DNA from: Phaeotremella fagi
Taxonomy: Eukaryota > Basidiomycota > Tremellomycetes > Tremellales > Phaeotremellaceae
Direction of reading: 5' to 3'
Assembly (NCBI GenBank): GCA_001599715.1
Contig: BCHU01000005.1
Span: 372,001-436,000, forward strand
Length of the DNA stretch: 64,000 nucleotides
Shown piece by piece: positions 1 through 64,000 of the stretch. The position numbers and the translations under genes were made by a program. The notes under the pieces were generated by a model. That model saw only the letters and a list, made by a program, of their open reading frames with translations. It did not search any database and was not told the origin of the DNA. Numbering within the stretch: position 1 is the first letter of the stretch; each line of letters starts with the position of its first letter.

Positions 1-419
1 TTTAATATATGTTTTTTTCTTCTTTCTTCAAATGAAAACAAGATCCCCCTCATGACTCAAACACGTTTTTTTATTTATTTTTTCAAGTGTCTTTTTGATG
101 GTTCCTCATGACTTTTTATTTAGGCTTTGAAATGATGAGAATGAGATTTGGATACGTAATGGATTTTATCGATTAATTATGCATTTGTTGATTTTGTTGA
201 TATGTGCAGTTAGTTTTCGTTGGCATATGATTTCATTTATTTCATCGTTATAAATAACATAGCATGTCGTGACGTGACAGTAACAGTAACAGCACAAACT
301 CTATAAACATCGCAAAGCAAGTTACGAACAAAGAGGTAGAACATGGTCAACAAGACTGAAAAAGTGCTAAACCTGAACCACAGTAAAATCCAAATCTAAA
401 TCCAAACCCAAATCCAAAC
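1..419. other. intergenic, AT-rich 3' flank of the Rap1 gene
   Basis: No coding region was seen. The stretch is AT-rich with T-runs near its left end and presumably holds the 3' untranslated region of the minus-strand gene that ends at 420. Nothing in it resembles an RNA gene. Confidence 0.5.
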
Positions 420-2845
420 CTACTTCCCAAATCGATCACGTAAACCCCGTTCAACATCCAACCAATAAATCTCATCCCCATCTGCCGCACCAGCACCACC
501 GACCCGTTGCGAGGGTTTAGGTAAAGAATTAACAATCTCAAACAACTGAGTAGGTTTCAATCCATATTTCCCAGTCAAGAATTTGATTTTGTTTCGATAA
601 TTCTCACGAATCTCTTGAACTCTTTTTGCACCGTTAGAGATTCTCTCTGTACGTTCTCTAGCACTCATTCTTGGGGTTGGGGTTGGTGAGCCTGACGCGG
701 AGGCGGGGTTGGTCAGGATCGATCGATTGATACTAGTGTTGAAGTCAACTTGATCAGGTTGTGAAGGTGTTTTCTTTGATGAACCTTTTTGTATTGATCT
801 TTCAATTGATTTTTGTCTTTTCGATGCGGAGGACATGAGTTCTTTTTGAAGGATTGACGGTCGTTTACTGTAGTTATTACCTTTAGCGGTTGGGGTTTGG
901 GTTGGAGTCGAGATGGTAACGTTCGAATTTTGATCCACGGTTAATCCGAAATTCAACGTTAGAGGGATGGAGAGATTCGTGCTACCGGGTGTCAAGTTGG
1001 TTTTTTGAATCAAATCTTCAGCTGGTCTGATGGTATCTGGTAAATCTGTTTGAACGGATTTATCGGGTGATCTCGTTTTGGCCGTGGTGGTGGTGTCACC
1101 GACAACCTCCTCATGTTGTCGATTGGCTATCGCTTTAGCCCTTTGGAAATCTGCTAGAACAGCTTGGGTTTCTTCACCTAAAGATGTTGGTCGTGATTGC
1201 GATGGTTCGTCCGATTCATCGTCTTTATCCTTCTCGATAGCCTCTGGAACGGGTATCGTGTCGCGAACCAATATCTCCGTCGTTATGGAATTGAGAAGAC
1301 CAGCGTCGGTATTGGTGGAATCACCTTTATCTCGAGTTGATGTTGATTGAACAGGCGCAGTTGTACTATTCTCAACAGGTGCGGCTTCTGTATTGGTCTG
1401 AACATCAACAGCGGGTTCCGCGGTTTTGTTTTTCTTAGAACTCGATGGACCTGCTTTACCAGCTTCAATCGATGTCTTGGAGCCGTTATCAATGACCGGA
1501 GCGACCTGTGAATCCTCTGAATCCGATTCAACGAGTTTACGTTTGTTTGGCGTAGGACGTGATTTCGTCCCACCACTGACGGATTTTGTGGTCGGCGTAG
1601 AAGTAGTTCTGGAAGGGAGCAGAGTGTATCAGTAATTGAAACCTACCAGATAAACGAATACAACATACCCATTCGTCCTCTCCCTTTCAGCTTTAGTCTT
1701 CAAACTCTCATCAACCTCAGCGTCAACGAATCTCTGAACCCTCTTTGAGAAAATGACGGAATTCTTCTTGAACCTTTCATGCCATGATTGTTCAGTATGT
1801 CTCCTTGCTATTGGATATGTATCTTTTGATGCAGCCTATAAAAAGGTGTCAGCAGTTGTTTATAAAGACAACATAAATGGGATCATACGAGTAGACTATA
1901 AGTTTTCCTACTTCCCCATGAACCGTCTGGATGATAGACTGCAAGATACCTACAGAGGAATTCGTCGTCTGCTGGTGTATAATCTATGCGGGGTCTGGAA
2001 GAACCAATCAGTCAATTGATAAATGAAAAAACACTGATTGAAAAACAAAACACTCACTTCCCAGTAGGTCTACCAGGACCTTTCCTAACCCCAAAATTAT
2101 CGTCATCAACCATACTATCAATTTCATCCTGTTCATCCTCCCCCTCCCCCTTCCCCTGCGTCCCACCAAAATCATTCCAAAAAAGTACCCTCTCCCTAAA
2201 ACACCTATCCACCCAATCCCTCTCCGCCAATTTCTGCCAATCCCTCCCCTTCAACCTCTTCTCCTCTTTCACAGTCCGATAGAATTCACTGTTCGTGTTG
2301 ATCACCAACAAATCCGCAGCGGAACGTTTCTCAACGATGAACGAACCACCTTGGATTAATTTCTGTTTGACGTCTTCAACGGCTATGTAGGCGTCTTCTT
2401 CGTTTGGTTTTTTCAGGATGTTGAGGGAGATCCAGGTTCGGAGGGGGTTGTGGTCTTTCTCTGGGGGTTGGGTTACGAAATAGGGGATAGGGTTTATTTG
2501 GGATAATGGGATTCTTTTGTTTTGGAGATGACAGGTGGTTAGGTAGTGATAAGGTAGGATACTGGGTTGTTTCGAATTTGGATATTCAGCTTTTAGTCTT
2601 TCGATGAGGATAAGTTCTGCTGGGTGGTATTTTGATCGAGGGTTCGTTAGTAGGATGGTTGATTCGTTTCGTTTGGTTGTTATTCTACCCCCCATAGACT
2701 GGGAATTCAGAGGTTAGGTAAAGTCACATTGAGTTCGGGTTTGGATCGCTCTTACCTCTGTTAATCCTGTTAGGGTGTCTATGGCCCATTCTGGGAATTG
2801 ATTTTGAGCGAAATAGATTTTTTCACCTTTGAAGATGGTCTCCAT
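420..2845 (-). CDS. RAP1: Rap1-like telomere/shelterin protein (BRCT + Myb + RCT)
   Basis: Seen: five exons join in frame (2845-2756, 2698-2058, 1994-1889, 1835-1669, 1608-420) to give 730 residues. The N-terminus (about residues 5-95) reads like the Rap1 BRCT domain: it starts METIFKGEKIYFAQ, then has a GGRITTKRNESTILLTNP stretch. Around residues 245-300 is a Myb/SANT-like domain (YTPADDEFLCRYLA ... TEQSWHERFKKN). The last ~90 residues form a helical, basic-then-acidic segment that fits the Rap1 C-terminal (RCT) protein-interaction domain. The middle is disordered, with KKNK-type basic patches. Known: Rap1 proteins sit at telomeres, bound to DNA directly or through a TRF-type partner, and control length and silencing. 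Inferred: with a single Myb this protein probably docks on a partner, as fission-yeast and human Rap1 do. The start is chosen because the first 30 residues complete the BRCT domain. Confidence 0.8.
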
Positions 2846-3091
2846 GGTGGTAGTGATGTTGGAGGATGATAATAAAGGTTGTTCTCAATCAGTTGATAGG
2901 TATTAACTATCCATACGAGAGATGGTAGCTGTATGTAAATGTTGTAGTGAAGGAAAGAAGAACCGAGTTAAAGTGGTAGCAACAAAAACAACAACACACA
3001 GAGATGACGCGACTATTGTGGCAAATGCAAATGCATGACTTTCTATAAACCAAGAATGAAAACAAGACCTGAACCAAGTCTCAAACACCAA

Positions 3092-5396
3092 CTAAGCACT
3101 CTTGACATCCCCTTCATAAGCAGCAGTATGAATACTAACAGCTCTACCGGAAGGATCAGAGGAAACACCCCATTCTTGTTTAGGGATCCATCTTTAAAAA
3201 ATCGAATAATCAGTAAAAGAGCCTTACCAAACGATAAGATTTAGTTATGAACTCACCTAACAGCAGTTCTGGCAGCTGCTTCAGTTGGATAATGACCTTC
3301 AAACAGTTCACGGATCCAGTAAGCCTCTTTAGTATCTGGTGTATCTTTTGGCCATCTTGTTGATCTTTCTGCGAATTTCTCGTCGGAAACGGCGACGGCT
3401 GCGTGATCTTTCATACTATTTGATCGTCAGTTTTAGTAGGTTTCCAACGACTCGATGCTAGAGGACAACCTACCCATCGATCCATGAATAACCAACACCA
3501 TCTGAGAATTGTTCCTTTTGTCTCCAAAGGATCGAATCAGGTAAATAAGCTTTACCGTCTGGTGAACAGTCGAAAGCTTTTCTGAGAATGTACTGAGAAT
3601 CACAATCAGTTTGAATTCACCTGTCATTAAAATGCTCGGTTGAACTTACCTTCTCCATGACGGGTCTACCCTCGGCATCCTTCTTCTCAGCGGATCCCTT
3701 TGAGAACATTTTGTATTTAGCGTCAACGTTCATTGCGACTTCGAGGAATGATTTGTCGAGGAATGGAACACGAGCTTCGAGACCCCAAGCCATTGTTGAC
3801 CTTATCAAGTAAGTACTAAACTTGTACACGTTGTTGAAATTTGAACTCACTTGTTGGCACGGAGACAATCTGCTGTGTGGAGGTTCTTGACTCTCTTTAC
3901 ACATTCTTCGTGGAAATCCTTGGCGTCAGGTGCAGCGTGGAAGTAGAGGTATCCTGTTCGAAGTTAGCTAAAGGTTTCTGTTTAATTCCGAGGAACATCT
4001 ACCTACCACCAAAGATTTCATCGGAACCTTCACCACTCAATACCATCTTGACACCCATAGCTTTAATCTTTCTACTGAGTAAGTACATAGGTGTAGAAGC
4101 TCTAACAGTGGTAACATCATAAGTTTCAAGATGATAGATGACTTCTTCAATAGCGTCTAAACCTTCTTGGACTGTGAATGTGTATTCGTGATGAACTGTT
4201 CCAAGGAAAGTAGCGGCTTTACGGGCAGCAACGAGATCTGGTGCACCTGGAAGACCAATGGCGAAGGAGTGAAGTTGTGGCCATGAAGCTAAAGTGGTTT
4301 CCTCGTCTATAGGATATGAGTGTTTGTGACTACAATCTAAGAACAGACTACTCACCAACAGGACGACCTTCAGCGATAGCGGCTCTTCTCTCTTTCCTCA
4401 AGTTTTCTTGAACGGCAGCAAGTTTATCCGTTTCTCTAGCAGCGATAGAAGCGATTAAACTTGAATCTAAACCACCACTAAGTAAAACACCGTAAGGTAC
4501 TTCAGACATCAATCTCTTCTTGACAGCAGCTTCCAAAGTTGTTCTAATCAAATCATAATCAACCTCGTTGTGTGGTACGACACCCTTATCGCTATCCCAC
4601 CAAGTTGGTTTAAAGTATCTTTCAGTTTTTTTGGTGTTGGAATCGTAGAAATGTCCTGGTGGGAAAGCGACGATGTTGTCACAATCCTCATGAAGTGTTT
4701 TTAATTCTGATGAGAAGAAAATGGTTTCGGGAGCTGAGGAATGCCAGCCTTGGTATAACGTCGTTATTCCTATTGGGTCACGAGCTGCGATTAATCGTGA
4801 TGGGGTGACTGAGGTGTCGAGGAGGACGAATGAGAACATTCCATCGAGCATGTTACAGAGTCCAGTGTCATGTTCTTTGTACTAGTGTAGTGTAAGTTGA
4901 TAATTCCATTTCCCGGGTTCACGAGTTTCACTCACTAGATGCATGATGACTTCACAATCAGAGTGAGTCTTGAATTTGGCAGGGGTTTTTAAACCTTTTC
5001 TAAGAGCGATGTGGTTGTAGATTTCACCGTTAACGGCAAGAACAAGAGTTTCATCTTCGTTGACAAGAGGTTGAGCGCCGGTATCTAAAGAGGGGTAATT
5101 GTATCAATAAAAGTTAATTCGATTTCAGAAAACGATTTTTTTTCGAGTCGAATGGTGGTTGTCAGGAAAAGTCCAACCTCCCCCACTCGAACGGAAAAAA
5201 AAACAGAAAAAGGAAGGGATCACTTACCAACACCAACGATAGCTAGTCTCTCATGTACCAAGACAGAGTCTTTGGTCATGTAACAACCTGACCAATCTGG
5301 ACCTCTATGTCTTTGTCTTTTTGAGAGAGCGATGGCTCTAGGTCTGAAAGAGGCTAAATCGCCTTGACGGTTGTAACAACAGAAGATACCGCACAT
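3092..5396 (-). CDS. ASN1: asparagine synthetase (glutamine-hydrolysing)
   Basis: Makes asparagine from aspartate, glutamine and ATP in the cytosol. The chain begins MCGIF, so after Met removal the catalytic Cys of the class II glutamine amidotransferase domain is N-terminal; that fixes the start at 5396. The glutaminase half carries the RHRGPDWSG motif and NGEIYNH. The synthetase half has the ATP-pyrophosphatase loop SGGLDSS (near 4480) and the later [10 protein letters not shown] motif (near 4015). The C-terminus ends in [10 protein letters not shown], and length (~570 residues) is normal for the eukaryotic enzyme. The gene is split by at least seven introns; the first is unusually long (about 142 nt) and contains a hairpin (see 5142-5191). 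It lies head-to-head with the GID4 gene over a 0.7-kb shared promoter region. Identification is secure; only some exon borders are approximate. Confidence 0.95.
5142..5191 (-). other. hairpin inside first intron of asparagine synthetase
   Basis: Outer arms TTCGAGT (5142-5148) and ACTCGAA (5185-5191) are exact inverted repeats. Inside them GGTTG (5157-5161) pairs with CAACC (5174-5178) around a 12-nt loop. The element lies in an intron more than twice the usual length. Function unknown. Confidence 0.45.
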
Positions 5397-6102
5397 TGTG
5401 GGATTGGGAGATGAGTGTAGTGTGGTGTATGGAGGGGTGTATGTTTACTTCTATGTAAGTGAAGATGTAGATGTAACTAATTGAATGTTCTTTCTTTTTG
5501 AATATAATAATTTGTTTCTTTTTACTTGTTGTACTTATACTTATTCTAGCCCTTTCGGCCTAACGAGTCGAATCTAACTACTTTGTTCCGATAAGAGATT
5601 GTTAAAAAGTACACGTAATAAAGTTTGTATGTCAAACCCTGACCCTTATCACATGGATGCTTTCCTTGGCTAAGAGAGTGATCAGTGATTGGATGAGATC
5701 TGGAACTGCAACGAAGCATGGATGGATGGATGGATGGATGGATGGGTGGATGGGTGGGTAGGTGGATAGATTGTAGACAGGAGTGTATAGAAGACTACTC
5801 AGTCTGTATAGATTGTAGAGATGCATGATCAAGAGAAGCAGTCGAATACTGGTCTACTTGTAGCAATTGCCACCACACCGGTAATGGAGTCTGATAACCA
5901 CCGAATCGTCATTCAATCTAAGCCTAACCAATTAACAGTGTATTCTATCATTCACTTTCACCATATCATATCATCAGCTATTCATTCTCATATTCATTTC
6001 ACATCTATCTTCAGATTCTATACACCATATCATATCCCTAACAAAACTATCTCCCAAACCTGAAACAACAACAACACCTTTAAACACCATCCCGCTCCAC
6101 AC
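5397..6102. promoter_or_regulatory. divergent intergenic region between ASN1 and GID4
   Basis: A 0.7-kb non-coding stretch between two divergent starts. It contains the tetranucleotide repeat at about 5717-5767 and pyrimidine-rich stretches just upstream of the GID4 start. No recognised transcription-factor site can be claimed with confidence. Confidence 0.5.
5717..5767. repeat. GGAT-type microsatellite
   Basis: About six perfect GGAT units followed by degenerate GGGT/GGAT units running to about 5767. It is a simple-sequence tract in a promoter region and probably variable in length between strains. Confidence 0.85.
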
Positions 6103-7893
6103 ATGCCAACTGAATCTACAACACCTTCATCCGATCCTCCTGACACATCACAATTCATCTTATCACCCTCAACGTCCTCAGCTAAATGTTCACTATGCGG
6201 AGGAGGTGGATCAACAACGAATGAAGATTCAATCACTCAAATCGCCAGAGACGACAGTAACAACAACGAAAGGATCTGTTTGTCGTGTGCCAGAAGTTCA
6301 AGTTCACAATTTCATTTGAATCTTCGTCGACGAATCGATATTGACGATAGAGAAGGGATCGGACTTGGTTTGAGAGGTGTATCGATTGACGAAGATGATG
6401 TTGAAGATATTGATACATCCCCAAACGAAGATCATCTACAGACGACTGATCATTCAAATTCAATTTCAAATCCGCAATCTATTCCCACCCGACCCAATTT
6501 CTCATCGTTATCTCGTTCACATATCAACCCATCGATAAGATCTTTACTTACAGGTAACAACAATTCACTTCAATCACCTTTCCCAATCTCATTACCCCAA
6601 CCACCTTCTTCACCACCCTACGCCCATTCTCATTCACATTCCTTGCCAACAGATCCTATTCTACCTTGGAAAACTACTTCTTCTCACGCACCACCCATCC
6701 ATACCATCCCAGAATCAGAAGGATCGATTCATTCTACCCCAACATCTATTTCAAGACCTTTGACTTCTTCGCCTGTACATTCGATTTCCAATGAAAGGAA
6801 TGCGGGAATTCCAAATCCACTTTTGGACGTGACTAAATCTAGAATACCGAGTATTGGACGGGGGTGTTTATATCCTGGTAGTGTTTTTAAAGGTACACAG
6901 ACATCTGGAAGAAGTGCTTATGACGTTGAAGTCAAGTTTGTTGTAAGTGGTGTCTCTTCATTGACAAAAGAGACATTGCTAAAATTTCTTAATACAGGAC
7001 GTTAATTTTCAAGACTCGACACTATGCGGTTATCTATCAATCTCACATCTAACAGATTCACATCCCCACTTGACAACATTTTTCACCGGTGAAATCATCG
7101 GACCAAAATACGGTTTCCTAACTGGATCAAGATTCGGTGCAACTGAACACGACGATATGAGACATTGGGGTAGATTCGAGCAATTCCGCCGACCTTCAAC
7201 GAGGGCTGATATGGTCAAACCAGATCTCATTTTTAGAGATCCATTACCTGATCTTAATAGGGTAGGCACTAATCTTGAGACCTCAAAGGGTAAAGAGAGA
7301 GATTTCGTTTTCTTAAGAATCAAAGAAAGATTTTTGGTTCCTGATCATAAAGTCCGTGATATCAGTGGAGCAAGTTTTGCTGGTACGTCTCGTCGTTTAT
7401 TCTTATTTTGATAAGAGTGACTGACAATGAGAACGGATAGGATTCTACTTTGCATTAGTTGATTTGGCACCTTCGTTGATACCGTTATCTGAACAACGAG
7501 AAATTCCAGCCAACGCTTCACCTCGATCACCGACTTCACCGAATTTACGTAGGATGTCATCGGGCGAAACAACTTCTTCAAGAGGTGAAGGTCCGATTTC
7601 TTCGAGAACGAGAGATAAATCTGGTTCAAGGGCTCGTGAAGGGAAAGAGAAACATCCACAAGTTGGTATGGGAGTTGCTACGATTAGAGGGGTAAGTGGG
7701 ATACGAATTGTGAAGAGTGTTAAACTGATTATTGTCGTTTGTTTTTATTAGTATTATTTCCATTCTCTCGTAAGTTCTATGATAAATTTTTTATTTCACC
7801 ACTAACATCGATTCATAGAATCAAGAACCGTTCCAGGAATTATCACTTTCCCACGTCCCAACAAGAAGTTGTAGTACTTTTGAAATGCGTTGA
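6103..7893 (+). CDS. GID4: GID4/Vid24-type substrate receptor of the GID/CTLH ubiquitin ligase
   Basis: Exons 6103-6942, 6998-7382, 7441-7691, 7752-7769 and 7819-7893 join in frame to 522 residues. The C-terminal half is the Vid24/GID4 beta-barrel: CLYPGSVFKGTQTSGRSAYDVEVKF, GYLSISHLTDSHP, FFTGEIIG, then ISGASFAGFYFALVD and the terminal YYFHSLNQEPFQELSLSHVP. Known: Gid4 recognises N-terminal Pro degrons (for example gluconeogenic enzymes when glucose returns) and hands them to the GID E3. Odd points: exon 4 is only 18 nt; the protein is much longer than yeast or human GID4 because of a disordered Ser/Pro-rich N-terminus; and that N-terminus holds two CxxC pairs (C29/C32 and C59/C62) that could bind zinc. 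Start 6103 is the first ATG of the open frame. Family assignment is confident; the N-terminal zinc idea is only inference. Confidence 0.88.
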
Positions 7894-8200
7894 GGCTTTG
7901 GGTGTTAGGTTTTGGGTTCCGTCAGTTTCGTGTTGTTACGATTTTGTTCCTTTCTTTCTTTTCTTGATCTCTCATCATTCTGTAAGTAAGTGGTCCACTC
8001 GATTCAAGCTGTTCTGTTCTGTGCTTTGTTTTAATTTAATTTGTTGTTTATAGAGATAGTTTACGAGTGCAAATGAATGTTGCCATGTTACATTACTTTA
8101 ACGCGCCACTAACGCGTCTGATCTCTTTCGTCTTCGTCATTTAACTAGTTCAACTTGAAAACTTATATCAATCGTTTGACCAAGTCCAACCATCATCCAC

Positions 8201-9776
8201 ATGTCTCTATTCGCCCCCAAACCATCCGGTCCAAGTGGACCATCCCTCGATCCGAAACTACAACCCTGGGTAGAGAAATAGTAAGTCCCCATCACCAACG
8301 TCAATCAAAGAAAAAACTGATCAATGAACTCTAAAGTCGACCAAAAACTATTGAAGACGTTTCATCACAGGAGAACACTGTTGCAGTATTGAAAAAAGCT
8401 TTGGCTTCTACTAATGTACGTTTGACCTTGGCGTTGAAGCTTATTCGACTTTAGTTACCACATATGTTGTTTTATGGTCCGCCTGGAACTGGGAAAACTA
8501 GTATGTCTCTTAACGCTTGACGATGGTGGTGATGAAATCTGACGGTGGTTTTAGGTACAATCTTAGCGTTAGCCAGACAATTATTTGGGTAATTACATTT
8601 TTGAGGTTGGATTATAAGAGAAGACTGAATCTTGATTTCCCCTAGACCTGATTTATTTCGATCGAGAGTATTAGAATTGAACGCTTCGGACGAAAGAGGT
8701 ATTTCGGTAGTTCGAGAGAAGATCAAAACGTTTGCGAAAGAAACTCCTAGAAATGGTGGGACAGGACCTTCATCGTATGTCAACCGAATTTCTTCTTATC
8801 GAATTGAATTCCTGATGAACGTATCAATAGGGACGGGAAAACGTACCCCATCCCACCGTTTAAACTTATCATTCTGGATGAAGCCGATTCGATGACTCAA
8901 GATGCTCAATCTGCTTTACGTCGGATTATGGAGACTTATTCGAGGATCACTAGGTTCTGTTTGGTTTGTAATTATGTTACTAGGTCTGTTGATCTTTTTT
9001 CTGCACGATCATAGCTGATGAACATTCGTTCTGTAGGATCATCGAACCTCTAGCCTCTAGATGTTCGAAATTCCGTTTCAGACCTTTAGCACAGGGTAGT
9101 AGTAGATCCAGGATTGAGATGATAGCTTCTGCTGAAGGTGTTCAGACGGATGATGGGGTGGGTTCACAGGAAATGACTTTAATCCAGTATTGACATTTCG
9201 TCGTTAGGTTTTACAACTCATTCTAGAACTTGCTGGTGGTGACTTAAGAAAGGCTATAACGTATCTACAGACTGCACAGAGATTGCATGGCGCTACGATA
9301 CCTCCTACACCAGTTTCTGCTTCTTCAAGTAAGTCCCTAAGAAAACGTCAATCGAAATCTGACCCAACTTCGTTCCCTTAGTACACGAAATATCAGGTGT
9401 GGTCCCTTCAGAAACAATAACCGAACTACTAGCTTCAATGTCAATAGAACGAGATGGAGGAATCGATAAAACCCTATCAAAAGGTTTCGAGGGTTTACGA
9501 GCCAACATCAAAAAGTTGGGTAGAGAGGGATGGAGTGCTGGACAAATTCTTGAACAGGTTGGTTTTTCTTCGTTTCCATCTTCAGAGTGGTAATTGATGA
9601 GCGTTTTTTCATAGGTACATGACGCTATAGTTCCTTTACCTTCTATACCAGCTATTCAGAAGAGTTTGGCGGCGCTCGCTATTGCTGAATGTGATAAGGG
9701 GTTGTGTGAGGGTGGAGACGAGGAGTTGCAACTCTTAGAATGTTGTTTGAGGATAAAAGATGCTATGGAGAAATAG
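8201..9776 (+). CDS. RFC2: replication factor C subunit (yeast Rfc2 / human RFC4 type)
   Basis: AAA+ clamp-loader subunit that helps load PCNA at primer-template junctions. The N-terminus is MSLFAPK... followed by [16 protein letters not shown], the RFC box. Walker A is GPPGTGKT (near 8478-8503, split by an intron after the Lys-Thr), then [16 protein letters not shown], Walker B LIILDEAD, and the SRC arginine-finger motif in [17 protein letters not shown]. The [20 protein letters not shown] segment and overall size (about 360 residues) match the Rfc2/RFC4 branch better than Rfc3, Rfc4 or Rfc5. The C-terminal helical collar ends [14 protein letters not shown]. There are about eight short introns. 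It converges on the minus-strand gene at 9928, with only about 150 bp between stop codons. Confidence 0.93.
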
Positions 9777-9927
9777 GGGTTTGGGTTTCACTCTTCACTA
9801 AAGAGGATTCAACCATTTGTAGTAGTTACATATTAATTCGATCACAGTATCAAAAGAGAAGTGATAAACGCACGATCGATGAGATAGATCATACGATGTT
9901 ATATAAACAACAATCGTCATGCAGAAC

Positions 9928-10401
9928 CTAAAACTGATTACACTCCGCCGAATAGAAATTATGACAAGCAACCTGATAATCAAATTCCAAACATTCCAAC
10001 AAATCCCCCTCCTGCTGCTTAACCTCCTCAAACTGAGGCTCCCGATCCAACTCCAACAATCTCCAAACATTTTCAGACATCGATACCTTCTCCGAAGTAT
10101 ATTTACTATCCAACGCTGAACCAGTTTCACGAGATAGATTAGATGGTTGGATAGTAACCAGTAGCACGAACGGATCTTGACGTTGTGATTCTTCAGTCCA
10201 TGAAGAGCTCACACGAAGTTTATACCTCACGGTGGTGTGTTGACTGATCACTTGGGTTGATAGTTTTGAACATTGTGTGATTGTATCATCGGAGAGCTCA
10301 GCGGTGTTCAACATCATTTCCACTACTTTATCTTTTTTTTCGGTGAAGTCGGTGGCTGTTGATGCTAAGAATCTGTAGATTTCGCGCGTGAATACAGTCA
10401 T
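9928..10401 (-). CDS. unrecognised 157-residue protein, single exon
   Basis: Intact uninterrupted frame from ATG at 10401 to the stop at 9928, which is notable in a region where almost every gene has introns. The product is mixed charge, soluble-looking, without signal peptide or membrane segments. It opens MTVFTREIYRFLASTATDF, has a central beta-type stretch (TTVRYKLRVSSSWTEE, then DPFVLLVTIQP) and ends with an acidic segment and Cys residues near the C-terminus. I do not recognise a family. It is tail-to-tail with RFC2. The open length, codon use like its neighbours and clean flanks make it a likely real gene; a missed upstream exon cannot be excluded. Confidence 0.6.
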   Translation of the reverse strand: MTVFTREIYRFLASTATDFTEKKDKVVEMMLNTAELSDDTITQCSKLSTQVISQHTTVRYKLRVSSSWTEESQRQDPFVLLVTIQPSNLSRETGSALDSKYTSEKVSMSENVWRLLELDREPQFEEVKQQEGDLLECLEFDYQVACHNFYSAECNQF

Positions 10402-10963
10402 TTTTAATGTTGCTTGGTAAGTACTGAATGAAACAATTGATGGGATGACAAGTGGGACTTTTCAAATGATTCGGTGGATATACTCTGGGGCGGCGTGATC
10501 GTCTTCGAATTTGAGATGGAATTGGGCAATCCCTTGTTTTCTGATCAAGAAGGCTCATCAAAGATATCGAAGATCGGTCTACATAGCTTCTCCGCCTTCA
10601 CCTACACCTTTTCCTTTGTTTTTGAATTCAGCATCTACCTCTTGATGTCTTTTTCGGGAATTACAGTACTCCCCCCGTCCGATCTACATGTGATGACAAG
10701 TATATATCCCGAAACATGGTCGATTCAAGTGCACAAAGGATGAAGCAGTGGCTTCGCCACTGTGATCAGAAATAAATGAGTACTCGTAATTTGCTGTATG
10801 AGTACGCTCCACAGCCGTCCAAATAAAATAGTTGACAAGGGAGTGAAATATCTTGGAAGTGTTTTGAGGAACCCTTTGTTCTGGTTTCTTATCAATTTCA
10901 ATCCCAACTTGCAATATACAATAACAAACAACTTACAATATTGTTTTGAAGAAACCCGTCACA
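10402..10963. other. intergenic region, no gene seen
   Basis: A 0.56-kb divergent gap between the starts at 10401 and 10964. A TATATA string lies near 10702-10708, about 260 bp upstream of the plus-strand start. Short open frames on both strands overlap each other and show no domain. Confidence 0.45.
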
Positions 10964-11764
10964 ATGTTTAGTAGACTTATAGGCAAAGGCAAAGACGAAG
11001 AGGAACATAAACACAGACACAAACACAAACACAGATCCAGTGATAGGAACGACAGACTCCCCAGCTACATGAAAAGCAATCAAGCCAGTCGTAGCTCCAG
11101 ACCACCCGACTATCACGCCCAACCCCCCAGCTACGACGACAGATTCCCCAGCTTCGCACCCAGCAGCAGCGACCAACCCAGTGGCAGCGGCTACAGCCAC
11201 AGTGGCGGCTACTATGAATCCCCCAGCTACAGTTCCAGCCGCAGCTACGGACCCAGTAGTAGCAGCTACCAGCCCAACTACAGCTCCAGCAACACCAGAC
11301 CCAGCAGCGGCAGCCGTCACAGCAATAGAAGCACCACCATCAGACCCCTAATTCCAATTCCCCGCGATGCTCAAGCCGATACCTACAGCTGGACTCAAAA
11401 GGAAAAAACTATCAGTACGATTATCAGCTCATTACGGATCGAGGAGTTCGCCGGTAAAAAGGGAAAAGAATGGTTTACCAGCAAGCTAAATGATGCTTGG
11501 GAAAGAGTCACGCTTGCAGAGCCTTGGGCTTTGATCCAGGTTTCCAGGAATGGGATTAAGAAATCGGTGGCGGTTAGCCGGACTGGGATTGATAGATGGA
11601 ACTGTGATTGGAGAACTGAATCGTGTGCCGGCGAACCTAGTAACAGTTATTTCACGGGACAAGATAAACCATATGGTTGGAAAAGTCTTTGGGAACTTCG
11701 AAAGCAGGTGGAAGGGGGTAGAAGTTCAGCTCGTGAGGATGGTGACCATGAAGGGTTCGATTAG
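10964..11764 (+). CDS. unrecognised protein with PPxY motifs and a His/Lys/Arg-rich N-terminus
   Basis: Single-exon frame of 266 residues starting at the ATG at 10964 (MFSRLIGKGKDEEEHK). Residues ~15-24 are a His/Lys/Arg cluster. The next ~100 residues are Ser/Tyr/Pro-rich and contain two PPxY motifs (PPDY and PPSY, a few residues apart) plus several PSY/PSF repeats. PPxY is the known ligand of WW domains such as those of Rsp5/NEDD4 ligases. The C-terminal ~130 residues look folded: a helical segment (SWTQKEKTISTIISSLRIEEF), then WALIQVSRNGIKKSVAVS, and several Trp. No family recognised. The low-complexity part uses AGC/CCC codons much more than the neighbouring genes do, perhaps from repeat expansion. 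A WW-domain or Rsp5 adaptor role is inference only. Confidence 0.62.
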   Translation: MFSRLIGKGKDEEEHKHRHKHKHRSSDRNDRLPSYMKSNQASRSSRPPDYHAQPPSYDDRFPSFAPSSSDQPSGSGYSHSGGYYESPSYSSSRSYGPSSSSYQPNYSSSNTRPSSGSRHSNRSTTIRPLIPIPRDAQADTYSWTQKEKTISTIISSLRIEEFAGKKGKEWFTSKLNDAWERVTLAEPWALIQVSRNGIKKSVAVSRTGIDRWNCDWRTESCAGEPSNSYFTGQDKPYGWKSLWELRKQVEGGRSSAREDGDHEGFD

Positions 11765-11952
11765 GATACTGTACTCGCATTCCCAGTCCATTCCATCTTC
11801 TGAAGGGTCCGGTGGATAGAAGCTGTTAGTATGAATTGAATTACATAGGATCTCGATGTACATGACGATGCGTATCCTGTTTAGGAATTATGTTTTTTTT
11901 TCACGGGTTATCAAATAGAATCAATAGAACGAAGCCAATATACCCTCTCCAT

Positions 11953-14642
11953 CTATAAATCGAATGCTCCTCCTCTTCCACCCATCCCTCGAACCGGTTT
12001 CTTTCCATTGAACTTAAACTTAGCCATTGGACCATCAAACGATCTTTCCCGCCCAGCCTCATCTTCATCCTCCGCCTCTTCATTTCGTTTTCTTTTCCAT
12101 GCACTCGTCCAATCGTCCTCTTGAACCGCCGGTGTAAATCTTTGTTCTTCAAAGTCATCCCGATGAAATGTAGAAGGACCACACCCAAGACCAGGATCAG
12201 CTTGAGGTAAGGTATATCTGAAAATCGGATGTGGTTTCGTTTTCCTATGTTCAATCTCCGAGTCGTCGTCTTCCAATTGGGTTGGTTTGAATGGATCTCT
12301 ATGTGAAACAGCACCGAATCTTCGTAATCGCATCCGTGGTCTTGATTCATCGATCTGATCGTCTTCCTCTTTCATTGACGATGGGGTGAATAAAGTCAGT
12401 TTGGTTCCTATACCAATCTGTGAACCTTGGATTGAACTTTGTAAAACTACGGCGGAACGGATTGGCTTGGGTGGATTGGGTTTACTGATTGACAGTGGTA
12501 AAAGAAATTTGGAGGCCGCTTCCATTTTAGATGATTCTTTTGTTCTGAATCGAGCTGGTTTGGACGTGAGAGTTGACCATTCTGGACCATCTGCTGAAGT
12601 CGATTGAAATCTGTTATTGATTCGAGCAGCCAAATTTTTGCTAGTGAAGCCTGTTGGTTTCCCTCTGGATAAGATTGGACTATCATCGTAAGGCTGAGGG
12701 TAGTCGTCAAAATTTTGTTGATGATCTGTGAAGGTCAGGATTGATGTAATATGAATATGGTTCACTTACATCTCGGAATTGGTGAATTCATTCCAAGTTC
12801 ACGTCCTCTCCTAGTATAGCTATCGTCATAGATCTCATAATCGGGCTGCTGATGGTGTTGAACTTGATCTGGTATAAAACGTTGAGGTCCATTGTCATGA
12901 AAGCGAGGTGGTCGATTCATCGAATCTAAAATATGATATGAAGTCAATACAGGTAACATCATTTGTATATCTCGGTATCAACGAACTCGGAAAAACATTA
13001 TCTCTATACTTGCGGTCGGACATCAATCGAGGCTGGTCATCAAATCCCCAGTCGTTGTCGTGATTATAAACAGTATTGTGTTTAGCAGCATTCTCTAGAA
13101 AGCAAGCTTAAGCAAGGGTTCGGTAGTGGTCCAACGATTCATCCACTCACCTCTCTCGATCCGTCTTCTTTCTCTGTCCTCAAATTCGATGTCTTCCGGA
13201 AATTTGTCATCGTCAGATACATTCAAGAGACGCGACCCCTCATTAGCTTCATCCTGCATTTCTACCATTCTCTCCAAAGCTTCAGTGGGATTAGGTCGAA
13301 CACCAATAGGACGGTAGAGCTTGGTCCCTCTAGTTTGAGAGGTATCCAAACCTGCTTTGACTAAGAGGGGTGAACTGTATCCTAAAACAGATGATGATGG
13401 TTCATTACCAAGCTGTGTCTCTTTTTCGTGATCGTCGTGCTTGTTGAGCGGTTGTAGAAACCCATCAGTATCGTGAGGTGTCAGTAAATCTGTTTGTTGA
13501 GTCGAGGGTCCAGATGTCTGGTTGGAAGATTTGTTTTCCGAAGTCTTGATTATGCCTTTGTCTTTGAAATACTTGCTCTTGGCAGTTGGACCCGGATGAA
13601 CAACTGACGTATTCGGTCCTTCATCCTCTGGTGAATCTAAGATTTCAATGGGTGCACTAGATCGGCCAGTGTTGTCGAGTTCCACGATAGGTCGAGTGAT
13701 TGTATCGATATCCTTTTCTTGGTCTTGAAGGGACTTGTCCTCTTTTGGAATATCGCATTCTTGTACAACCGGGGTCGTCTGCTTCTTCAAGGGACCAACA
13801 AGGTCATTGACGAGGTCGAGGTCCAAAGCCGCAATCGGAGTGACTTCTTTGGTTTGCTTCTTCCTGGTGTATTTTCGTTTTGCTGGTTGAGCCTTTTGTT
13901 TTTCAAGAGCTTGAACGATAGGATAATCATCTGTAGGACCAGCACCAGCAGCTGTCAGAATAGTTAGCATCTTTGAAAGCTCCCTCAGATTTAACTCACG
14001 GATTCTACCAAAGGTTATAGCATCGTCTTTTCCAACTTTTTCTTTACCTTTACCTTTCTTAGCTGCTGTCGTTTTCCCTTTGGAAGAATCTTTCTTCTTG
14101 ACGTTTAAAATCTGATTAGTTGTCTTGTCAAGTTTTGATAGGATACTTGGTGGTTTGGGAGGACCCTTGGCAATTGGTTGATTGCCAACACCATACCATC
14201 CACTATGTGAACGAGAAGAGACTTGAGACGTTTTTTGTCGTTTCGATGCTTGAGGTACTGGAGACTGACGAGTAGGTGGTTGGGATGTTTTCGGAAATGA
14301 CTTTGATCTTGACTTTGCCGGTTCGCCACTTTGAACAGTCCATCCAGCAGCTTCAGCTCTTGAATTATTCGGTTGGAAGGGTTTCTTGGCTTCAGGGGGT
14401 GGAGCTACACTACCTATCTTGATACCTTGAGGAGGTGGTTTTTGTTTGGCGAGGATGAATGGATTGTTTAGGTTCAGGATCACGGCTCGATCATCGATAG
14501 ATGAGAGGTCGAGTTCGTGATGTAAATCTGAATCTCTCGAAACCAAGTTAAGCGGACCATCAACTTCCCCTTCGTCGTCTATGTCAGGAGAGGGGGATGA
14601 ATCATAAGCTGAACGACCCCAAGGATCTTGAGGATTAGTCAT
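11953..14642 (-). CDS. unrecognised 842-residue disordered, probably nuclear protein
   Basis: Four exons (14642-13151, 13094-12987, 12925-12770, 12725-11953) join with correct phase into one 842-residue chain, so what look like separate open frames are one gene. The donor at 13150 lies inside an apparent continuation that would stop at 13095. The chain opens MTNPQDPWGRSAYDSS, has several basic nuclear-localisation-like patches (KKGKGKEK, KRKYTRKKQTK, SKRQKT), one short hydrophobic-helical segment (RIRELNLRELSKMLTIL) and ends with a Gly-rich GMGGRGGAFDL tail. No catalytic domain was recognised. Charge, Ser/Thr/Pro/Gln content and basic patches suggest a chromatin, DNA-repair or RNA-linked scaffold, which is inference. 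It is divergent from TAF5 across 433 bp. The second intron uses the less common donor GTTCGT; phase requires it. Confidence 0.65.
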
Positions 14643-15075
14643 GGTTGAGTGATAATGGAATGATTCGTTAGAATTTGGTGAGAAGTTGTTGATCAGTTTG
14701 TGATCAGGAAACTCGTGAAGAAATAGAGTGAGTAGGATGAAAGTCGTTTGTATGAGTTAATGATGAGAGGTTGGATCGGTTTAATAAGTCTCGAGTTAAC
14801 AGATACAGGGTGACCATGGGAATACTTGTAAGAATAACAAGTAATATGAAAGTAAGTTGAGTCAAGAAAGTGTATGAAATTGTAGGAGGAAATCAAATCA
14901 ATCGCGTTCATAAGATCACGTGACTAATGTTGGTAACCAGCTAGCTAGCAACCAGCAACGGCTTGGATCTGATTTACTACCATTCTTTATTCTTTTTACC
15001 GTAACATCCATCTCAAATCGCCTTGAACAAGGTTGATCAATAACAAATAGATCACCCAGGTATCACAAGTACTCG
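14643..15075. promoter_or_regulatory. divergent promoter region before TAF5
   Basis: A 433-bp non-coding gap between two divergent starts. It includes a GCTAGCTAGC-like string at about 14940-14949. No recognised binding site or RNA gene was found. Confidence 0.45.
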
Positions 15076-18009
15076 ATGTCACAATCTCCTGCACCCATAG
15101 CAGGTCCCAGTACACAAACCGCTAGATCAGATCTTTTCCCTCAAGCTGTTTTAGAGTATCTTCAACAACATGGATTCGATAAAGCCGTCTCCACATTCGA
15201 GCAAGAACTGAAAGGAAGAGCTGGAGGTGATAACGCTGATAAAGATGGGGACGGAGATGGTGAAGAAAACGTCAAAAGTGGTGTCAACGGTACAGAGAAA
15301 GCTTCGAATCAAGGTGGAAGAGAAGCTATTTTCCGTGCACCAGATCCAATCAGTTTAGACCATATGGTCAAAAGAAATATCCCGCAGGCAACGACGATGT
15401 CAGCATCAACCATGTCAGATAGGATTACACCGGAATTCATCGCTCAAGCTAAAGATATCGTTGAACAGTTGACTCAAAAAGCCGAGACTGCAGCTGCTGC
15501 CGCTAACGGTGAAAATCCTGCCCCTCCTGCCACTGGATTTTTGGATTCTTCGGATAGAATCGAAGGTTATAAGAGATATAGAAGATGGGTGGATGATGGG
15601 TTGGAACTTTGGAAACCTGAATTGGATTCACTTTGTTTCCCAATCTTCGCAAATACTTATATAGACATGATAGAAGCTGGTTTCCTCAAGGCAGGTGAGT
15701 TGTGTCGACAGTTGTGGTCAAGTCATTCAACTCACATCCGGATTAGCACAACAATTCTTCGAAGAGAACTCATCTTTCCATGAGGACGCCTTCCCAAATG
15801 AAATCACCACGCTGTCAACTATCAATGCAAGGTATCAACTTCTGACGAATCCTTTTGTTCATAGACTGCGGTAGGTTTTTGGACGACTCAATTCGTCTTG
15901 TCTTGCTTACAATCTTTAGGCGTGAGAAATATCGAATCCTTTTGACGAGAAACTCGTATAGTCTTTTGCTGCAGTGGTTGAGTGGTTCTACATTGGACGA
16001 AGAATGGGATATGGGCTTCCATAGCATGGCAGGGAGATCAAAGGAAGCGGTGAGATCGGTTGTTAATTCTAGAATACAGGTTCAAGGTAAGTAGAGGATG
16101 ATAATTGATGGACTGTGAAATCTTGCTGATTCTGAATGGTTAGTGTCCGAATCCGACATGCCTCTGGATGAAGCAACACTGGTATCACAAACAGGATTAT
16201 TGTCTGCAACGATCCCGCCGTCATCAAGCGTTGAGAAGTTCAACAATGCTCATCAACTAAAACTAGGTCCACCTACGATCTCTGAAAAACTAAAAGAGGA
16301 GGTCGCAAGAACAGTGCAAGATGAAGCACCCGGCCCAGAAACCAATCACACGACCAACGGACATGTCGATACGAACGGAGATGTGGAAATGAGTGCACCA
16401 GCAGAAATTGATCAACCTGATTCACCATCGAAACAGCCCATAAAATTAGAAACCACAGAACCAGTATCTGATTTGGTTAGTCCAGATCCAACTGAGACTA
16501 TACCACCTCAACCTCAGTTCTATAAGATGGCAGATGTACGACGAGAAGTTGAAGCGATAAGGGATAAGAGGAAAATGATTCGTTTAGGTCCTGAGGCTGT
16601 TGAGGAAGGGGAGGAGGCTTCAGGTTCAGTAGCGTTACCTAGTGTTTTAGCTTTTACGGTGTTCAATCAAGGCGAGAGGTAGGTTCGAATTTGTTCTTCA
16701 TCAATATGACAACCCATTCTTACTGATACCGATATTCAGAACTACCTCTGTTGAGTTTTCTCATGATTCCACTTTGATGGCTGTAGGATCATCAGAAAGT
16801 TGTGTAAGGTTGTGGAGTATGAAAGGTGAAAAACTGAAAGCGAAATCGACGGGTAGGTTGACCAGACATTTGCGTAATATGTCTCTAATCAATCATCTAG
16901 ATCTGCAAGATGGTAAAATAGTAGAAGATGAAGGTCTGGCGATGCGTAAACTCATTGGACATTCCGGACCAGTTTATGCGACTTCGTTCGATCCTCTTCA
17001 AGGTTCAGGTGGACCACCTCGATCTCTGTTATCTTCATCTCAAGATGGAACAGTTCGATTATGGTCGTTAGACACCTACACTAACGTAGCTGTTTATCGT
17101 GGACATGGCAGAGATGCTGTATGGGACGTTGAATGGGGTCCGTTGGGAGTGTATTTCGCTTCTGCAAGTAGAGATCGAACTGCTAGACTTTGGTCTTCGG
17201 ATCGTGTCACTCCTCTACGAATGTATACTGGTCATTTGTCTGATGTCAATGTGAGTTGATTTTTGGTTTTTGAACTTGGATTATCTGACAAAACCATGAT
17301 AGTGTCTCAAATTCCATCCCAATTCACTATATCTCGCTACCGGTTCCAGTGATAAATCGTGTCGATTATGGGATGTTCAACGAGGAGCTTGTATAAGGTT
17401 ATTCTTAGGTCATACGGATTCAGTCCAGACCGTAGCCATAAGTCCTGATGGCAGAACGTTGGCTTCAGCCGGTAAGTCATTCCACCTGAATCATCTCATA
17501 GCTAACATCGGCATCAAGGTTTGGATTGTAGCATCTACCTATGGGATTTAGGATCATCAAGACCAATAAAGAAAATGACTGGTCACACCGCACCAATAGA
17601 ATCATTAAGTTTCTCAGCTGAATCATCGTTGTTGTTATCGGGTAGTCAAGATTGTACAGTTAGATGTTGGGATGTGAAAGCACCTGGTGGACTTAAATCT
17701 TCGAATTCAATCAGGAACGATGTTACCGAGAGAAGAAATCAATCGACAACGGTTGATCTGACTGGTGGGACTAGTGGGACTTTACCAATGGGACCTGGAG
17801 AGTTGTCTTGGGAAGAGTTGAATCAAACGTACGTCGAGTTTTGAGTTTGTTTTCTTTTGTGATGCTGATTTCGCTGAATCACGAAAATTAGATCCGATTT
17901 GTTATCCACTTTCCAAACTAAACGTACACCTGTTTTGAAAACTTATTATACGCCTAGAAACTTAGCGATGGTTGCTGGAAGTTTCATTCCACCTAGTAAA
18001 TCTCATTGA
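15076..18009 (+). CDS. TAF5: TFIID subunit TAF5 (LisH + NTD2 + WD40)
   Basis: WD-repeat scaffold of the general transcription factor TFIID. After a short N-terminus comes a LisH motif (DLFPQAVLEYLQQHGFDKAV, residues ~19-40). A TAF5 NTD2 domain follows (GYKRYRRWVDDGLELW, then FPIFANTYIDMIEAGFL, AQQFFEENSSFHEDAFPNEI, TRNSYSLLLQWL). Then comes an acidic linker and six to seven WD40 repeats with typical GH...WD spacing (LIGHSGPVYATSFDP, GTVRLWSLD, GHGRDAVWDVEW, DRTARLWSSD, KSCRLWDVQRG, GHTAPIESLSFS, CTVRCWDVK). At least seven introns interrupt it. The chain ends MVAGSFIPPSKSH. The NTD2 domain separates it from other WD40 proteins. Fungi with SAGA usually share this subunit between TFIID and SAGA, which fits the single gene seen here. 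Confidence 0.93.
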
Positions 18010-18167
18010 TCGTTAGGTGAATTTGATTTATAGTTTGAGTAAAAGATGTACATCTACTTGACGACTTGCAGTATCCCTCGTGAGACCTCATCACCTTGAA
18101 CGATCATTGACCAGGAATACGTTTAATAGAGATTGTTTAAACCATTTATCAAATACTACAAATACAT

Positions 18168-19749
18168 CTACTTCTTCTTCTTCCTAGGTTGTAACATAGT
18201 AACCACGACCTCTTCTCTAGCCCTCTTCTCCACCCCAGTCCCATGAACACCATTAATCTTAGTAGTACAAAATTGATCGAACAAACCCTCAGAACCCAAT
18301 TCATCCGCTACAATAGATCTAACCGAAGATTCCCAAATCCCAGTTCCCTCAATCGCCAACGCCCTAGATTTGAAATCAGTATTGAGCAACGCAGTCAACA
18401 ACCTCTCCATGATTGGGATAGGTAAAGTAGTCGATTTGGTGATAGTGTCGTTGACAATAACTTCTCCTTTGGGAGTGTCGTCGTTATTTGTACCAAAACG
18501 ATCTATAAGATTTAAAGTGAAGAAACCAGTTACATCACCACTAGAACATTCCTGTCTGAAACCCATCTGTTCCCAGAACGATTCAAATGACGTTTTGCTT
18601 AATATCGTAAACGAATTCTGTCGTTCCTTCTCATCCAACATCGCTTCTTCCTTTCGTTTCTTTTCTTTTCGATTTTCAGTGGTGGTCGTGGTCGTAGATA
18701 ACGTTGGTTTTTCGTTATTGGAATCGATGTTGGTGGTGATGGTTTCATCTTTATTCTGCGACTTTTTCGAATGGAAATTTGATGTCATGTTACCTTCTTC
18801 TATCAATGATTCCAGGAATCTAGTTTTCGGATCATCAGGTAAAGAAGGTATCAGATTAGCCAGAGATTCGACGGGAGTCGAAGTCGACGTCGAGGTCGAA
18901 TTCCCATCAAAAATCGAAATCCTAAACGGAGGTTCATATTTCCAACGTAGATTCAAAGGTAAATCCAAATTCCTCGATGAACCCAACATCCCAAAAGCCT
19001 CTTGTTCAGAGTAAGACGGTAACAAATAATTCAAAGAAACGTCACCACCTCGACCCCGACCGTAAAATTGATTCACGATCAACCCTACATCCTCGAAAAG
19101 ATTTTTCCACCATCGACATAACCCTAAACCCCCCAACACTTTTTTCTCCCCACTCTCAAAAGAGTTGGCGAACAGATATTGATTTTGTGATCGAGCGAAT
19201 AATTGACATTTGATTTTCCTTGGTGACGTTGATGATCTATTGGTGGGATTGGGTAGAGTTGCTTGGGGGAGATAGAAATATGAGATGAATGATTTTATGA
19301 GATGATGGGTAAGTTTTTTAGTTGGGTTGGGTGAATAACCTGATGAATCTACTTTTGAGATGTAGAGGATTGAGGAGTTTGATTGGGGGAAGGTATACAG
19401 ATAAGCTGAAATTGCTGTTAAGAGGATACGTTTGGGTGTCGAGGTTGATCGCTCCTTGTCCTTCTCTGGCTGAGGGGATGTTCCAGCTGAAGTATCAAGT
19501 GTTGATACGGGTTCCAAATCGATTGACATAGTAACCAGATACTCTTGTTGAAAAGCTTTAGGTGGGTTGGGTAGATGGGGGAATATAGTGTTCGTACGTT
19601 TACTTTGTGATTCGAGGACTGTTAGGTAGATATCATGGGGTGTTGGTTCTCTACTGATCTGTTCTTTTAGATAACTCAATAGACTGGATTGAGATTAGCT
19701 TATTGTTGATAAGTTGCTTTGATGCTCACCTTATTTTTGAATTGGCCAT
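18168..19749 (-). CDS. RTT109: histone H3 acetyltransferase Rtt109 (KAT11)
   Basis: Fungal-specific enzyme that, with Vps75 or Asf1, acetylates new histone H3 (Lys56, Lys9). Two exons (19749-19730, 19683-18168) give 511 residues; the first coding exon is only 20 nt (MANSKIR). Family marks: LFARSQNQYLFANS...LGGLGLCRWW, the loop DDPKTRFLESLIEEG and FESFWEQMGFRQECSSGDVTGFF, all diagnostic of the KAT11 domain. A large Ser/Thr/Lys-rich insertion separates the two last blocks, longer than in budding yeast. The tail is strongly basic (QPRKKKK). It converges on TAF5 (stops 158 bp apart). Plus-strand frames inside it are shadows. The start is supported by the small spliced first exon; an initiation at the Met just after the splice would lose conserved N-terminal residues. 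Confidence 0.9.
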
Positions 19750-19992
19750 GATGTTGTAAGAATGATTGGAATTGGACTTGAAATGGAAATTAAATGAAAA
19801 ATCAAAACGCGTCGTTTTGAGTACGGCGTTTCATCGAAGACTAAACAGTTTTTCATACACTACAGAATTGCATAGTCACTTCCTAACATAAATACACTTA
19901 AGCTACATGTAAAAGCCTCGAACTGTACAATAAAACCATCAACTCGTACCAAACAAAACATGAATCCCAGAACCCAGACACCCAACCCAGAC

Positions 19993-22551
19993 TTAAGCGG
20001 CAATCTCCTGTAAACCCAATCTTCTCGGTGTTCTCATCTCCACAACATCAATATCGACGTCCACATCCACATCATCATTGTCAATCTTCGAATTATCCTC
20101 CGCCTCTCTGGCAGAAATCTCCAACTGTCGACGTCTCCATTCAAGATTAACAGCAATCAACCAAGATCGAATAAGTGTCGCATGTCTTCTTCTTAATTCT
20201 CTCAACTTCTCCTTTTCACTGAAACTTAATGGTGAACCAGAGAAACTCGAGATAGGAGGTAAACGAAGATCGTTATCTGGTACAGGTGAACTTCGCATAC
20301 TGACACTAGGTGAAATGCCTCTTTCACCACCACCTAATTCTAATCTTTTGACATCACGTATGAGATCATCAGTATGTCTCTTTGTTGGTAATTGACGTTG
20401 TAAAGTTGAAGGTGAAGATGAAGCAGAGTCAGTTCGGAATTGACCAAGTCGTTGAAGTGATGGTAAATCTTCGTGGATCTCATGAGTTCCAGTGATAGCT
20501 GGTAGTTTGAGATTTGGGTCGGCTTGATCATCTGTTAAAATCAATGCTTTAACCGTCATCGTTGGTGTCGTTGCTTCTTCCTCTTCTTCGAGATCCTCCA
20601 TTTCCTCAGGTTCCTCAACTTCGTCATCGTCATCCAGACCTGTTCTCTCTGATGATTCTCTCACTCGACTTGACATCGCAGCTCCAAGTGGTTGAACATG
20701 TCTGTAAGCCTTTTTATAGAAATTGTTGGTGGCGAGAGTAGCTTCAGGTAAACTGTTTCGACCATCATTTTCCAGTGAGTCAAAGTTGGAATAACTAGAG
20801 TTGGCGGGGAATTCATGATGAACATTGTTGAATGTCGTTTGACCCATGTTGTACATGTTTGACATCCCCTGTGATCGTGACGGTAAAGCCGATTGTGAAT
20901 TGTTTCTTGGTAAACTTGCAATGGTCCTCTTACCGATGTCGCTGAACGAATCGGAACGACTGTGACGTTGAGGAGCGAACGAATCAAGACTTGGATAAAG
21001 TCCACCGAATGAAACGTTGGTGTCGGGTAGAGGAAGTGAAGTCGCCATATGAATGTTGTTGTGGTTGTTGTCATCCATACCTGGGATAGGAATTCCCGGT
21101 AAACCTGCTAGACCTAATGAAGCGAGTTCCTCTGGGTTGAATAGATCTTCCACGGCACTAGCATCGGAAAGCGGAGAACCAGAATGTCCAGAAGAAGCAC
21201 CGCTGTGAGAATGGTGGTGGCCCATGGTGAAACCAGGATTGAAGGGTGTGTTATTAACACCGGCGGTATCTCTACCTAACGAAATCATAAACTGATTGAA
21301 CATTGCCAAATCGGCTTCAGTTTTTAATTCGGGTAGTGAGAATTGAGGAGCAGGGGCTGCTTGAGAATTGTAGGTAGGTAAAGATGGGTAGTTCGGTAGG
21401 GATGGTTGTAAAGATTGACCGAAATGACCGATTGGATTTGATAATGAAGGGTAGCTAGGTAATGATGGAGGGATAAGAGCATTGAGACGATGCATCATAT
21501 CTGTTAATAGTCAGTTTCAATCTTCATTAAACTCTGAAGGCGACTTACCAGCATCATAAACAGGTTCCACCTTTCTCTTCTTCATATCAGCCAAGAATCG
21601 ATCGAAGCCCTCCATCTCCTCGTCCTGCGAGTTTCCACGTTTAGATCCAGCCTTGATCAGTCCCTCACTGGCGAGTTGAGCCGCCATAGCTTGATTCTGT
21701 TGCTGCTGCATCCCTAATTGTTGAAGTACCATCCATTCTCTTTGTTGATAAGCAAACAGTTCTTCCGCCTGTTTACGATGTAAAGCGGCTAAATTCGATG
21801 GAATGGATGTTTGACCGTTCTGCGTGAGAGGTGGTAGTAATCGATCATAAGGTGAAGATGGATTCAGGTTCGATCTGGAAGAAGAGGACGACGGGGAAAG
21901 TGACATCTCTGCTGGAGATCGAGGAACTTCAAGTCCACTGGATAGACGTCTGTCTGATTGCGAAATAACACGTGAATTGAATTCTGGATCATGGGATGTA
22001 GCAGCTTTACTGAGTTTATGGATCTGATGATGTTCTTGGGTATGGATTCTTTCATGTTTTTTAAGATCCTGAGGACGTTTGAAAGTCTTGCCGCAAACAC
22101 CACAAGGATGAGGTTTAAGTGGGGTGTGAACTACGTAGTCGATGAGTAACGGTTCCAAATTTTCTAAAATCGTCGAAAACAATAACATACCTCGTAAATG
22201 ACTAGTGATATGATCACGTTTAATGCATTTCGTACCACAGTTCTCCCAAGCACAAGTCAAACAAAGATTATTCGTGGATTTACGACCGATATGGATGTTA
22301 CATAAATGATCATAAAGTTCATCAGGTGAAGAAGATATATGAGAACAATCCTTCCATTTACATTCGATAGATTCATCTGTTGCTGATACGTTTGACGATC
22401 TTCTGTTGGTTTCAAGATCGATTTGTTCGTTGTCAGAAAGTTCATTCTTCTGATATGGCATTGTTGGGGTGACTGGTTCGACTGAACTTGCTGAACCTGA
22501 TGATGGGGGAGCGTGGAGATATGTTGATGTTGGTAAAGAAGGGTACGACAT
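19993..22551 (-). CDS. RIM101: pH-response transcription factor Rim101/PacC
   Basis: Three exons (22551-22191, 22130-21549, 21500-19993) encode 816 residues. Three C2H2 fingers span residues ~64-150: CKWKDC...[42 protein letters not shown], and [23 protein letters not shown], the PacC/Rim101 set. The long C-terminus is Ser/Pro-rich with an acidic Glu run and a final basic/acidic tail. Four YPSL motifs occur (residues 3, 331, 352, 483); YPx(L/I) is the known docking signal for the Bro1-domain protein Rim20/PalA in alkaline-pH proteolytic activation. Known role: alkaline-pH, cation and cell-wall gene control. Its own upstream region has a cluster of Rim101-type sites (22930-23002), implying auto-regulation. 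Start 22551 is the first ATG and supplies the first YPSL. Confidence 0.92.
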
Positions 22552-22753
22552 TGTGATTGAAAGGTGGGTTATTTGAAAGGAAGTGGAGTGAAGAGCGGTG
22601 AAGTGAAGTTAGAAGTAAGTTGAGTAGTAATCAATCGAAAGTGACTGCGCAAATTTCGGTGTGCGGATGATTTGTTGATTGGCTGTAAGGGTTTGTTGAC
22701 ACTTGAGTATTGGGATGTTGAATGAATTGGTTGTTCTCAGAAGTAATCTACAA

Positions 22754-22797
22754 AGGTGATGGGGGAGGTGATGGTGATGGTGATGGTGATGGTGATG
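22754..22797. repeat. GGTGAT hexanucleotide repeat
   Basis: About five consecutive GGTGAT units, likely in the 5' untranslated or proximal promoter region of rim101. A second simple tract of AAGAATAA-like units follows at about 22801-22850. Confidence 0.85.
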
Positions 22798-22929
22798 AGA
22801 ATGAAGAATAGAAGAATAAAAGAATAAAAGAATAAAAGAAAGAAAGAGATGGAAAGAGGATTAATTTACCTTTCACCTTAACCACCTTAACCCACCTTCC
22901 CTCGCTGTCACTCTGTGCAATCGTGCCGC

Positions 22930-23002
22930 GCCAAGGGGCCAAGAGTCAAAGGAAGGCCAAGAGCCAAGGGAAGGGGAAGCTAGGGTGTCTTGGCACCTTG
23001 GC
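22930..23002. promoter_or_regulatory. cluster of six GCCAAG (PacC/Rim101 core) sites
   Basis: Exact GCCAAG at 22930-22935, 22938-22943, 22956-22961 and 22963-22968 on the plus strand. Exact CTTGGC (same site on the minus strand) at 22989-22994 and 22997-23002. GCCARG is the established PacC/Rim101 recognition core. The cluster is 379-451 bp upstream of the rim101 start and 573-645 bp upstream of the divergent secreted-protein gene, so it may serve both. Confidence 0.75.
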
Positions 23003-23370
23003 GCAGTCACTCATTTTTCGAGGCACAGCAATAACACCGTAAACACCGGACACTGAGTAAATTAGTGGCACTAACGTAAGTGGCACATGTCACCTTGCAC
23101 TCGACGACAAGTGACATGATACGAGTATCACGACCACGACGTATCAACAACGAAACAGCAACGAAAACATCCGAGACATCCCACTTGACCATTAAGTCAC
23201 TAGGTTATCACTAGTACCGAAGAAATGTATTACCATGCGTGAGAACTCATAACTGATTAACTTTACAATTAATTCATTAACGTTACCGTTGTTCAGTTGT
23301 CTTCACGACCACATCTTACGATGTACAGCTTTCCCAATAGCATTCACCGTCCTGAGTTTCTATTAACAAG

Positions 23371-23380
23371 GTATATAAGA
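23371..23380 (+). promoter_or_regulatory. TATA-like box of the secreted repeat gene
   Basis: The string GTATATAAGA lies 195-204 bp upstream of the ATG at 23575. A consensus-like TATA box suits a regulated or strongly expressed gene. The transcription start is not known. Confidence 0.5.
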
Positions 23381-23574
23381 GGCATTTTCTTTCGTAAGAA
23401 TGGAAAGATTTCTCAACAGTTGATCTGTCATTTTTCTTCACTTAATCTTTATTCTCGTGCAGGTTCACGAAAAATCTTCATTTGTTCTAATTCTATCATC
23501 TTTACAGTGCTGGTTCACTCAAATTCTCATCGACACATTTACATTTCTCAAATCGTCTATATCTATCAAGAAAA

Positions 23575-24887
23575 ATGGCTAGAATTCAACATCTCTTAGC
23601 TCTGATCTTCCTTCTCCCATTCTTAATCAACGGGTTAGTCGTTCCTCAAATCCAAAGATCAACCGGTGCTTTAACCGACGGTAAACCATGCCATGAAGTC
23701 AGTATCAATCTCGTACTTCAAACACCTATATCTATACTAACGAAATCGCCCACATTAGGTCACGGCTAGACACCAAATTCGTCAAGTCGACACAGCAGCC
23801 GTTGCTGAAGCTACCGTAAGTCCACAAATTCAAACAACAACTGAGCGAGAAAAAAAGGATACCGTTGCAACTTCAGCTGTAGAAGTGAGTGAAACCAACT
23901 AATGTCATAAATTTATCTGACAATAGCTATTTAGGCTAGTGCAACCGACACCGCTGCCGCCGCAGCTGAAACAGCAGCAGCTCCCGATTCACCAGCAGGT
24001 GAAATAGCAGGTCTTATAGGAGGTCAAGCAGCCGCCGATAAAGCCAACACAATCGCTGCAGGTATCAAGAACGCTATCGCTGGTATCAAAACTGAAATCG
24101 CCAACGCTAAAGCAGAAAAAGCTGCAGCCGCAGCTGGAGCTGGAGCTGGAGCTGAACAACCAGCTGTAAGTTCATGTTCAAATAGTTTAGTTACATCAAA
24201 TATGTGTTCATCACTGACAGAGTTCTCTGTAGACTGCAGCTGCTAAACGACACGAAGAGATGGAAAGAGATTATGATGACCTTCATGAACTTCTCGAACG
24301 TGATCCCAATCCCAACCCACAAATACTAGCTAAAATCAAAGCGAAGATCGCAGCTATCAAAGCGAAGATCCAAGCTGCAAAAGCCGCCAAAGCCGCTGCA
24401 GCTGGTACAGCTGTAAGTCCATTCCTTTGATCTGTTTAACTGTATAAGTACTGACGTACTATACTTGTAACCAGGCAGCTAAACGTGACGAACTCGATGA
24501 CGACGAAAGTGAACTCAACGCTTTAGCTCAACGTGACCCTAACCCACAAATTCTCGCCAAGATCAAAGCTAAAATCGCAGCTATCAAAGCAAAGATCCAA
24601 GCTGCAAAAGCCGCCAAAGCCGCTGCAGCTGGTACAGCTGTAAGTCCTTCCCATCCAATGCTTCAAATGTTTTATAAATACTGATGTAACGTACGTGTAA
24701 ACAGGCAGCTAAACGTGACGAACTCGATGACGACGAAAGTGAACTTAACGCTTTGGTCCAACGTGATCCTAACCCCAACCCACAAATTCTCGCTAAGATC
24801 AAAGCTAAAATTGCTGCTATTAAAGCGAAGATCCAAGCTGCGAAGGCTGCTAAGGCTGCTGCTGCTGGTACTGCTGCAGCAGCTTGA
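23575..24887 (+). CDS. secreted tandem-repeat precursor, candidate Kex2-processed amphipathic peptide protein
   Basis: Six exons (23575-23697, 23759-23884, 23935-24165, 24233-24412, 24475-24639, 24705-24887) give 335 residues. Residues 1-20 are a signal peptide (MARIQHLLALIFLLPFLING). Exons 4, 5 and 6 each encode one module: AAKR (Kex2-type site), an acidic stretch (DELDDDESELNAL or a variant), a lone Arg, DPNP or DPNPNP, then an Ile/Lys/Ala helix starting QILAKIKAKIAAIKAKIQAA. Exon 3 encodes a diverged, K/A/I-rich relative. All these exons begin and end in phase 0. Known parallels: Kex2-processed repeat proteins of fungi, and cationic-peptide precursors with acidic pro-segments and X-Pro dipeptides trimmed by dipeptidyl aminopeptidase. 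I recognise no homologue; it could instead be a structural wall or surface protein. Exon 2's right part (23817-23884) could also be spliced out in frame. Confidence 0.75.
24233..24887 (+). repeat. three tandem exon-sized coding modules
   Basis: Modules at 24233-24412, 24475-24639 and 24705-24887 encode near-identical 55-60-residue units. The helical core is almost unchanged at protein level. Modules 1 and 2 share nearly identical DNA over their 3' ends and into the donor (gtaagtcc). Modules 2 and 3 share their 5' acidic part, and the introns before them (24413-24474 and 24640-24704) are also alike. This points to duplication of an intron-plus-exon unit with later gene conversion. Confidence 0.85.
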
Positions 24888-25193
24888 GAAAGAAGTACAG
24901 TCAGTAAGTTGTCGTTGATCAGAAAGTGTATTTTCTCAATCAACGTTTCTTCAATAGTCAACTCATTTATACTTCTCTCGTCTTCCTGGATAAAAAATAT
25001 TGGAAATCTGAAATACTGGTTGAGGGGTTGTTTTGTACTTGTAGCCAACTTTGTAATTTTATCGAATGCAGTAGTTTCTTCTCATGATGGCAAAAACCAT
25101 AAGTCCGATGATGGCCACAGTACAGTACATATGAGATTACTGCCACTCGAGTCCGGTTCATTCTATTGCATTTGTTTCTATTATCAAGAGTAG

Positions 25194-27308
25194 CTACGAA
25201 AATCTACTTGAAATTCCATTTTGTTCCCCACGATTTCCAACTCCCTTTCCATAACGATCCTGATCTTCCCCATCACCTAACTTCCACCCCATCAACCGTT
25301 CACTACCTAATAGATTGAAGGCCATAATTCTTTGTGAGAAACGACGGGTCTAGATAATTGTCAGTCATTATTCTTTAGTGTTTCTCTCCAACACTCACTC
25401 GATCTTTTTGGAGATTGGGGCATGGATAGATCCATGAGTTGGGATTCCTTCGACCTAATCATTTATGTATCAGTATTGCTATCAAGACTGATGAAAAACC
25501 TACACGATGGAAACCGTTCAAATTCTTATGAAGAGTGATTTGGAAGACTGAAGCTGATCCTTGACTATTTAGAGAATTAATTTTCTGCTATTTCATACTT
25601 AAGTCTCGGAAACAACATACCGAGAGGCACTATGAACAAGCGTCAGTTGATGGTTTCTTTAATCGACAACCACGTAACTCACATGACGGAATAAGCCAAG
25701 AAGTAGAGCCAGATTCTGTACCATCTGATACCGTAAGCGGCGACAACCTTGTCCTCGTTAGATTTCCAGTTCAAATACCAACGATGAAGAGTGGCAGAGT
25801 AGTGAACACCCAAAACATCAACTGATTTGACTTCAAAGTTGGCTTGTTCGAGCTGAACGGCGTTAGCTTCATTTCCTTTTGCAGGAGAGGACAAACTTAC
25901 CTTGGTGATAACCCAACCAAGAGGGAGGGAGGCATCAGCACCGGGGAAAACGTATTTGTTCATGCTGGAACGAGATCAGTTCACAACGAAAGCAAGAGAC
26001 TGAGATTTAACATACAACAAACCCCAATTCAAATCCTCGTATTGCCAATTAGTTCTAATACCAGCAACCTGGAAAACCAAAATTCCATCATCTGCCAAAA
26101 GATCGTAAACCTCTTTAAGGAACGTTGGGTAACGTCTGATACCGACATGTTCTGCCATTTCCAAACATGAAATCTTGTTGAAGTAACCTTTTGAGTGGGG
26201 GATTTCACGATAATCCATACAGAGGATTCGACCTTGGGATTCTGGAATGTCGTTCTCACGTAGACGTTGGGTACCGAATGCAGTTTGTTCTCTTGCCAAC
26301 GTGACTGTTTTTGTTTGTCAGGCATTGATCATCAATCAAGGTAAGATGGAACTTACCACCAGTAACGTCGGCACCGTAATTCTTTGCAGCGAATGTAGCG
26401 AGTGTACCCCAACCACAACCGATATCGAGCATTTTATCACCAGCTTTCAAATCAAGTTTCTCACAGACCATGGTCAATTTGTTATCTTGAAGTTCTTCCA
26501 GAGTTTCCATCTTGTTGATATCAGTGATAACACCTGAAGTGTAAATCATACGTGGTCCAAGGAACCAAGAATAGAAATCGTTACCACGGTCGTAATGGTC
26601 TCTAACTTGCTCTTCATCTTGTGATTGTGAGTGCATGATGACATCTGGGATGAGGTTGACGAAAACGTATCTGAAAAGCTGGAGTGCAAGGTCGTTAGCA
26701 AAGATGAATCAACAGAATTATGAATCAAAAACCTACCTCCGGAGTAAAAGCGAAACTAGCCCAATCATGTCTATATTCCATGACATCCAAAACATCCCCC
26801 TTAAACTCAATCTTCCCATCAAAATACAAATCATGAGCGATCTGCATAGGGATTTTTTTACCAGTCCATTTCTTGATCAACTCCTCGTTACCTTTGAAAT
26901 CGAGATAGTAATCAATGGGTTTACCAGGTAAAGGAACTTTCTCGTTGATCCTTGAACCTATTCTTGACATGACTGCCCAATAGGCTATACAGGTTGGGAC
27001 GAAGGTTAGGATTAACAGGAAGAAATAGAATTTCCATGATGATTTGAAGAAGGGGATGAATTTTTGGAGAATCCAGGGGACTAGGATGACGGAGATTGCT
27101 AGATGGTAGTTGGAGAATGAGGCTGATCCTTCGGCTGGGAGTGGGGGGTTGGCAATCGCTGGATAAGATGTACTGCGAGATGGTCAGTTCTGATCGATTC
27201 GACTTGGGATCATGATGGAGATGGCATGACGGATGATGAGACTTACGTTTTGAATGATGGTGTTGGAGTAGTGACAACTTCTGGACCCGCTGGAATTGGA
27301 TCTGACAT
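25194..27308 (-). CDS. SMT1: sphingolipid C9-methyltransferase (cyclopropane-synthase-like)
   Basis: Adds the C9 methyl branch to the long-chain base of fungal glucosylceramide, at the ER. Seen: N-terminal MSDPIPAGPEVVTTP, then two close hydrophobic segments (SNYHLAISVILVPWILQKF and FYFFLLILTFVPTCIAYWA). A domain then typical of the Mycolic-acid/cyclopropane-fatty-acid synthase family: RDHYDRGNDFYSWFLGPRM, SAM motif DIGCGWGTLATFAAK, NDIPESQGRILCMDYREI, EMAEHVG, and the terminal DVLGVHYSATLHRWYLNW. The membrane anchor plus this domain is the signature of fungal C9-methyltransferases rather than bacterial cyclopropane synthases. At least eight introns; the last residues (FSQRIMAFNLLG... to the stop at 25194) were read through the final splice by hand. 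The start is the first ATG before the anchor. Confidence 0.88.
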
Positions 27309-27474
27309 TTTGAATGATAATGTAAGAAAGTAAACCGATGGAGAGGAGAAGGAATTGAGTCTCTTTAACTGAATTCAATTGCCAGCGCGACTTTGGTGCT
27401 TTGGCGCGTAAGTAAGAAGGTTACACGTCATTCCAGTCTATAAAGGTGGCATAACTCTCGAGGCATCTACAGGT

Positions 27475-27816
27475 TCACATCCTCTCCTGCTTACAAGTCA
27501 AACTCCCACAAGGACAGAAAATACAAGCTAAACCATACCCACAACAGAAGACTCTGTTCCACCAGAGTGGTCGATCTCCAGGTCCACTACTATCTCCAGG
27601 ATACCATTTCTCGTAAACCTCCGGAGATTGGGGGTAAGGATGGATGATCTTCGGTGTTGGTTGGCTGTTGGGAGTCAGTCCATGCAGTTTCAGGTTGAAG
27701 AGGATGAATGCTTACTGGTTTATTAACACGTCTGTTGAATTTAATTTACTTGAGATTGGTGAATTGGCTGGAGATGTGGATGAACTCGAGATTTCTGTGG
27801 ACATCTTACGAGTCAT
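27475..27816 (-). CDS. small Cys-rich protein (about 96 residues), unrecognised
   Basis: Two exons (27816-27716 and 27664-27475, intron 51 nt with GTAAGC donor) give a short protein. It starts MTRKMSTEISSSS and has a Ser/Pro-rich N-terminus. Its C-terminus is WWNRVFCCGYGLACIFCPC followed by GSLTC and a basic end. Six Cys lie in a 19-residue hydrophobic patch, suggesting a palmitoylated membrane-associated or metal-binding tail; that is inference. The frame stays open upstream to a GTG at 27924, so the true start may lie in an unrecognised earlier exon (a possible acceptor precedes 27838). It sits head-to-tail between the methyltransferase and the GH9 gene. Confidence 0.5.
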
Positions 27817-28348
27817 TTTAGGAGGGATTGCGCACACTCCATCAGGAGATGTAGTGTTTTCCTTGAGTGCAGCCTGTATATCACGGGTTTGTAGTTTCGG
27901 TATGGACCTATCGTCTGTCGTCACTCCTTATAATATGATTCACCGAGCAGACTATCGCCTAAGAAATCACACTCACATTTATCTTTCAATTGTCAATGAC
28001 TTATTATTGGTATCACAATCACAGAAGAATTTCTTATAGCTTGAGATCATTTCTTCATCTGAGTGCCAATACACAGTTTTTTATGCCGACCATCGCCTTC
28101 TTTATCGGGACGACGTTGAAATCCCAATGACGAATTCCAAAGGATACATTATCAACTAATGTGGGGACATCTCTTAGCAAATCCTCAAATCCCGAAACGA
28201 GAATGAAAGGATTCATTATCGATCCCTCATCAACCATCATTGAATTACATTAAAACAAGAATAAAAAAATTCTAAATAAAAACAGAAATACAACCCAAAA
28301 AAAATCCCTTGGAAAAAAAGATAAACCTCAGATATGTATCCTAAATGA
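27817..28348. other. intergenic region between the small Cys-rich gene and the GH9 gene
   Basis: About 0.5 kb. The left part may hold the missing 5' exon of the small Cys-rich protein gene; the A-rich right part (28250-28320) is the likely 3' end region of the endoglucanase gene. No other gene seen. Confidence 0.4.
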
Positions 28349-30578
<2,230 letters not shown>

Positions 30579-30824
30579 CTAAGTGGTTCCTGATACCAAC
30601 AACAAATGGATGTAAGAGAAGAAGACTAAGAAGGAGGAGGAGGAACAAGTACGAGGAGGATAGCATCATAGCCTTCGGAAACTGTCTGGCCATACAGGGG
30701 CACCACATATGGTCAACGGCGTGCCTGGTAATCTCCGCTACCGACGCACGTGGATGCATTGTCTAATTTTTGTTTTCATCTCAAGGAGGGTTATAAGATA
30801 CATCATCATACACCATCATTGACA

Positions 30825-32157
30825 ATGGCTCAAACGTTTACACCCAAACAGCCAAAAACAGGAGGTGACGACTTGGATGATGGTCTAGAAATAGATCCAA
30901 ATCTCTTAGCTTCAGATAGTGAAGATGAAGGCAGTGGTCTAGATGAAGAGAACGACGACGAAGTTGAATTCATCGGTGGAGATGAAGACGAGGAACAAGA
31001 ATTAGAAGACGGCGATGAAGAGATAGACGAAGACGAAATTGAACAGTTTAAGAATGGGACTAAAAGGAAGATCGATGATGAACCGGTCGATGAAGCTGAG
31101 AAGAAAAGACGGAAGAAGGAGAAAGAGAAAGAGAGAAGAGCTAGAGTATGTCCTATCCACGTTTCTAACTTGTGCAGCGATGATGTATTGACATGGTCTT
31201 TACAGAAACAACAACAGAAAATTGCTGATAAAGCTTCAAATCCACCTACTCACTATTCTGTTTCGGAAGTTTCAGCGATCTTACTTAAATCTATTAGAGA
31301 AAGTTTTAGATCGGCTAGTACGATGGAAATTGATGATTTGGTTATACCCAGTGAGTTTTCGTGTTTGAGCACTGCACATCGCATTTCTTTTACAAGCATT
31401 TGATCTAATTCAAATGACTCATGAGCTGACAGTTATACTTCCAGACGAGAATATCCTTCCTCCAGCTGAATATCCTGCACCAAAATCTGATAACTCATAC
31501 GAAGCTTTGACTCTTCGTTTAGATTCCTGTAAGTCGGTGATACGTTTTCTTCAATGACTGTGTCATCCTAACCTCCGCATAGTACTCCAACCCCTTGCCA
31601 GTAAACAAATCATCAAAAGAACACCCAGAGTAATCATCCTCGCTCTATCGGGTTTAAGATGTGCCGATATCGTTAGAGAAGTTAGGAATGTGAAAGGTGA
31701 AGGGGAGGTTGCCAAGGTCAGTTGAGCTTGCGATCTAAATATCAAATCGTCACAACTGACACTCAATTAGCTTTTCGCAAAACATTTCAAACTAGCCGAT
31801 CAAATCAAATATCTCGCTAAAACTAAAGTCTCAATAGCAGTCGGAACACCTGCGAGAGTAGGTAAACTGTTAACAGAAGGTATGTTGGCGCTGTACGAAA
31901 TCGACTGGTACTAACTTTAATGCAGAAGCCATAAAAATAAACAAAGATACAGTGGTTCTCTTAGATATATCTTTTGAGGATAGTAGTAAGTCTGTCTTCT
32001 ATTTTCCAGGCCGATACCAATCTCTAACAATAATGGTACAGAAACCAGAACCCTTCTCAACCTTCCTGAAGTACGGGACGAACTTTGGAAATCAGTGTTC
32101 TCGGGTGTCGCTCGTGAGAAACTTTTGAATGGTGGTGCTAGAATAGGGACTTTCTGA
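30825..32157 (+). CDS. CMS1: Cms1/CMSS1-like 90S pre-ribosome factor
   Basis: Likely ribosomal small-subunit processome protein. After MAQTFTPKQPKTGGDD the N-terminus is very acidic (Asp/Glu-rich to residue ~85), then basic KKRRKKEKEKERRA. The C-terminal region has the degenerate helicase-like fold of the Cms1 family: TPRVIILALSGLRCADIVREVRN, VAKLFAKHFKLADQIKYLAK, TKVSIAVGTPARVGKLL, INKDTVVLLDISFEDS, and LLNLPEVRDELWKSVF. The ATP-binding motifs of true DEAD proteins are absent, as is normal for this family. About six introns. Ends GGARIGTF. The gene is divergent from the GH9 gene (291 bp between starts) and convergent with the lactonase gene (130 bp between stops). Confidence 0.82.
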
Positions 32158-32286
32158 TAGATTTTTGGGTTTACGTATATCTCTTATTCACTTAATGCAA
32201 GCATAGACAACTCTGGTATTGGACTGATAGTACATACATTACGTACATGGTGTATGGAGAAACAACCCCTCGTCTCTTTTCCTACT

Positions 32287-33532
32287 TCAGATCAAAATCG
32301 GACAAACAAGATTCAAACCTTCCATACCCCCAATCCTGGAAACCTCCTTCAACTCCATGCCGTCCACCCCCGTTCTCTCCAATACGATCACCTCCCCACT
32401 ATCTCTAGCAGTAACAAACAACAACACTCCTCCAACTCCCATCTCCAAACCTCTCAAATGACATCCCAACCCAGTCAACCAAGCCTGTTGAGTTCGTTCG
32501 ATAATCGATCCATCGATTGGTGAGATTGACCAAGTCGCTATTGAATCTTTAGATGGGGTGTCTCGATTACTGATTACCAGGAGTAGGGGTGAGGTTGGAC
32601 TTAAAGAGGGAATAAGTAGGATTTCACCTGCTATGGTTTCTTTGGTATTTGGGAGTGCTTCCTCTGGTGAAAGTGTGGTATATCTTTTGATTAATTTACT
32701 GGGTTGACTAGAAGATAGGGTATGGACAGTTAACGAATTTGATATTTCGTTCAACGTGTATAGATATTCTCCTACGTCAACGTCAGAAAATCGTTTGACA
32801 AAAGCGGGTGAAAACTAACCTGTCGGATGAATCACACAATGTCTAGGTCCATCCCCAACTTCGAATCCATCTTCGATAGCATCTCCACATACCCATCCAT
32901 CATCCACGAATCTCATTCTCCAAATCCTGTTAGCACCTAAATCGGGTATCAGATATTCATCGCCGTACATCACCACCTGGTGTGGATGGGAGGTATCCTG
33001 TCTTTTCTGGGTTGTGTAAGGTCCTTTGGGGAATTTATATATATGCGAAGGAAGTGGGGTTGGAGTTTTGAAGGTTCCATTTGGATTTATGGGGAGGTAG
33101 GCTATTGTGCCTCCTATGATCTCTTTGTCAGATAGGGAGTTGGGGGTGGACTTACGTTGGCTACTATGATTGCACTACCATCATTCAAGACTTTGATATG
33201 AACAGTCCCTTTCCCACCTGATTCGCAACTATCGATAACATCACATGAACCATCCGAATCGAGAATACGAAGTAGATAGATTTTAGATTCAACCCAACTG
33301 GAACAATAGATCAAATCCCCATGATATCTATTTCATCATTGAGAACATACAAACGTAAGTTGAGAGCTACGACTCACGGATGTTTGGTTAACCAAGATAC
33401 TCCAGCTGGTGGACTTGCTTCTGTTTCTGCAACTTGCGTTTGGGATTTATGAGTTAGTTGATGTGTCTGGGGATCGTAGGTGAATCCATGGACGAATCTA
33501 TCTTGCGTCCCAACCAGCAGTAAGCTTGACAT
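32287..33532 (-). CDS. lactonase-type seven-bladed beta-propeller (6-phosphogluconolactonase/carboxy-muconate cyclase-like)
   Basis: Starts MSSLLLVGTQDRFVHGFTYD, with repeated blade motifs: ASPPAGVSWLTKHP, IYKFPKGPYTTQ, SHPHQVVMYGDEYLIPDLGANRIW, DGPRHCVIHPTGEYLYTLNEISNSL. The ...PHQ...LVPDLG...and GPRH..FHP.G...Y...E motifs are the marks of the PF10282 lactonase family, whose members hydrolyse sugar lactones or cyclise muconates. No signal peptide is evident, so probably cytosolic. Three to four introns. The exact substrate cannot be told from sequence. The C-terminus ends LNLVCPILI at 32287. Confidence 0.8.
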
Positions 33533-34053
33533 TGGTAGGTAGTGTGTTGTATGGCTGTTAGCTATGGCTATTTATAACCATCGACACGGCAACGAGCGTG
33601 GGAAACATCGGACTATCGATTCTTTGTAGGCGTAGATGGATACCTGCCTTTAACGCTTCCTCCTTACATGTTTAGATACCGTATCTCCTCGTGTTGCCAT
33701 CATGCAACAAATCAACTAGACAGACATTCACGGACCGATGATATTGACGACTACCTTTGAGCAGCGTCTTTCTCACCGGTCGGTACGCTTATAGCTTGTA
33801 GCTTGTAGCTTATATCCTTTAAGTCTGATATGTTAATTGAACTTCAGCATGTGAGTGATGAGGACGGCAGAAGTACTGGCACTGCTAAATTCAAACCAAG
33901 TCACAAGACATTAAATACAATCAAATGAAATGTTCCCGGCGACTTGAGAAAAGAAATCAAGTCGCCTTCCGCTGGATACTAACCATTGTCTAAACATATA
34001 AATAGAAAGTCCAAGAACCTTCACTCGCAACAAAAAAACCTTTCCCAAACAAA
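33533..34053. promoter_or_regulatory. divergent promoter region before the first sugar transporter
   Basis: A 0.5-kb gap. A short direct repeat (AGCTTGTAGCTTGTAGCTTAT) lies at about 33791-33812. No gene or recognised binding site. Confidence 0.4.
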
Positions 34054-36133
34054 ATGCAAGAACCCAAACCAACAGATCAAATAACATTAGCGAACCTACC
34101 AAATAATCGACAAGAAGACGATGATCTCAAGAAAGAAACAGCGAATGTTGCCGAAATGACTTTCGAAGATCGAGCGACGGCTTTGAAAATCGCCACGCAG
34201 AGTGATCCTGGTATCCCACCTTGGAGTTTACGGATGGTTAAATTCGTTTTGATGGCTTTGGTCGCTTGTATGTGTGGTGGTGATGCTGGTAGGTTCGGGT
34301 TCGGTGGTTTATCTTTCTTGATGTTATTGATGAATGGTTAACGTGGTTGTAGGATTCGACGCTACTGTCATGTAAATTTTCTTTCATTCTGTTAATTCTA
34401 AAAATTGTTTGTTGATATAACCTCTCTCCAAGGTCGTCTGTCAATTCCATGACTCAATTTCAGAGTTATTTCGGAATCAAAGTGGCTACAAGCGTTTCTC
34501 TCATTTTCGTATGTATCCTCCAAGTATTCTGCTCTACAACCCAAAAAGCTGATCAAACCAAGGGTGTCTTTAGTATTGGACAAGTGTGTTCAGTGTTTTT
34601 CTCATTATCGATCCCAGATTTATTCGGAAGACGATGGGGTATGTTCATTGGGAACATCATGATTTGGTATGTACCTCTTACTGTACAATTTCATCAACTG
34701 ATCCAAATCTAATCAGTACCGGGGCTCTTATTTCGACCTTCGCCAATACTCTCCCCATGTTTATCGGTGGTAGGTTTTTGACAGGAGTAGGAGGAGGTTT
34801 AGCAGCAGCTTCATCGTAAGTCATCACCTCACTTTGTAACAACACTGCTTCTAACCAAAAATAACCCTAGTCGCTCATGGTTGGCCGAAGCAACCTCTGC
34901 CCCCACCAGAGGAAGATTCCTAGGAATGCAAAACAGTTCCTACTACCTCGGTCAAATCCTAGCAGCAGGAATCGCCGTCCCCTTCGGAAAACTGCTGTCG
35001 GACTGGGCATGGCGAACACCAATCCTCTTCCAATGTCTCCCCGCAGCCATCAATCTGCCATTCGTCCTTTTCCTACCAGAATCACCACGTTGGCTTTACG
35101 CGCACGGTCATACCGATAAAGCTATCCGTGTACTCGCTGATTTACATTCGCGGACTAAAGATGTTCATTCGCCACTTGTTAGACTTGAAATTGGGGAGAT
35201 TGAAGATGCTATTTCACTTAGGGGGGGTGATCGACGATTTTGGGATTTAAGACCTATTTTCAAGGGACGGTCTAATAGGGTTAGAGCGGCTACGGCTTCT
35301 ATTGCTGCTTTTGGTCAGACTTTGTCTGGTAACGGTTTAGTCACATGTGAGTTGTCTTTCTCGTGTATTATAAGAATGTGGATTTCAATTTATTCGGTTT
35401 AGATTTCCTACCCACACTACTTAGTAACGCTGGAATCAAAGATACCAACATGCAAAGAATCCTTAACGTCGTTAACGCCATCACCTCTCTCTGCGGTGCA
35501 TTAACAGGAATAGCAATAATCGATCATGTCGGTAGACGGAAACTCATGTTATTCTCAGCAGGTGCTTGTATGTGTGTAATGGCAATTGTAACAGGTTTAT
35601 TGTCAGACGTATCAGACGCTAATCCAATGAGATCAAACGCTGGTGTCGTTTTCATCTGTAAGTCGGGAGTTGTTTTATCACCTTCAAAAGATTGCTTTTA
35701 ACTTAACGGTGTGGTAGTCCTTTTCATGGTTTGTTATTCCGTCGGCTGGACACCACTTCCTGGTGTTTATCCAGCTGAATGTCTGGCTTACGAAAATCGA
35801 GCTAAAGGAATCGCATGTTGGGCATTCTTACAAACTTCATTGGGTTGTATCAACACCTTCGGTTTACCCGTTGCAATAGTGGCTATAGGATATAAGGGTG
35901 TGTCTCTCCTCACATCCAAATGAACTTCACTAACAAAAAGCCTAGTCTATCTCCTCTTCGTATTCTTCAATCTCGGTATGGTGGTTGTAGTCTACCTCTT
36001 CGCCGTTGAGACTAAACGACTATCACTCGAAGATTTGGAATATGTGTTTTCGGCTAAACATCCTAAACAAGCTAGTTTCGATTTACATAAGATAGCAGTG
36101 ACAAGGGCTAAAGAGGCGAGACATAATGTGTAG
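34054..36133 (+). CDS. MFS sugar transporter (SP family)
   Basis: Plasma-membrane type sugar porter with ~12 predicted spans. Family marks in order: long cytosolic N-terminus, FDATVMSSVNSMTQFQSYFG, IPDLFGRRWGMFIG (D/GR motif), FIGGRFLTGVGGGLAAASS, PESPRWLYAHGH, the large central loop, DHVGRRKLMLFS, GVYPAECLAYENRAKGIA, and the terminal VETKRLSLEDLEYVF. At least eight introns. One, 34507-34560, is a multiple of three, so the frame stays open across it; it must be removed to join SLIF to GVFSIGQ. The sequence is closer to the fungal lactose/hexose permease-like branch than to high-affinity glucose carriers, but the substrate cannot be given. The C-terminal tail is basic and short. Confidence 0.88.
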
Positions 36134-36420
36134 ATCTCTTAAGAGGTAATCGGTTCTGTATTTCATAGTTGTTTAGTCTAGTTTTTTGACTGTACATTCG
36201 TTGAAGCTAAGTCTTGCTTGTATGAATTTTCTGGTGCCACTTCCCGGGGCTCCATTCCTTCATCTCTGACGTTTCAGATTCAATGGTGTATATGAGTGAC
36301 GATCAATGTCCAAATTTCCATCAAATCTCTACAGAAGTGATAAAATATACCTCACATCCATTGCAAATATATCTTAGCAGAAGATCCTATACCTATAGAT
36401 CATCAAGTCTATCCCATAGA

Positions 36421-37396
36421 ATGAGCACTTCACATCCAAATCCAACTCCTACCATCACCACACCACAAGATATCCCAACTCTCGCAGATCTATATCAAGA
36501 TGGTTCGATCGACTTGGAAGGTGTCTATACAGAGGACGATGAACCACGTTATGAGTATGATGAAGAATTGAACAAGAAGATCAGTATATGGAGAGGTAGG
36601 TTTTTAAGTTGATTGATCCAAACTAAGTTCAGGTGACATAACCTTGTTAAAGGTAGATTAAACTTCCCTCCAAACACCTCTTCACACACTGATAACAGTG
36701 TTCAGGCAGATATCATCGTCAACGCCGCCAATAGATCGTTATTAGGTGGAGGAGGTGTTGACGGTGCAATCCATCGAGCTGCTGGACCAGAACTACTGAA
36801 AGAATGCAAAACGTTAAACGGTGCTGAGACAGGAGAAACAAAAATTACCAAAGGTTATCAAGTGAGTTTGGACTTATGAATCCTTTTTAAACTTTATTTG
36901 ACACGATCAACATGAAATTAGTTACCGGCTAGATATATCGCTCATACCGTTGGACCTGTTTATTCTCAATATGAAATTGAGGAAGCTGAAGATTTACTTG
37001 AGAGTTGTTATTCGACCTCGTTGGAGGGTTGTATTGGGATTGGAGGTGGTTGTATTGGATTCTCAAGTATTAGTACGGGAGTTTGTGAGTGTGTTTCAAC
37101 ACTGGAAGTGTTTAGAGAAATTTATCGTTTTTTAGATGGATTTCCAATTGAGAACGCTACTCATATAGCATTAGAGACTACCAGAGAATTTCTTCAAAAG
37201 GATAAAAGCAAGGTAAGCCAAAGTCCACATCTACGTCATGTTGAATAGTACTGAAGTTGACTGACAACTCCATACATAGATTTCTAGAGTTGTTTTCGTC
37301 GTTTTCTCTAAAAAAGATGAGGACGTTTATAGAAAGATTGTTCCTTTCTATTTCCCTCCGAGTAGTGACGATAGAGATAACGTTAACGTTGAGTAA
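36421..37396 (+). CDS. macrodomain protein (MacroD-type ADP-ribose hydrolase)
   Basis: Start at [11 protein letters not shown] (36421); an in-frame ATG at 36283 would add 46 residues without domain content. Exons include a 20-nt micro-exon (DITLLK). The macrodomain motifs are complete once introns are removed: [52 protein letters not shown], and [19 protein letters not shown] (the Tyr-Gly pair appears only after removal of the intron starting at 37090). Asn and the Gly-rich loop are those of the MacroD/YmdB class, which removes ADP-ribose from acidic residues or hydrolyses O-acetyl-ADP-ribose. It ends with a short acidic tail (DDRDNVNVE). It follows the sugar transporter in tandem, with no reason to think they work together. 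Confidence 0.88.
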
Positions 37397-38607
37397 ACTT
37401 TCCAGACTTAGTGTATTTTTAGTTACGAGTGCGGGGTGTTTGTATTGAAATAATGCAGCCACTCGCGGGGTGCTAACGGGAGGGCAGTCGTCGTACAACT
37501 TAGTCAGTCACCTGTGGGTGTTATGTTGTTAGAGGGTGCTGTGATATCTACATCCGTATCTTTACTTATTCGCATCTCTGTTCCTTGGTTGTTTGAAGAT
37601 CTGTTTGCTTTGCTGAGGTCTCAACCGTGGAAACCGTGGCCGTACAGTCTACACTCTGGTTAAGTTACCAAAGTTCTAGCCTTATGAGGTACGACCGCCA
37701 CCCCCTTTGTTGTGATGGTGTGAGTGTGGCACTTACGTTAGAGTTAGCCAAGCAACGCGTCAGAGCGTAATGTGTCTAAATTAAATCACTCACCTCACTC
37801 ACTCTAAACGCCGCGGTTGTTTTTAGTGGCGAAAACAAATATTAACTAAGTAATTTGTATTGGATGGCGAGTTTGAATGAGAGAAGAGAATACAGCACTT
37901 GCTACTACGTAGACTGTCCCGCCCAGTATAATACAAAACTAAAGTAGAACACAACCATTTTAACAAACAACTTGATCATCATACAAGTATCTCTCTTTAC
38001 AGTAACACAAACTCACAAATCCCAAATCAAAGTTCACCCTTCCCAACCGTTTCAAGCTTATTATTTAGCTTGGGCGTAATTCAACAAAACCGGTTTCAAC
38101 CCCTCTACAAGACACGGCCCATTCAATAATCACCTTGATACTACGTCGCTCTACGACCACGACCACAGCCTCTCCTCATAGATATAATAAAAAAAAACTT
38201 GATTGATCGCCAATCAATCCTTTACCCCCTTTAATAGTCTAACAAAAGAACCCATCAAATTTGGTAGTTTCCCCGTGAGTCAATCCATCAATCTATTCTT
38301 CATCCCCTACCCCCCGTATTTATAATTCACTTTACTTACTTCTTTCCCAGGTGTTAATCTCTTTCTATTCACTCCTTTTGAACTTGGTTTTTGAATACAT
38401 AACAGATTCAACACTATGCTTATTCAATAACCAATCTTTGGTCGTTCGTCGACATTGTCTGAACTGAAAAGTTTCGAGGCGTCTTCTGTTTCGTTCGACA
38501 TTCAATCCAATCATATCTTAGCAACATACAACACACATTCTATCAACAAGCATTCACTATCATTTGCATCCCATCATTCCATCTTCAATCATTATCCGTT
38601 ATCTACA
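37397..38607. other. 1.2-kb intergenic region with probable 5' UTR intron
   Basis: No coding frame with support. A GT-AG pair at 38275-38350 (donor GTGAGT, acceptor TTTCCCAG) would make a 76-nt intron in the 5' untranslated region of the gene starting at 38608. The rest is AT-rich with several short C-runs; no RNA gene recognised. Confidence 0.4.
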
Positions 38608-39797
38608 ATGTCATCATCAGCATCAAACTCGTCATCATCAGCTATTTCTACATCACCTAGAAGACTTCGACCTTGTCTCTCGCCCCTTCGAAGTCGAACC
38701 CCATCTTATGATTCTCCTTCAACATCAACCTCAACGTCTACTTCCGCTTATACCTCTCGCTCCACATCCGTCTCATCATCTTCTAGTTGCAGTTTCGTCG
38801 CCGTCGATGACGACGGTAACGGAACTCGATGGATGAAACGAACTAAAAGTGTTCGTTGGGAAGGTGAAATGGAAGGTTGCGCTGTTACAGTAAGTATTAC
38901 TTATATCTACTAGCAACACTTTATTGGGTCTGATCAAATATCTAGTCATATTTTTCAACGTATTCTTCTGAAGATTACGATAGAACCCCTTTAGAACCAC
39001 CATCCGAAGCAGAAAGAGCTTGCATGTTACCAGCTAGAGGTGCACGATGTCTTTCATCACCATCTTTAGATTGTGACGTCTCACTCGATGATCCAATCCA
39101 ACATCCATATCTCACCAGATGTGAATCACCTGAAACAGAATCCGAAGAACACGACATCTGTTCACCGTTGTTCAGAGAAATCGGTAAAGGCGATTGGTTC
39201 AAAGGTGACGATTTAGATTTAAATCGAAACGAACCAGAGTCAGAGGAAGAAGAACAGGAACAAGAAGAAGAAGAGAACGATGGTTGGTCGGAATGTGTCG
39301 AAAGACGTCGAATGATGTTTGCTAGAATGTGTCCATTCCAATCGAAGGAGGATAACGGTCCTGAATTCGAGGGTTACAGAAGTCTTTCATCTACTTTGAT
39401 CGATTTGTTACGATCAGTTAACGGTGGTCACGGCGGTGAAGGTCGTGGAACACCTCTAGAAGATCTTGAAGAGGTCGAACAAGAATCTGAAGACTCCAAT
39501 TCAACTTCTAACGTTGGTTTCACAAACGTTTTAGAGAGGTTACAAAATCTTTCAAAAGAGGATGGGGTCAATAGAGAAGTAGAAACGGAAACAGAGACGG
39601 AAACAGCGACTACAGATACGGAAATCGAAATCGATACACCAAGTCTGGTTTCTTCATCAGGAAGCGAAATAGATTGTACTTTAATAAGTCCCAATCGGTC
39701 TTTCAACAAGGATTCTCTGATGTCATTCGATAAAGTTTCTTCTAGAGATGAAATTAACGGAATGCTGGAAATGGGGGTTAGAAGACTTTCTTTGTAG
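38608..39797 (+). CDS. unrecognised acidic Ser-rich protein with RVxF-like motif
   Basis: Two exons joined after VT (intron starting 38890, acceptor just before 38944) give ~375 residues. The Ser/Thr-rich N-terminus includes SPRRLRPCLSPLRSRTPSYD, then the motif TKSVRWEGEMEG, and after the splice YFSTYSSEDYDRTPLEPPSEAERACMLPARG... Similar KSVRF/W followed by an EYDRTP block recurs in basidiomycete proteins I cannot name. SVRW fits the K/R-x-V-x-F/W docking consensus for protein phosphatase 1. The remainder is Glu-rich with ETETETETATTDTE repeats. No enzyme domain. ATG at 38608 is the first true ATG that leaves the Ser-rich start; upstream extension would need a TTG. A PP1-regulatory role is inference. 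Confidence 0.68.
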
Positions 39798-40216
39798 ATA
39801 TTACAGTGTTCCAGAGAAACTTTTCGTCGTCTATCTTATTGTCCATCTTTATTTATACTCTACCGTCCCTCTTAACGAATTTAATGACATGTCATGCCTA
39901 AATCTTAAATGGTCCTGCACTTGATTCTCAGCATTTCCTTAGCAGCTCCGATATAGTGAGTGAGGATCCATGATCTATCCTCGTCTTCCCATCCGACACA
40001 AGTACGAACAGTTGGATTATTATTTGCCACCGGAAGTGACCGATTTAGCTTTAGCTTTTTTACAATTACTCGAACTCGTTGATTTTTAGCAAATCACCAT
40101 TTTATCATCTATCCAATCGTACGAAACAACCCAACACTCGAATAAAACATAAATCAAACCATTGCAATCCCTGAAATATCAAGAAACAACACCAACACCT
40201 ACACCTAAACAAGACA
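39798..40216. other. intergenic region, nothing recognised
   Basis: About 0.4 kb between two plus-strand genes, holding the 3' end of one and the promoter of the next. No gene or notable repeat seen. Confidence 0.4.
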
Positions 40217-42605
40217 ATGCAAAATGAATCAAACGGCGAATCCTCTCAAACCCCAACCCTCCTAAACCTCCCCCCTGAACTAATAACCCATCTCCTAGAC
40301 CAGATCCCAGCGAGAGAACTCCAAAAGACAGCTTTATCATTGTTAAAAGTGTTTCCTGAACATGGACTGATCAGTGATCGACATTTATGGACGCATTTGG
40401 TGGTTTATCGTTCGGAACAGCTTTTACCTCTTTGGAAACGGTTGAGGGAGGAGCAGAAGAGGGTTTCTAGACTGGGGGAGGGGGAGGGGGAGGGGGGGAA
40501 AGGTTTACCTGCTGGTGAACTTGTTAAGACTTTTTGTATGGTATGTTATAAGATTTCCCTTTTTTTTTTTGGTGCTGATTAACCATGTTCTGTTTTTAGG
40601 AATCTTGGAAAGGAGATGCTGATATCATGAACAAGTATGTGTTTTATCCCAGGTATTTCATAACTCGTACTGACACTCCACAGTGTTCTCCGATGTTTAC
40701 CTTCACTTCGAACTATCATGGTCAATCTTGGAGTCAACGTCGCTCCTGAACATCTTTCGGAAATGTTTCAAGATCCCCGACCTGATATCGAAAGAGTTGA
40801 AATGAGATTTCGACCGTATGTAGAGCAAGCTTCTTATTATCAATTTTTGAAAGGTATGTTCTCTTGGTTGACATGTTAATCCACACTGACAACCTCTAGG
40901 ATCATACTTTGATACCGGTATCGAAACCATGTATCGTCATTGGCCAGCTTCAACTTCCTTCACTCATCTCAGTATAGTCCAAGATCTACCTCCTAGACTC
41001 AAAACTCATCATCCTACACCTATAACCTCTTCTTCTACGTTATCAACCGCTTTATCCGATCTCAAAATCGATCCCTCCTCTGCGAACTCTTCTGATTCCG
41101 AACATCAATCCGATCCCTCAACACCAGCTACCTCAGTATCCTCCGATCCACCCGCTGAAAAGGGATACACTGGCCATGGACCTTTCCCATATATCTCAGA
41201 GAAGATGAAGGAATATTCGAAACCTAAAACTTTCGCTCAACCGATCGTGTTTTTCGATATCAAATGTTTGGCTAGATTTGGAGTTTCACCTGTCGCTCAA
41301 CATCTTACTCATTTACGGTTACGGGTACCATCTCGTGATTTAGCTTATGTTCTTGTTGGTCAAGCTACACCCTTCCCCGGAAACAATACACGACAATCTA
41401 CGCTTTTCCCGTCTTTACGATATCTGGATATCTCAACTACCAACGTCAGACTTGACAGTGTTTTACAGAGTCTACTTAAATCTTATATCCATCTTGAACA
41501 TCTTGTTTTGGATCGTGTTAATTTATTCGGTTTCATGGCACGAGATAAGGGTGGTGAAATGTGTTACGAACTTGGTGGACTTTGCGTGTCAGCTGGTTTA
41601 ACACGTAGTAAAGAACGAGAAAGACAGATTGCGGCATGGGAAGTTGCTGATAGAACCCGGATGGCTGAGGCTGAACATGAAGCCAGAAGACTTCGGTCGA
41701 CGACGGAAGACAATTCAACGGAGAGTGAAACGGTTAGAACGGCGCGTGAAGAGGCTAGAAGAGCTGAAGAATTTCAAGCTCAAATTGCGGAATCTGCAAG
41801 GATAGCTAGGAGAGGCCATCGATCTGCCGCCCATTCGACTTTCTCATTGAGGGATAGGACCCTTCGACAAATGAGAGCTGCAAACTCTCTCTCGACATCT
41901 TCAGGCACTTCTATACCCCTTCCACCGCAGGATGTGTTGATCTTGATTCTACCACCTTTACCGAATTTGAAAACTGTTTCTATCGGTGGTGAAGCTACTC
42001 ATATCCCTTTTGTCAAGGTTAAAGAATGGGAACATGAATTCCATAAAGGTTGGAGGGATGGTTTGGGGAAAGTCTTTGGTTGGGCTGGACATGTTGCTGA
42101 GAAATATGAGAGGGCTTTACGGAAAGCTGAAGAATGGAATGAATCTGAGAGGAAACAGGAAATTGTCGAAAATAAATCGACATCTAGTAAAACATCTCAT
42201 GGGAAGGGCAAGAAAACTACATCAGCATCTGCCACTTCATCAACGAAAACTAAACCACCAACTACAATCAAACTATACAGATATCCGTATTCGACTGAAA
42301 AGGTCGATCCAACTTTATATCCATCAATCAACAATCCAACAGCAGGTTTGATAGAGATCGAAGAACCTCATCAAAAAGATTATCTCAACGAATACAAGGA
42401 AGCGATAGCTGACGCTGAACTGTATTCCAACGATCATAGTCGATCACCGCCTTGTGTGTTTTGTACGGTTCCCGATTGTGAGGGACCGTTGAGACGCGGG
42501 GCGGAGGGTGAGAGATTGGATGGGAGGGGTGGAATGGATGGAGTTCATACACCGGGTTGTGGACATGGGGTTGGAAGACGGACTTGGGGTTGGGATGGTT
42601 TTTAG
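40217..42605 (+). CDS. F-box protein with leucine-rich-like body
   Basis: The N-terminus MQNESNGESSQTPTLLNLPPELITHLLDQIPARELQKTAL fits an F-box (residues ~16-55), the Skp1-binding element of SCF ubiquitin ligases. Four small introns lie in the first 700 bp, then one long exon. The body contains LRR-like lines: LRCLPSLRTIMVNLGV, HLTHLRLRVPSRDLAYVL, FPSLRYLDISTTNVRLDSVLQSLL, HLEHLVLDRVNLFG, PPLPNLKTVSIGGEA. A Glu/Ala/Arg-rich helical stretch (REEARRAEEFQAQIAESARIARRG) lies between them. The C-terminus has CVFCTVPDCEGPLRRG and a Gly/Trp-rich end with possible metal-binding Cys/His. Substrate unknown. Opposite-strand open frames are shadows. Confidence 0.75.
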
Positions 42606-43811
42606 GATTGGTTCTAGAGTTGATTGTCATTGCATGAATTCTGTTTTGTCTGTACTCGTACTCCCGGCCGTTAGCCCGTTGAAGGTGAATTAGTAATTTC
42701 ATCGTAACTGTCATAATCCCAGATCCCAATTAGTTCTTACGAGAAGATGTAGTGTTCAGGCTTTATACTATTTCGCACTATAACCAATTTTTACGAGTCG
42801 ACGTACGAAGATCAGTTACAAATTACAAATAGTTGTGCTGGTATATCACTTGTCCACTTGTATTGCAGTCCAACCAACTGCCACCTTTATGACGATCCGC
42901 CAAGAAACGGGAATCGGAATTCTTAGCTCCACTTTTTGTTGGTTTAACTTAACTTTAACAAACAAAAGTATTTTCTTTTATATGCAAAGAGTCGTGTGCC
43001 CGGCATACATTTTCAACGGGCTCGAAATATCATTTGCATTGCGACAGAAAACCGTGAAGAAGCTTAAAATGATTCTCTAAGCGAAGACCGCTCAAATTTC
43101 ACGCGTTTGGGTTTCGTGGATGGTAAAGTTGAGTTAAGTTACCACTAACTTACCAGTGCATCGACGATCATCTAAAATGTAGTGTAGTTCCTTGGAGCTA
43201 TATTAACCATCTTTTACGAGTGTAGCTTAGTCATTCATCTGATCATACATGGAAAGTTAACTTGGACGATCTCTAGGAAGTATCGATGGTAAAGATGACG
43301 ACGTCAAAGTGATCGATACACACACATAAGTTACTTTACGGGGCGCAACATGTGGTCACGCGCACAGAACAAATAAAAGCACTAGTTTGGGTTTAGCGAG
43401 TTTCTGTGACGTCATTGAATTGAAACATTTGCCGACTTTGGCCGATCGTCCTTGCATGTGGTGCGGTAAGGGCGTATACGAAAACAACTCCTTTCCAGGG
43501 TATTAACCCAACACTACTACTATTTTCTATGCATACCCAGTAGGAAGGTGAAGCGCCTCTTACTCCATCCTTCGTTCCCTGTTTTCTGTGACGCACTAAA
43601 GTCAATTCAAGGTTCAACCGCGTTGTCCCACTGGATTCCCCCTTTGGACCCCACCTTTCGTTTTGTTGGGCTTACTATATATTCCACATCCCCGAGCTTC
43701 ATCCCTTCTTTTCCTTCTTCTTGATTTCCATTTCCACCCTCGTTTTCAGTGGTTGCATTTCTTCTCAATTATCAATCAAATCTTTTAAAACAACTTTTTT
43801 TTTATTTCAAC
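42606..43811. promoter_or_regulatory. 1.2-kb upstream region of the second sugar transporter
   Basis: No credible coding region. A CTATATAT string at about 43673-43682, roughly 130 bp upstream of the ATG at 43812, is a plausible TATA box. It is followed by a pyrimidine-rich leader (43690-43800). The length suggests a regulated promoter. Confidence 0.45.
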
Positions 43812-46145
43812 ATGTCAGAAAAAGCTGTAAAGGCTGAAGCTGCTCATCTTGAGAAGCCCGGTCAACCTCAATACAGTACACCCCCAAATGAGTATACTGA
43901 GACTACAGATGCTCCAGCTGCTGGTGTCAACATTATTCATAATCCTCTTAAAGTAAGTTTTTCTTCTTCTCAGGTATCTAAACATCCCATTGACACTGTT
44001 GTGTAACAGCGATTCTCAGTTGAGGAAACTATCGAACAAGCTCAAGCTTTCGCTAAATCAAATAACCTCGGTCAATACAGTGAACTCTTCGGTCGAGCTG
44101 CTTTGGTAGCCAGAGAACCTAGACATTTCGATGAAATGCCTCAATTACAAGCTGACGAAAAGACTGCTCTCGCTTATGAAAGAGATCATAAATGGCATGG
44201 CTCCAAAATGCTTTGGTTCTCGGTCACACTATGTGCTGTCGGTGCCGCCACTCAAGGTATGTTCCTCTCTCTCCGAATTTCGTGCGATCGGCTGACTCAT
44301 CGGTTAAAGGTTGGGATCAAACTGGTTCAAACGGTGCCAATTTATCCTTCCCAGCTGAATTTGGTATCAATTCGGGAACAGGTAGAGATCAATGGATTGT
44401 AGGTGCCGTCAACGCTATCATCTTCTTGACAGCTGGTTGCATGTGAGTTCTATCGTCAGCGTTGGCGAAAATAGTTCGATCGAGCTAAATGTTTTTTTTT
44501 TTTTTAGTGGTGCTTTCATCGTCGATCCTCTTAATCACTACCTCGGTCGTCGTGGTGAAATTTTCCTTACTGCCGCTTGTCTCACTGCTACCCCTATCGC
44601 TTCTGGTTTCACTCATTCATGGGAACAATTGTTCGCTGTCAGATTCGTCATGGGTATCGGTATCGGTGCTAAAAACGCTACTGTACCAATCTTTTCAGCT
44701 GAGATTGCACCAGGTAAATTCTCATTCAACCACCTCTCTCTTTGTATCACACCATTGACACTTCTATAGCTCGAATTCGTGGTGCCCTCGTCATGTTCTG
44801 GCAACTCTGGGTCGTAGCAGGTATTTTCCTCGGTTTCGCCGCCAATTGTATCGTCAAAGACACTGGCGCTATCGCCTGGAGATTACAACTCGGTTCAGCT
44901 TTCATTCCAGCTTTCGTCCTCATGTGCGGTATCTGGTTTACACCAGAATCACCACGTTGGTTGATGAAACACGGTAAAAACGATAAAGCTTTCCAATCAT
45001 TCCTTCGACTCCGTGCTCATCCTATCATCGCTGCCAGAGATTTCTACTACTCCGTCGTGATCTATAACGAAGAGTTGGCTCTCGCTCCTGGTTCAACTTA
45101 CTTCTCACGTTTATGGGATTGTTTCAAGATTCCAAGAATCAGAAGAGCTAATTACGGTGCTTCCACTGTCATGCTTGCTCAACAAATGTGTGGTATCAAC
45201 AGTGAGTTTTATAGAGTTAAACGTGAACTGATGGGTCAGTCATCTCTTTCTACAGTTCAACCATTTTCTCCAACGCTGGTTACACTGATGTTCAATCACT
45301 TTACGCCTCTTTGGGTTACGGAGCTGTACAAGTCGTTTTCACCATTCCAACACTCTTCTTGATCGATACTATTGGTCGTAGAAGACTAACTTTACTCGTA
45401 AGTTTTATCACCCTTCGATGATAGAAAAATACTGATATCGCTTCAGACTTTCCCAGGAATGTGTATTTTCTTATTGGCAGCTGGTCTCTCTCTTCTCAAT
45501 CACAGTGGTAGTACAGCTGCACAAATTGGTCCGGTCGTATTGTAAGTCCATCCCACTGAGCGAAGTATGTGTCAATCTAACGTCTCTCAGGTTTGTCTAC
45601 CTTTTCACCATCTGTTATTCTCTTGGTGAAGGACCAGTCGCTTTCCAATACTCAGCTGAAGTATTCCCAACCATCCAAAGAGAACAAGGAATGGCCTTTG
45701 TCGTTTTCATCAACAACTTCTTCGCTGGTGTTTTGAGTATCACCTTCCCAAGAATGTCAGCTGTTATGACTCCCACCGGTGCTTGTGAGTTCATTCAATT
45801 CAATGACTTCATTGCCTTGCTGATGAATTTTTTAGTCGGATTCTACGCAGGTCTTAACTTGATCGCTTGGGGTATGATCTTCTGTTTCGTCAGAGAGACC
45901 AAACGATTAACTCTCGAGGAAATCGATCGTAAGTCAAAAAACTCTTTCTTCTAGTAGATACGAACAAGTACTGATCAAAATCCGCAGAGGTCTTTTCAAT
46001 CCCAACAAGTGAATACCTCGCTTACGAATCAAAAGTCAGAGTACCATGGTTCTTCAAGAGATACTTGTTATTCCAAAAGATCCCTACACCACCATCTATC
46101 TTGGCTAACACCGATGATGCCGATTATTCTCCAAAGAAAGTCTAA
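43812..46145 (+). CDS. MFS sugar/polyol transporter (SP family)
   Basis: About 560 residues, ~12 membrane spans. Marks: GWDQTGSNGANLSFPAEF in the first loop, [127 protein letters not shown]. Eight or so introns; the CGIN-IISFY junction (donor at 45201) depends on taking the acceptor GGTCAG at 45239 and not the later CTACAG. Long cytosolic N-terminus of ~85 residues. The loop and QQMCGIN motifs are seen in fungal polyol/inositol/quinate-like carriers as well as hexose carriers, so the substrate is open. Different subgroup from the transporter at 34054. Confidence 0.88.
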
Positions 46146-46639
46146 ATCATTTGACAAGAAATCGTATAGCGTCTTATATAACATTTTCGATCCTATATCA
46201 TTTTTTTCCCCAGATTATTCAATAAATTATAAGTTCAGTCTACTGTAGAGTAAATTAGTTTTTTCGTACTGTAGATTAATGCATTTTCAAGTGAATCGAG
46301 AATGAAATCGTGGCGAAACCTTTCGTGCGATGTCAAGTGATCACATCACTGATGGTGCACGGTTTACACCATGCACTCTTTGTCTCCCCAGCAACGCAGC
46401 AGCCCCGCAACCAAGCGACGCGACTGAACAACCTTGAAAACTAATATCAAAGGATGAAACACAGGAAAAGGAGGCGCGTGCTGCCATCAATCACATCATT
46501 CATCATTCTCCCTTTCCTCGGCGACTCAGCTTTTCACATATACTCGACGTCCTTCTTAGATCTAATTTCTTTTCCCCCGTAATTTTACATTTTCATACAA
46601 TACTACCTCTTGTTAAAGCGAAAAATTCTTCGGTTTAGA

Positions 46640-47160
46640 AACTTCAGGATGTGGGTTGCATGCCAACGGTGAGTTCCACTCCGTATCTTCTCTTCTATGA
46701 AAAGCTGACAACCGTTATGCTATCAGGATCATCATCGCTCTGAATTGATCGCGTTTCGTTACGGTTCTCTTCCGTCGTCTTTCACTGAGCTTAACCAGTC
46801 GACATTGCATTGAAGTTCATTGTGGAATCTCGCCACTGTCACTTTGTTTCCTGGTTGCGCCTCTTCAGCGCTATCGAAAATTGTTTGAATTTAGGTTCGA
46901 CCACTTCGCTGGAAGGATGTTGGGTTTTTCCTATCATTCAGTGAGTAGATTCAGTCATTCATCTTATTGTCGCTCACGATCGTTGAATTCTAGAAAGGCG
47001 CGGCCAATACTCCAATACTCAGGTGTCATGCCAGACCATTCAGTCCATTCATCCGACTTTCCAACGTAGTGAGTCCCTTCCTTCTCATCTCAGCCGACCA
47101 CTGATTACAAATAACACCAGGAAAGGATCGCATTCTCCCTCGTTGTCCGATCCATAGTAA
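46640..47160 (+). ncRNA. possible spliced non-coding transcript or fast-evolving small gene
   Basis: Evidence is only the run of three donor/acceptor pairs of normal intron size (50-60 nt) with CTGAC/CTGAT-like branch sites, in a stretch with no long frame. It could be a long non-coding RNA, a 5' untranslated leader, or a short gene whose exons I did not join correctly. Confidence 0.25.
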
Positions 47161-47520
47161 AGTAATTTTACACATCTCTTCAAAACGTCATTTTTGGTTC
47201 GTAACGTAAGTCTAGTTCTCTGAACATCTTCTATACCTTCCGACAATACTTCCTTGCTGCAAGGGTGGTTGGTCGTTGGGGTTCATTTTTCTTCAAAAAG
47301 GGCAGATATTGACCTTTTTCACTCAAAAAAACTCAGATATTATCGAAGGACCAAAAACGTGAAATTTTCTCATACTTACCTTGCTAAGGCATTTTAAGAG
47401 TTTTCATCCTGCTCTGTGTCTGGTATGTTGATCGCCCTATTCACAGCGACGCATGGTCTTCAGGTGATCGACTAATCATGTGCTAGGATCTTCCTGGTTC
47501 ATTAGCTACATATTTGGCTC

Positions 47521-47552
47521 CGTCTAGTACTTCTCTCGAGAAGAACTAGACG
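47521..47552. repeat. 32-bp imperfect inverted repeat
   Basis: CGTCTAGT-A-CTTCTC and GAGAAG-A-ACTAGACG are inverted copies of each other with one A.A mismatch and a 2-nt centre. It is too far from any stop codon to be a transcript end and may be a dimeric protein-binding site or chance. Confidence 0.6.
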
Positions 47553-48154
47553 ATACTTTTGATTTTTTGAAGGGATGAAAGGTCATAGATTGTTAGGGGT
47601 GATTCTAGTAACGGTGGGGAAATGGGTTCATTTCTGCATTGAAATGATGGGAAATTTGTAGATATTTGTCCTGGAGAAATGCATGTTTTCGATTCAGTTG
47701 AGGAGTTGGTGTGAGAAATGCTATGTATTGGAGTGAAACTTGAAACTTTGGATTTGTATGGGAAAATGGTAGATAAGCTACGTGTCTGACGCAAAATGCA
47801 CTGATCAATTTCATCAAGGGCGCCACAGAAAATTGGTGTTGATTGATACATTATTTAAGCATTGATCTCGATTGAATGCTGGTATATGATTGATTCAAAT
47901 TGCATGATATAGACTTGTGGAGATACAAGTGGTCTCTAGAGAATGAAGATCATCTATTGTTATTTGCTTTATGGTTTTGTTACGGATGATTGCTGAATTG
48001 GAACAATCTTATATCTTGTGCCACAAGTCGAACGTCATGTTGTTGCCCTGTTAGTCGTTAATTACACCCATTTCCATTTATTGCTTTCTTCCATTTATCA
48101 CAACTCCCAGTTGGTTCTTAGATTCAATTCGACCAAGAGATCGCTACCAGAGTC

Positions 48155-51100
48155 ATGGGTGGATTCTCGTTGCTACCGATACTCCCAAATATCAAGCAGA
48201 AGGTCACCGCTCTGCATCAACATGGTTAGTATCTCCTTCCACTTGATTCAGCTGTCGTGCTGATCAGACTCTAGATGACCGCTTATATGTTGGATGTGCT
48301 TCTGGATTACTTCAAATCTACTCTGTCCAAAGTGCTCTGGATGGTAGCTTTGACGTCCCCACAGTTAAATTGATCAGTAGTCACACTCCGGGTAAACGGG
48401 CCATAGAGCAAATTGGTTATATCTCTGTCACGAAAGCTCTTGTCGTCCTAGCAGGTAAGTCTGCATTAATCTTTTCCTCAAATCATACTGACCAAATAAT
48501 TCAGATTCCACAGTAACATTGTACTATCTTCCAGATATAACTAAGCCCACTCCAACACCTTTGTCTCAAGCAAGAAATGCTCACGCCTTTGCTATCACAT
48601 CGTATACGACCAAAAATCTGCCCAAGAAAAACTCTGCAAAAAATGCCAAGACTGAAGTTGGTGTAAACCTTACTGAGAACGAGAGTGAAAGCTACACGAC
48701 TAGAGATCTTCTGATCATTGGGTGTAGGAAGAAAGTTGTTGTTTACGGTGCTGGCAAGGGAGGAATCAAAGAAGCTTGGGTAGGTGAAAGGATTGAAACG
48801 TACTTAGGAAGCTGACCACTGTTTATAGGAATCATCCTTACCTCATTCTCCTCGTAACATCATCTTTCCATTCGCATCTTCGACCTCCTCAAATTCACCT
48901 TTACCAGAAACCGTCCACCTTCTGTATTCTCCTACAACCTCTGTCATTCTACACATTCAACCAGAATCAGCTCAAAGAATGTCGATATCTGAGATACCAC
49001 AAGCAGCACCTCCTCCACCTGTAGGAGCGTCAATTCCATCTCCCAGCTCCCCTATATCTACAAGTGCTGGAACGTCTGAGCCAACAGCAGGAGGATTATC
49101 GATGGGAATAGGAGGGATGAGTGCCTTAAGTGGATTGGGAGGGTATGTTGGGTTGGGCAAAGGTGCATCAGTTCCAATTGGTATAAGGACGGTCGAAGGA
49201 GAGATTTTGTTGGCTCGTGAAGGTAAGTTTTCTTACAATCACCTCCTTGGTACTGATCCGCCTCTCAGACTTAGGAGTATTCTTTTCATCTGAAGGGAAT
49301 CATACGAGAAATGAATCTCTGCAGTGGCCTTCCCCACCTGATGCGTTAGGTGAGTGTCCGATTTACTGAAAGTTAGCTTGTTCTAGATCTCATATTACGC
49401 CATAGCATACTCGACCCCCTATATCTACTCTGCAATATCGATACCAGCTGTCACTCCTACCGGCAAGGCAGCTGCTACAGCCCCTGCAGCTCTTGTACCA
49501 GCTATTCAAGTTCACCTGGCCCCCACACTTTCGCATAGACAAACGATACTCGTACCACCACCAAGCACGGGTGCACTCAGCATCCAGACATTGGCTTCGC
49601 ATTCCCAATCCAAAGTGACTTCTGGAGATCGGCCATCACATCAGATACTTCTCGTGACTACACCGTTGGATAAAGTACTATCTGTTTCTGAAGGGAGTAC
49701 TATCTGGTCCATTCAATCCACCGAAATTGGTCAACAAATAGATGATCTTGTTCGTGAGGGAAGGGTTGCAGATGCTATTGGACTTGTGGAAGCTGTCGGA
49801 GAAAAGGATTTGACCACTGTGAGTATCATTGAATCACTCAGAGCTCATCGTCCCCTAGTCCCACCGGTTACCCCATTTGAAGACATTACTCGCTGTATCG
49901 CAATTTGCCAATGGCCAATATCAATCAGCTATTGACACCTTCCTTGCATTCAACGTCAATCCGTCCCTCGTACTCGCTCTATTCCCTTCAGCTACGATAT
50001 CTGGACCACTTCATGCACCTAAAGACAAATGGATGGAATTGTTTGGAGCAGTGGAAGGCGCGCGGTTGGCACCAGAAACCACAACTGTACCGACAGATAA
50101 CGACGAAACTGCTTCCGGAGGTGCAAAAGGATTGCTCAAGGGTATAGCACATTTAGGTCTGACTAAGAAGGAAAGTGTGGAAACTCTTAGGACAGCCGGT
50201 AGTGGTGGAAAGGATGAGGAGATAGCCAGTCCAGTTGAGGGAGATTCTGGAAAGGTTGGACCTACAATGAGTGGAGAAGAAGGTAGGTCAACTCAATTTC
50301 TGATATCATACCTTCTAACGCAGACAATTTTTCTAGATATGGCTCCACGTGCTGCTCTAGAAGCGCTCATGTATTTCTTATCGGATCGTCGACAAAAGCT
50401 TACAGGCGCAATCACCAATCTTTCCACTCCACTCCCAGCGGAATCAACATTTGCCCCATTGTCAGAAGTCCCAGCATCAGAACTGCATTCGATACCATCT
50501 ATCTCGATGACGGAATACACTCCGGAGCAGCTGTTGCGCATGGCTCAGATTATCTACACAGGACTCTTGAAAGTTTACTTAGTAGCTCGACCTATTTTGG
50601 TCGGAAGTTTGTGTAGAATCGAGAACTGGTGTGATGTCAATGAAGTTGAGGGTTTACTTAAAGCTCAAAAGGTTGGTAGATCTGCCTAGCCTAGTGACGT
50701 ACTGACATCATACGTAGAAGTTCGGAGACCTCATAGACCTTTATCAAGGGAAAAAGATGCACGGCAAAGCTTTGGACATGCTACATCAACTAGCGAAAGA
50801 CGAGGACGACCGTCTCGATAAATACCCACCTACCATCAGATATTTACAGAAACTCGGTCCTACCCAGTTGAATTTGATATTCGAATCAGCTCGTTGGGTG
50901 TTCCAAGAAGATCCCAAAATGGCTCTACAAGTAAATACCGTCTATCACAACTCTTTTCATGATTCTGACCCATTCTCTAGATCTTTACTGCCGACGAAGC
51001 AGAGGTTGAAGCTCTCCCACGGAAAGAGGTTATGCTTTATTTAGAGAAAATCAATTCGGATGCTTGTGTTGGATATTTGGAGCATGTCATCAACAATCTC

Positions 51101-52131
51101 GATGAGCCAAGCGCAGATTTACATGACAAACTTGTTGAATTGTATTTGGATAGAACTAGGGCGGCTGAAAAGGGAGGAAAGGGAGACAGTAAGTGACAAT
51201 TTGAAACTCCTTTCGCTTCTCCCATATTGACACTGTACTTGAAGAAGGTCGATCACCGCAATACGATACGCTATTGAACTTCCTCTCATCGTCGACTCAA
51301 TATCGACCATACCGGATATTGAGTCGGCTTGCTGGAGAAGGTACGTGTCAGCGTACGGAAATTGTTCATTTAACTGAGACGTACCAGAATTACCCGAAGC
51401 TCGTGCGATCCTCCTAGGGAGAATGGGGAACCACGAAGAAGCTCTCCAAATCTATGTCTACCGCTTAGAAGACTACTCGGCAGCTGAGCTGTATCTCTCA
51501 TTTTTTACTAAAAGTCAAGTCTGATGCTAATTTAATGAATCAGTTATTGTGCAAAAGTGTACGCCAAAACACCGGATCCCCACGGAATCTTCCTTCTCCT
51601 TCTTCGCCTCTATCTTCGACCCAAATCAAATAAATCAGAAACGAAACCAATCCTTCTGACACCTGCACTGACGTTGATCGCCAAACATGGAATTAAACTG
51701 GATGCAGAACAGGTCCTTGATCTTTTACCGCCGTTAGTGACGATGGAAGATGTTCGAGCGTTTTTCATGAGAACGTTAAGGGATGGACATAGTAGAAGAA
51801 ACGAACATTGGGTAGTGAAGAATTTGTTGAGTGCGAGGAAAGAAGAGGTCGAAAGGGGTTTGATGGGTTTACAGAGTCGTCGTGTGAGAGTTACTGATCA
51901 ACGAATGTGAGTGCTTTGCTATCCTGAAGTGGGATTTCGACTGAATGTGAATAGCTGCCCTCAATGTCATAAACGTTTGGGTCAATCGGCAATCGCTGTT
52001 CATGTCCCCAGGTGAGTAACCTCTTCTCAGCATACCTTCACACACCTTATGAAATACATCGTAGGGGAGAAGTAACACATCTACACTGCAAAGATCAGTT
52101 CAGCGAGAAACTCGCCAAACTTCGTGCGTAG
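48155..52131 (+). CDS. VPS39: Vps39/Vam6-type HOPS (or CORVET Vps3-type) tethering subunit
   Basis: Large vacuolar/endosomal tethering protein (~1000 residues). The start is read as MGGFSLLPILPNIKQKVTAL, joining over an intron to DDRLYVGCASGLLQIYSVQ, the first strands of the CNH (citron homology) beta-propeller. Mid-region: EIGQQIDDLVREGRVADAIGLVEAVGE and FANGQYQSAIDTFLAFNVNPSLVLALFP, the Vps39 domain 1 and clathrin-repeat pattern. Later come YLVARPILVGSLCRIENWCDVNEVEGLLK, KKFGDLIDLYQGKKMHGKALDMLHQLAK, and EEALQIYVYRLEDYSAAELYCAKVY. The C-terminal Vps39 zinc-finger domain ends ICPQCHKRLGQSAIAVHVPRGEVTHLHC. About twelve introns. Vps39 in HOPS binds the Rab Ypt7; its paralogue in CORVET is Vps3/TGFBRAP1. 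The sequence alone favours Vps39 but does not exclude the paralogue. Confidence 0.85.
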
Positions 52132-52309
52132 TCCCAAAAGATAACATAATACATACCTTGCATTTTATATACCAACCAAGTCTTTAAACATAAATGCAAT
52201 TGCTTGAAATCCATATCAAATGAAAATAATCACTACACTACAAATTCTAATCGTAAAGTCATAACAACAATCTTGACAAAAAACCCGAAGCCTTTGTTGA
52301 AGAAACAAA

Positions 52310-55300
52310 TTAACCACCTCCAGTCATGCAACCACAAAAAACCTTCTCGTCACACCCCTCAACTTGAACCACTACCTCTGATAACCCTCTTATCCGCTTT
52401 TTAAGAACTCTCTCAACCCTCCCAACGACTTTTTCGACATTCGCATATATGGTTAGTTGTTGTTTAACACCGTTAATCGGTGTATTCGAATGACGTGTTG
52501 GATCGTTTGATGAAGGTGAAGGCGAAAGTTGAATATGTATACTGCCGACTAATTCACCTTCGCATCTTGGCCAGAATCTTGGCGCTGAATAATTAGCTAA
52601 TCCTTCTACGGTTGATAACTTGATTATATCATCAGCTACGATATGGAATCTGATGAGAGAACGTACTTCGGATAAAGCAGCTCTGATATCTTGTTCGTTT
52701 TGATCACCAACATCTAAACATAGGATTCGACCGGAATCTATTACTAACGGGACTACACTTGCTACTATCAAAGCTGCAATGAAAAGACTGGCGATTGGAT
52801 CGAAGCCAGTCCATCCTGTTAGACGTATCATGATCGTAGATACTATTACACCAACACTGCCCAGTGTATCCTGCAATGGTTAATTTCAGTCATGACTTTT
52901 TGTAATGAAGAGGAGAAAAGTTTCATTGGACTTACTGCAAGTACGTGAAGGAAAACTCCTCGCATGTTGTGACTATGTGCATGATCGTGTCCGTGTCCGT
53001 GTCCGTGATCGTGAGAGTGGTTGTGTTCATGATCGTGATCGTGGGAGTGTCCGTGACTATGATTCGTAGAATCGTGGTCGTTGTGACTGTGACTGTGGCC
53101 ATGGTCGTGGTTATGCTTGTGATCATGGCTTTCTTCGTGCACCTGGTGATGGCCATTGTCATGGGAATGATCATGGTCACATTCATGATTATGACCATGA
53201 TCGTGATGATGAGAGTGATCGTGCGCGGAATGCGCATGGTGCGCTTCCGTCGAATGGGGAAGTAACGATGGTGCCAGCGACTACAATGATCAGTCGAGAA
53301 ACGTCAAAAGGTATTTTGGACATACATCTTCATTGTGTCCATGTCCATGACCATGACTATGTTCATGACTTGATTCTGGTTTTGCTGGTGCTGCTGAATG
53401 GCTGTGTTGATGATCATCATGTCCATGACTGTGACCATGACCATGATGATGATGTCCACCTGTTGCATACATTCCCCACAGATTAATCGCCAATCCGATT
53501 CCAGATACTAATAACAATTGATGCGTATCCATTTCTGGTGGATCGAATCTGTCGTGGATATGTTCAGTACGGCTTGCAACTGAGACCATGTACTCACACT
53601 CGTTGTATAGCTTCGAAAATAATGAATACAGATATGAGGATCAAGAAGCAGCCTACACCCATTAAATTCTGCTCAAGCACTCAACAAACTGAACTCACCA
53701 TTGGCAAATCCACTTAATGTTTCCACTCTGGAGTAGCCAAATGTGTATCGACCATCTGGCTTCCAGGTAGCCGCAACAGATGCCCATAGCCCAACAGCCA
53801 ATCCAAGACAGTCAAACAACATGTGTATGGCTACAATCGAGTAAGATTATTGATACCTCAAAGTTTTACAAAGGCTTACCATCTGAAATAAGACCCAATG
53901 AATTCGTCAAAACACCATAAGCCATTTGAACACCCATGTACGCCAAATTCAGTAAAAGAAAGTAGAAGATTCTAGACGAGGTGGGCGTCCTCAATATGGT
54001 TTGAAGATGAGGTCTCCAATTTGGTGGCAAGATACTGAGCAACGACCACTTGTTGACTGATGTTGAGACTTGTCGAGTGAATTTCCACTGAGACATGGTG
54101 TCAGCTAAGCCACCTATTATTCATAGCGTTTACTTACAGAAGAGGTTTCAATCTTCTTAGTTTTAGAGGGTGATAGAAGTAATATAGAAATGTAAAGTGG
54201 TAGAACGACGAAGGTATCAATAGCTGAAGGGCCGGGTTGTAAGGCGAAGAATTGGATGATAGGGATAGCAAGAAGGAAAATCAATTTATCGCGAGCGGTT
54301 CTGAGAGGAGGATCGTTTTTCTCGGTTGGACCGTTTGGCGAAGATGGCAGCGGGAGGTATGAAATGAGAGAACCAGCTGCAAGGGACAATATTGCAGTGT
54401 TGTCGACAGAAGGGTTTACGAAGGGACTTGGAGACTGCGATATACCCTACGATGAGAATGAGGTTATGTCAGCGATTGAAATTGAGAGATTATGATGTTA
54501 ACCCACAGTCAACCACAGAGCCAAGACCGATAGAATCGCAATAGACGCTCTGAGATAAATCGAGTCGAAAGTATCGGAATTAGCTGGGTATCCGTTTCTA
54601 CCTCCCTTCGGTAGTTTGATAAAAGAGAGGGCACCGGTGGTGACGATCAGACTGGCTAACAAAAAGCAATCGATTACAGGGGAAGTGGTATACGACAGAT
54701 GGAGAACAGATATTAGACAGCTGAGGGCTACCGAGGGTATATAGTTTAGGTACTGATGGATAATCAGCTTACATTATTTGGTGAGCTTACATTCGTTGGA
54801 TTTTCGGACAGATTGGAGCTGATGTTACTTGAACTCAACGCTAAGATGATTGTTCTACTTCATTTCAGCTGTCGTTCGTTGGTAAGATAGGATGTATTAC
54901 TCACCGTAAGGGCCCAGCTTGCCTCAGTACAGCGAAAAATGCTACACTTTGAATAGCTATGAGTGTGGAAGATAGCAGCTGTTGATGACTCGAAGTTAAT
55001 ACACGACCCATCATAAGAAGTCAAGCAAACCCACCTGCGTCTCTCCTTCAACCTCTCTTTGCTTTCCTTTCCTACTCCGGGTCTGATGTCTGATGGCTCT
55101 CAAACTCTGACCACCCCAGTATGCTATCACCAGCCAACCATTTCCTCCAACCTCATGTGGTCCAGTTAGAACCCAAGATTTACCTGCAGTAACAGCGAGT
55201 GCACCGATCAAAATTCGAGACACAGGTATTCGTTGAACGAATCTTGAGGGTGTGGTGGTATAACTACTCTGTCGTCTGATTGTACCAGGTCGAAGAGAGG

Positions 55301-55316
55301 ATGAAGAGGACTGCAT
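52310..55316 (-). CDS. MSC2: Msc2/ZnT5-type ER zinc transporter with giant His-rich loop
   Basis: Cation diffusion facilitator of the ER/Golgi that moves Zn2+ into the secretory pathway, normally as a heterodimer with Zrg17. The N-terminal half is an extra multi-span region typical of Msc2/ZnT5 (LRPGTIRRQSSYTTTPSRFV start, several spans to FVVLPLYISILLLSP). The CDF core then follows: FLLLNLAYMGVQMAYGVLTNSLGLISD, AIHMLFDCLGLAVGLW (HxxxD of the metal site), and HVLADTLGSVGVIVSTIM (second HxxxD). Between spans IV and V lies a loop of roughly 150 residues made almost wholly of His with Asp/Gly/Ser/Asn, split by an intron near 53287-53326. The cytosolic C-terminal domain ends EKVFCGCMTGGG. About ten introns; start ATG at 55316. 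Confidence 0.88.
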
Positions 55317-55963
55317 TGTAGCAGTTACGACTTGGATGATTACCTATGACAAGGTAGATATCTATTGACCAAGAAATGAAGATGAGAATGGTATTTTTAC
55401 CTTGAGTAAACGTTTAATTTCTGAGAAACGCATTGGGCGCGTCGGAAGACAATTTGCCGGAACCACGGGAAGGCAAAAAAGACTTGGCGAAATTTCGAGA
55501 TTGACGTCTCTGAAAAGAGGGGTTCAGGCAAAGATAAAGCTTCAGAGCTCGATTTCGTGTGAACGCGAATGGATCTGCCTTTAATCGAAGATGGTTGACT
55601 GATAAAGATAATGTGAGATGACTCCTTGGAGGTGAGGGAAACATTTAACCTGAATTTGCTATGCTGCGTATGAACTCATGCTCTCGAAATGATTGAACTA
55701 CACTTCCATCTTTCATTCTTATGCAAATCAGCTTGACTTCAACACTACAATCACATGTTCACCTGCCCAACACTGTCTCTGCCTGAGTTGTAAGACATTG
55801 ACGACAATTGGCTAGATCAGTTTTTGCCACTGAGCCACAATTAAACGGTCATTACCGAAAACCAAACACGACTTAAACTGACCAAGAGCGACAATAGCGA
55901 TAGGCAGGCAAATTGAAAAAGAGAAGCTAGAACTCCTTTCATTTGTCTACAACATCATCAGCA
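55317..55963. promoter_or_regulatory. divergent promoter region between Msc2 and SulP genes
   Basis: A 0.65-kb gap between divergent starts. Overlapping short frames on both strands near 55402-55644 lack support. No binding site recognised. Confidence 0.45.
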
Positions 55964-58900
55964 ATGTCATCTCCTCTAATCATTACTGGGCTCACAGATA
56001 ACGCATCCAACCCATCCCGCAATCCAACACCGTCATCTTCTCGTGTAGATCTTCGTAATAACCCTTCAGCGTTTTTCTTGAGATCAGAAGCTGGGGTCAG
56101 CGAAACTACTAGATTACTCATTCCTGATTCTGCTGGTGTTTCCTGGACCGAGTCTGTTGAAGCTACTGAAGATGAAGCGGAGAGTAGAGATTCTAATGGA
56201 AGAAGAAGAAACGGTGGGTTGTTACCTGGAGGTGATAATGCTCGTAAGTTAGCATTATTACAGCAATATGGCAATTTCGGTTTTAACCTCAGATAATACA
56301 GGTAAAAGAAAGAAGAGTACAACGATTGAAGTGGCCAAAAAGTTGAAGCAGAGGTCGAAATATTATGTTCCTGTAAGACAGTACTTTTTGAACCGGTGTT
56401 ATTCTGGCTAATCAATTTTTAGGTTACGGATTGGCTACCCAAATACAGCTGGTCTTTGTAAGTTCACGTCAAGCAAACGATATTGATAACCTCCAAGACT
56501 TTCGGGAGATCTCATTTCTGGAGTTTCTGTGAGTTATTTATATTTCTTATATCTGATCGTTCTAGGTTGCTTGTCTTTTAGTACCTCAAGTAAGTTATCT
56601 AAAGCTCGAAAGAGGATAGCTTAATCTCATACTTCAACCAGACGATGTCTTATGCTAGTGGATTGGCTAAACTTACACCCGTTGCTGGACTATGGTCAGC
56701 AGCCATCCCACCTCTTGTATATGCTGCTTTGGGGACATGTCGGTGAGTACTATCCTCGCAAAGCCAAACCAACAAATCTATTAGACAATTATCGATGGGA
56801 CCCGAGGCATCGTTATCACTTCTGATAGGTCAAATGATACAAGATATGGTCTATGGTGATCCACATTCTATTCCTGAACATCCAGAGATCGAAGCAGCTG
56901 CCATAGCATTGATTACCACGTTTCAGGTGAGTTTTGAAGCAACGATGGATAGCTGATCAGTTCAAGATTGGTTTGATAACCAGTTTACTGGGTCTTCTCA
57001 GACTGGGATTCTTAGATGTAGTACTTTCTAAGGCTCTTCTCCGAGGATTCATCACCGCAGTCGGAATCGTATGTATGAGCTTCTCACCAAAGGCTAACAC
57101 TATTTTATAGATCATCTTCATCGAGCAAATGATCCCAATGCTCGGTCTTGCAGAGATTCTCGCTCATCCCGAAGCTTTAACGGATCCCCCTACAATGCCC
57201 ATAGATAAATTGCTATTCATCTTCAGGCATCTCGGGTATGTTAATCGACTGACCGCTATCCTTGCCTATTCATCGTTGGCTTTCCTCATCACTTGTCGAG
57301 TTGTTAAACAATTCCTGGCAAGGAAAAGAGGTTTTGCTTGGCTTAAATTCGTTCCCGAAATTCTCATTTTGGTTGTCAGCACTACAGGTAAGTTCATTCC
57401 GACATTATCGTTCTGATGATTTTAGCAATGACTGGTTATTTTCGATGGGATAAACATGGAGTAGCGATATTGGGCAAAATCAGTGGAAGCAAGGCTTCAC
57501 CTTTCGGTTGGCCTTTGACTGCAGGTCGAATGAAATACTTCAACAGGACTCTTCCAACTGCTTTCGTTAGTGCTGTAGTTGGTGTTGTCGATTCTATCGT
57601 TGCTGCTAGAGAGACTGCTGCTAAATACGGATATGCTGTTAGTCCTAATAGAGAATTGGTTGCTTTGGGTGAGTTACATTGGTTGGTCAGTGCTAATGTA
57701 CAGGTGCAAGCAATTTGTGTGCTTCTCTTTTGACAGCTACCGGAGCAATCCCATTGTTTGGATCCATAACAAGTAAGTCTTAAAGAATAGATTGGATACA
57801 TCTTTATGCTTAATCGACAATCTTAGGATCTCGATTGAACGGCGCGATCGGAGCTAGAACCCAAATGTCAAGTATCATCACGTCGTTGATCATGATCCTG
57901 TCAATATTCTTCTTCCTGCCATATTTCTATTTCCTACCAAAGGTGAGTCTCCTCCTAGAAAAAAATTCGCTAACGAATCCCGCAGGCTGTACTAGCGGCC
58001 ATTATCACTCTAGTTGTTTATGCTAGTAAGTCTAGGTTCTCGGAGGCGTCTAACAGATCCAGTATTACAAGAAGCTCCTCATGATGTTCTCTTCTATTGG
58101 CGAATGAAGGCATGGACCGATTTCCTGCAAATGACAGGAACCTTCTTCTTGACCTTGTTTTTCTCTATTGAAGTATGCTTCTCTTTTGACACGTAGACGA
58201 TCTTAAAACTCACTTCCTCCTTTAGCTCGGTTTAGTAGCCAGTGTTGGCTTTTCTCTCATCCTAGTCATCCAAAAATCTGCTCAAACTCGTATCAAGATC
58301 ATTGGGAGAGTACCAGGTACAGATGATTGGTTACCATTAGATGAAGATGATGCTGCAGAAGAAGAGTTTGATAGAGTCGTGAGTTGTTTCATTGGATTGT
58401 AAATTCCATTTGATTAAATAACTTGATAGCTTGTTGTTCGAATCAAGGAATCACTGTCGTTCGCCAATACTGGTCAGCTGAAAGAGAGATTACGTCGAGT
58501 GAGTCGTCCTTTTTCTTGGGTTTTACCGAGCTAATAATATACAGTTGGAATTATATGGAATGCAGAAATCCCATCCATCCGATGCACCCCGTCGAGAATC
58601 GGCCAACGCGATCGTTCTCCACGTAGGAGATGTGAGTGATGATCCACTTTTTACGTTTTCTTGTTGATACTGACGATAGTCTTAGGTTGAAGAAATTGAT
58701 GCCTCGTAAGTACCCTGTTCTCAGTATACGATAATGAATCTAATGGACTATCCAGTGCAATCCAAATCATCTATGAGCTAGCGTCTTCCTACAAAGAAAG
58801 AGGTGTTGGACTTCATTTCGCCCATCTTCGTCCAGCCCATTATAACATGTTCCATCTCGTCGGGATGGACACTTTGGTGAGTCAGCTTTCCCTTTTTACT

Positions 58901-59018
58901 GAGGCAATCTCTCATGTAATTGTAGCTGGGTCAAGATCATTTCCATCGAAATCTTAGAGAAGCAATGCGAGCTATAGAAAGTTTAGGTTATGGAAATAGT
59001 ACCATTTCCAGATTCTAG
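55964..59018 (+). CDS. SulP/SLC26 anion (sulfate-type) transporter with STAS domain
   Basis: After a ~110-residue cytosolic N-terminus (with RRRNGG and KRKK basic patches) comes the SulP core: VTDWLPKYSWSLFGRDLISGVSVACLLVPQTMSYASGLAKLTPVAGLW, RQLSMGPEASLSLLIGQM, LLRGFITAVGIIIFIEQMIPMLGL, FVSAVVGVVDSIVAARETAAKYGY, GSITRSRLNGAIGARTQMSSII, and LAAIITLVVYAVLEEAPHDVLFYWR. The C-terminal STAS domain has IVLHVGDVEEIDASAIQIIYEL and ends with LREAMRAIESLGYGNST. Twelve or more short introns. Known: family members carry sulfate, oxalate, bicarbonate or other anions. The N-terminal extension and GIIIF core are like vacuolar/plasma-membrane fungal SulP proteins outside the classic Sul1/Sul2 pair. Substrate not determinable. 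Confidence 0.88.
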
Positions 59019-59170
59019 TTTCGATGAGATGATGTAGTATCTTTTAATCATTTAGAGTTCGATTTGTTTTCGTTCTTGTTTACCATTTTTGTAACCATTG
59101 AAAAATAACATAGATTTTATATGAATATACCGTGAGAATACAAAAATAAGACCAATCCATTATCCTACGA

Positions 59171-62075
59171 CTCTGTAAAAAACGGTTAGTCAATTGCCCA
59201 TCCCAAATCAAGATATAGTAAAACTCACAGAAAGCACCAAGTAACCGTCTCCTTATACTTTCCTTTCTAACAATGTCCGCATTCCTTGCCTCCTGACTTT
59301 CAGAAACCTCCTGAACCCTAACTGGCTCCTCCTCCCCATCAGTCCCAATCAAATCCAAATCACTATTAGCAGAATCGTCCACCTCCATCTCCATCTCCGC
59401 AGTGTCTTGTTCGAGTAACAAAAGATCTTGTTCAGTCAACACAGCTGATTTTCGAGGTGCTCGTAAAGTCAAATCGACCTCTCTGGAATTCCCCTTTTTG
59501 ACTTGTTTTTTCGGTTTAGTTGTTTTCTCTGCGCGTTTACGTTTTTGGACTGGTTTAACTGGAAGTTCGACGGTTGGGCGGGCACGTAATCTTGATCGGG
59601 TTATTCGTGTGGATGTTGGATTGGTGGGTACCGAGGTGGGTGGTGGATCGGCTGGATTCTCAATTGATGCAAGATGATCGAGATTTGTTGGTGCGGGTTC
59701 AACTCGTTCTTGAGTTGCTTTGACTGTTGATCTCTGCTTCTGTCGACGTCTACCTGTGATTTTCGGTGGTTCGTATGCTTGTTCATCCTCTTGTTCGTCC
59801 TCCGGTTCATCTTCCTGTTCATCCTCTTGTACACCCTCTTCCTCGACATCAATCACTTCGTCCACCATCTCCTGCTCAGATTCATCCTGAACAGCCAGTT
59901 CAGCTTCCTCAATTTCAACCTCTTCCTCTTCCTCCTCTTCAGCTATCTGTTCCCTCTCTACCCGATCCTCCTTTTCCTGTTCCATCTCAGCTATAAACAA
60001 CGCTTTATCAGGATGGCTGTTTGGTAGCCAAAATCTAGCTCTTCCCTCGACGACTCTGAGGTTATTGATCCGAGTTTGAACTATAACCCGCATCTTATCC
60101 TTCATGTGCTGAGGATTGAATTGTTCTAATGCACGTGATAATTGTCCTTGTTCTCCGTGAAGATACCATGCTACCCTACATGGATATTCTTCTTCAAGAG
60201 GGACCTTTTGAATCGTTCTGTAAAGTAATAATTCCTCCGCCTTGGTCCATTTTCGTTTACCTGAAACACGAGAGTATTTACTGATTTGACCTTCGAGTCG
60301 AGCATGTAAGTGGGTAGGTTGAGGTTTCCAGTTGAGAGGGACGGTATATGTTTCATCAGCCACTAATGGTTCCCCATTCACATCAATAACATAGGGATCT
60401 TTGATATCGCCCAATTCATCTTCAAAACGAGACATAGCGCGACCAATCGGACGGGGGAAAATAGGAACAGGTCGAAATCCACCGTGTGCTAGTAACCTAT
60501 CGGGCGACGGCTTGATCTCGTCAACCATCTCGTATTCCTCCTGAACTGGTTGTGGAGTACGAAGTAATGCTCGATCTTCATCATCATCTTCTGATGGTAC
60601 CTCATCGAATTCGTCATCTTGATTTCGTGGACGAGATCGAACAGTCGCCGTTTCCCATCTTGGTACGTTGGATGATGGACGAGTTATAGTGTTATGACCG
60701 TTGACGTCTACAAATTCAATTTCTTCTTCATCCTCTGCTTCGTTGGCCTCCCAATCTGCTGTGTTATGATAGTCATCCCTGACGTCCAAGTCGGACATGC
60801 TGTGACTCAATTCTCGAACAGGTCCACTGACTTCTGATCCTGAAGGTAGATCCGCTTCGTCGATAGGTAAGAACAGAGGTTGGGACCTCGCTGAATTCTC
60901 TGATTGTTCTGTATCCGGAAGAAAACCTAAAGCTTGAATGTCCTCGGGTGCAGCTGTAACAGGAACAACTTCCTCCTCCATCTCTTCTTCAGCTTCCACT
61001 TCTGGGATATTCTGGAAGAGGTCGATGGAAGGAGCATCGAGTAGAACAGGGGGTTGAGTATCGGATGACTCATCCTCAGATTCGTCAAGTTCAATCCCGG
61101 CTCCCAATAAACCGTCAAGTTGAGCTCTGGAAGGAAGAATGTAATCAAATTCGTCCGATGGTTCATGATCCGTCATGTTGAGACCAAGCTGACCATCAAG
61201 TTGAAGTCTACCGGGAAGTATATCACCGAATTGGGGCGAAGGTGATCGTCGATTGACAGCACCACGAGGAGTGGTAGTCGTTGAATGTATCGAATGTTGA
61301 TAATGAGAGACACCAGGTGTACTACGTGCTGATCGAAGTGAACTCTCCTGCGTTTGGAACAAAGTTCGAGATACCCCCGGATCAGCACTCATCACTTGCT
61401 GCATTCGAGTTGAAGAGGGTGTAAAGCCTACGGCTCCAGGAGTTCTACCCGGTGTTCTTCCAGGAGTTCTGTTGTGGTAAGACCGTGGTGAAGGCAGATT
61501 TGCAGAGGTTGGAGGGAATCGTCGAGTCTGTTTGACCTTTGGTGTACTAGGTCCAGGGTTTGAATTTATATCGTTCTCATGGGATAGCGAGTCATCCCAA
61601 GTAATTTGGACCGCGTCTGTTTGTCTCTCAGCGAAGTTGAAGAACTTGTTTGAACTGGTTTCATTTGAACGACCTGAGGGTCTTGGAGTTCTAGTACGCG
61701 ACCGTTCCCTAATCGACCAAGTTTCTTCCTCATCGTCTGTAGCTAACAGACCACGCTTTTGAGGTGAACGACTCATGCTTTTTGATTGTTCACTCTCGAT
61801 TTCTATAGCCATTTCTTGGAATATATCAGTATCAATAGGTGCTCGATCGATCGCTGGTGGTTCATCTGCTTCGGATTCATCAGATGTAGTTTCCAATTGC
61901 TCCAGATGATCAGTATCTTCAAGATCTTCCAAATCGTCGTCGTGATGAATACCGTGCTTGGAGAAAAGTGGAGAAGAGTGATTTCGTTTGACGGACGATG
62001 ATCGACGCGATCGAGGTACTGTTGTCGTAACCTAGGATGATGAGTGTCCGGTAATAGAAATTGACTTACTTCCAT
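59171..62075 (-). CDS. large acidic protein with a telobox-like Myb domain
   Basis: Three exons (62075-62070, 62031-59229, 59172-59171) give 936 residues. The first coding exon is 6 nt (ATGGAA). The last carries only AG, so the stop codon is split T|AG across the final intron (59173-59228). Residues ~593-660 resemble a Myb/SANT fold: KRKWTKAEELLLYRTIQKVP, then LEQFNPQHMKDKMRVIVQTR; the KDKMR line recalls the LKDKWR telobox of telomere- or promoter-binding Myb proteins. The N-terminal 550 residues are disordered with TPGRTPGRTPG repeats and acidic runs. After the Myb come long Glu-rich coils, a GRRRQKQR patch and RTAP-type AT-hook-like basic stretches (KKQVKKG, RAPRKS). A DNA-binding factor is probable; telomere binding is speculative. 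If the last intron is retained, the frame runs on to 59080. Confidence 0.68.
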
Positions 62076-62166
62076 TTGTATGTATGCAATGATTTCAGTT
62101 TGAAATTTCTCATATGGATATCGGAGTATCGAGTATTCGGACTTGGATTTCGAGAGCTATCGTCAA

Positions 62167-63206
62167 TTACCGACTTGAAAATCGTCGTACCTCTTTTAAA
62201 CGCTCTGTAGCTAAGCGCCTCCACTTTTCATCCACTTCTACCCATTCTTCACTGGTTTCCTTTTCACCTTCTTCCCATTGAGCATAGCGAGACAAAGCAT
62301 TGGATGAGAAAAGCTCATTTTGTTGGCGAGGGGTACCCGGATAGTCAATCGCAGCAGACAGTGGTTGGATTGATTTCCGACCACTCAAAAGATAGATCTG
62401 TTGCATCAGAACAATTCATCGAGACAACCTACCTGAGTGGAGAATTCTAACCATAAATTCAAAGCGTGTAAACTGCTTCTTTTCTCTCTGGGAACTACGA
62501 CCAGCCAAAAATTTTTCCAGGCTGAACGCAACATTCTGTTTCGTCTTTCCATCTGAGTTGACTCATCATCGGTATCTGTGTGCTGTAGAAAATCTCCAGC
62601 CGAATCTGGATACAGAACGGTGCAAAGAAAAGTGACAATGTTTGAAAGAGATAACGTTCCTTCTAACACAGTTGGATCTAGAACAGCTCTGGTTTTAGCT
62701 TGAAGGTAGGTTATGACGTCGGGGAAGAGTGGGAAAGGAGGAGAATCTGGCTTGAACATGTATGTTTGTCGAATGGCTAGTGACAAAAACCAGATGTTAG
62801 AGTGCCATCTAAGGGAATGAAGCTCATGGAAAGACTAACACTGCAATTTTTCCCAATCACCTCTCTTCCAAGACCTGTCTCTTCTCAACAATCTGATCAA
62901 ACTATCTCCAGCGACCTTCCCAAGTAGTTCAGCTCTTTCTTCTGTAGTCAACTCCCTAGCGCCTGAAAAGGACTCTCGAAGTGATCGTCGTCTGTTTGGA
63001 GGAGTAGACTGAAGTTCAAGTTGATCTGATTCCCTGATTTCGGAATTCAAATTCAATCTTGATTTCTTTTTGGCTTTTCGAGACGGCGTGACTTCATTCT
63101 CACTATTGTCCCTTTCGATTTCTCTTGCGCGTCTGCGGGTGTTCCTTGTAGAAGGTCTGGTATGTCGACTAGGACCTGCTTCAGCTGTAGACCGAGTGAC
63201 AGGCAT
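62167..63206 (-). CDS. unrecognised basic/helical protein, ~300 residues
   Basis: Starts MPVTRSTAEAGPSRHTRPST at 63206 and has strong nuclear-type basic patches (RRRAREIER, SRKAKKKSR). Joined over an intron with donor GTTAGT (KLQ to SIRQTYMF), it continues helical: PDVITYLQAKTRAVLDPTVL, FWLVVVPREKRSSLHALNLWLEF, and, after a 35-nt intron, IYLLSGRKSIQPLSAAIDYPG. It ends LKEVRRFSSR. I do not recognise the family. A Leu/Ala pattern (TTEERAELLGKVAGDSLIRLLRRD) suggests a compact helical domain. It sits tandem with the telobox-Myb gene, 92 bp between this stop and that start, unusually close, so its 3' end overlaps that promoter. Confidence 0.6.
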
Positions 63207-63355
63207 TCTTGATGGATGGATACTGGATATGATATGGTAAGTTATGAGAAGTGAAAAGTCAAAAGATGAAATCAATGCATCAATTGTTTATACGCGTTTC
63301 AGTGGCAACAATTGCCACGTGGATATCAATTACGGTTGAGTCAACCGTCTTGTTT

Positions 63356-64000
63356 CTACACCGTACCCCAGCCCACAACCTTCTCTTGACCTTTCCAAAG
63401 TTCATGTCCTTTCGTATCATTACCGCTCTTCTCAAGTTGAAAGAATGGACGTTTACTACGTTTAGCAATTCTTGAACGGCGTTTAGCACGATTGGTCCCA
63501 TCAATTGAGGTTAAAGGTATATCAGGTGGTAGATCCGTGGTGTTTTCTCCTGTGGATGAATTCGATATTGGTGGACAAGGTATGACCAGAGATGTAGAGC
63601 AGACGAGACAAGTTTGATTCGAGACATTGAAGTGTGATCGATTTGCTATGTGACCCAGCGTCAATTTTATCGCGTTTCGGAGGTGGCTACTTACGTCTAT
63701 TCCTGATTCTACTTGTTAAGCCAGGTACCAAAACTGTGGAGCAAGTCTTACAGATTGTCCTCTTTAGAGATGGATCTCTGTAGTAAAGAACGGATTATAA
63801 ATAAACTCCAAAAGGATATTATATCGAGACTCACAATTTCAATTGATTATGTGCCGCCAATTTTTTTGTAGCAGCCATAGAAGATCTCGCCAAACGAGCA
63901 AAATCAATCATCGTCCCGTCTTGTTCAATTTCATTCTCTACAGCTTTACGTTTCCCTTTCCTATCAATCGCAACACCAACTTGATTCGTGGAAGGTAGTT
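63356..64000 (-). CDS. RPR2: RNase P/MRP subunit Rpr2/Rpp21 (3' part, runs off the window)
   Basis: Partial: the 5' end lies beyond position 64000. Spliced pieces read ...TMIDFARLARSSMAATKKLAAHNQLKL-DPSLKRTICKTCSTVLVPG, LTSRIRNRPNRSHFNVSNQTCLVCSTSLVIPCP. The KLDPSLKRTICKxC followed ~35 residues later by CLVC is the zinc-ribbon signature (four Cys) of the Rpr2/Snm1/Rpp21 family. These are protein subunits of RNase P (tRNA 5' maturation) or RNase MRP. The C-terminal half is a basic tail (RAKRRSRIAKRSKRP) ending VVGWGTV at 63356. Rpr2 and Snm1 are hard to separate here; Rpr2/Rpp21 is favoured. Confidence 0.82.

Follow-up and report, generated by a model that had tools for sequence, protein, structure and literature searches.

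The gene at positions 23575..24887 on the plus strand of the 64-kb window (the whole stretch of Phaeotremella fagi DNA analysed here, 64,000 nucleotides) encodes a 335-residue precursor that, by its architecture, is a Kex2-processed repeat protein (KEP) of variant layout, with its X-Pro dipeptides placed behind an acidic pro-part and one Arg rather than behind the KR. We favour, tentatively and without calling it probable, the reading that this protein is a secreted tandem precursor of the KEP class from which a cationic core would be freed in two steps, trimmed to an N-terminal Gln, and act on membranes or surfaces.

Gene model and repeat architecture

The coding region consists of six exons joined by GT..AG introns in phase 0, and this model reproduced both the extent and the length of 335 residues given in the original prediction. 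Exon 1 (23575..23697) encodes the hydrophobic N-terminus and the start of a pro-region, which continues in exon 2 (23759..23884). Another possible end of exon 2, at 23815, would give a protein of 312 instead of 335 residues and leaves the modules the same. Exon 3 (23935..24165) encodes an Ala-rich part of the pro-region that holds a diverged fourth core and has neither KR nor DPNP. Judged by hydropathy, as were membrane spans, the N-terminal stretch is the sole strongly hydrophobic segment of the precursor (15-residue mean of 2.55, with a best value of 0.97 beyond residue 30). This stretch is probably a signal peptide and the protein is probably secreted; it contains one Cys.

The last three exons, also on the plus strand, each encode one module of 53-56 residues, as read from translation and charge counts: KR, HEEMERDYDDLHELLER, DPNPNP, and the core in module 1 (exon 4, 24233..24412); KR, DELDDDESELNALAQR, DPNP, and the core in module 2 (exon 5, 24475..24639); and KR, DELDDDESELNALVQR, DPNPNP, the core, and the stop codon in module 3 (exon 6, 24705..24887). 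The repeat order of KR, acidic stretch, (E/Q)R, DPNP(NP), and cationic segment that had been claimed for this gene was found in 3/3 modules. KR occurs in the precursor at residues 165, 223, and 278 only, and KK occurs once, at residue 73. Each module opens with AAKR, after which comes the acidic segment, 16-17 residues long and with (E/Q)R at its end. The spacer consists of whole X-Pro pairs and varies among the modules by exactly one dipeptide, and the Arg before it and the Gln after it are kept in all three modules. The 31-residue core, QILAKIKAKIAAIKAKIQAAKAAKAAAAGTA, is identical in the three modules, and its seven basic residues are all Lys. Arg is confined in the repeat region to the three KR sites, the three pre-spacer sites, and one further position in module 1. 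With termini and His ignored, every module carries a charge of -6 in its acidic part, -1 in its spacer, and +7 in its core, and the sum of exactly zero in 3/3 modules agrees with the earlier proposal that the acidic segments offset the cationic core.

Core codons differ at 7 of 31 positions between modules 1 and 2, at 16 between modules 1 and 3, and at 13 between modules 2 and 3, and every one of these differences is synonymous (the module 1 core counts 23.7 synonymous and 69.3 non-synonymous sites). The acidic part, by contrast, has changed between modules 1 and 2 at 11 of the 16 residues compared, more than the core has (Fisher P = 2.5e-7). Modules 2 and 3 differ at 1/16 residues of this part, so its fast change rests on module 1. 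By this pattern of divergence, the acidic part behaves like a discarded pro-part and the core like a retained product. The conservation compared here is between copies inside one gene, to which gene conversion could contribute, though many synonymous differences remain. Introns 4 and 5, which follow modules 1 and 2, are identical at 44/62 positions, and this resemblance suggests that the modules arose by an old duplication of exon plus intron. Together, the synonymous codon differences and the intron divergence imply that the duplications are not recent and that the protein sequence of the core has been held constant.

The decayed core in exon 3, IAAGIKNAIAGIKTEIANAKAEKAAAAAGA, aligns with the intact core over 30 residues without gaps, and 18 of these are identical. 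All five of its Ile align with core Ile, and its four Lys fall on four of the seven core Lys. None of 4000 shuffles of exon 3 reached the score of this alignment. In the decayed copy, the Ile spine has, to judge by the alignment, outlasted the cationic charge. A 21-base tandem repeat lies at 24061-24101, within the decayed core; the intact cores in modules 1 and 2 have the same 7-residue period. The original prediction for this gene included neither the decayed fourth core, nor the X-Pro dipeptidyl-peptidase ladder, nor the PacC-like neighbour described below.

Release of the core and shape of the product

In the favoured two-step reading, kexin in the Golgi would cut after each KR. A kexin-like gene is present in the genome, on the same contig outside the window (L022 588-3636; G000 C5), and encodes an S8 domain, a P-domain, and, by eye, a C-terminal hydrophobic anchor. 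The KR cuts alone would free a charge-neutral hairpin of 53-56 residues, and release of the core needs a further cut after a single Arg. In the freed module, predicted as acidic helix, turn, and basic helix, the +7 core would be kept silent by the -6 of the acidic part together with the -1 of the spacer. We propose that the module is cut again behind its conserved (E/Q)R because this Arg is invariant though the basic residues of the core are all Lys, because the stretch from Arg to Gln is made of whole X-Pro pairs in 3/3 modules and varies by one, because the residue after the spacer is Gln, and because the preceding segment behaves like a discarded pro-part. Such a cut, which could be a monobasic one by kexin or the work of a yapsin-like protease, would bare DP-NP-(NP). 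A dipeptidyl peptidase of the Ste13/DPP IV type could then strip the X-Pro pairs and would halt at Gln-Ile, and the exposed N-terminal Gln could cyclise to pyroglutamate. The product would be a Lys/Ile/Ala helix of 33-34 residues, QILAKIKAKIAAIKAKIQAAKAAKAAAAGTAAA(A), acting on membranes or surfaces. This logic would be that of promelittin, with three copies per precursor.

One DPP IV-type gene was found in the genome, with a Peptidase_S9 domain and an N-terminal hydrophobic anchor (by eye, in one frame), and S10 carboxypeptidases gave 12 matches in three genome regions. The kexin, dipeptidyl peptidase, and S10 genes encode general fungal enzymes, and their presence permits the processing model without proving it. 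All three pre-spacer cut sites have Leu four residues ahead of the cut, a residue that kexin is said to favour at this position. Kexin cuts poorly when P2 is Glu or Gln, which counts against it as the enzyme that acts at (E/Q)R. Parallels to the proposed steps are reported in excerpts of a study of Coprinopsis: KEPs of this fungus expressed in Pichia were cut after a single Arg and lost XA/XP pairs, and pyro-Gln KEP peptides were confirmed in Coprinopsis itself (PMC9769878). The confirmed peptides persisted in the kex knockout strains tested there, and the same paper weighs three KEX2 homologues (PMC9769878). This persistence counts against a firm assignment of the protease, even in Coprinopsis.

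AlphaFold models of module 1, run with the three modules as alignment, show helix, turn at the DPNPNP spacer, and helix (best pLDDT of 85.5; five models, 73.4-85.5), and models of module 2 from its single sequence likewise show helix-turn-helix with the turn at the spacer (best pLDDT of 85.4; five models, 72.9-85.4). These runs covered modules 1 and 2 only, with a pTM of just 0.56-0.59 and a less certain C-terminal Ala-rich end. The claim that Ile residues 2, 6, 10, 13, and 17 of the helix form one narrow face was borne out: on a helical wheel they take up 80 degrees (P = 0.004 against random positions), bordered on either side by Lys. The further claim of a textbook amphipathic helix was overstated. 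Since Ala occupies the far face, the 20-residue core has a helical hydrophobic moment no higher than that of its shuffles on two scales (Eisenberg moment of 0.225, P = 0.48; Wimley-White, P = 0.21) and only weakly higher on a third (Fauchere-Pliska, P = 0.085). This 20-mer shows its strongest hydrophobic periodicity at a strand-like 165 degrees (moment of 0.63, P = 0.017), a signal that weakens when all 31 residues are taken (P = 0.11) and when the decayed core is (P = 0.28). Helix formation is cheap for the core, at a mean cost of 0.21-0.22 on the Pace-Scholtz scale. The core is fairly described as a cationic helix on which Ile forms a narrow face, with some chance that the peptide forms strands instead. 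The original interpretation is supported as to the Kex2-type repeat precursor, its charge-matched acidic parts, and the suitable proteases encoded in the genome; textbook amphipathicity is not supported by the hydrophobic moment.

Other readings differ in whether the precursor is cut, where, and to what end. If only the KR sites were used, the mature product would be the whole neutral helical hairpin of 53-56 residues, with acidic and basic arms joined at the DPNP(NP) turn, acting or self-assembling as such. This outcome would be consistent with KR as the canonical site, with the helix-turn-helix predicted at a best-model pLDDT of about 85 in both runs, with a net charge of exactly zero in 3/3 modules, and with the longer KEP peptides reported for yeast-like basidiomycetes (PMC6339444, in excerpt). 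We consider it somewhat unlikely, given that the acidic arm of module 1 has diverged from that of module 2 and the core has not, that a plain turn would need neither whole X-Pro steps nor an invariant preceding Arg, and that a fold search with the module 1 model gave 47 matches, none at E 0.001 or better. The opposite case, an uncleaved Ala/Lys-rich structural or stress protein that is secreted and in which the KR motifs are incidental, is highly improbable. It would have to account for one KR per module at the same place in 3/3 modules and none elsewhere, and for the kexin gene, even though Ala-rich modules predicted to be helical, a single Cys, a long N-terminal pro-region, and a Pfam yield of weak helical look-alikes only would all suit such a protein.

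Two further alternatives accept release of the core and give it another role. The released Lys/Ile/Ala segments might be surface or wall peptides in the manner of Rep1, assembling on the outside of the cell in the form of amphipathic strands; Rep1 is itself a KEP, and its peptides build amyloid-like fibrils (PMC9769878 and PMC6339444, in excerpts). We regard this as improbable: the strand-like top period of the 20-residue core (165 degrees, P = 0.017) argues for it, but that signal fades over 31 residues and in the decayed core, AlphaFold predicts helix at a low helix cost, and Rep1 is reported in the excerpted text of PMC6339444 to lack the STE13 signature. Alternatively, the trimmed peptide could be a diffusible, pheromone-like receptor ligand, as proposed for other X-Pro/X-Ala basidiomycete KEPs. 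A core of 33-34 residues that is strongly cationic and of low complexity compares poorly with the pheromones of 9-24 residues quoted in PMC6339444 and makes this very improbable, although the spacer resembles a dipeptidyl-peptidase ladder and Le Marquer et al. rate KEPs with the STE13 signature as good candidates for peptide hormones (PMC6339444, in excerpt).

Upstream region and neighbouring genes

The precursor gene shares its upstream region with a divergent gene for a C2H2 zinc-finger protein (21517..22551, minus strand, ATG at 22551), which has Pfam C2H2 and Zap1_zf1 matches above cut-off. Its fingers carry what we take to be a PacC/Rim101 signature. The open frame at 19993-21510 on the minus strand is possibly the C-terminal part of this PacC-like gene, which would then have several exons over two long frames. 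The fingers gave 6 matches in the genome, 2 of them the gene itself; the next best is 40% identical and looks Zap1-like by eye (L028 616-1818, on the same contig). Against the PDB, generic C2H2 proteins were among the best 60 of 157 matches. On the precursor side, TATATAAG at 23372..23379 on the plus strand, about 200 bases ahead of the start codon, is a motif match that we take to be a possible TATA box. A CMAS-type methyltransferase gene (25679-26708, minus strand), perhaps for a sphingolipid C9-methyltransferase, is convergent with the precursor gene and has no evident link to it.

The common upstream region contains six GCCAAG hexamers at 22930..23002, four on the plus and two on the minus strand, which match the PacC core motif GCCARG (PMC10455529, in excerpt). 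The window of 64 kb holds 26 GCCAAG in total, and 100 first-order Markov sequences contained at most 2 per 100 bases. Among 2078 hexamer classes, 8 reach six per 100 bases somewhere in the window, and the others of these are simple-repeat words. A genome search for three close GCCAAG on the same strand, with gaps of 1-30, found them here and at a single other site, C11:793076 (3 matches, 2 of them overlapping here), and gave 0 matches on the reverse strand and 0 in the control. The cluster partly overlaps an 18-base tandem repeat, and local duplication therefore helped to make it. It lies 379-451 bases from the start codon of the PacC-like gene compared to 573-645 bases from that of the precursor, and may serve autoregulation of the PacC-like gene alone. 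With a promoter region common to both genes, pH control of the precursor would be possible. The full version of this scheme, a fungal tandem promelittin-like system with a charge-balanced inhibitor in each module, monobasic release, an X-Pro timing ladder, a pyroglutamate-capped helix, a six-site promoter driven by PacC/Rim101, and pH-triggered release, is in our estimate decidedly unlikely to hold in all its parts.

Relatives and comparison with known systems

When the genome of the same fungus (22.6 Mb, 24 contigs) was queried with the module, 6 candidates were scored and 3 matched, which are modules 1 to 3 of the precursor gene itself; because this query overlooked the decayed copy in exon 3, it could also have passed over distant copies at other sites. 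A match to the KR-DPNP pattern elsewhere in the genome (L004) was rejected as antisense to an open frame of 949 residues. Allowing one mismatch, the (R/S)-DPNP pattern gave 15 matches compared to 3 in the control; the sole exact one was module 2, and 14 had one mismatch. Pattern scans of genome_contigs (140 matches) and viral_contigs (231 matches) gave none that could be confirmed, which says little in collections not built of fungal genomes. Pfam returned 13 weak matches to the precursor at E up to 1, with no melittin family model among them. REST_helical (27.2 bits against a cut-off of 27, with no single stretch passing) and ATG17_like (E = 0.002, under its cut-off) were both taken as matches of helix or composition. 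In the PDB sequence search, the best of 8 matches was MxiH at E = 0.12, and several others were designed helical proteins. Four strings of core plus spacer had no match in the literature searched.

Published definitions of KEPs place the precursor in or at the edge of the class. Le Marquer et al. ask, in the excerpted rules, for at least four fragments at KR/RR and at least three repeats over at least 15% of the protein (PMC6339444); here the fragments measure 144, 58, 55, and 56 residues (from residue 23 on and with KR included), and the three modules of 53-56 residues fill nearly half of 335. The same pipeline also asks for a secretion signal and for a protein outside the membrane; on these points hydropathy shows the one strong N-terminal stretch (2.55) and a next best value of 0.97. 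The rules of Umemura, likewise as excerpted, call for at least 3 repeats, each 8-100 residues long and bounded by dibasic sites, with no separated piece longer than 100 residues (PMC7329392). By these, the precursor is borderline: its third repeat ends at the C-terminus, and the N-terminal fragment of 144 residues drops under 100 only when the KK at 73 is taken as a site, a reading that requires the long exon 2. The STE13-signature rule looks for X-Pro or X-Ala right after the dibasic site, a place that HE or DE takes here. The X-Pro ladder comes after (E/Q)R, 16-17 residues past KR, and the precursor is therefore not a canonical STE13-signature KEP. Excerpts of PMC7329392 report few KEPs for Tremellomycetes (1.00 per strain) and describe KEP type #26, comprising 35 KEPs from Talaromyces and Cryptococcus, listed with P-7, as having multiple D; compared by description alone, this type might be related to the precursor. 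KEPs are widespread in fungi, and their functions are described as largely unknown (PMC9769878, in excerpt).

The precursor resembles KEPs, as these are described in excerpts of PMC6339444, PMC7329392, and PMC9769878, in its hydrophobic leader, its tandem near-identical modules separated by KR, and the kexin in its genome. Unlike them, each of its modules of 53-56 residues carries its own acidic pro-part, a single Arg, an X-Pro ladder, and then the core, with a charge of zero in 3/3 modules. Ascomycete alpha-factor precursors and basidiomycete KEPs with the STE13 signature are likewise described with X-Pro dipeptides in variable number ahead of the core. In contrast to these, the ladder here follows (E/Q)R and not KR, and the core is 33-34 residues long, cationic, and of low complexity. 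Ece1 of Candida, in the excerpted description, has a signal peptide and seven KR motifs and is processed by kexin and then Kex1 to candidalysin, an amphipathic peptide that damages membranes (PMC5784256); by that description, the precursor differs in having three identical and strongly cationic cores paired with acidic segments. Rep1 of Ustilago maydis is also a basidiomycete Kex2-cut repeat protein with amphipathic peptides. Unlike Rep1, described in excerpt with amyloid-like fibrils and without the STE13 signature, the precursor has a core predicted to be helical.

The layout is best taken, as we infer it, as a variant of the KEP class with a promelittin-like mechanism. Promelittin of bee venom has an acidic pro-part that is removed stepwise as dipeptides to leave a cationic helix. 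The likeness is one of working and not of kinship, and the precursor differs in its three copies and its kexin sites. If the two-step reading is true, the fungus would make a self-silencing cationic peptide in tandem, with the single Arg, the length of the ladder, and the promoter with PacC-type sites as experimental handles, and it would have converged independently on the dipeptide-ladder trick of bee venom.
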